Virus record (IMG/VR): IMGVR_UViG_3300031658_000137
Span: 1-23,382 of that record
Reading direction: 5' to 3' (one strand)
DNA length: 23,382 nt
Source of the DNA: a virus
Part shown: positions 1 through 23,382 of the stretch, one piece after another
Layout of the letters: each line of letters opens with the position of its first letter
Numbering within the stretch: the first letter of the stretch is position 1
Made by a program: the position numbers and the translations under genes
Notes under the pieces: model-generated
The model's input: the letters and a program-made list of their open reading frames with translations, nothing else
What the model was told of the DNA's origin: nothing
Database searches by the model: none

Positions 1-289
1 CATTAGTTGTTACTGATCCTGATCCTGATATTGTTGCACCTGCTGAATATCTAGCAACTGCACTTGCTACCACTGTAGCCGTTCCTAACATCACAACAGT
101 AGCTTCAGCAGTAAATCCACCTATTGCTGTAAGGTTTGCTGTTGATAGTATTGTTGCTACACCAAATACTACAGAGTCATTAACATTAACCGCAAGAGTT
201 GCTGTTCCTGCAATGTTTGCAATACCACTAAAGGTACTACTGGCTAAAGAGCTAAATGATGTTGCTGAAAATGCACTTATACCAAACAT
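1..289 (-). CDS. Fibre-like structural protein, partial (runs off left edge)
   Basis: Open reading frame that starts with ATG at 289 and stays open to position 1, giving about 96 residues. A good ribosome site (AAAGGA) lies just upstream, and the gene follows the preceding stub by 3 nt. The protein begins MFGISAFSATSFSS and is rich in Ala, Thr, Ser, Val and Gly, with no Cys or Trp. It has a loose repeat of alternating hydrophobic and small residues (TATLAV, VATILS, EATVVM, TATVVA), as expected for a beta-rich virion or fibre protein. It lies in the same operon and orientation as the fibre cassettes. I do not recognise a specific family. The structural role is inferred from composition and position. 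Confidence 0.6.
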   Translation of the reverse strand, partial: MFGISAFSATSFSSLASSTFSGIANIAGTATLAVNVNDSVVFGVATILSTANLTAIGGFTAEATVVMLGTATVVASAVARYSAGATISGSGSVTTN

Positions 290-292
290 TGT

Positions 293-454
293 TTATCCTT
301 TAGGGTTTTCTGATTTTACTTGTGCTATTGCATCTGTTACATTAGCATCTAATATCTTTGCTGTAGTAATATTAGCATCAAGTATCTTAGCTGTAGTAGC
401 AATATCATCCTGTATTTGACTAGCACCTGTAGAACCATTTATTGTAGTTGCCAT
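293..454 (-). CDS. Truncated fibre N-terminal stub (53 aa)
   Basis: Complete small gene whose ATG overlaps the stop of the previous gene (TAATG). Its start, MATTINGSTGASQIQDD, resembles the N-terminus of the glycine-rich fibre at 792-1847 (MATIINGDTGVDKVVDG). It then carries an internal duplication, TTAKILDANI followed by TTAKILDANV, of the kind seen in fibre shaft segments. It stops after KSENPKG, with none of the glycine-rich C-terminal domain found in its relatives. It may be a fourth fibre cassette that lost its distal domain, or a short adaptor that still attaches to the tail. Downstream spacing and the ribosome site of the next gene suggest it is translated. Function unproven. Confidence 0.55.
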   Translation of the reverse strand: MATTINGSTGASQIQDDIATTAKILDANITTAKILDANVTDAIAQVKSENPKG

Positions 455-795
455 TAGCCATTACTCCATTCTAAGTTTTCTTCATTCCAATGATACATTA
501 ATCCATCATCTGGATAATTTATTGGTGCTTCCCATGTCCATGTAGTTTCATTTAAAGTCCATGATGAATAAGGTTGTGATTCATAAAATACATCATTAGT
601 TTTATCATAGGTATGTCCTATGCCAGCAAAATTTCCTCTTAAAGGCGTACCTTCTGGATGTTGATTACCATAAGTATTATAAGATGTTTGAATCCACTCA
701 CCTGGAGTTTCATCTACAAATGTGTCTATATACTCTTGGTCTGCTCTAATAACAGTAACAACTTTTTTATTTAAAACTTTTGCGAAATGGCTCAT
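454..795 (-). CDS. Small fibre-partner protein, copy C
   Basis: 113-aa protein of a family often found next to fibre genes in marine phages; function not established. Visible motifs are an N-terminal SHFAKV, then PGEWIQTSYNT, GIGHTYDKTNDVFY, PYSSWTLNE and a C-terminal YPDDG...YHWNEE. It is a diverged paralogue of the proteins at 1847-2206 and 3341-3634, with a different middle region (HPEGTPLRGNFAGIGHTYD). The start overlaps the stop of the glycine-rich fibre at 792 (ATGA), so the two are probably translationally coupled. A chaperone or fibre-tip accessory role is likely from this constant pairing, but that is inference. No signal peptide or membrane segment is seen. Confidence 0.75.
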   Translation of the reverse strand: MSHFAKVLNKKVVTVIRADQEYIDTFVDETPGEWIQTSYNTYGNQHPEGTPLRGNFAGIGHTYDKTNDVFYESQPYSSWTLNETTWTWEAPINYPDDGLMYHWNEENLEWSNG

Positions 796-1847
796 CCTGT
801 ATATGTTCCTGTTGAATTAAATTGCAGAATTGTATCAGACCCTGATGTTGTAATTGTAGGAGAACCTGTTGTAGTACCTGAATATGAAGATGTAGGTACA
901 CTTAGTATAACAACGCCACTACCCCCTGCTCCACTATTTTGACTTGGACCGCCACCTCCTCCTCCTCCTCCAGTATTTGCTGTACCAGATGTTCCAGTTG
1001 TTGCTGTATTTCCATTACCACCATTACCTCCGCCTCCAGTACCTCCTGTACCTCCAGCACCACCTGTGTTTGCTCCTCCGCCTCCTCCGCCACCAGCTCT
1101 AGTTACTGAAGAACCTGTGATACTTGAAGCTAAACCTACACCACCATCTCCACCAGCTCCTGCGGATGCTGCTGAATCTACACCAAATCCTCCTGCACCA
1201 CCACCGCCACCAGAGCTTGTCCATGTAGCATCATTACTATGTCCGTAACCACCAGCATTACCTTGACCAGCAGTTCCTACTCCAGGAATGTGATTGTCCG
1301 AAGCTAAATAACCATAAGCACCACCACCAGATCCTCCAGCACGACCATCACCTTGTCCATTTGAACCATCGGTATCACTACCTCCACCACCACCGCCTTG
1401 AACTGTAATATTAGCTATACCTATTTGAGCTGATATAGAAGAAAGTGTTCCATCCGCTCCCTCGTGACTAGATGTTTTTGCTGCTCCTCCAGCTCCAACA
1501 GTCGCTGTATAAACAGTTCCAACTGCTGCATTAAATGTACTTGTTCTGTATCCACCAGCTCCACCTCCAGCAGTACCACCACCATTTTTACCACCTGAAG
1601 CTCCACCAGCAACTAACACATAGGTTGCAACATAAGTAGTTGGAGTGCTACTTGGTGTTGCCCAAGCATTATCACCTCGTAAAAAGGTAGATGAACTTGC
1701 AGTGCCAGTAGCTGATAGTTCTGCTAAACCAATAGCATCATCAGCCACCTTTGCATTTGTAACTGCATCAGTTGCTAAATCTACTGCTGCAATAGAGCCA
1801 TCAACAACTTTATCAACACCTGTATCACCATTAATTATTGTAGCCAT
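792..1847 (-). CDS. Glycine-rich tail fibre / adhesin, copy C
   Basis: 351-aa protein. Residues 1-70 are a shaft-like segment (MATIINGDTG...TNAKVADDAIG...) ending in FLRGDNAWATPS, a motif common at shaft/tip junctions of marine phage fibres. From about residue 75 (YVLVAGGASGG) to 300 is a glycine-rich domain with runs such as AGGGAGGYRTS, GGGGGGSDTDG and RAGGGGGGG, like the Gly-rich domain family and the polyglycine adhesin tips known from other phages. The C-terminus (VVILSVPTSSYSG...STGTYTG) is shared with the fibres at 2211 and 3644. The likely role is host receptor binding at the virion tail tip. Start overlaps the stop of 1847-2206 (TAATG). Antisense frames are proline-rich artefacts of the glycine codons. 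Confidence 0.8.
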   Translation of the reverse strand: MATIINGDTGVDKVVDGSIAAVDLATDAVTNAKVADDAIGLAELSATGTASSSTFLRGDNAWATPSSTPTTYVATYVLVAGGASGGKNGGGTAGGGAGGYRTSTFNAAVGTVYTATVGAGGAAKTSSHEGADGTLSSISAQIGIANITVQGGGGGGSDTDGSNGQGDGRAGGSGGGAYGYLASDNHIPGVGTAGQGNAGGYGHSNDATWTSSGGGGGAGGFGVDSAASAGAGGDGGVGLASSITGSSVTRAGGGGGGGANTGGAGGTGGTGGGGNGGNGNTATTGTSGTANTGGGGGGGGPSQNSGAGGSGVVILSVPTSSYSGTTTGSPTITTSGSDTILQFNSTGTYTG

Positions 1848-2206
1848 TAGTTAGTTTCCCATATTAGTGTTTCTTCGTTCCATGTATGTAATTCTCCATC
1901 ATCAGGATAAGCTACTGGATTTTCCCAAACACAGGTATCCTCATTTAGTGTCCATGATGGGTAGGGTTGAGGAGCATAAAAAGCATCTCTATCCTCATCA
2001 TAAATATAACCAATACCAGCATGATTCTTTCTAAAGTTTTTATTATAAGAAGATTGTACCCAAATACTCCAACCAGTTAAGTTTGTTAAAAAGTTAATAC
2101 CATTAGTCTCTTGTTCAATTCCGTTACTATCTAGTAACTCATCATTATGAACAGAAACTGTTGCTATTACTTTATTGTTTAATCCTATTTTTGCAAAAGA
2201 TGCCAT
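1847..2206 (-). CDS. Small fibre-partner protein, copy B
   Basis: 119-aa paralogue and the fullest copy of the small partner family in this window. Motifs in order: ASFAKIGLNNKVI at the N-terminus, LLDSNGIEQE, WSIWVQSSYN, RKNHAGIGYIYDEDRDAFY, PYPSWTLNEDTCVWE, YPDDGELHTWNEETLIWE. The same module occurs beside fibre genes in many marine and cyanobacterial phages, where its function is unknown. It sits 4 nt after the fibre at 2211-3341 and overlaps the start of the next fibre, so it belongs to a repeated fibre/partner cassette. It may be a trimerisation or tip-assembly factor for the fibre; this is inference from pairing alone. Confidence 0.8.
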   Translation of the reverse strand: MASFAKIGLNNKVIATVSVHNDELLDSNGIEQETNGINFLTNLTGWSIWVQSSYNKNFRKNHAGIGYIYDEDRDAFYAPQPYPSWTLNEDTCVWENPVAYPDDGELHTWNEETLIWETN

Positions 2207-2210
2207 ATTA

Positions 2211-3341
2211 TTATCCTGTATAAGTTCCTGTTCCAGTAAATGTTAGTATTGTTTTACCGCTGACTCCTGTAGCAACTGTTGGACTACCTGAAGTAGTTCC
2301 AGTATAGTTTGCATCTGGCATACTTAATATAACAACACCTTTACCTCCTGCCCCTCCATAATGTGTAGCTGCTCCACCGCCAGCTCCACCACCACCACTA
2401 CCTGTATTAACAGTTCCAGCTCCTCCAGTTACTCCTGAAGCAGAAACTCCAGCACCACCCCCGCCAGTGCCACCTGCTCCGCCAGAGGCTGTTGTACCTG
2501 CACCACCACCACCACCACCAGCTCTTGTTACTGCAGAACCTGTAATTGAGTTAGCTGTACCAGCTCCACCTACTCCACCATTAGTTGCTCCATTTGACCC
2601 AACGGCTGATGAACCACCACCACCACCAGCCCCAGCAGTTGCTGAACCAGTACCGCCAGCATAACCCTGAATAGGAGATGTACTTGGCGTATTCCCTGCA
2701 CCACCAGCAGAAGTTGTCTGTCCTGCGGCACCGCCACCAGAACCACCAGCTACACCTATACCACTATTTGTAGCATAACCACCACCACCTCCACCGCCTG
2801 CGGATGATATGGTTGTTAAACTTGATGCTGCAATAGAGGATAATCCACCAGAAGATCCCCTTGAAGTTCCATCTGTATAGCCTATTGCGCCTGCGCCACC
2901 ATCACCTACTGTTGCTGTAATTACTTCACCATTAGTATGTGCTTGTGTTGATGTTCTAAATCCACCAGCTCCGCCTGCTCCACCATGACCTCCTCCTGCA
3001 CCACCGCCTGCACCAATAACTAAAAAGTCTATATCATAGGCTGTAGCAATTAATGCCCAAGCACCATCACCTCGTAGGTAATTAGCATCACTTGCTGTGC
3101 CTGTTGCTAGTCGTGCTGTTGCTACAGTACCACTTCCAATATTTGTTGCATTTAGATCTGTTAAAGATGAACCATTAACTGCTGGTAAAGCTCCACTTAA
3201 TTTAGAAGATAATAATGTACTATTCTCATCATGTAGTGTCCCTGTAGTTGCAGGTAATGTTAATGTATTAGTTCCTGCTGTAGCTGGAGCTGATACTGTT
3301 ATAACTCCACTTGTATCACCTGTTAATTTTATACTAGCCAT
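2211..3341 (-). CDS. Glycine-rich tail fibre / adhesin, copy B
   Basis: 376-aa fibre. The N-terminal segment differs from copy C: MASIKLTGDTSGVITVSAPA followed by TNTLTLPATTGTL, a beta-rich stretch frequent at the start of phage tail fibres, then SKLSGALPAVNGSSLTDL and YLRGDGAWAL near residue 95. The glycine-rich domain spans roughly residues 107-330 (FLVIGAGGGAGGG..., SITGSAVTRAGGGGGGAG...). The C-terminus VVILSMPDANYTG...GTGTYTG matches the other two copies. Probably a receptor-binding protein. The different N-termini with a shared tip argue that the cassettes diverged by recombination as well as point change. The ATG overlaps the stop of the preceding small gene (TAATG). Confidence 0.8.
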   Translation of the reverse strand: MASIKLTGDTSGVITVSAPATAGTNTLTLPATTGTLHDENSTLLSSKLSGALPAVNGSSLTDLNATNIGSGTVATARLATGTASDANYLRGDGAWALIATAYDIDFLVIGAGGGAGGGHGGAGGAGGFRTSTQAHTNGEVITATVGDGGAGAIGYTDGTSRGSSGGLSSIAASSLTTISSAGGGGGGGYATNSGIGVAGGSGGGAAGQTTSAGGAGNTPSTSPIQGYAGGTGSATAGAGGGGGSSAVGSNGATNGGVGGAGTANSITGSAVTRAGGGGGGAGTTASGGAGGTGGGGAGVSASGVTGGAGTVNTGSGGGGAGGGAATHYGGAGGKGVVILSMPDANYTGTTSGSPTVATGVSGKTILTFTGTGTYTG

Positions 3342-3634
3342 TATTCATTTTCCCATAAACATGATTCTTCATTTAATATTGCATCTGCATTAGGTTTAGG
3401 CGGAATAAAGGCATCTCTATCCTCATCATAAGTACCACCAACTGATGCATAGTTTTTTCTAAAACTCTGGTTATACGAAGTCTGTACCCAAATACTCCAA
3501 CCTGTCAAAGTAGTTAAGAATGTAACTCCATTAACTTCTTGCTCTACACCTTCACTATCTAGTAGCTCATTGTTATGTAATCTAGTAACATCTATTACTT
3601 TATTGTTTAATCCTATTTTTGCAAAGTGTGCCAT
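3341..3634 (-). CDS. Small fibre-partner protein, copy A, C-terminally short
   Basis: 97-aa paralogue of the proteins at 1847-2206 and 454-795. N-terminus AHFAKIGLNNKVIDV, then LLDSEGVEQEVNG, WSIWVQTSYNQ, RKNYASVGGTYDEDRDAFIP and LNEESCLWENE, where it stops. It therefore lacks the final YPDDG...WNEE...W segment of about 22 residues present in both relatives. The stop overlaps the start codon of the next fibre (TAATG), so the truncation has settled into a coupled arrangement rather than leaving debris. A clear AAGGAAAA ribosome site precedes the start. Function of the family is unknown; it may help the neighbouring fibre fold or attach. Confidence 0.78.
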   Translation of the reverse strand: MAHFAKIGLNNKVIDVTRLHNNELLDSEGVEQEVNGVTFLTTLTGWSIWVQTSYNQSFRKNYASVGGTYDEDRDAFIPPKPNADAILNEESCLWENE

Positions 3635-3643
3635 ATGTTTTCC

Positions 3644-4918
3644 TTATGAGGTATAAGTACCTGCTCCTGTATATTCCATGATTGTATTAACGCCTGAAGT
3701 TGTAACTGCTGGAGAGCCAGTAATAATCCCTGTGTAGTTTGCTGTAGGTACAGATATATAAACAATTCCTGACCCACCTGGTCTACCAGGAGAGCCTACA
3801 GTTCCTCGTCCACCACCGCCACCACCAGTATTTGCTGTTCCACTTTCCCATCCTACATTGTCTAGACCACCATCACCGCCTCCACCTGCTCCTCCAGTAC
3901 CTGCAGCTCCTGAACCACCAGCATTACCACCACCACCACCGCCTGCATAAGTAACAGAAGAACCTGTTATAGAAGAAGCTGTTCCTGCACCGCCATTCCC
4001 AGCATCAGTACTTGTAGCATTTGCTCCTACTGCTGAAGCTCCACCACCACCCCCACCAATTTCAGGAGATGTTCCTGCTAGACCATTACCGCCAGCATAT
4101 CCTTGAACTGGAGAAGTGCTTGGTGTATTACCAGCACCACCTGCTGCAGCACTTGTAGCACCACCACCACCAGAGCCACCAGCAGCACCTACACCACTAG
4201 ATACGGAAGTTTGTCCACCTGCACCACCTGCTGCGGAAGACATTGTTGTGATATCTGTACCTGAAATTTGAGAAGCTCCTCCTGTACCTGCTGATTGAGC
4301 GCCTCCACCACCAACAGCTACTGTAATAACACCTTGGTAGTTTAAAGTTTCAGTTGATGTTCTAAATCCACCAGCTCCGCCACCACCAAAGTTACCACCA
4401 CCAGAACCTCCACCAACTACTAAGAAAGTTCCTGTGTATGGTGCTGTAAGACGAGCTGCTCCATCTGTATTTGGAATCCATCCTTGTGTCGCTCCAGAGT
4501 AAACTAGGTCAGCTGACTCTCCATTAATAGCATAATTAATATTTCCAGTGCTACCTTGAAATTTTAATCCATTTGGATTGATAGTTATATTATTAGTGAA
4601 CCATGTTCTAGAATAATCTGTAAATATTAGTTGGTCACCAACAGAAGCACTGGCTGGTAAGGTAATTGTACATATATTAGAGGTTGTGTTTATCCAATAA
4701 CCTCTATCTGCTATAGCTGTAAGAGTTGTTCCTGTTATTACAGTAGACTGCCATTCAAGTCCACTTGCTATTCCTGTTAATTGAGAGCCATCTCCAGTCA
4801 GACCTGTAGTATTAACACCTGCCTTTGTAACTCCTGCTGATTGAAATTCAATTATTCCAGAGGTATCTGATGTTAGTTTTAAACCATCACTTGTATCTGC
4901 ATTTATTAAAGTTGCCAT
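3644..4918 (-). CDS. Glycine-rich tail fibre / adhesin, copy A (longest)
   Basis: 424 aa from the ATG at 4918. A longer reading starting at 4963 would overlap the previous gene and would not begin with the MATLINADTS-type start shared by its relatives. Residues 1-60 form a shaft start (GIIEFQSAGVTKAG...GDGSQLTGI). Residues 60-150 are a beta-rich insert absent from copies B and C (YWINTTSNICTITLPASA..., ADLVYSGATQGWIPN). The glycine-rich domain follows from FLVVGGGSGGG to about residue 380, including SITGSSVTYAGGGGGG. The conserved C-terminus is VYISVPTANYTG...GAGTYTS. Probably the first receptor-binding fibre of three tandem cassettes, immediately downstream of the fibre-base protein at 4920-5627. 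Confidence 0.82.
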   Translation of the reverse strand: MATLINADTSDGLKLTSDTSGIIEFQSAGVTKAGVNTTGLTGDGSQLTGIASGLEWQSTVITGTTLTAIADRGYWINTTSNICTITLPASASVGDQLIFTDYSRTWFTNNITINPNGLKFQGSTGNINYAINGESADLVYSGATQGWIPNTDGAARLTAPYTGTFLVVGGGSGGGNFGGGGAGGFRTSTETLNYQGVITVAVGGGGAQSAGTGGASQISGTDITTMSSAAGGAGGQTSVSSGVGAAGGSGGGGATSAAAGGAGNTPSTSPVQGYAGGNGLAGTSPEIGGGGGGASAVGANATSTDAGNGGAGTASSITGSSVTYAGGGGGGNAGGSGAAGTGGAGGGGDGGLDNVGWESGTANTGGGGGGRGTVGSPGRPGGSGIVYISVPTANYTGIITGSPAVTTSGVNTIMEYTGAGTYTS

Positions 4919-4919
4919 A

Positions 4920-5627
4920 TTATAGAACCACCCATTTTTGACCAGAAGGAACTGTGACAGCAACTCCTGAATTGATTGTTATTGGACCTACCGACATTGC
5001 ATTACTTCCTGATGTAAGAGTATAGTTTGAAGATACAATAGCTGTATTTTCATACATAGTTCCATTAGCTACAGCAGCTGATGCTGCGGCTTGAAAACTT
5101 GGTACTGCTCCAGCTCCTGCTGAGGTTAATACTTGTCCAGAAGTACCAGTTGCTACTGCGACAGGATCTCCTGAAGTATCATAACTAATTAAGTTACCAT
5201 CTGTTCCTACTGCCATCTTAGCTAGAGTAACTGCATCATTAGCTATCTTAGCTGTAGTTACATTTACATCTACTATATTTGCTGTAATAACAACATCTGT
5301 TCCACTCATTTGATTAGCTGAATCTAATATAACAGCTTTCTCGGCAGGGTAAGTACAGAACACATCACTCGTTCCTGACAATGTAATTGCAGAACCAGAG
5401 TTACTAGATTCTAGTATTGATGTTCTTGATAAAGTTGTACCTGAAGCTGTGTAAGTGCCTGCACCTACTTCCCAGTTATCACCACTAACGATTGCATAGT
5501 AAGTTGCATTAGTATCGCCTATTACAGAAAATGCTTGAAAGCCATCTGATGCTCCAGCTAATGTAACTGTACCTGTACCTGTGGTAGTGGTAGTTTCCTT
5601 TATCCTATCTTTGACGATAAGAGCCAT
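4920..5627 (-). CDS. Tail fibre / fibre-base protein
   Basis: 235-aa beta-rich structural protein starting MALIVKDRIKETTTTTGTGT, an N-terminus very common in fibre proteins of marine phages. A domain with GDNWEVGAGTYTASGTTLSR and VFCTYPAEKAV follows (about residues 50-95), then the repeat NVTTAKIANDAVTLAKM and a segment TSGQVLTSAGAGAVPSFQ typical of fibre shafts. The C-terminal 50 residues (TLTSGSNAMSVGPITINSG...VPSGQKWVVL) resemble a small beta domain that caps such fibres. It lies between the connector genes and the glycine-rich cassettes, so it may be the proximal part of the fibre. The assignment rests on composition and recognisable motifs, not on a catalytic signature. Confidence 0.72.
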   Translation of the reverse strand: MALIVKDRIKETTTTTGTGTVTLAGASDGFQAFSVIGDTNATYYAIVSGDNWEVGAGTYTASGTTLSRTSILESSNSGSAITLSGTSDVFCTYPAEKAVILDSANQMSGTDVVITANIVDVNVTTAKIANDAVTLAKMAVGTDGNLISYDTSGDPVAVATGTSGQVLTSAGAGAVPSFQAAASAAVANGTMYENTAIVSSNYTLTSGSNAMSVGPITINSGVAVTVPSGQKWVVL

Positions 5628-5638
5628 ATTTTATTCCT

Positions 5639-6031
5639 CTAAGCTAATGTTACTGTTAAATTACCTGATGATATTTTAAATATATCACCTGAATCAATTG
5701 TCTTATCAGCCTCTAGTGCTGACCAATAAATCATATTGCCACCTGTTGAAGCATCCCAAAGACCAACCCATCCTACTACACCCCATCCTGCTGTAGCTGT
5801 AGGGAATGTTGCATCTGCATCAGAAGCAACTGAACCTGATGTACCAGAAGCAGTAGGGAAAGAAGAAGCAACTCTAGCGTAAGAACCGCCAGATACTTCT
5901 GTTCCTGTACCAGCATCTGTAGGACTTGCTGTGTGTAAAGAAATATACGGATTATTTACAGGTGTAAATGAAGCTCCGTTTAGTGTTGAATTTAATAAAG
6001 CGACTTCTAGGAAGTCTGACATATCTGCCAT
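5639..6031 (-). CDS. Small virion protein of a tail-associated family
   Basis: 130-aa protein. Motifs PYISLHTASPTDAGTGTEVSG, YARVASSFP, TFPTATAGWGVVGWVGLWDA, GGNMIYWSALEADKTIDSGD and a final beta strand SSGNLTVTLA match a widespread phage family placed between head-completion and tail-fibre genes. That family is usually annotated as a putative tail or virion protein; no biochemical role is established that I know of. The gene follows the adaptor gene by 6 nt and precedes the fibre by 11 nt, all in one operon. It has no signal peptide, membrane helix or cysteine. It is likely an all-beta structural subunit. Confidence 0.65.
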   Translation of the reverse strand: MADMSDFLEVALLNSTLNGASFTPVNNPYISLHTASPTDAGTGTEVSGGSYARVASSFPTASGTSGSVASDADATFPTATAGWGVVGWVGLWDASTGGNMIYWSALEADKTIDSGDIFKISSGNLTVTLA

Positions 6032-6037
6032 GATTGA

Positions 6038-6661
6038 TTACCTCTTAGTTAAAGTTATTGACATTGGATGAGCAGGAAATTCCCCATCATCATCTGATTT
6101 AGTTAAAGCATTTACCCCTCTATCGTACATAGAAGCCCAAGTTTGAAGTCTTGCATCGTTCATAATATAAGGCTCTGCTTCACCAAGTGTTGCATAAAGC
6201 AATAAATCAGGTGTATCTGCCAACCATATGTTTGAAGGATTAGTGGCGCTCATATAATCTGGTTTATAGTAATAGACCATCTGAACGGTGTAGTCTGTAT
6301 CAGGAACTGGCGCAAATTGAAATTCAGATCCTAGTAAAGTGTAGTAGGTAGGAAGTCCTTTAAAGCTTGTACCTGCATTCCTAAAGAAATTACTTACAGA
6401 TAAAAACTCCATCACCTGTACTGGATTTCCTTGTAGGTGCATATCTTTCATAGCTAAGAAGTCATCAGGTATTTCTACTGTACTATCTCCTGTTGAAGCA
6501 GTTGCAGTAGCTACCTTAATCATTTGCCTAATTCTTAGGTCTCTTCTTAACCTCTCTTCTGCTAATCTAATGAACTCAGGTATCTGATCTGTTAGATCAG
6601 TTCGAGCAAGATAACTAGCTACAGTAGCCTGTAACGTTGTGTATGAATCAAAAAATGCCAT
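6038..6661 (-). CDS. Head-to-tail adaptor protein, SU10-like
   Basis: 207-aa protein that probably docks below the portal and joins head to tail. Recognisable features are the N-terminal SYTTLQATVASYLARTDL, the helix DQIPEFIRLAEERLRRDLRIRQM, the strand-rich middle VEIPDDFLAMKDMHLQG, and the YTVQMVYYYKPDYMS...LLLYATLGEAEPYI segment. This layout is that of the phage adaptor family found with SU10-type capsid proteins, and the capsid gene here is of that type. The ATG overlaps the stop of 6661-6984. Length fits the family. Placement after capsid and before tail genes agrees. I am fairly sure of the family and less sure of the exact position in the virion. Confidence 0.72.
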   Translation of the reverse strand: MAFFDSYTTLQATVASYLARTDLTDQIPEFIRLAEERLRRDLRIRQMIKVATATASTGDSTVEIPDDFLAMKDMHLQGNPVQVMEFLSVSNFFRNAGTSFKGLPTYYTLLGSEFQFAPVPDTDYTVQMVYYYKPDYMSATNPSNIWLADTPDLLLYATLGEAEPYIMNDARLQTWASMYDRGVNALTKSDDDGEFPAHPMSITLTKR

Positions 6662-6984
6662 TATACTCTACCTTGTTTTGTTCTAAAAAATCTGTTGTCT
6701 GGATTGTTAAGCCATAATTTCATTCTCTTTGTATCTATAATATGAAATCCTCTCATTATTCCTTTTTTGTTTAGGTCGTCAATTACTGTTAAAGGAACTG
6801 ATGCTATCTTATTAGAGAACACATCACCATCACCCCATGTTGTAGATGATTGGTTGTATTCTTTTTTATTCTTTTCAACAATGTCTGTTACATCTTGGCT
6901 TGTAGCTATAACGATGTTGTCATCGGTTTCGTGGATCACTGTTTGTTTTAATAGTTCTTTATTTTCTGTTAATATTCTAGCCAT
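6661..6984 (-). CDS. Conserved head-completion-region protein
   Basis: 107-aa protein with an N-terminal segment MARILTENKELLKQTV, then IVIATSQDVTDIVEKNKKEYN, IASVPLTVIDDLNKKGI and a C-terminal WLNNPDNRFFRTKQGRV. Proteins with this pattern, a QDV...NK stretch and a closing fRT..GrV, occur between major capsid and adaptor genes in several podovirus-like genomes. Its job is not established; a minor head or connector component is the most likely reading from position. It is preceded by an intergenic hairpin after the capsid gene and overlaps the adaptor start by one base. Confidence 0.6.
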   Translation of the reverse strand: MARILTENKELLKQTVIHETDDNIVIATSQDVTDIVEKNKKEYNQSSTTWGDGDVFSNKIASVPLTVIDDLNKKGIMRGFHIIDTKRMKLWLNNPDNRFFRTKQGRV

Positions 6985-7003
6985 AATATCCTCATTAGGA
7001 GAT

Positions 7004-7019
7004 GCCCTCCGAAGAGGGC
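7004..7019 (-). other. UUCG-tetraloop hairpin after the capsid gene
   Basis: On the transcribed minus strand the sequence reads GCCCTC-TTCG-GAGGGC, a perfect 6-bp GC-rich stem with the very stable UUCG loop. It is in the 71-nt gap between the capsid stop and the next start. There is no U-tract after it, so it is not a standard terminator. It could protect the capsid message from 3' exonucleases or reduce downstream expression. Seen directly; role inferred. Confidence 0.6.
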
Positions 7020-7055
7020 TATCAACCTATAATTTTTACTACTACTAACTAAATA

Positions 7056-8012
7056 CTACTCAGTTAGATCAGCAATAAGTGCATGTGCTGCTTCGTTCTT
7101 AACTTCTAATGTAAATTCACAAAGAAGCTGAGTCTTTTCAGAATCACCTGTCTTAGCAAGCTCATTAGTTTGGAAAGGACGTAGGTAAGCAACTGATAGA
7201 TACTCTGGATCAAGCACAAATGCTTGTTCACCTGCATCGTCTGCATCAGCAGTTGTAAACCTATTTGGAACTACGCCTAATGTCCCAAAATCTGAAAGAT
7301 AAAAATCGGCTGCCGCAATTACTGTTGTAGCCTTATCTTTAGGAGCCATGTAACGCTGTTCTGCAATACCAGCAAAAGCTGAAACTACTTGTTTCTGTGT
7401 AGGAGAAACCATTAATACTGAAGGTGTACCACCTTGTGTATAAGCTGATTTAACTGCTGCTTTTAATAATGGTTCAGTAAAAGCTCTGTCTGTACCAGAT
7501 ACACGAGCAGTAGTACCATCAGAACCAGTAGCACCAGAACCACCACCAACTGAAGTGTTTGTTTCTAACCATGCTTGAATAGAACCAAGTTTACGAGCTG
7601 TACTAGCATTACCAGTAACGGCTGCTTGGTTAGCTAACATGATTTTTTCCATGTCTCGTTTTAGTTCAGATGAAGCCTTAGCTAATTGATAAGCTTTTTC
7701 AGACTTACGTCCAGCTTTGTCAATTGTTTGCTCAGTACCAGCAATCTGTACAGTCTTTTGTACAATTTGAGTTCTGTTACCAATTCTTACTGTTGGCGCT
7801 AATGTTGCTGAAGTAGCATCTGCCCCTTCAACTGCTGCGTTAGATAGTGTTGCTGCAGCTAATGCATCTGTTTGCCACTCGTGATATACCGCAGTAGCGC
7901 TTGTTTTACCAATAGAACTCATAAATGGAGTGTCTGTTGGAGAGATGTTGTAGATCATGTCAGTCAGGTCTTCTCTATTACCTTTTGACTGATAGGTTTG
8001 ATAAATTGCCAT
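7056..8012 (-). CDS. Major capsid protein, SU10-like
   Basis: 318-aa shell protein that forms the phage head. The N-terminus contains GNREDLTDMIYNISPTDTPFMSSIGK followed by AVYHEWQTDALA, the hallmark of the SU10-type major capsid family (an HK97-fold group). Other landmarks are VRIGNRTQIVQKTVQIAGTE, the helix SSELKRDMEKIML, a variable Gly/Ser loop (TSVGGGSGATGSDGT) and LMVSPTQKQVVSAFAG. The C-terminal part VLDPEYLSVAYLRPFQT and the tail EFTLEVKNEAAHALIADL are also typical. Length matches the family. It directly follows the scaffold-like gene, the usual order, and should be the most abundantly made protein of the operon. No cleaved prodomain is evident. Confidence 0.88.
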   Translation of the reverse strand: MAIYQTYQSKGNREDLTDMIYNISPTDTPFMSSIGKTSATAVYHEWQTDALAAATLSNAAVEGADATSATLAPTVRIGNRTQIVQKTVQIAGTEQTIDKAGRKSEKAYQLAKASSELKRDMEKIMLANQAAVTGNASTARKLGSIQAWLETNTSVGGGSGATGSDGTTARVSGTDRAFTEPLLKAAVKSAYTQGGTPSVLMVSPTQKQVVSAFAGIAEQRYMAPKDKATTVIAAADFYLSDFGTLGVVPNRFTTADADDAGEQAFVLDPEYLSVAYLRPFQTNELAKTGDSEKTQLLCEFTLEVKNEAAHALIADLTE

Positions 8013-8024
8013 TGTTAAAATTTC

Positions 8025-9029
8025 CTATATAAAGTTTTCAAATAACTTAGCAGCATCACGAACGTGTCCTGAGCCTTTAAGTTTGGATTTTTGTTTTTTA
8101 ATTATGTCGTTGTTTTGTTGAGTTACTCTAGTACCACTCTTAACCATCTTAGGAGCTTCCGCTACCCTTTTCTTAACACCTGGTTTAGATTTCTGTAACT
8201 TGTCATACATTGCTGCCTTATACAAAACAAGAACCTCACGAGCATCACGGACATTAGATACTTCATTGTCTGCGAAACCAATGCTTTTTGCGTAATTGCG
8301 AATTTCATTACGAACTTGTTCGCCTTTAGCTGGGTCTGAAAACTCAGGTAGTAATTCTGCCAATTTAACCATCTCTTGAGAGGTTTGTAATTGCAAAGAT
8401 TTGGCTTGGTCTGCTTGTTGCTGTTGTGCAATGCGACCTTGCTCAGCTCTTAATGCATTTAGTTGTTCTCTCTTCTCGGTTATATCTGCTATCCTTATAG
8501 CATATTCTACTCGATCATTTTCCTTTAAGTCTGCTAACTCTTCTGGGCTATCATTACCACCGTTAACCAATAAAGCTTCTACTGCTTGCAGACGCTGAGC
8601 GTATAGATCTCTAACTTGTGTAGCCTCGTTAATTGCCTTGGCTTGAGATTCAACAGCCTTACGATTTTCCGAAAGCTCTTGAGTCTTTTTAGTGTAGTCT
8701 GCTCCCAATTGATAGTTTGAGACTAATTCTTCGATGGTAACCTCTTTATCTTCTCCTGCAGCTTTCACAGTATATAATTGAGGTTCATCTTCTTCTGTCT
8801 CTTCTACTTCCTCTTCGGAATCCTCATCTGAACCCTCTTCCAGATCTTCCGATCCTTCGTCTGACTCATCTGTATCTTCTATTGCTTCTTCTTCAACTTC
8901 TTCAGCTACTGGTGCTTGCTCTGTAGAGGGCTCACTAGCATCTAGAAAGTTTTCAAATCCTGCAACACTTTCTACTACCGTTAGATCATCTCCACTTCCA
9001 GTTTCTGGAGTCATGGTTTCTTCACTCAT
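8025..9029 (-). CDS. Capsid scaffolding protein-like
   Basis: 334-aa protein located between portal and capsid genes, where scaffolds are encoded. Residues 1-85 are extremely acidic, with long Glu/Asp runs (EEVEEEAIEDTDESDEGSEDLEEGSDED). Residues 85-110 (LYTVKAAGEDKEVTIEELVSN) resemble a short conserved segment seen in scaffold-like proteins of podovirus-type genomes. Residues 110-230 are a helical, Gln/Ala/Glu-rich probable coiled coil. The C-terminus is basic (KSKPGVKKRVAEAPK, KKQKSKLKGSGHV), a charge pattern fitting transient contact with the capsid shell. No protease motif is seen. The assignment rests on position, acidic N-terminus, coiled coil and basic C-terminus. Confidence 0.75.
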   Translation of the reverse strand: MSEETMTPETGSGDDLTVVESVAGFENFLDASEPSTEQAPVAEEVEEEAIEDTDESDEGSEDLEEGSDEDSEEEVEETEEDEPQLYTVKAAGEDKEVTIEELVSNYQLGADYTKKTQELSENRKAVESQAKAINEATQVRDLYAQRLQAVEALLVNGGNDSPEELADLKENDRVEYAIRIADITEKREQLNALRAEQGRIAQQQQADQAKSLQLQTSQEMVKLAELLPEFSDPAKGEQVRNEIRNYAKSIGFADNEVSNVRDAREVLVLYKAAMYDKLQKSKPGVKKRVAEAPKMVKSGTRVTQQNNDIIKKQKSKLKGSGHVRDAAKLFENFI

Positions 9030-9080
9030 TGTATTTCCTTAATTACCACTAGGTGTGGTATTACCGTATAAGCTAAATGC

Positions 9081-9311
9081 CTATAATATCTTCCACGCTC
9101 TATCTTTTATCTCGCCAGTCATAGCGATAGATTCAAGATTAGCCATGATTTCATTTAATGATCTTATTCGTTGGTAAGCAAATTCCCTTTCATTTGCACT
9201 ATCATCCGCAGAATACATAATCATATTTAATTGTGTATTTTTCATTTCTTCCATCACATCCAGAAACTCTTGAGATTGCATCAAGTTTTTTATAGCTTCT
9301 TGTTGGGTCAT
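9081..9311 (-). CDS. Small helical protein of unknown function
   Basis: 76-aa protein, nearly all predicted helix (MTQQEAIKNLMQSQEFLDVMEEMKN..., NEREFAYQRIRSLNEIMANLESIA), Met- and Glu-rich, with no Cys. Its ATG overlaps the portal stop (ATGA), so translation is probably coupled to portal. A gap of about 50 nt with an imperfect inverted repeat (TACCAC/GTGGTA at 9044-9060) separates it from the scaffold-like gene. I do not recognise the family. Position suggests a small head-assembly factor, by inference only. Confidence 0.6.
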   Translation of the reverse strand: MTQQEAIKNLMQSQEFLDVMEEMKNTQLNMIMYSADDSANEREFAYQRIRSLNEIMANLESIAMTGEIKDRAWKIL

Positions 9312-11488
9312 CTTTGCATACCCTTCTGAGTGATGTTATTAATCTTTTCTAAAGCATCCATTATTGTCTTAGATTTAGCCATCGAGCTATTGTCTTGTTG
9401 TCCTTTAGCTTTTATTGCTAACTCTAATTCTTGTAATGCAAACTCTTTGGTTTGTTGTATCTCTTTCATCTGAAGTTCTAGCGCATCTTTCTGAGCGTCT
9501 AGTTGCATCTGTTCACGATCTAACATAAGTTTCTGTTCAGCAGATTGAGCTCTCATTTGAGCCTTCTGTATTTCAGCTTTAGCTAATGCTTCTGCTGCAG
9601 CTACTTGAGAATCAGCCGTTGGATTATCATTTGCTTCCTGAGCCATTTGCATTGCTTGTTCTTCTGATACTTCCATAAGGAATTGACTATCATCTTTAAA
9701 TCCAGCCATATGAACAAACTTAGCTAAAGTATCTCTGTATTGTTTAAGATTAACTAAAGGATTGCCTATACCGTAAGATTTAATGATCTCTTCTTGTTTC
9801 TGTAGAATCATTTGCATAGTAGATAGTTGCTCTTGCTTACTACCAGTTCCTAAGCCTACATTAACTGTAACGTTGTATTCATTTTTCCATTCCCTAGGAT
9901 CAAATGATACGAACTCTTTATTGACTCTAATAATTCTTTCTTTTTGTTGGTATTTACATACTAGATGGAAGATACCTTTAAATAATGATGTAACCCCTGT
10001 TTCTGCAAATATACGTGCTATTAATTCAAGCTTACCACCCGCTTGGTTCGTCATGGCGGCTATAGCAGTCGCTGTTACGTTTTGGAGTATACTTGGATCC
10101 AACCCTTGCTGAGCATCTGAAACTCCTGTACGTTTGGCTTGTACGCCGTCCAAATATTCCAACATAGGAAAAGATTGGTTAGCATTAGATGTTACTTGCA
10201 TAGGAACTAAAGCATTAGGGCTCTTAATTCTTACTACCCCACCTGCTGTAGATGTTAATAGATCATCGAGGTTAACTTGTCCTTCTACTGCGCCAACTCT
10301 ATAATTATTAGTTAGATATAGATTATCTAGCATCTGTCTTGTTACTGTTGATTTTATTAGTTGTAGATCTAGTCCTCTATCAGCTAATGATTGACCAAAG
10401 AATTTATGTGGGATTGGGATTGGGCATAAGCTATGGAAAGGTATGTAATCACACTCTTCATCCGCTAATATCTCGTTAGATGCATAACATACACGTCTTA
10501 GTTCAGCGATACCATCACCGTTAAAATCAGTCTTAATATAGCATTCATAGTATTCCACCAACTCAAGAGCTGGCTCTAGATTATCCATGTCTGTAGGAAG
10601 TTCACCACGAGAATATCTAGCTATTCTTTCTGGAGTAAAATCTAGTGCATCCCCAGTAGCTAATGAGTAAACTAATTCTTCATCGTATCCCATAGCCACT
10701 AATTCTGATCTTGTTACCATCTTACGGTGTGCAGTAAAATCTGAATCAGCTATTGTTCTAGCTCTCTTAGAGATTAAAAACTCTTCTGGTGGGACGGTCT
10801 CTATTTTTACTCTACCTTTATCTGATTCCCTTGATACTTTAATATCATGAGTTCTTATAACAGTTGGAGGTACATCTTGCATCATTGGCATACCAGTCAT
10901 AGGATCAATTTGTGGTTGTCCAGACATAGGATCCATAACAGGTTGTGGAGGATTCTCTTCCTCTTCTTCAGTTGTCTTTTGTGATACTATTTTTACATCA
11001 TCATCATCTAGTATTAGGGCTAACTCGTTATCATCTAGCCCATAATATTTTTCAGTTGTAACGTCCTTTGAGTCATCCCAGTATGCTTTTGTGATTCCGA
11101 CTTTTTGCAAAAGTGAATCTTTGAACCAATCATGCATTATAGAAAAGCCTTGGTTGTCCTTATAAAAAATGTGGTTTACATAATTTGTCGCTTGTTCGGC
11201 TTGCTCAGCGTCACCACTTGAGACTGGCTCAAACTCTACTGCCTTCTTTGATGCAGTAAAAGTACGGAGAATTTGCGGCAGAGCCCCATCGATAATCTCT
11301 GCAACCTCCCCAGTAACTATCTGTGATTTTCCAGGTTGCTCGTTGCCATATTTCTCCCGCATATAATACTCTAGGGCTTCTTGGCGTTGGTGAGTAGTCT
11401 CTGTCTCTAGGTATCCAATAGAGTCATTAATCTCTCCCTCTATGTATGCCTTTAACGATTCGTTTGATTCATTTTTTTTGTATGTCAT
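9308..11488 (-). CDS. Portal protein, P22-like
   Basis: 726-aa protein forming the dodecameric DNA-entry ring at the head vertex. It is almost exactly the length of P22 portal (725 aa). Visible segments: an N-terminal helical region (LKAYIEGEINDSIGYLETET...RQEALEYYM), TGEVAEIIDGALPQILRTFTASKKAVEFEP near residues 60-90 (typical of this family), a charged insert with DDDDVK and a Pro/Met/Gln loop (PVMDPMSGQPQ), then PPEEFLISKRARTI, ITKAYW and LTNNYRVGAVEGQVNLDDLL. Residues 590-715 are a long Ala/Gln/Glu/Lys helix like the barrel region of P22 portal. It lies 3 nt after the large terminase, the standard order. Confidence 0.85.
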   Translation of the reverse strand: MTYKKNESNESLKAYIEGEINDSIGYLETETTHQRQEALEYYMREKYGNEQPGKSQIVTGEVAEIIDGALPQILRTFTASKKAVEFEPVSSGDAEQAEQATNYVNHIFYKDNQGFSIMHDWFKDSLLQKVGITKAYWDDSKDVTTEKYYGLDDNELALILDDDDVKIVSQKTTEEEEENPPQPVMDPMSGQPQIDPMTGMPMMQDVPPTVIRTHDIKVSRESDKGRVKIETVPPEEFLISKRARTIADSDFTAHRKMVTRSELVAMGYDEELVYSLATGDALDFTPERIARYSRGELPTDMDNLEPALELVEYYECYIKTDFNGDGIAELRRVCYASNEILADEECDYIPFHSLCPIPIPHKFFGQSLADRGLDLQLIKSTVTRQMLDNLYLTNNYRVGAVEGQVNLDDLLTSTAGGVVRIKSPNALVPMQVTSNANQSFPMLEYLDGVQAKRTGVSDAQQGLDPSILQNVTATAIAAMTNQAGGKLELIARIFAETGVTSLFKGIFHLVCKYQQKERIIRVNKEFVSFDPREWKNEYNVTVNVGLGTGSKQEQLSTMQMILQKQEEIIKSYGIGNPLVNLKQYRDTLAKFVHMAGFKDDSQFLMEVSEEQAMQMAQEANDNPTADSQVAAAEALAKAEIQKAQMRAQSAEQKLMLDREQMQLDAQKDALELQMKEIQQTKEFALQELELAIKAKGQQDNSSMAKSKTIMDALEKINNITQKGMQR

Positions 11489-11491
11489 TTT

Positions 11492-12754
11492 TTACACGAT
11501 CCATTGATTGTTTGATTTAATAGGCTCATCCCAAGATGATTCCTCATTAGACATGCTATCTACTACACTACATACATATCTCCATGCATCAGCGCCATGA
11601 GAATACTCGTCATGAAGTGGGGCACCAGGAACTAATGTAGTTTGGTTAATAGCTCTTCTGTAATTTTTTAAGCATTCGATAAGACGTTTACTCTTGTTCT
11701 CATCAAAGTAAGCTCTTGCAAACGCCATCCTTGCAATCTTTATACCAGTCTCTATGTCACTTCTAGGTATTACTTCTGTTTTCCACCCTAACCGTTGCAT
11801 GATCTCTTCAGCACTTGTACCGTACTTGAAATCTTTATTCCTAGCATCGTGAGGTAGATACATTTTTCCCCAGTTATGACCTAATTTCTTGAGCTGATCA
11901 GAGTAGCTATCGAGTGTCCTATGATCATCTTCTATGTAGTCAATCACTCTTAATTCAGATAGTGATCTTTGACATAAGATAATTGCCATTGAATCGTTCC
12001 ATCCTAGATCCATAACAACGTGTGTCTTTAATAAAGCATCTGGAGGTAAGTTAGCTATCCTTCCACCTTCCTGAGCCATTCTTATTTCGTTGTGATATAT
12101 AGCTCCATCTGCTGCAGCTTTGGTATCACCTTCCCATATATTTGCGTAATCTTCTTTGTTGTGTACCTTGCATCTAGCCCGTTCAATCTCTAATACTTGA
12201 GGGAACCAAGGATTATCACTGTAATTAACTTTCTCTATTCTGGCGTTTGGTGGCTTCTGGACCACAAACCGTTTATAGGTATCATCAGTATCCATATAAG
12301 GATTGAAGGTAACCCATATCTCACTAGAAGGTTTTCTTATCGTTGGGATAAGTATGTCGTATGATCGTTTACTTACTGATTGAGCCTCTTCTATCCAGAC
12401 CCTATCAACTCCCTCAAAAGACTTAATTGATTCAACCGTATTCGATGCTAGACCAGCAAAAGTAAACTCCGTACCATTCTTACCACGGATAGATGATTCC
12501 ACTACCTCGTAGAAGTCTCCCAGACCTAATACTTGTATCTGATCCTTTAATAAGGTGTGTACTGATTGCTTAATAGACTTCTGCACCTCTCTGGTACATA
12601 GTATTCTAAGCTTCTGTTCAACGCCCTGTAGTATTAAAGCTCTAGCAAAGCCCCAAGACTTACCTGATCCCCTACCTCCATAAGCTACCTTATATCGATG
12701 TGGTTCAAATAGGAACTTAAGCTTACTCGGAAACTTTTGAGTCTCTATCTGCAT
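11492..12754 (-). CDS. terL: Terminase large subunit
   Basis: 420-aa DNA-packaging motor from the ATG at 12754; a TTG two codons earlier is a weaker option. The ATPase domain shows Walker A GGRGSGKS at about residues 26-33 within YKVAYGGRGSGKSWGFARAL and Walker B VDRVWIEEA near residue 120, followed by the TFNP coupling motif (IWVTFNPYMDTDD). The C-terminal nuclease domain contains VVMDLGWNDSMAI, LPHDARNKDF and the final acidic motif HDEYSHGADAWRY. These are features of the PBSX-type/Terminase_3 family. It translocates DNA into the procapsid and cuts concatemers together with the small subunit. The gene overlaps the small-subunit-like gene upstream by 32 nt and precedes portal directly. Confidence 0.93.
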   Translation of the reverse strand: MQIETQKFPSKLKFLFEPHRYKVAYGGRGSGKSWGFARALILQGVEQKLRILCTREVQKSIKQSVHTLLKDQIQVLGLGDFYEVVESSIRGKNGTEFTFAGLASNTVESIKSFEGVDRVWIEEAQSVSKRSYDILIPTIRKPSSEIWVTFNPYMDTDDTYKRFVVQKPPNARIEKVNYSDNPWFPQVLEIERARCKVHNKEDYANIWEGDTKAAADGAIYHNEIRMAQEGGRIANLPPDALLKTHVVMDLGWNDSMAIILCQRSLSELRVIDYIEDDHRTLDSYSDQLKKLGHNWGKMYLPHDARNKDFKYGTSAEEIMQRLGWKTEVIPRSDIETGIKIARMAFARAYFDENKSKRLIECLKNYRRAINQTTLVPGAPLHDEYSHGADAWRYVCSVVDSMSNEESSWDEPIKSNNQWIV

Positions 12755-13052
12755 CAACAAATTCTACCTTTAAGTTCTGAGTTAACGATCCATCAGAAGA
12801 GGTTATATCTGTCTCACTTCTAACCTTTCCTTCTAAACGATCTAAGACTATGTCAATTGCTTTAGTATCTCCACCCTCAGCTTTAGACACTAATGCTTCC
12901 ATTACAGATCTAGCACGTAATGCATCATCCTGAGTAATAATCCTGTTCAAGGTATCATTCAGTAACCTATTCTTTTTACTGGAATAATTATTCCCAACAC
13001 TGGCTTCTTTAGCCTTGTCTTGAGCTAACCTTAATTGTTCTTCTTTTGTCAT
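12723..13052 (-). CDS. Terminase small subunit-like protein
   Basis: 109-aa protein immediately upstream of, and overlapping, the large terminase, the position of the DNA-recognition subunit. The pattern KKNRLLNDTLNRIITQDDALRARSVMEALVSKAEGGDTKAIDIVLDRLEGKV is that of a widespread phage family. In that family a helical block, an (E)GD..AI..v.DRL.GK motif and a TGADG-like tail (here SSDGSLT) precede terminase genes. No classic helix-turn-helix is obvious by eye. It probably binds the packaging site, but the small-subunit role rests on position and resemblance. Confidence 0.65.
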   Translation of the reverse strand: MTKEEQLRLAQDKAKEASVGNNYSSKKNRLLNDTLNRIITQDDALRARSVMEALVSKAEGGDTKAIDIVLDRLEGKVRSETDITSSDGSLTQNLKVEFVDADRDSKVSE

Positions 13053-13106
13053 TGTGTTGTAACTCTCTTACGAGTTGGTTACTCCTTATTATTAGTAATA
13101 TCCTCT

Positions 13107-13535
13107 TTAAGCATTATTACCCATTTTATTGGATTGAATGCTTTGCATCATCTTTTCTTTAAGTTTATTTAAATTCTTTGGATCCTTCATTAGGTTAGAT
13201 ATAACATCATCAACTTCATCTAATGGCTGTTGTCCACTATTCAATAGAAGATTATTAGGTTTAGGTGGCTCTATAAAACGATTTACACCTTCTATTCCAT
13301 AAGGCATAGGTTTAGGTTGAGGTTCAATGTATTCTCTTTGGTAGTCATTTGCTGTGCTAATTCTTTCTGGACTTGCTGTGAAATTGACTTCATCTTGATT
13401 TAAAGATGCACCTGCTGCGTCTCTTAATTGATTGTTAGTAAGTAACCTTAATATCTCTGGGTCTAAGCCAACGCCTTGGGCATCTTGGAGTTGTTGCGCC
13501 CTAATTAAGATTTTCTCTACTTCGGTCATTTCCAT
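13107..13535 (-). CDS. Late-operon protein of unknown function
   Basis: 142-aa protein with a ribosome site (AAGGAAAG) before its ATG. It is helical at both ends: the N-terminus EMTEVEKILIRAQQLQDAQG is Gln-rich, and the C-terminus DEVDDVISNLMKDPKNLNKLKEKMMQSIQ is highly charged. The middle is a proline-rich linker (EPQPKPMPYGIEG, EPPKPN). No Cys, membrane segment or enzyme motif is visible. It sits between the operon's short leader genes and the terminase pair, so a packaging or head role is possible. I do not recognise the family. Confidence 0.6.
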   Translation of the reverse strand: MEMTEVEKILIRAQQLQDAQGVGLDPEILRLLTNNQLRDAAGASLNQDEVNFTASPERISTANDYQREYIEPQPKPMPYGIEGVNRFIEPPKPNNLLLNSGQQPLDEVDDVISNLMKDPKNLNKLKEKMMQSIQSNKMGNNA

Positions 13536-13606
13536 AATACTTTCCTTAATTAATTATTTGAGTTTGCAACTTAATTGATTTTATGATATTATTCTAAAGG
13601 ACTATC

Positions 13607-13684
13607 TTATACACAGTCTTGTGTTGCTTCAAACCACCTCTTGAGCCTTTCTAATGTTTCCTCTTTAGTCGGCGTATCGTCCAC
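13607..13684 (-). CDS. Possible tiny GTG-start gene (25 aa)
   Basis: A GTG-initiated frame overlapping the end of the 13665-13835 gene. It encodes a 25-aa amphipathic peptide starting VDDTPTKEETLERLKRW and ending FEATQDCV. The residues look like a real helix rather than random sequence, and the overlap with the preceding gene would allow coupled translation. There is no strong ribosome site. It fills part of the otherwise empty 130-nt gap before 13535. Low confidence. Confidence 0.3.
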   Translation of the reverse strand: MDDTPTKEETLERLKRWFEATQDCV

Positions 13685-13835
13685 GTTGTATTCTCATAAA
13701 TCCTACATTAATAAATATATATTCTACTGCTATCTCTTCCCCATCTGAGAACTCTATGTTCTCTTCAAATAGTTCAAAGCCGATTCCAAATCCCCAGTAG
13801 GCATGAATTGACCAAGCGCTATCCATTAGTCTCAT
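13665..13835 (-). CDS. First gene of the late operon, small protein (56 aa)
   Basis: Complete 56-aa frame starting ATG at 13835, 66 nt after the leader terminator hairpin. The protein (MRLMDSAWSIHAYWGFGIGF, ELFEENIEFSDGEEIAVEYI, FINVGFMRIQRGRYAD) has a hydrophobic/aromatic N-terminal half, an acidic middle and a basic end. Small phage proteins with a similar GFGIGFEL...lgf..l.i.RG layout are common and of unknown function. It would be the first product when polymerase reads through the terminator. The start ATG at 13826 (MDSAW) is an alternative. No catalytic residue stands out. Confidence 0.6.
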   Translation of the reverse strand: MRLMDSAWSIHAYWGFGIGFELFEENIEFSDGEEIAVEYIFINVGFMRIQRGRYAD

Positions 13836-13900
13836 ACTATTTCTTACCGTACCCTTTTCTACTCTTAACTTTTTTCACTAAGATTACTCCAGAACAGAAT

Positions 13901-13925
13901 AAAAAAAATCCCACCGAAGTGGGAT
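13901..13925 (-). terminator. Rho-independent terminator in the late leader (tR'-like)
   Basis: On the minus strand a perfect 7-bp stem ATCCCAC-TTCG-GTGGGAT is followed by eight T residues, a textbook intrinsic terminator with a UUCG loop. It lies about 70 nt downstream of the promoter at 14001-14029 and before the first late gene. This is the arrangement of lambda-type late leaders, where Q protein allows read-through. On the plus strand the T-tract is absent. Confidence 0.88.
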
Positions 13926-14000
13926 CTAAACAAAGGAGGATGTTTAAGAATATAAAGAAGATTACGTTGTCAGTGAACGCTACTTCCCTATATACCCTCT

Positions 14001-14029
14001 ATTATAGCAAAAAAATAGCCATGAGCCAA
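14001..14029 (-). promoter_or_regulatory. Putative late promoter (pR'-like)
   Basis: Minus strand: -35 TTGGCT at 14024-14029, 17-bp spacer, perfect -10 TATAAT at 14001-14006 with an upstream TGC (extended -10). A second -10-like element, TATATA, lies at 13989-13994, right at the expected start of transcription. Q-type antiterminators act on polymerase paused at such a promoter-proximal -10-like element. The terminator at 13901-13925 follows about 70 nt later, then the whole capsid operon. Sequence elements are seen; Q dependence is inferred. Confidence 0.75.
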
Positions 14030-14125
14030 TCACTTACCCTCAAATAAATATTCTAGTAAGCAACCTATCGTCCCAAAGACTCCTATTACAAACAACAACC
14101 ACAGAATTAATATTATATCATCCAT
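14030..14125 (-). CDS. Tiny single-span membrane peptide (31 aa)
   Basis: ATG at 14125 preceded by a strong AAGGGG ribosome site. The peptide MDDIILILWLLFVIGVFGTI followed by GCLLEYLFEGK is one hydrophobic transmembrane helix with an acidic start and a short charged end. It ends exactly where the late promoter -35 begins. Phages often encode such mini-membrane proteins near late promoters or among moron-like genes. Possible roles are membrane remodelling, a lysis helper or superinfection control, and none can be shown here. The strong ribosome site and the complete hydrophobic helix support a real gene. Confidence 0.6.
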   Translation of the reverse strand: MDDIILILWLLFVIGVFGTIGCLLEYLFEGK

Positions 14126-14157
14126 ATTTTTCCCCTTAGTATAAAAGAGAGATGAGC

Positions 14158-14892
14158 CTAAGCCCACCTCTGAATTGGTGTTAAATCTTTCTTTACCCAT
14201 TCCTTACACTGCTTTTTGTTGTACCCTATTTCTGACTCTAACATTCTTATTCTGATCTTTGTTTTTCTCATATCGATACCCTGAGAAACTGTTTTACTAA
14301 CGCCCCTTATTAAACTATCCAATGTACTCTCTAAGCTAATGATATATTTTTCTTTGTGATCTTTAGATACTTCAAATGGAACCTGTTCAGCTCCGTAACA
14401 AACTTGATTAAAATATCCGTTATCTACATTGTAACCATGCTTAGCTACCAAGCCAGAGTCAACTTCACCTCTGGAGACTTTATGAAGTCTTCCACAAACT
14501 TGGCAAGTACCTAAATGAGTAGCTTGGTTCTTAGTTGCTTTAAAGGTAACTTTTTTTCTTACTACTGGAATAACTGGTAAAGATCTAACTAGATCGTCAA
14601 GGTCTTTTAATTGAAGTGGAAACTTAGGGTCAATACCTAGCTTGTTTAGTAAAGGTATATGCTTAACTTTAAAGAACCTAAGATCAAAAGGAATATCACA
14701 TGAAATTGAATATCTATCTTCATCACTTAGATCATGGCTCTCAAACTCTTTTGATGTAGCATTACTAAATAAGTTGTTAAGAATTTCAGTTGCTTGCTTC
14801 TTAGCTACCTTAGTGTAAAACATCTTTTGTTCTATTGCTTCGTCAACCTTTGCTAGCCTAGCAGTTGTTAATTTTTCATTTAATGATGTCAT
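14158..14892 (-). CDS. Conserved phage zinc-binding protein, unknown function
   Basis: 244-aa protein. N-terminal half is helical and charged (ARLAKVDEAIEQKMFYTKVAKKQATEIL). The C-terminal half carries a probable metal site: C130-QV-C133-GRLHKVSRGEV, H152 in KHGYNVDNGY, and C165 in NQVCYGA, followed by VPFEVSKDHKEKYI and another long helix. The same C..CGR.H ... HGY ... C.G ... P.E.S arrangement occurs in many phage and prophage proteins of unknown role. It has a promoter of its own (14937-14965) that carries the shared operator, so it belongs to the early regulon although it lies beyond Q. A GAGG ribosome site precedes the start. A DNA- or RNA-binding role is plausible. Confidence 0.65.
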   Translation of the reverse strand: MTSLNEKLTTARLAKVDEAIEQKMFYTKVAKKQATEILNNLFSNATSKEFESHDLSDEDRYSISCDIPFDLRFFKVKHIPLLNKLGIDPKFPLQLKDLDDLVRSLPVIPVVRKKVTFKATKNQATHLGTCQVCGRLHKVSRGEVDSGLVAKHGYNVDNGYFNQVCYGAEQVPFEVSKDHKEKYIISLESTLDSLIRGVSKTVSQGIDMRKTKIRIRMLESEIGYNKKQCKEWVKKDLTPIQRWA

Positions 14893-14936
14893 TTTAGTTA
14901 GCCCTCTTTAATTGATTTAAGTTATCCGACATAAGA

Positions 14937-14965
14937 ATTGTCTCAAATCACAACTAAGTTGTCAA
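14937..14965 (-). promoter_or_regulatory. Operator-controlled promoter of the 14158-14892 gene
   Basis: Minus strand: perfect -35 TTGACA at 14960-14965, 17-bp spacer, -10 GACAAT at 14937-14942. A 13-bp palindrome (ACAACT-N-AGTTGT) at 14950-14962 overlaps the -35 and spacer, so a bound repressor would block polymerase. The region is part of a perfect 31-bp repeat of the rightward early promoter at 20071-20101. Confidence 0.8.
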
Positions 14966-14971
14966 GCACTT
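14941..14971 (-). repeat. 31-bp perfect repeat, copy 1 (promoter/operator)
   Basis: Read on the minus strand this 31-bp stretch is identical to plus-strand 20071-20101, making an inverted repeat about 5.1 kb apart. It begins AAGTGCTTGAC and ends GATTTGAGA, and contains the -35 box and the palindromic operator. Its first base pairs overlap the stop codon of the zinc-ribbon gene at 14970-15113. Confidence 0.9.
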
Positions 14972-15113
14972 ATTTAATAATATTTTCATTAGAATTTACT
15001 GATACTTCCAGACTACATAATGGGCATTTATAATGCTCAGTTCTGATATCTTTTTTTAATTCTGTCATTGTATGTACCATACTTTTTTTACACTCACACT
15101 TAGGGCAGTTCAT
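14970..15113 (-). CDS. Small zinc-ribbon protein (47 aa), possible regulator
   Basis: Complete frame with a GGAG ribosome site 9 nt before the ATG. The protein starts MNCPKCECKK and has a second pair KCPLC at residues 30-33, giving C3-X2-C6-X23-C30-X2-C33, a classic zinc ribbon, with a basic/helical segment between. Small phage zinc-ribbon proteins include transcription activators of the Ogr/Delta type and the Mu Com translation activator; this one has the same general build but is too short to place. It is set between Q and the 14158 gene and has its own promoter at 15151-15179. It overlaps the downstream operator repeat. Confidence 0.65.
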   Translation of the reverse strand: MNCPKCECKKSMVHTMTELKKDIRTEHYKCPLCSLEVSVNSNENIIK

Positions 15114-15150
15114 ATCTTAGGGCTCCATGTTGTTTTTTGTTTAACCTTTC

Positions 15151-15179
15151 ACAATATCAGTTTCTTAAATAGTTGTCAA
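15151..15179 (-). promoter_or_regulatory. Promoter of the zinc-ribbon gene
   Basis: Minus strand: perfect -35 TTGACA at 15174-15179, 17-bp spacer, -10 TATTGT at 15151-15156, about 38 nt before the start codon at 15113. It keeps a half-operator (ACAACT) but not the second arm, so it may escape full repression. It begins right after the Q gene stop codon. Confidence 0.6.
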
Positions 15180-15183
15180 CCTT

Positions 15184-15513
15184 CTATGCATATATTCTTT
15201 TAGCGGTTAGCTTGAGAAGGTTCTCAATAGCATCTTGATATTTAAACTCCGAAGCAAACGGCTCCTTCCCATTAAGGTGCTTAAAGTAAAGAGCTTCTCT
15301 TTGTTCTTGAGGTAGCCCTGAAATAATTGCATCCATAATTATTACGTTACGTTTATCACTTTGATCTACCATCTCATCAAAAGCGTGAGTCGAATAACTA
15401 CCAGTAGACATATAGGACACCTTACTAGGATAGCCAAGCTTATGATTGTCAAACCTCATCCATGTAGACCAAGCGTCTAATAAATAAAGGATCCTAGATA
15501 TAGGTAAACTCAC
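15184..15513 (-). CDS. Antitermination protein Q-like
   Basis: 109-aa protein with the N-terminal pattern RILYLLDAWSTWMRFDNHKLGYPSKVSY, the mark of the phage antitermination Q family of the lambdoid 933W/P22-like group (aromatic helix W..W.R followed by lGYPS). The second half, ISGLPQEQREALYFKHLNG, is the sigma-like helix found in the same family. It should bind at or near the late promoter and modify RNA polymerase to read through the leader terminator. It is the last gene of the leftward early operon, the classic place for Q, and its start overlaps the gene before it. A fitting target (promoter 14001-14029, terminator 13901-13925) lies about 1.2 kb downstream. Family call fairly firm. Confidence 0.75.
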   Translation of the reverse strand: MSLPISRILYLLDAWSTWMRFDNHKLGYPSKVSYMSTGSYSTHAFDEMVDQSDKRNVIIMDAIISGLPQEQREALYFKHLNGKEPFASEFKYQDAIENLLKLTAKRIYA

Positions 15514-15938
15514 TCAGTCCCTCCTTCATATACTGGGTTGCACACATTTCCAGAGAACGATTCATATCCCTTTGTTCCTCCATAACTATTATTAGGAAAA
15601 TCTTCTGCCTTATATTTCTTTCGATCTTTAATTTTAATGTTATCTACTACCCCACCATGATTAAAGAAGTTAGCCAGAGCGCATGGCTTAGGTTGTTTGT
15701 AGGCTGTATACTTATTCATTTTCTCGCTGATCAACAACTCACTGGTTACTAACGTTCTGATCACGGCAAATACTGACTGGTAATTCATCCCTATCTCACT
15801 AGAAATAATTGCTGTATGTTTTTTGCCTTCACCAATAGTATCTAAAATAAGCTTAGCTAATTCCTTTCTATTGATCGTTCTTCCATCGTCAAAAGTAAAC
15901 GCATAGCTACTGTCTTGTGCTTCTAAAGATTCTGCCAT
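15510..15938 (-). CDS. Winged-helix-like protein, unknown function
   Basis: 142-aa protein. Residues 22-75 (TINRKELAKLILDTIGEGKKHTAIISSEIGMNYQSVFAVIRTLVTSELLISEKMNKYTAYK) look like a winged helix: helix, recognition helix NYQSVFAVIRTL, then a two-strand wing. The rest (PKPCALANFFNHGG...) is variable and polar, with no enzyme motif. It overlaps Q by 4 nt (ATGA) and follows the nuclease-like gene by 9 nt with a GGAGG site. It could be a middle-gene regulator or a replication accessory. Only the fold guess can be supported from sequence. Confidence 0.6.
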   Translation of the reverse strand: MAESLEAQDSSYAFTFDDGRTINRKELAKLILDTIGEGKKHTAIISSEIGMNYQSVFAVIRTLVTSELLISEKMNKYTAYKQPKPCALANFFNHGGVVDNIKIKDRKKYKAEDFPNNSYGGTKGYESFSGNVCNPVYEGGTE

Positions 15939-15947
15939 AATACCCTC

Positions 15948-16268
15948 CTAAGATACATCTGTTATAAAAGACTTCCATCTATTACCTACCTTAGCCCACC
16001 CCTCCACTAACAAAGTAAAATTTCCTTTTCGTAGATGGGGGGTATATTCTGAATCAGCTATCTTACGCTCTCTAGCCTTCATGTTCCCTTTGGTGGTGAC
16101 CTGAAGAAAATGTAGATCTCCATCATTAGTAACCCCTAGAATATCAAAATTCCATAAATCTTGGCGGATGTGGGCAAACGAATTCCATTTTTCAACTACC
16201 TGCACTAATGAATATTCATTGCTATCACGCATTCGTTTTAAAGTTCGCTGTGTTGGGGAGATAGCCAT
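15948..16268 (-). CDS. PD-(D/E)XK nuclease-like protein
   Basis: 106-aa protein with SPTQRTLKRMRDSNEY...VVEKWN at the N-terminus, then IRQDLWNFDILGVTNDGDLHFLQVTTKGNMKARERKI. The RxDLwnFDil...flQVTt..N...R..KI block matches a family of small phage and bacterial proteins with a PD-(D/E)XK fold. The candidate active residues are D42 and Q56, with Q in place of the usual Glu. Such proteins resemble Holliday-junction resolvases or restriction-type nucleases. In this operon, next to NinB and a Ref-like nuclease, a recombination-junction role is likely. Catalysis is not certain given the Q substitution. Ribosome site GGAGG lies upstream. Confidence 0.6.
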   Translation of the reverse strand: MAISPTQRTLKRMRDSNEYSLVQVVEKWNSFAHIRQDLWNFDILGVTNDGDLHFLQVTTKGNMKARERKIADSEYTPHLRKGNFTLLVEGWAKVGNRWKSFITDVS

Positions 16269-16445
16269 CTACTTATCCTCCAGTGACTTCTTGTGATTCT
16301 CATCTACCATCTCATCTCTCCAAGCCACCATCTTTTGATGTTGTTCAAACTGTTCACTATTAGGTTTGCTGTTAAAAATTCTTTTCCAACTATCCTCTAG
16401 CTCTTGTTCATTATCTGTTGGTCGTCTACTTGATCCTTTGCTCAT
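16269..16445 (-). CDS. Small charged protein (58 aa)
   Basis: Complete short frame, ATG at 16445 overlapping the previous stop (ATGA), stop directly against the next start. The protein starts MSKGSSRRPTDNEQELEDSW and continues KRIFNSKPNSEQFEQHQKMV; it is hydrophilic, with a basic N-terminus and a charged helix. Small phage proteins beginning SKGS.pRP.d are frequent in replication operons, with unknown function. Overlaps on both sides make a real gene likely. Confidence 0.65.
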   Translation of the reverse strand: MSKGSSRRPTDNEQELEDSWKRIFNSKPNSEQFEQHQKMVAWRDEMVDENHKKSLEDK

Positions 16446-16669
16446 TTAATTCTACCCCCTTTGTTATCTCTTATATCGAATGTTCGTTTATTTAAATTTT
16501 TAGGCAACTCTAGGTACTCTTCAAACATACACTTACTGGCTTTAGCTTCTGGATAGTGTAGCTCTGTCCAAGCCAATGCTTGTTTACAATTAACAAAATG
16601 TCCTTTGTATTCCCAAAGAGTCGGGTCAACACTCATGCTTAACACTAAAACAAATATTGCTGCGTCCAT
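16442..16669 (-). CDS. Small protein with hydrophobic N-terminus and two cysteines
   Basis: 75-aa protein. Residues 3-13 (AAIFVLVLSMS) are hydrophobic and could be a short signal or anchor sequence. The rest has DPTLWEYKGHFVNCKQAL and EAKASKCMFEEYLELPKN, with two Cys that could form a disulphide if exported. Proteins with this LsfdPTLWEYKG...C..A......YP.Aka..C..E.y..LPk pattern appear in aquatic phages; function unknown. The basic end (KNLNKRTFDIRDNKGGRIK) overlaps the next start. Export is inferred, not shown. Confidence 0.65.
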   Translation of the reverse strand: MDAAIFVLVLSMSVDPTLWEYKGHFVNCKQALAWTELHYPEAKASKCMFEEYLELPKNLNKRTFDIRDNKGGRIK

Positions 16670-16687
16670 AATTTACTCCATTAAAAA

Positions 16688-17302
16688 TTAAAACTCCATA
16701 ATTACCTGTGTTGATGGTTTGTGATCTATCTTATACCTTTCAGTCTCCCCTTTAGGGTAAGGCAACACCTCATACTTCAATTTACTTCTTAAAACTTTCT
16801 TGTCATTTTTAGTTCCATTAAAAATAACATATCGATGTTTTGCGCTTCTTTTAACTCTTATTGATGAGTCCCCAAAATTATGCCTACTATGTTTTCCGTC
16901 CTTCCCTGCCATATCAGTTCTCTCTTTAGTGGTTCCAGTAAATAAAAAGTTACAGGATTGATACACATATCCAATATGGTTTTTTGCGGTATCAGCATAA
17001 GAAACAATAATTGTTTTTTGTGGGAGGAGTTTAATAGACCCAGAAACTAACATGCTGGCTTGGTTTTTGTTGTTATTCATTAAGCACAACCTATTCAACT
17101 CTAACACCTTGTCTGAATATTCTTTACCACAAACTCCTACACATAAACTACGAGAGGCAGGCATTCCGTATGTAACAACCCCAGCCAAAGCATCCCCATC
17201 ATACAAACCAAAAGCATACATTATATGAGGGATTCTTTTTGCGTAGTGTACATTTAGCAACCAATCATAAGTTTCTTTGGATTCAATAGGAATTATTTTC
17301 AT
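16688..17302 (-). CDS. Mom-like DNA adenine modification protein
   Basis: 204 aa from the ATG at 17302, which overlaps the stop of the HNH gene (ATGA) and has a GGAG site 5 nt upstream; a farther ATG at 17320 would give a longer overlap and no such site. Landmarks: MKIIPIESKETYDWLLNVHY, IMYAFGLYDGDALAGVVTYG, LELNRLCLMNNNKNQASMLV, KTIIVSYADTAKNHIGYVYQS and CNFLFTGTTKERTD. These match the GNAT-like Mom family, whose founder in phage Mu modifies adenines to protect phage DNA from host restriction. The C-terminal third is basic (RVKRSAKHRYV), as expected for DNA contact. Here it would be made with the replication genes. The substrate modification itself cannot be read from sequence. Confidence 0.75.
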   Translation of the reverse strand: MKIIPIESKETYDWLLNVHYAKRIPHIMYAFGLYDGDALAGVVTYGMPASRSLCVGVCGKEYSDKVLELNRLCLMNNNKNQASMLVSGSIKLLPQKTIIVSYADTAKNHIGYVYQSCNFLFTGTTKERTDMAGKDGKHSRHNFGDSSIRVKRSAKHRYVIFNGTKNDKKVLRSKLKYEVLPYPKGETERYKIDHKPSTQVIMEF

Positions 17303-17592
17303 AAATTCTCCAATACCCATTCAAGCATTTCTGATTCCTTGCCGTACTTTTCAATCCAAGTCTTTGGGCTTGTGTGAAATCCATCTTTACCTTGATGGTG
17401 GTGATGGCAAAGCGGCAATACCATGAAATTATTATTTTTCTGGCTCATTCCCATACCCTCTCTAATGTGATGAAGGTTTGCAGGAGGTGGATCAATTTCA
17501 TCATGATACCTTCTGCATATACAACAGCCAAACTCTGACAATCTGTTGAGCCATTGTTTCTCGTCTTTAGTTTTAGATTTTTTTTTAGCCAT
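17299..17592 (-). CDS. Ref-like HNH nuclease
   Basis: 97-aa protein with FGCCICRRY (C23-C26), NLHHIREGMGMSQ (His pair near residues 41-42), LPLCHHHHQGKDGFHTSP (residues 59-76) and WIEKYGKESEMLEWV. This is the arrangement of the phage Ref/NinX-type recombination nucleases: an HNH fold with a zinc site and iHHIr.g.G, PLC..HHqG...H signatures. The P1 Ref protein is a RecA-dependent nuclease. The lysine-rich first 12 residues probably bind DNA. It overlaps NinB upstream and the Mom-like gene downstream. Likely role is recombination or DNA processing during replication. Confidence 0.78.
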   Translation of the reverse strand: MAKKKSKTKDEKQWLNRLSEFGCCICRRYHDEIDPPPANLHHIREGMGMSQKNNNFMVLPLCHHHHQGKDGFHTSPKTWIEKYGKESEMLEWVLENL

Positions 17593-17959
17593 GTTCCTCT
17601 TCTATAAATTTAAATCCATAGGGTCTAGCCCAATCCTGAATATCTTCCTGATACTCAACCATCTCTTTAGTGTTTAGTTCTGGTGTATTTCTAATGTTTA
17701 ATATTTTCTCATTCTTAATAATTATCTCTTCAGATAAAAATTTGTACTTCATTAACTGGTGCATCTCATCTGCTTCATATCCTAGGTAACCTCCTATAGC
17801 CTTAATTAATTTCCAGTAGCGTTTGTTCTGAGCATCACTTCGAGTAAATTTATATTCACTCAACTGAATCCTCCAAGGCTTGCTAAAATCCAAGCCCCTT
17901 ATTAACTCAATAATTTTATCTACATTACCTTTTGTTATTGTTTTTTTTATTGCGTCCAT
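17585..17959 (-). CDS. ninB: NinB-like recombination protein
   Basis: 124 aa, starting at the ATG at 17959, which has a GGAGG site 6 nt upstream; an upstream start at 17989 would run deep into the preceding gene and lacks such a site. Signature KPWRIQLSEYKFTRSDAQNKRYWKLIKAIGGYLGYEADEMHQLMK is the NinB/Orf family motif (kpW.v.i.ey...RS.aQN..yW...). Lambda NinB (Orf) is a RecFOR-like mediator of strand exchange that works with SSB and phage recombinases. The C-terminal part (EDIQDWARPYGFKF) is typical in length. It sits in a cluster of recombination genes, and the right operon supplies the annealase and exonuclease. Confidence 0.85.
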   Translation of the reverse strand: MDAIKKTITKGNVDKIIELIRGLDFSKPWRIQLSEYKFTRSDAQNKRYWKLIKAIGGYLGYEADEMHQLMKYKFLSEEIIIKNEKILNIRNTPELNTKEMVEYQEDIQDWARPYGFKFIEEEHG

Positions 17960-18095
17960 GCTTAACCCTCCATTGTCTAACTGATTCATCCCAACCTAAT
18001 GACTTATAAGTTCTGCCATCAACTAATTTTACACGATAATTGACATCCTTACCAAACAGATCCAACATTTCTTTCGTTACGTTTTTTAAGCTCAT
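17925..18095 (-). CDS. Small basic protein upstream of NinB (56 aa)
   Basis: Complete frame starting ATG at 18095 and ending inside the start of ninB. The protein begins MSLKNVTKEMLDLFGKDVNY, continues RVKLVDGRTYKSLGWDESVR, and ends QWRVKHGRNKKNNNKR, a strongly basic tail. It looks like a small nucleic-acid-binding or structural protein, with a beta-rich middle. No known family is recognised. The 35-nt overlap with ninB may couple their translation. It follows the helicase stop by 7 nt. Confidence 0.6.
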   Translation of the reverse strand: MSLKNVTKEMLDLFGKDVNYRVKLVDGRTYKSLGWDESVRQWRVKHGRNKKNNNKR

Positions 18096-18102
18096 AATAA
18101 TC

Positions 18103-19008
18103 CTAAGAATAATTTAGGCTATCTGGATCAAAATCAAAATTCCAGTGCCCCTCAAATTCATAATGTCTTTGTTTAACTAAATACAATTGAGCGTCTGGGA
18201 TGTTCAGATAATCATCATGACTAATTTGCCCCAACTCTAATCTCTGTTGCTTATGAGTTCTATGTACAACAAAAACATTATCAACAAGATTGGTTATGTG
18301 GGTAGATCCAGATACTGAATGCTTAGTTGGTGCATCGGTATATTCTGAGTTAGATTTTTTAGAGTGAGCCACAACAAAGATGTGAATATTTAAATCTCTA
18401 GCTGCAACACAAATCCTATCAATGAACTTCTTTTGACCTTCATAATCATCCTCAGCAACTCCACACTTCATTAAGGAATCAACGATCACAATTTTTACAT
18501 CAAGCTTTTCTGCTGAGTAATAAATTACGCTCATGATACTTTCGATTCCAACGGTACCTTGTTGATCATATAAATATAAATGACCGTCAAGGTTGTTTAT
18601 CTTCTCTTGGATAAACTCATTACTAGGTAAGCGTGATCCAGACATCTGCCTTAGTAATCTAGCAAGAGAAGATCTAGGCTGTAGCTCGAAAGAAGCTAGG
18701 GTAGTTTTTAGCCCCTTCTTTAATAGCCCCAACATAATCTGACTTAATATCATTGACTTTCCAGACCCAGAAAATCCACTATAAATACTTACTTCTCCAG
18801 GTCTCACCCTAAATCCTTCATGAGTTTTATCCCAAGGAAGTACCGTACCTTTATGATAATCACCAGTAAAGTATTCTTGTATCTGGTTTATATAGCTTGA
18901 TGGATTGTGAATGTTTGTATGCTCATCATTGTCCCTAGTTGAAAAATAACTTTGGATCTCTGATTCGTTGATGATCATCCCTTTGACTTTATCTTTTAGC
19001 GTACTCAT
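18103..19008 (-). CDS. RecA-fold replicative helicase / ATPase
   Basis: 301-aa ATPase. The Walker A motif GFSGSGKS is at residues 78-85, in VRPGEVSIYSGFSGSGKSMILSQ. Then come a glutamate-bearing strand TLASFELQP and the Walker B aspartate D177 (VKIVIVDSLM), followed by HIFVVAHSKK and a late basic segment near TKHSVSGSTHI. This matches the DnaB/Twinkle-type helicase core. It lacks a separate N-terminal primase domain: only about 65 residues precede the ATPase. The primase zinc finger is instead encoded by the gene upstream, which it overlaps by 20 nt. Start has a GGGAGGG site. Role: unwinding at the phage fork. Confidence 0.8.
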   Translation of the reverse strand: MSTLKDKVKGMIINESEIQSYFSTRDNDEHTNIHNPSSYINQIQEYFTGDYHKGTVLPWDKTHEGFRVRPGEVSIYSGFSGSGKSMILSQIMLGLLKKGLKTTLASFELQPRSSLARLLRQMSGSRLPSNEFIQEKINNLDGHLYLYDQQGTVGIESIMSVIYYSAEKLDVKIVIVDSLMKCGVAEDDYEGQKKFIDRICVAARDLNIHIFVVAHSKKSNSEYTDAPTKHSVSGSTHITNLVDNVFVVHRTHKQQRLELGQISHDDYLNIPDAQLYLVKQRHYEFEGHWNFDFDPDSLNYS

Positions 19009-19402
19009 AACCCTCCCTTATTAATCTGACTGCCTTCATTAATCTTTTACGATCCCCTTCCTCTAAAGCTTTTCCTTGAGCAAGCTCTGCCCCAGCAATT
19101 GCAACAAGCAAAACCTCATCCTTTAAACTCTTTAATACAGCAAAAGGATTATATGCTTTTCCAATAGGCTTTAAAAGATCTATTCTTTTTGGAACTATAT
19201 CGTCTAGATCTAAACCAACCGATCCCAAAATAGATTGTATGTCACACCCTGCAAAGCAATGCATTAATACCCTACCATCATCAGCAAACTTAATAGACAA
19301 ACTTGCGAGCCTATCTTCATGTGATGGGCATAGACAATTATAAGAGTTTGACTTGGTTGTTTTACTTACCTTATTAAAGTGAGATAATATTGAAGTGTCC
19401 AT
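18989..19402 (-). CDS. Stand-alone primase-type zinc-finger protein
   Basis: 137-aa protein with the CHC2-like zinc-binding motif of DnaG/phage primases: CPSH (C25, H28) and HCFAGC (C49, C53), joined by the basic loop EDRLASLSIKF. After residue 60 it has an unrelated helical C-terminal half (LKSLKDEVLLVAIAGAELAQG...KRLMKAVRLIREGYEYAKR). No TOPRIM catalytic domain is present here or in the neighbouring helicase, so it cannot make primers alone unless the host primase helps. It may recognise template sites or recruit DnaG. It overlaps both flanking genes, which suggests a single replication unit. Confidence 0.78.
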   Translation of the reverse strand: MDTSILSHFNKVSKTTKSNSYNCLCPSHEDRLASLSIKFADDGRVLMHCFAGCDIQSILGSVGLDLDDIVPKRIDLLKPIGKAYNPFAVLKSLKDEVLLVAIAGAELAQGKALEEGDRKRLMKAVRLIREGYEYAKR

Positions 19403-19772
19403 TTTTATCTCCTCTTTTATTATCTATTATCTTCTTATCTAATCTCTTCTTATCTAATCTCTTCTCTTCTAGGGTACTCTCTGGATACTCACTGGATACT
19501 GTATCAGTAACTAACCAATCCTTTTGGAGTAGTGATACTATAATATTCTTTAAGGAATCAATAGGTTGTCTAAGCCTAAAAGATATATCTTCTATCTCTG
19601 GAAGGTTACCTTTATCCTCAGACCCTAAACACCATAGCTCAAGCAAAGTAGCTTTCTCTTCAAAAGATAGACCATGCCAATCTCGATCATTAAGTAAAGT
19701 TCCATAAACTTTAAACCAAGGCATCGACTTATGTTTATAGAGTTGATACTTATCCCAATTCTTAATCTTCAT
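19374..19772 (-). CDS. Replication initiator / DnaD-like protein
   Basis: 132-aa protein starting MKIKNWDKYQLYKHKSMPWFKVYGTLLND, the N-terminus typical of phage replication-organiser proteins with a winged-helix fold. The middle (FEEKATLLELWCLG...LPEIEDISFRLRQPIDSLKNIIVSLLQKDWL) fits that fold. The C-terminal tail is low-complexity (EEKRLDKKRLDKKIIDNKRGDK) and is encoded by tandem 15-bp repeats. It occupies the position of lambda O, second gene of the leftward operon after cro. A GGGGGATT site precedes the start. It probably binds the iterons within its own gene to open the origin; this is inference from the O-like layout. Confidence 0.68.
   Translation of the reverse strand: MKIKNWDKYQLYKHKSMPWFKVYGTLLNDRDWHGLSFEEKATLLELWCLGSEDKGNLPEIEDISFRLRQPIDSLKNIIVSLLQKDWLVTDTVSSEYPESTLEEKRLDKKRLDKKIIDNKRGDKNGHFNIISL
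19405..19464 (-). repeat. Tandem 15-bp iterons inside the initiator gene (candidate origin)
   Basis: On the plus strand TTATCT recurs with exact 15-bp spacing at 19405, 19420, 19435 and 19450. The last two units are identical 15-mers (TTATCTAATCTCTTC); the one at 19420 differs in the middle, and the one at 19405 is degenerate. They encode the Lys/Arg/Asp-rich tail of the initiator. Lambda's origin also lies as iterons inside its initiator gene. An AT-rich stretch follows at about 19380-19420. Confidence 0.65.
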
Positions 19773-19791
19773 TTAATCCCCCTTTATTTAA

Positions 19792-19959
19792 TTAATCTTC
19801 AAGCTTTAAAATAGTTTTAACTTGAAACTGACGAACCTTTGGTATTTCTTTGTTAGGTCTCTGCGCCCATTTCGATACAGCTTGGACTGAGATGTCTAAC
19901 TCATTTGCTAATTTTCTACGGCTGTTATTAAACAGCTTTATCACTTCGTTATATTTCAT
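19792..19959 (-). CDS. cro: Cro-like repressor
   Basis: 55-aa protein. It starts MKYNEVIKLFNNSRRKLANE and continues LDISVQAVSKWAQRPNKEIP; it ends KVRQFQVKTILKLED. The helix-turn-helix lies at about residues 14-32, with recognition helix VQAVSKW. The trailing IPkvRQfQvkti is the family signature of Cro-type regulators. It is the first gene of the leftward operon, ending 19 nt before the initiator start. The operator palindrome sits in its promoter and in the rightward early promoter, so it is the likely ligand of those sites. No CI partner is visible in the window. Ribosome site AAGGG precedes the ATG. Confidence 0.85.
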   Translation of the reverse strand: MKYNEVIKLFNNSRRKLANELDISVQAVSKWAQRPNKEIPKVRQFQVKTILKLED

Positions 19960-20005
19960 TGGGTTCCCTTTAAGTTTTCTTACCCCTAATTGAGCAAGTC
20001 ATTAC

Positions 20006-20034
20006 AAGGTATCAGCAAACAATTTAGTTGTCAA
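20006..20034 (-). promoter_or_regulatory. Leftward early promoter (cro-replication operon)
   Basis: Minus strand: perfect -35 TTGACA at 20029-20034, 17-bp spacer, -10 TACCTT at 20006-20011 with an upstream TGA (extended -10). A variant operator (ACAATTTAGTTGT on the plus strand) lies at 20019-20031. The -10 is weak by itself. It would drive cro and all genes down to Q. Confidence 0.7.
20019..20031. promoter_or_regulatory. Operator, leftward copy (imperfect palindrome)
   Basis: Plus strand ACAATTTAGTTGT, a 13-bp palindrome with one mismatched pair compared with ACAACT-N-AGTTGT at 20080 and 14950. It overlaps the -35 of the leftward promoter. A slightly weaker site here would let the leftward operon be repressed later than the rightward one. 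Confidence 0.7.
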
Positions 20035-20050
20035 ATAATATCATGTAATT

Positions 20051-20070
20051 TATTTTACTTTATTTTACTA
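20051..20070 (+). repeat. 10-bp A/T tandem repeat upstream of the rightward promoter
   Basis: Two 10-bp units, TATTTTACTT and TATTTTACTA, lie side by side just upstream of the -35 at 20077. One helical turn each and AT-rich, they fit an UP-element-like contact for the polymerase alpha subunits. The match is seen directly; the role is inferred. Confidence 0.45.
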
Positions 20071-20101
20071 AAGTGCTTGACAACTTAGTTGTGATTTGAG
20101 A
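20071..20101 (+). repeat. 31-bp perfect repeat, copy 2 (promoter/operator)
   Basis: Identical to minus-strand 14971-14941. It contains the -35 TTGACA, the operator at 20080-20092 and the spacer up to the first bases of the -10. The sequences diverge immediately outside this block, which suggests a recently copied or strongly constrained control element. Confidence 0.9.
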
Positions 20102-20105
20102 TACT
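20077..20105 (+). promoter_or_regulatory. Rightward early promoter with operator
   Basis: Plus strand: perfect -35 TTGACA at 20077-20082, 17-bp spacer, -10 GATACT at 20100-20105. The perfect 13-bp operator palindrome is at 20080-20092. It faces away from the leftward promoter, giving a compact divergent switch of about 100 bp. It drives the small early genes and probably the recombination genes. Confidence 0.82.
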
Positions 20106-20140
20106 CTTTTCGTAGGTTAATTAAACAAAGGGGAAATAAA

Positions 20141-20392
20141 ATGAATACAGATAACTTAAAAGAACTAATTACTGCTGAATTTGAAAACGATGCATATTAC
20201 AACACACCAGTTATTGTAGTAACAAACAATGCAAAAAACTCAGAAACTTTTTCATGTTATATAGACGCTTCTGTAGAATATAACTTACCAGAAATTAATG
20301 AATCTCAAAACAGCGACTTTGTTAGGGTTGGTAATGACGGAGATATGATTAGGTACGAATGTTGGGAATCTAATAACGCCCTATCTATTTAA
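20141..20392 (+). CDS. First rightward early protein, unknown function (83 aa)
   Basis: Starts at the ATG at 20141 with an AAAGGGG site. An in-frame TTG at 20096 lies upstream of the expected transcription start and is rejected. The protein (MNTDNLKELITAEFENDAYY..., TPVIVVTNNAKNSETFSCYI, ...RYECWESNNALSI) is acidic and has no recognised domain. It is the first product of the strongest early promoter and is followed by a terminator-like hairpin, so it should be made early and in quantity. Such first early proteins often inhibit host defences or redirect host machinery; that role is a guess here. DNA-mimic-like acidity is mild. Confidence 0.72.
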   Translation: MNTDNLKELITAEFENDAYYNTPVIVVTNNAKNSETFSCYIDASVEYNLPEINESQNSDFVRVGNDGDMIRYECWESNNALSI

Positions 20393-20396
20393 TTAC

Positions 20397-20422
20397 TTAG
20401 GGGCTAAGCGCCCCTAACTTTT
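20397..20422 (+). terminator. Early attenuator-like hairpin
   Basis: Perfect 8-bp stem TTAGGGGC ... GCCCCTAA with a 5-nt loop at 20397-20417, followed by CTTTT. The short T-tract suggests a partial terminator, which would make the first early gene more highly expressed than those behind it. It directly follows the stop of the first gene. Confidence 0.6.
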
Positions 20423-20437
20423 ACAAAGGAGAAACAA

Positions 20438-20638
20438 ATGAATAACAAACAAACAAAAACAGAAACCTCAGAATCAGGATATTCTAGCTTAGAAAAAAGT
20501 GCACATATATATATCAAGCAACTGGAAGCTAGAGTTTCAGAATTACGAAAAGAAAGTGATGAACTAAAAAGAAGGAATAGCAATATGAATAAAAAGCTTT
20601 ATGAGCTATGGACATCAAATGTTAAAGGAGAAAAATAA
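20438..20638 (+). CDS. Small coiled-coil protein
   Basis: 66-aa protein with AAAGGAGAAAC as ribosome site. It has a polar N-terminus (MNNKQTKTETSESGYSSLEK) and then a continuous charged helix, IYIKQLEARVSELRKESDEL and KRRNSNMNKKLYELW, with a heptad pattern typical of a dimeric coiled coil. No other domain. It overlaps the next start (TAATG). Possible roles include oligomerisation scaffold or regulator; not recognised. Confidence 0.65.
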   Translation: MNNKQTKTETSESGYSSLEKSAHIYIKQLEARVSELRKESDELKRRNSNMNKKLYELWTSNVKGEK

Positions 20639-20859
20639 TGGAAAGGAAAATATTTAAAGGTGACACCTCTCATGGATCAGCTTGGGATCGTGGATCAAGT
20701 GATAGTTATTATAGGAGAATACGCCAACCTCATATCTGGACTTTTGAGGAAAGCACTCTGGGTAAAACAAAGACTGATATAACTCCACAGCAAATTCTTG
20801 AGTACCATCTTGGTTTCGAGGACAACGAATTATGGGGAGATAAAAAAGATTGGGGGTAG
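20638..20859 (+). CDS. Conserved small phage protein, SAxDRG...SYY family
   Basis: 73-aa protein. Motifs HGSAWDRGSSDSYYRRIRQPHIW and ITPQQILEYHLGFEDNELWGDKKDWG match a widespread but uncharacterised phage protein family (typically g.....yDRG..DsyYgR...PHyw...l....eiaeY..Gydene..g.kKd). The aromatic and arginine pairs suggest nucleic-acid or small-ligand binding, unproven. It is translationally coupled to the gene before it by a one-base stop/start overlap. Confidence 0.72.
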   Translation: MERKIFKGDTSHGSAWDRGSSDSYYRRIRQPHIWTFEESTLGKTKTDITPQQILEYHLGFEDNELWGDKKDWG

Positions 20860-20867
20860 CAACATGC

Positions 20868-20896
20868 TTGACAACCTTAAATATTTCAACCATACT
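20868..20896 (+). promoter_or_regulatory. Secondary rightward promoter
   Basis: Perfect -35 TTGACA at 20868-20873, 17-bp spacer, -10 CATACT at 20891-20896, about 40 nt upstream of the ATG at 20938. It shares the TGCTTGACAAC core with the two 31-bp repeat promoters but keeps only a weak half-operator. A small hairpin CAAGC/GCTTG lies in the leader at about 20905-20920. Confidence 0.5.
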
Positions 20897-20937
20897 AAAC
20901 CCATCAAGCAATTTCGCTTGTTACAAAGGAGAGCATT

Positions 20938-21054
20938 ATGACTATAGAAGAAAATCAGAACGAGTTGCATGCATTGCAACATCACAATCAAAGTCAATCA
21001 CCATCGGAAGTAGAGACCAAACTTACTTCTGAAGATTACAAGGAAGTTGACTAA
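20938..21054 (+). CDS. Short hydrophilic protein (38 aa)
   Basis: Good AAAGGAG ribosome site, ATG at 20938, stop overlapping the next start (TAATG). The peptide (MTIEENQNELHALQHHNQSQ, SPSEVETKLTSEDYKEVD) is acidic and Gln/His-rich, likely disordered or a single helix. No family recognised. The clean spacing and coupling to the next gene support expression. Confidence 0.55.
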   Translation: MTIEENQNELHALQHHNQSQSPSEVETKLTSEDYKEVD

Positions 21055-21257
21055 TGGAAAAACAATTGCTTAAAGTTTATGACGAATCAGAAACTCATGT
21101 TGGCTATATGGTCTTTATTAAACAGTACGTTTATATTCCTAAAGCTGACTTCGATGCTTTGTCACCAATCTCTTTATACAAAAAGTATGGGGAGGCAAAA
21201 TTGGAGGTTACTGCCAGTGAAGTTAATCGAGACCCAAACTGGAAAGGTTTGCAATAA
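21054..21257 (+). CDS. Small protein of unknown function (67 aa)
   Basis: Protein MEKQLLKVYDESETHVGYMV followed by FIKQYVYIPKADFDALSPIS and a charged end (KKYGEAKLEVTASEVNRDPNWKGLQ). It has no Cys and looks alpha/beta with aromatic strands. An alternative frame over the same bases (from 21079) was rejected because this one has the coupled start and better composition. The family is unknown to me. It belongs to the early operon just before the recombination genes. Confidence 0.6.
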   Translation: MEKQLLKVYDESETHVGYMVFIKQYVYIPKADFDALSPISLYKKYGEAKLEVTASEVNRDPNWKGLQ

Positions 21258-21276
21258 AGTTAAAATCATTTATAAT
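21249..21276 (+). promoter_or_regulatory. Possible promoter of the recombination genes
   Basis: TTGCAA at 21249-21254, 16-bp spacer, perfect TATAAT at 21271-21276, 25 nt before the ATG at 21301. The -35 is only partly matched and overlaps the end of the preceding gene. No operator palindrome is seen here, so the recombination genes could be expressed when the main early promoter is off. Confidence 0.4.
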
Positions 21277-21300
21277 AAATAACAATTCAAAGGAGATGTT

Positions 21301-21813
21301 ATGAAAAAACAATTAAAAACAGTAGACATAAAAGGCAAGGCTTATGTCATGGTCAACGAACGAATAGCTTATTTTCGTGAGCTATATCCTACAGGTACAA
21401 TAATAACTGAGCTATTATCTTCCGATAGTGGAACCCATCTTTTCAAAGCTACTTGTATTAATGATGGAACAATTATTGGAACTGGTCATGCTTCAGAGAA
21501 AGACGGATCTACGTTTATCAATAAAACTTCAGCGCTAGAAAATGCAGAGACCAGTGCAGTAGGTAGGGCACTTGGAATGTGTGGCATTGGTATTGAAGCT
21601 TCTATAGCTACTGCTGAGGAAGTTGGTAATGCAGTAGCTCAACAAGAATCACCTAAGCCATCAGTTGATATTACTGACGACCTAATTATTAAGATTAAAG
21701 ATCAAATGAAAGTGAGCCACGAAAAAGGTGAGCTCAAAGATTTTTTCTTTACCTTAGCACCAGAAGTTCAAACTCTTGTTAGAGGGTATGCTAATGATCT
21801 CCGCTCATCTTAG
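21301..21813 (+). CDS. Erf/Rad52-like single-strand annealing protein
   Basis: 170-aa protein with KGKAYVMVNERIAYFRELYPTGTIITELLS at the N-terminus and TGHASEKDGSTFINKTSALENAETSAVGRALGMCGIGIEASIATAEEV in the middle. The latter is the signature of a phage/bacterial recombination family (ENaETSAvGRALgm.GIGi..siAtAeEv) related to Erf-type annealing proteins. The C-terminal part (VQTLVRGYANDLRSS) ends where the exonuclease begins. It should pair complementary single strands during phage recombination, with the neighbouring nuclease making those strands. A strong AAAGGAG site precedes the ATG. Annealase family assigned with good but not full certainty. Confidence 0.78.
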   Translation: MKKQLKTVDIKGKAYVMVNERIAYFRELYPTGTIITELLSSDSGTHLFKATCINDGTIIGTGHASEKDGSTFINKTSALENAETSAVGRALGMCGIGIEASIATAEEVGNAVAQQESPKPSVDITDDLIIKIKDQMKVSHEKGELKDFFFTLAPEVQTLVRGYANDLRSS

Positions 21814-22351
21814 AGATCCAAGGCGCAATAAAGTTATTACTGCCTCCAATGCTTGGAGTGCAATTAATGACCGTAAGAAACTTTGGAGGGAGATGACGTT
21901 TAGGTCTCCTCCATTCCAAGGTAATGTTATGACAGACTGGGGAAACCTTAACGAACCAAAAGCTATTTCTGAGTTTGAGAAGAAGCTTGATACAATCGTT
22001 GAGTCTGGAGATAAGTTTGAAGTTCATGATACATTACCCTTCGGAGCCACAGCAGACTTTAAGCTAGATGGTTATGTTGGGGAATGCAAGTGCCCATATA
22101 CCCAAGTGATCTACCCTAAGATTCCTGAAAGATATTTTTATCAGGTACAGATTCAAATGCTTGTAAATAAATCAGAGGGTTGTCATTTCGTTGTTTGGAC
22201 ACCACATGAGTTGCACCATGAAGTAGTTAAGTTCGACCAAGGGTTCATAGATTGGTATCTTCCTTACGCTAAGGAATTTATGTCATTCTTAGAATCAGAC
22301 ACAGAACCAACCCGATGGAAAAAGAAACCTATTTATAAATTAGAGGAGTAA
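21794..22351 (+). CDS. YqaJ-type lambda-like exonuclease
   Basis: 185 aa from the ATG at 21794, which has an AGAGGG site 7 nt upstream; other ATGs lie at 21788 and, as TTG, 21776. Conserved blocks: DWGNLNEPKAISEFEKK (E54), then GATADFKLDGYVGECKCP with D88, E97 and K99, the metal-binding PD-(D/E)XK triad of the YqaJ/lambda exonuclease family, and YFYQVQIQMLVNKSEGCHFVVW. It degrades one strand of dsDNA ends and loads the annealing protein, the pair acting like lambda exo/bet. The 20-nt overlap with the upstream gene supports joint translation. Confidence 0.87.
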   Translation: MISAHLRDPRRNKVITASNAWSAINDRKKLWREMTFRSPPFQGNVMTDWGNLNEPKAISEFEKKLDTIVESGDKFEVHDTLPFGATADFKLDGYVGECKCPYTQVIYPKIPERYFYQVQIQMLVNKSEGCHFVVWTPHELHHEVVKFDQGFIDWYLPYAKEFMSFLESDTEPTRWKKKPIYKLEE

Positions 22352-22355
22352 TTAA

Positions 22356-23078
22356 ATGAAACAAATTAATCAAGTTCTTGAAACCAATGATTATAGTATG
22401 TTCAAAGTATTAGGCGGTAATCGTGAAGTAAATATGTTACACGTTAAAAGATTAAAAGAATCTATGAGCGTTAAATACATCACAGTTCCAATTATCGTAA
22501 ACGAAGATCATCAGATCATTGATGGTCAACACAGATTTCAATCTGCTAGAGAATTAAATAAGCCAATCTATTTTATTAAGATTGGCGGATTAAAATTGCC
22601 TGACATTCATAGGCTAAACACTAACACTAAGAACTGGACTGCCGACTCATTCTTAACAGGGTATTGTGATCTTGGAAAGTCCCAGTACATAACTTACAAA
22701 CAGTTTAAGGAAAGGTTTGGTTTTGGTCATAACGAAACTCAGGCTTTGCTATCTAACTTATCTCGTATGGGGGGAAATAGAAACACATCATTCAGGGATG
22801 GAACTTTTGTTATTGAAGATTATTCTATGGCGGTAAGAAATGCCGAGAAAATATCTATGTGTTCTCAGTATTATGAAGGCTACAAGAGAAGGTCGTTTGT
22901 GTATGCCATGCTAGACCTATTTAAAAACGAGGAATATAATCATGCCGAGTTCTTAAACAAACTATCATTTCAATCTGTAAAGATGCAAGACTGTACCACG
23001 ATAGATCAATACCTAGTTTTAATTGAAGAGATCTATAATTTTAAAAGAACCAAAGAAACAAAAGTAAGATTTTATTAG
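22356..23078 (+). CDS. ParB-like domain protein
   Basis: 240-aa protein. Residues 1-85 contain LHVKRLKESMSVKYITVPIIVNEDHQIIDGQHRFQSA, the ParB/sulfiredoxin-like nuclease domain signature (iiDGqHR...A). The rest is helical, with FLTGYCDLGKSQYITYKQFKERF near residues 100-125 and a basic segment later (YKRRSFVYAML). Phages use such domains in many ways: DNA cleavage, recombination helpers, or nucleotide-dependent DNA loading. There is no partner ParA. Here it lies 4 nt after the exonuclease, pointing to a role in recombination or DNA processing. Confidence 0.72.
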   Translation: MKQINQVLETNDYSMFKVLGGNREVNMLHVKRLKESMSVKYITVPIIVNEDHQIIDGQHRFQSARELNKPIYFIKIGGLKLPDIHRLNTNTKNWTADSFLTGYCDLGKSQYITYKQFKERFGFGHNETQALLSNLSRMGGNRNTSFRDGTFVIEDYSMAVRNAEKISMCSQYYEGYKRRSFVYAMLDLFKNEEYNHAEFLNKLSFQSVKMQDCTTIDQYLVLIEEIYNFKRTKETKVRFY

Positions 23079-23089
23079 GAGAAAATAGT

Positions 23090-23362
23090 ATGACTGATTT
23101 TAACAACAACAACCGTATAGCAATCTTTGCTAATAAGGATAAACAAAAAGAGACTCAACCAGATTACAGTGGAAATCTAACTGTAGCCAACATTGAGTTT
23201 AAGGTGGCATTATGGAAGAGGACTAGCGACAAAGGACTTACTTACTTAAGTGGCGAAGTTACTAAGAAAGATGATGCTATGCAAGGTGGTGCCAATCAAG
23301 TTCAGGCACCTTCCCAACCTGTAGAGGTTGCTTTAGATAGTGTTGAGGACATTCCCTTTTAA
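23090..23362 (+). CDS. DUF736-like protein with an SSB-type acidic tail
   Basis: 90-aa protein with a GGAG ribosome site. Residues 1-65 show the pattern RIAIFANKDKQKETQPDYSGNL followed by EFKVALWKRTSDKGLTYLSG, which resembles the DUF736-like family (n..lF.n.kk....PDysG.l...g.ey..a.W.r.s..G..Yls), probably a small beta barrel. The end is Gln/Pro-rich and then SVEDIPF. DIPF with preceding acids is the C-terminal tip of bacterial SSB that recruits repair proteins. In an operon with annealase and exonuclease this fits a single-strand DNA-binding function, an inference from fold and tail. Only 20 nt remain to the window's end. Confidence 0.72.
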   Translation: MTDFNNNNRIAIFANKDKQKETQPDYSGNLTVANIEFKVALWKRTSDKGLTYLSGEVTKKDDAMQGGANQVQAPSQPVEVALDSVEDIPF

Positions 23363-23382
23363 CTAAGACAAAGAGCTGAGCC

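Follow-up and report, generated by a model that had tools for sequence, protein, structure and literature searches.

A probable Q-type late control unit in an uncultured phage and the complementarity of its putative terminated leader RNA to early-gene ribosome-binding sites

In the present work, we analysed a virus record of 23,382 bases from an uncultured marine-type phage (the whole stretch is referred to as the window) and found, ahead of its late genes, an element that is very likely a Q-dependent late-gene control unit. The reading that best accounts for the data overall, and which we consider probable, is that of a pR'-tR' unit in the style of Q21/Q82, the leader of which, once terminated, probably serves as a small RNA directed against early genes. 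As to whether this leader is a functional RNA acting in trans on early-gene ribosome-binding sites (RBSs), we see the chances as even, judging from sequence: complementarity and co-distribution were observed, and repression is what they would lead one to expect.

On the minus strand of the window, a leftward block of terminase, portal, scaffold, capsid and tail genes begins at 13.5 kb, and replication, recombination and nin-type genes lie to the right of 15 kb. The late operon starts with a TerS-like gene, TerL and an SU10-type portal gene (9308-13052, minus strand), which together with the capsid genes agrees with the SU10-like capsid operon that a first-pass annotation had placed downstream of the element. 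The promoter with a perfect TATAAT named in the same annotation was borne out on the minus strand (14029-14001), where a -35 hexamer TTGGCT (14024-14029; four of six consensus positions), kept in the relatives L006, L254 and L255, is followed after a 17-bp spacer by an extended -10, TGC-TATAAT (14001-14009; hexamer at 14006-14001), the hexamer being either TATAAT or TAAAAT in the units of relatives. Likewise, the UUCG terminator with an eight-U tract expected some 70 nt further on was found as a tR'-like intrinsic terminator (13898-13927, minus strand; stem-loop 13927-13906) whose stem lies 73 nt from the -10, and the Q-family gene expected about 1.2 kb upstream corresponds to a Q-like ORF of 109 aa (15184-15513, minus strand), assigned by homologues and predicted fold, ~1155 nt from the late promoter. 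The -35, however, is not embedded in the end of a mini membrane gene, as had been proposed, but abuts the stop codon of this 31-aa gene (14030-14125, minus strand). TGGCT repeats overlap the -35 and spacer of the window and are, by eye, not kept in L006; a QBE, which would lie between -35 and -10 and consists of direct repeats in phage 21, was not recognisable in the unit.

Several further features of the window deserve mention. Single-helix mini genes of 26-31 aa, differing in sequence, stand directly before the late promoter both here and in one related contig (G012), in which the stop codon of the mini gene overlaps the -10 of the leader's promoter. In L006 the promoter follows Q after ~200 nt, and the 1.2-kb gap between Q and promoter in the window therefore looks like an insertion; a gene for a 244-aa protein (14158-14892, minus strand; phrog_17208, E 3e-15) sits within it. 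Two exact copies of a 25-bp promoter/operator TTGACAACTTAGTTGTGATTTGAGA with the palindrome ACAACTtAGTTGT (14941-14965, minus strand, and 20077-20101, plus strand; 0 expected) mark the leftward early promoter and the region upstream of this 244-aa gene, which suggests co-regulation. Besides, the window encodes a Mom-family protein (16688-17320, minus strand; PF25680, E 8e-33), possibly a DNA-modification gene. A sub-threshold match to the Ocean-VII RNA family (18193-18253, minus strand; E 0.14) falls inside the helicase gene and is probably due to chance, and the Rfam search gave no relevant match.

Within the region, neither promoter-like sites (33 versus 47.7 in shuffles) nor terminator-like sites (7 versus 6.7) were commoner than chance, so that the window alone proves nothing and it is conservation in relatives that does. 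The promoter-leader-terminator unit recurs in ~20 distinguishable relatives and is thus real, though not above chance in isolation. In these relatives it either abuts the stop codon of the Q homologue or lies upstream of the terminase: many have a strong promoter at or just past the stop codon of Q, with a terminator 45-85 nt further on, and in others, with a TerL ~67-86% identical to that of the window, the unit is found 1.5-3 kb upstream of TerL. A scan for promoter and terminator pairs over all loci returned 27 non-redundant units. Twenty of them have CTCC in the leader, 18 of these being canonical, and all 18 point in the late direction and either come directly after Q or precede TerL (positions as read by us). 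The other seven units lack CTCC; most of them sit within genes or on the opposite strand, and some belong to other phages. In the closest relatives, both promoter hexamers, the terminator and the greater part of the leader are retained, the terminator stem showing a compensatory change from A-T to T-A (L006/L255). No pR'-tR' unit was recognised in Methylophilales phage Venkman, which has a Q homologue (12602-12928); in that phage (L003), the late genes (13523-38622) are transcribed towards Q.

The identity of the Q-like protein was approached from sequence and from predicted structure. By tblastn, it matched an 'antitermination-like protein' of Venkman (43%) and a 'phage antitermination protein Q' of MW202481 (41%). 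A single-sequence scan of viral contigs with the window's Q found nothing, and a three-sequence profile (window, Venkman, MW202481) yielded 387 relatives in these contigs. For PF06530 (Phage_antitermQ), the window protein gave no hit, matches below the gathering cut-off were obtained in 6/20 family members (best E 0.0011), and hhalign against seven PF06530 proteins was weak but aligned the L..W..W region in register. When its AlphaFold2 model (pLDDT 72, residues 25-43 flexible) was compared with known structures, Q of phage 21 provided the top three matches (VIA; 88-95 of 109 residues, 4-7% identity) with Z 6.0-6.5, a moderate score that is supportive but below safe Z and in a range where a match can reflect a common arrangement. 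The fold of phage 21 Q combines an N-terminal helix, a flexible loop and a domain resembling sigma region 4. The Q21 rows cover most of the model, and most other VIA rows match sigma region 4 alone. Foldseek returned no significant match to the model (E>1), and a profile search of solved structures brought up repeat-protein artefacts only. We refer to the 109-aa protein as Q21-like, and do not count it as a member of Pfam PF06530.

The first-pass annotation had interpreted the element as a Q-dependent pR'/tR' layout, and this part finds good support in its conservation, the Q21-like predicted fold and a pause signal at the lambda position; its choice of TATATA (13989-13994, minus strand) as the pause element does not. 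That TATATA, like its counterpart in lambda pR', induces a sigma-dependent pause by resembling a -10 element is quite improbable. Its offset of 7-12 nt after the -10 is the same as that of lambda AACGAT, and it matches at four of six positions; yet it lacks the final T, and a -10-like hexamer at this place occurs in just 2/20 leaders against 5.4 in shuffles, i.e. more rarely than chance. In the predicted leader fold, TATATA belongs to the 5' arm of the first hairpin (SL1), where it pairs with UUUAUA, and it differs in the closest relatives, the paired arm changing along with it (as in L006). The conserved feature is rather an elemental pause match (G-10 Y-1 G+1) 19-23 nt past the -10, present in 17/20 leaders compared with 4.4 in shuffles and reached in 0/2000 shuffle sets. 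In the window it consists of G-10 at 13988, C-1 at 13979 and G+1 at 13978 (13978-13988, minus strand), with the RNA end at about +16. Lambda and P22 served as yardsticks for this pause signal, which is a match in sequence: its offset past the -10 is 22 in the window and 22 in lambda, and P22 had no match in the same test. The conserved pause signal thus appears to be the elemental pause rather than TATATA, although the latter could still contribute in the window.

If transcription stopped at the terminator, it would give a leader RNA of ~95 nt (13898-13995, minus strand), which we regard as a candidate small RNA. The leader of the window folds far better than its shuffles (z -4.86), and a three-part fold of 5' hairpin, open CUCC and terminator is predicted for 19/19 leaders, one subgroup of which carries the CUCC in the terminator loop. 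In the window, the fold comprises SL1 (13950-13993, minus strand), with an equivalent of changed arms in L254-type leaders, and the putative anti-RBS seed CUCCUUUGUU (13929-13938, minus strand), located partly in the loop of SL2 (13946-13927). Across the 19 leaders, the best CUCC has a mean unpaired probability of 0.94, compared with 0.47 for all positions. CTCC itself is present in 19/19 leaders versus 5.7 in shuffles, a figure to be taken as a guide given that the leader set stems in part from a scan listing CTCC-containing units. The marine leaders, i.e. the lineage of the window, share a longer form of CTCC, CTCCTTTGT(T), in spite of differences in their promoters, hairpins and terminators. 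Some freshwater leaders (e.g. L181, L234 and L164) display an ACUCC loop in the first hairpin as well, resulting in two open CUCC per RNA. The leader is also present in G012, a contig that lacks most early genes. We also considered whether AACAAAGGAG, read on the strand opposite the leader, might itself be an RBS, and rejected this: on inspection by eye, the L263 leader has no suitably spaced ATG, and in the window and L006 the ATG follows at zero spacing.

A fold of this kind is typical of small RNAs, and one might take the element for a free-standing small RNA gene with a strong promoter and terminator, unconnected to Q antitermination, the late genes being served by another promoter. We deem this very unlikely because the unit adjoins a Q homologue or lies upstream of TerL, its promoter overlaps the Q stop codon in several relatives, the elemental pause occupies the lambda position and the predicted fold of the neighbouring protein is Q21-like.

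What sets the leader apart is its relation to the early genes. In the window's lineage, the open stretch CUCCUUUGUU is the exact complement of an extended RBS, AACAAAGGAG, which occurs 5-7 nt before early start codons of the marine genomes as 14 exact 10-mers and six nine-mers, compared with none for late genes. In the window, predicted targets are the first leftward early gene RBS, with TTAAACAAAGGGG before the ATG at 20141 (20121-20143, plus strand; a 10-nt match plus wobble, predicted -16.1 kcal/mol), ACAAAGGAG before the ORF at 20438 (20423-20440, plus strand; -14.2 kcal/mol) and again before a short early ORF (20923-20940, plus strand), and CAAAGGAG before the ORF at 21301 (21288-21303, plus strand; -15.8 kcal/mol), which we read as Erf-like in spite of its lack of a Pfam hit. 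Over all window genes, predicted pairing is stronger for early than for late ones (mean -11.5 vs -7.0 kcal/mol, p 1e-4). The shuffled-leader test was not significant for the window alone (53/500), and shuffles overstate significance in general, since leaders and genomes share ancestry. RBS and leader are also distributed together across loci: ACAAAGGAG makes up 30/86 distinct GGAG sites in loci with a CTCCTTTGT leader versus 0/150 in loci with another CTCC leader. As grouping the loci by CTCCTTTGT alone could be circular, it was redone with an upstream promoter and a GC-rich stretch after the motif required. The C at position -4 before GGAG is found in 34/75 early sites and is rare at neighbouring positions, and when the early RBSs from five marine genomes are compared with marine leaders, freshwater leaders and the 16S tail, the marine leaders give the best match. 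In G004 and G005, early RBSs match their own leaders no further than CUCC. As for RNAs of the StxS type (see below), the leader thus possesses an unpaired seed complementary to predicted target RBSs.

The second line of evidence comes from the late genes. GGAG sites in the window are confined to early genes (13/22 vs 0/17 late, p 8e-5), and similar splits are seen in G006 (18/30 vs 0/7), G007 (8/17 vs 2/25), G008 (9/20 vs 1/21), G004 (9/21 vs 2/35) and MW202481 (13/26 vs 3/35; with deposited starts, 18/33 vs 5/34, p 8e-4). When five marine genomes are pooled, 64/126 early but 3/74 late genes have GGAG; late-gene ribosome sites read AAGGA, AGGAA, AAAGG or GAGGT and almost never GGAG. Individually, the split reaches p < 0.01 in 6/9 leader-bearing genomes and is not significant in G005 (a permuted contig), G009 (few late genes) and G010 (few early genes). 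By contrast, none of six comparison phages (lambda, P22, HTVC106P, Venkman, MW202710, MW202462) exhibits it. With late genes avoiding GGAG and early RBSs able to pair with the leader, the RNA would be expected to lower early translation while sparing late genes.

Could these observations be accommodated without a regulatory RNA? It is conceivable, if rather unlikely, that the element is an ordinary Q-dependent late promoter and nothing else, in which CUCC and hairpin act in cis on pausing, Q loading or RNA stability, the terminated RNA has no targets and the RBS split has another cause. Such a unit requires no more than a promoter, a terminator and a pause, which is indeed conserved, and the freshwater early RBSs match the CUCC core without its flanks. 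Left unexplained, however, are the association of CTCCTTTGT leaders with ACAAAGGAG early RBSs, the CUCC kept open in all folds and the restriction of GGAG-free late genes to leader-bearing phages. Less likely still is that the early genes are exchangeable and their AACAAAGGAG sites reflect either an optimum for the host or mosaic boundaries, the leader mimicking the 16S rRNA tail and acting on ribosomes or host mRNAs generally. The ordinary 16S 3' end is CUCCUUUCU or CUCCUUA, and the leader does share CUCCUUU with it; early genes are, moreover, frequently exchanged in such phages. Yet the usual 16S tail offers no complement to the ACA extension, early RBSs fit the leader better than that tail, one would expect the same signal in the late genes of the phage as well, and the motif stands before dozens of different N-termini. 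The small-RNA reading that we favour has a difficulty of its own with timing, as a constitutive promoter would make leader RNA early as well. A constitutively made leader could take effect through its dosage once template numbers rise, or else silence early genes in a latent state.

Taken together, we propose that host sigma70 RNA polymerase would initiate just downstream of the -10 hexamer (14006-14001, minus strand), pause near +16 at the elemental pause and, when Q is absent, release a transcript of ~95 nt at the UUCG terminator. Loading of the Q21-like protein (15513-15184) onto the paused polymerase would allow read-through into the terminase, portal and capsid genes, as the conserved layout and the predicted fold lead us to infer. 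The terminated leader, composed of 5' hairpin, open CUCC(UUUGUU) stretch and terminator, would probably be a functional small RNA whose CUCC(UUUGUU) pairs with early-gene RBSs of the same phage (consensus AACAAAGGAG) and far more poorly with those of late genes; from this arrangement we would anticipate that the terminated RNA accumulates and that early genes are repressed. Extended to the whole group of marine and freshwater phages, the proposal, for which we find the arguments evenly poised, is that a terminated Q-promoter leader pairs with one shared early RBS consensus and late genes are cleared of GGAG, such that a single RNA switches translation from early to late or silences early genes in latency, seed and RBSs co-evolving.

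While the Q switch is of a known kind, the complementarity between leader and early RBSs appears to be new, and the open-access papers searched contain no description of a late leader that targets an RBS consensus common to early genes. If true, this would assign a role to the leader RNAs of late promoters, among which lambda 6S is reported to be of unexplored function, and describe a phage that splits its early and late genes at the Shine-Dalgarno level, to be read by one small RNA. It would also bring uncultured phages that have SU10-like heads, and a Q too divergent for Pfam, within the range of Q-type control.

Among known phage RNAs, lambda 6S, the pR' leader, has the same genomic position and origin as the leader of the window. 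It differs in being ~190 nt long and in having no known targets, and lambda lacks the early/late GGAG split. 6S has been reported as Hfq-dependent and of unexplored function (PMC12197685). A parallel in mode of action is StxS of Shiga phages, a PR'-tR' small RNA that arises from termination at tR' of the late promoter and binds an RBS (PMC7873438, PMC12197685); origin and base-pairing at an RBS are alike, the latter being predicted here. StxS, however, acts on stx1B and rpoS, whereas the leader described here would target a large number of early genes in its own phage, all by way of one RBS consensus that is conserved within a group of phages. Translation is blocked at RBSs, or close to them, by other antisense RNAs of phages as well, such as c4 RNA of P1/P7 and sar RNA of P22 (PMC12197685), which, unlike our leader, have single targets and are not late-promoter leaders. 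As for the unit itself, the pR'-tR' regions of phage 21, lambda and P22 (PMC6606751) resemble it in the Q-family gene, the sigma70 promoter, the pause near +14 to +16, the short leader, the intrinsic terminator and the late genes downstream, the predicted Q fold being closest to Q21. The window group differs from them in that it has no conserved -10-like hexamer, no recognisable QBE and a Q below the Pfam cut-off, and in that it combines SU10-type head genes with a leader bearing an open CUCC.

Follow-up and report, generated by a model that had tools for sequence, protein, structure and literature searches.

Phage genes that are independently expressed from a promoter and terminator of their own, lie between conserved genes and vary between relatives are known as morons in lambdoid and P22-like phages, e.g. 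the ant moron (definition in PMC2629481). In T4-type phages, according to the account of Arbiol 2010 given in PMC4503421, mobile regulatory cassettes (PeSL), each consisting of a promoter and a stem-loop, shuffle accessory genes through repeated early promoters. The stoperators of Cluster A mycobacteriophages are dispersed, asymmetric 13-bp repressor sites in transcribed regions that change along with the repressor (PMC6550527, PMC9283540), and in Cluster K mycobacteriophages conserved start-associated sequences precede the starts of accessory genes (PMC3203893). In lambda and P22, the divergent early promoters carry operators (OL, OR), cI lies between them, and cro is the first gene of the replication operon, followed by the nin region and Q.

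The locus described here was found in the window, i.e. the whole analysed stretch of 23,382 bases (IMG/VR record IMGVR_UViG_3300031658_000137; linear, maybe incomplete), which derives from a marine phage and encodes SU10-type capsid and portal proteins. A cro-replication-nin-Q-like block is oriented leftward and a block including a YqaJ-type exonuclease rightward. The arrangement thus resembles that of lambda and P22 in its divergent early promoters with putative operators and in its gene order from cro to Q; in contrast to the latter, no CI-type gene is located between the divergent promoters, and a further operator-bearing promoter is present beyond Q. We consider it rather probable that this promoter belongs to a moron-like cargo slot under copies of the operator-bearing early promoter, and that the cargo follows an early timing set by Cro. 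The cro region comprises the following features:

20141-20392 (+): gene for an 83-aa protein, the first in the rightward early operon, no informative family match
20110-20131 (+): conserved 5' leader (CGTAGGTTAATTAAACAAAGGG region), common to the slot leaders of relatives
20077-20105 (+): P_E, predicted rightward early promoter, TTGACA-17-GATACT, putative operator ACAACTTAGTTGT at 20080-20092
20071-20101 (+): copy 2 of a perfect 31-bp inverted repeat (repeat scan, simulation)
20006-20034 (-): P_cro, predicted leftward promoter, TTGACA-17-TACCTT, putative operator variant ACAACTAAATTGT at 20019-20031
19792-19959 (-): cro, 55 aa, P22_Cro family (PF14549, 4e-8), recognition helix SVQAVSKW

As had been claimed in the preliminary description, the palindrome ACAACTNAGTTGT is exact at 14950-14962 and 20080-20092 and has one mismatch at 20019-20031, and positions 14941-14971 are the exact reverse complement of 20071-20101. 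The repeat had further been said to end sharply at the -10; the 31-base identity holds, but not the sharp end, since the 55-nt arms are still 82% complementary and the leader beyond the -10 is therefore partly shared. The repeat and the exact palindromes are well above chance expectation: two exact palindromes were observed versus a mean of 0.005 in first-order Markov simulations of the window, and the longest exact inverted repeat was 31 bases versus at most 20 in 30 windows simulated in the same way. Exact matches to TTGACAACTNARTTGT were restricted to these three promoters (reversed control pattern: none). Loose versions of the palindrome were not enriched in the window (17 sites at three mismatches, 16.6 expected); therefore, only exact and one-mismatch sites were counted.

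The proposal that three early-type promoters bear one operator-like palindrome in equal position, overlapping -35 and spacer, agrees with the promoter geometry: the palindromes start within the -35 hexamer (TTG-ACAACT-N-AGTTGT), followed by the 17-base spacer and the -10 (that of P_cro, TACCTT, was read directly off the sequence), and this register is identical across the TTGACA-17 promoters. A fourth promoter built in this way, P_slot1, is located immediately behind the Q-like gene. As with the stoperators, one motif occupies dispersed sites and varies among related phages together with the repressor; unlike the stoperators, the sites of the window are symmetric, three or four in number and always positioned over a promoter, and no immunity repressor was found. 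The features of the slot and its surroundings are:

15184-15513 (-): Q-like antiterminator gene, assigned by identity to Venkman gp37 and ctXG6705 Q
15151-15179 (-): P_slot1, predicted promoter, TTGACA-17-TATTGT (TTGACAACTATTTAAG-..-TATTGT), decayed operator with a single half-site ACAACT
14970-15113 (-): 47-aa ORF, slot cargo 1, two CxxC pairs, weak Pfam matches only
14941-14971 (-): copy 1 of the perfect 31-bp inverted repeat (repeat scan, simulation)
14937-14965 (-): P_slot2 (P_Zn), predicted promoter, TTGACA-17-GACAAT, putative operator ACAACTTAGTTGT at 14950-14962
14158-14892 (-): ZnA, slot cargo 2, 244 aa, C-x2-C motif, phrog_17208/11549 of unknown function
14148-14171 (-): hairpin resembling an intrinsic terminator, where ZnA ends (sequence prediction)
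14001-14029 (-): predicted late promoter (pR'-like), TTGGCT-17-TATAAT, without operator, kept in L005
13906-13927 (-): tR'-like leader terminator following the late promoter, similar in L005, L010, L019, L026, L028 and ctXG6705

In leftward direction, the Q-like gene is thus followed by P_slot1, the 47-aa ORF, P_slot2, ZnA, the hairpin, the late promoter and a second terminator. The pair of late promoter and terminator (14029-13906) presumably corresponds to lambda pR'-tR'. The assignment of Q is based on 43% identity to Venkman gp37 ("antitermination-like") and 41% to the "antitermination protein Q" of ctXG6705; as a query against the viral contig collection, the Q-like protein gave no match. 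In L019 (contig G005:12171-12491) and L022 (762-445) the Q-like gene is relocated, and the counterpart of window 15948-16268 still precedes the slot. In the nin-like region, the window encodes a Mom-family DNA modification protein (16688-17320, minus strand; PF25680, 8e-33).

The succession of slot and late promoter/terminator was also found in L005, L026, L010, L028 and L019 (L numbers denote relatives, which were gathered by terminase and helicase searches), whereas in the full-length record ctXG6705 the late promoter directly follows Q and the slot, approximately 1.15 kb in the window, is missing. In consequence, ZnA is regarded as cargo between Q and the late promoter. It had previously been viewed as an otherwise isolated gene under control of the palindrome; that it always carries this site is contradicted by the ZnA homologue of L010, which stands under a different promoter. 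Nor does the operator set reach the late operon: the late-promoter analogue (14029-14001) lies past ZnA and is operator-free. Family searches with ZnA yielded no informative match, and as a single-protein query it found no relatives in the viral contig collection; a two-sequence alignment query retrieved the L010-type contigs only, the genome contig collection gave no match, and the AlphaFold model from two sequences had a mean pLDDT of 45.6, too low for use.

By its predicted anatomy, the slot appears to fall within the definition of a moron (PMC2629481): a gene that would be independently expressed lies between conserved genes behind a predicted promoter (14965-14937) and before a predicted terminator (hairpin 14171-14148), is an insertion relative to ctXG6705, and its counterparts in L005, L026, L076 and L090 differ in content. 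It differs from known morons in that its promoter duplicates the early promoter of the phage itself together with the operator, in its position past the Q-like gene and before the late promoter, and in that the promoter is kept and the gene exchanged. The PeSL cassettes, as portrayed in PMC4503421, share with the slot the connection between repeated early promoters and the shuffling of small accessory genes; compared with that portrayal (many copies of an early promoter linked to a stem-loop), the window slot combines promoter, operator and leader in a P22_Cro-type phage, occurs in two copies, has its terminator behind the cargo, and its operator specificity appears to follow the resident Cro.

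According to the sequence comparison, the predicted promoter at the slot position is conserved and the genes behind it differ. The slot promoters of L005, L026, L076 and L090 are 96-100% identical over 45 bp and precede four unrelated cargo genes; the cargo proteins within the slots of Cro type A show no relationship (forced global alignment: 10-22%). Likewise, the slot promoters of L010 and L028 (91% identical) precede two cargos. Between Cro types, promoter identity was 38-51% versus 73-100% for the leader (TTGTAGGTTAAWTAAACAA). Conversely, related cargo was found behind dissimilar promoters: the MDTNRI cargo of L005 and L028 is 62% identical with promoters only 40% alike, and the MKYHIL cargo, present behind P_E of L005 and in the slots of L010 and L016, is 70-74% identical with a leader identity of 100% and a promoter identity of 40-47%. 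The leader pattern matched 22 stretches in the viral collection, all but approximately five of them from contigs of the window's phage family, and nine stretches from unrelated genera in the genome contig collection. Similar to the Cluster K sequences, the leader is conserved, contains a ribosome-binding site and precedes start codons of accessory genes; in contrast to them, it is coupled to an early promoter of sigma-70 type and occurs at few sites per genome. In L049 (569-1397), a window-type leader and a TTGACAACT promoter precede an ArdC-type antirestriction gene (PF08401, 1.2e-8; phrog_7245, 4.8e-20), located directly behind a helicase gene and not behind Q.

Whether the palindrome always flanks cro and the zinc protein gene had been put forward as a check in related phages; in phages with Cro type A it was present at the cro promoter and the slot of every record covering them, with different genes in the slot. 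TTGACAACTAAATTG was found at P_cro of L005/L077, L074, L075, L076, L078 and L079, the Cro of which is 85% identical to that of the window, and TTGACAACTTAGTTG directly behind Q at the slot of L005, L074, L076, L004, L026 and L090 (the records reaching the slot). An exact scan with TTGACAACTNARTTG was positive, at P_cro and slot positions only, in 9/9 records with Cro type A or its slot and in 0/7 records in which Cro was of a different type or not seen (reversed control: 0); the records being related, these counts do not represent independent events. At P_E of the L005-group relatives, TTGACAACT is kept, the second half is weakened, and an extra AGTTGT is present upstream; L076 has ACAATTTAATTGT, and in L005 and L078 the second half-site is lost (TGTTTC/TGTTTA) and AGTTGT-TG-ACAACT is present instead, which makes the exact form of the operator uncertain. 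A third half-site precedes the operator in the slot promoters of L004, L005, L026 and L076 (AGTTGT-TG-ACAACT-T-AGTTGT), where two alternative dimer sites could exist. In L076, the stretch separating P_E from P_cro contains short direct repeats (CCTAGGAATGTCCCAATATAAT; 2450-2515), which the window lacks. P_cro can likewise carry an additional gene: in L005 an 88-aa ORF (2698-2964) is inserted ahead of cro, missing from L074, L076 and L078. DNA patterns of two divergent sites and of promoter plus leader were too strict and gave no matches.

These data bear on the possibility that the slot received a copy of the early promoter because of its strength, with the palindrome carried along and no repressor acting there. 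In favor of such promoter piracy, the 31-bp copy seems to be of recent origin, P_slot1 next to it (15179) is devoid of the second half-site, and for Cro types B, C and D an operator shared between slot promoter and cro region was not above the null expectation. However, operator presence tracks the Cro type, and in the L005 group the flanks of P_slot, P_E and P_cro differ, yet TTGACAACT and mostly also the second half-site are kept; we therefore consider piracy without shared control unlikely. Operator columns were only modestly more conserved than the remaining spacer (permutation p 0.02, sequences related). As a sequence pattern, the operator wiring is established for one clade only.

That a Cro-like protein is encoded next to the palindrome was corroborated by its match to P22_Cro (PF14549; 33.3 bits, curated cut-off 30.2); a phmmer search against the PDB found no relative. 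The Cro proteins of the window and of the L005 group (85% identical) both have the recognition helix SVQAVSKW, at which the other types differ. The palindrome probably binds the phage's repressor. Co-regulation by Cro, however, cannot be assumed, because the Cro of phiKO2 binds OR3 only and its own promoter is not repressed (PMC4997575).

A different regulator might act on the palindrome, either a CI-type repressor encoded in a missing genome part, which would make the locus an ordinary temperate switch, or a host factor. The 23.4-kb linear window may indeed be a fragment, and immunity repressors typically have dispersed operators (PMC6550527). Against this, searches of 18 records, among them the window, and of the full-length ctXG6705 and Venkman detected no integrase (tyrosine recombinase), no S24 peptidase turned up in the seven records examined for it, and in the window clade the HTH_3 search matched Cro alone, with no second HTH repressor above the cut-off; moreover, the 42 bp separating P_cro from P_E contain no gene. 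Control by such a regulator is hence quite improbable, and the absence of CI from this phage is likely, though not proven because the window may be incomplete. Of the single-repressor switch proposed in the preliminary description, the part concerning the missing CI accords with these searches, but ZnA is not the isolated gene it was taken for. Still less credible is a main role of the inverted repeat as recombination site for flipping the 5.1-kb segment between its perfect 31-bp copies (14972-20070), as this segment is not inverted in any inspected L005-group locus, no recombinase was recognised, and the copies are explained as functional promoters. Apparent tandem duplication was noted elsewhere in the window, in tail/adhesin genes (454-4963, minus strand), where genes for three glycine-rich proteins are interspersed with three small related ORFs of approximately 100-120 aa, in units spaced approximately 1.43 kb (repeats D8-D11, D14).

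In the favored reading, i.e. the cargo slot under Cro-set early timing, one operator-bearing early promoter type would leave the cro region in both directions (P_cro, P_E) and would have been copied, in inverted orientation, into the variable slot that separates the Q-like gene from the late promoter. Upon phage entry, RNA polymerase would fire every promoter copy; Cro produced from P_cro would bind ACAACT-N-AGTTGT over the -35/spacer and jointly shut off all copies, and the operator-free late promoter would then take over, with Q antitermination through the leader terminator. Since the slot genes stand under early-promoter copies, the cargo (ZnA, 47-aa ORF) would be expressed early and silenced together with the other early genes. 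Through the common 5' leader, cargo may be exchanged by homologous recombination, while the operator in place continues to fit the resident Cro. The sequences themselves show the repeat, the geometry of the promoters, their conservation according to Cro type, the exchange of cargo and the common leader; binding and repression by Cro, the timing, and recombination as the mechanism of exchange are what we infer from this arrangement.

Morons, dispersed operators and T4 PeSL shuffling are already known separately; unusual is the combination of a cargo slot under an operator-containing copy of a Cro-region promoter with no visible CI. If true, small phages would add accessory early genes with their timing programme intact, the route being to copy a regulated promoter and then to swap genes via its leader. 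The conserved promoter and leader would offer a sequence signature by which such cargo genes can be located, and the uncharacterised same-slot neighbours of the L049 cargo become candidates for counter-defence, given the match of the latter to ArdC-type antirestriction proteins. The co-variation of operator and Cro becomes testable in a phage group without visible CI repressor. More tentatively, and with somewhat less than even confidence, we suggest that in a lytic, CI-less clade of P22_Cro-type phages the Cro-responsive early promoter may serve as a plug-in platform, the cargo of which, some of it counter-defence, would be swapped via the leader; with the operator matched to the resident Cro, a captured gene would at once be switched on early and off late.
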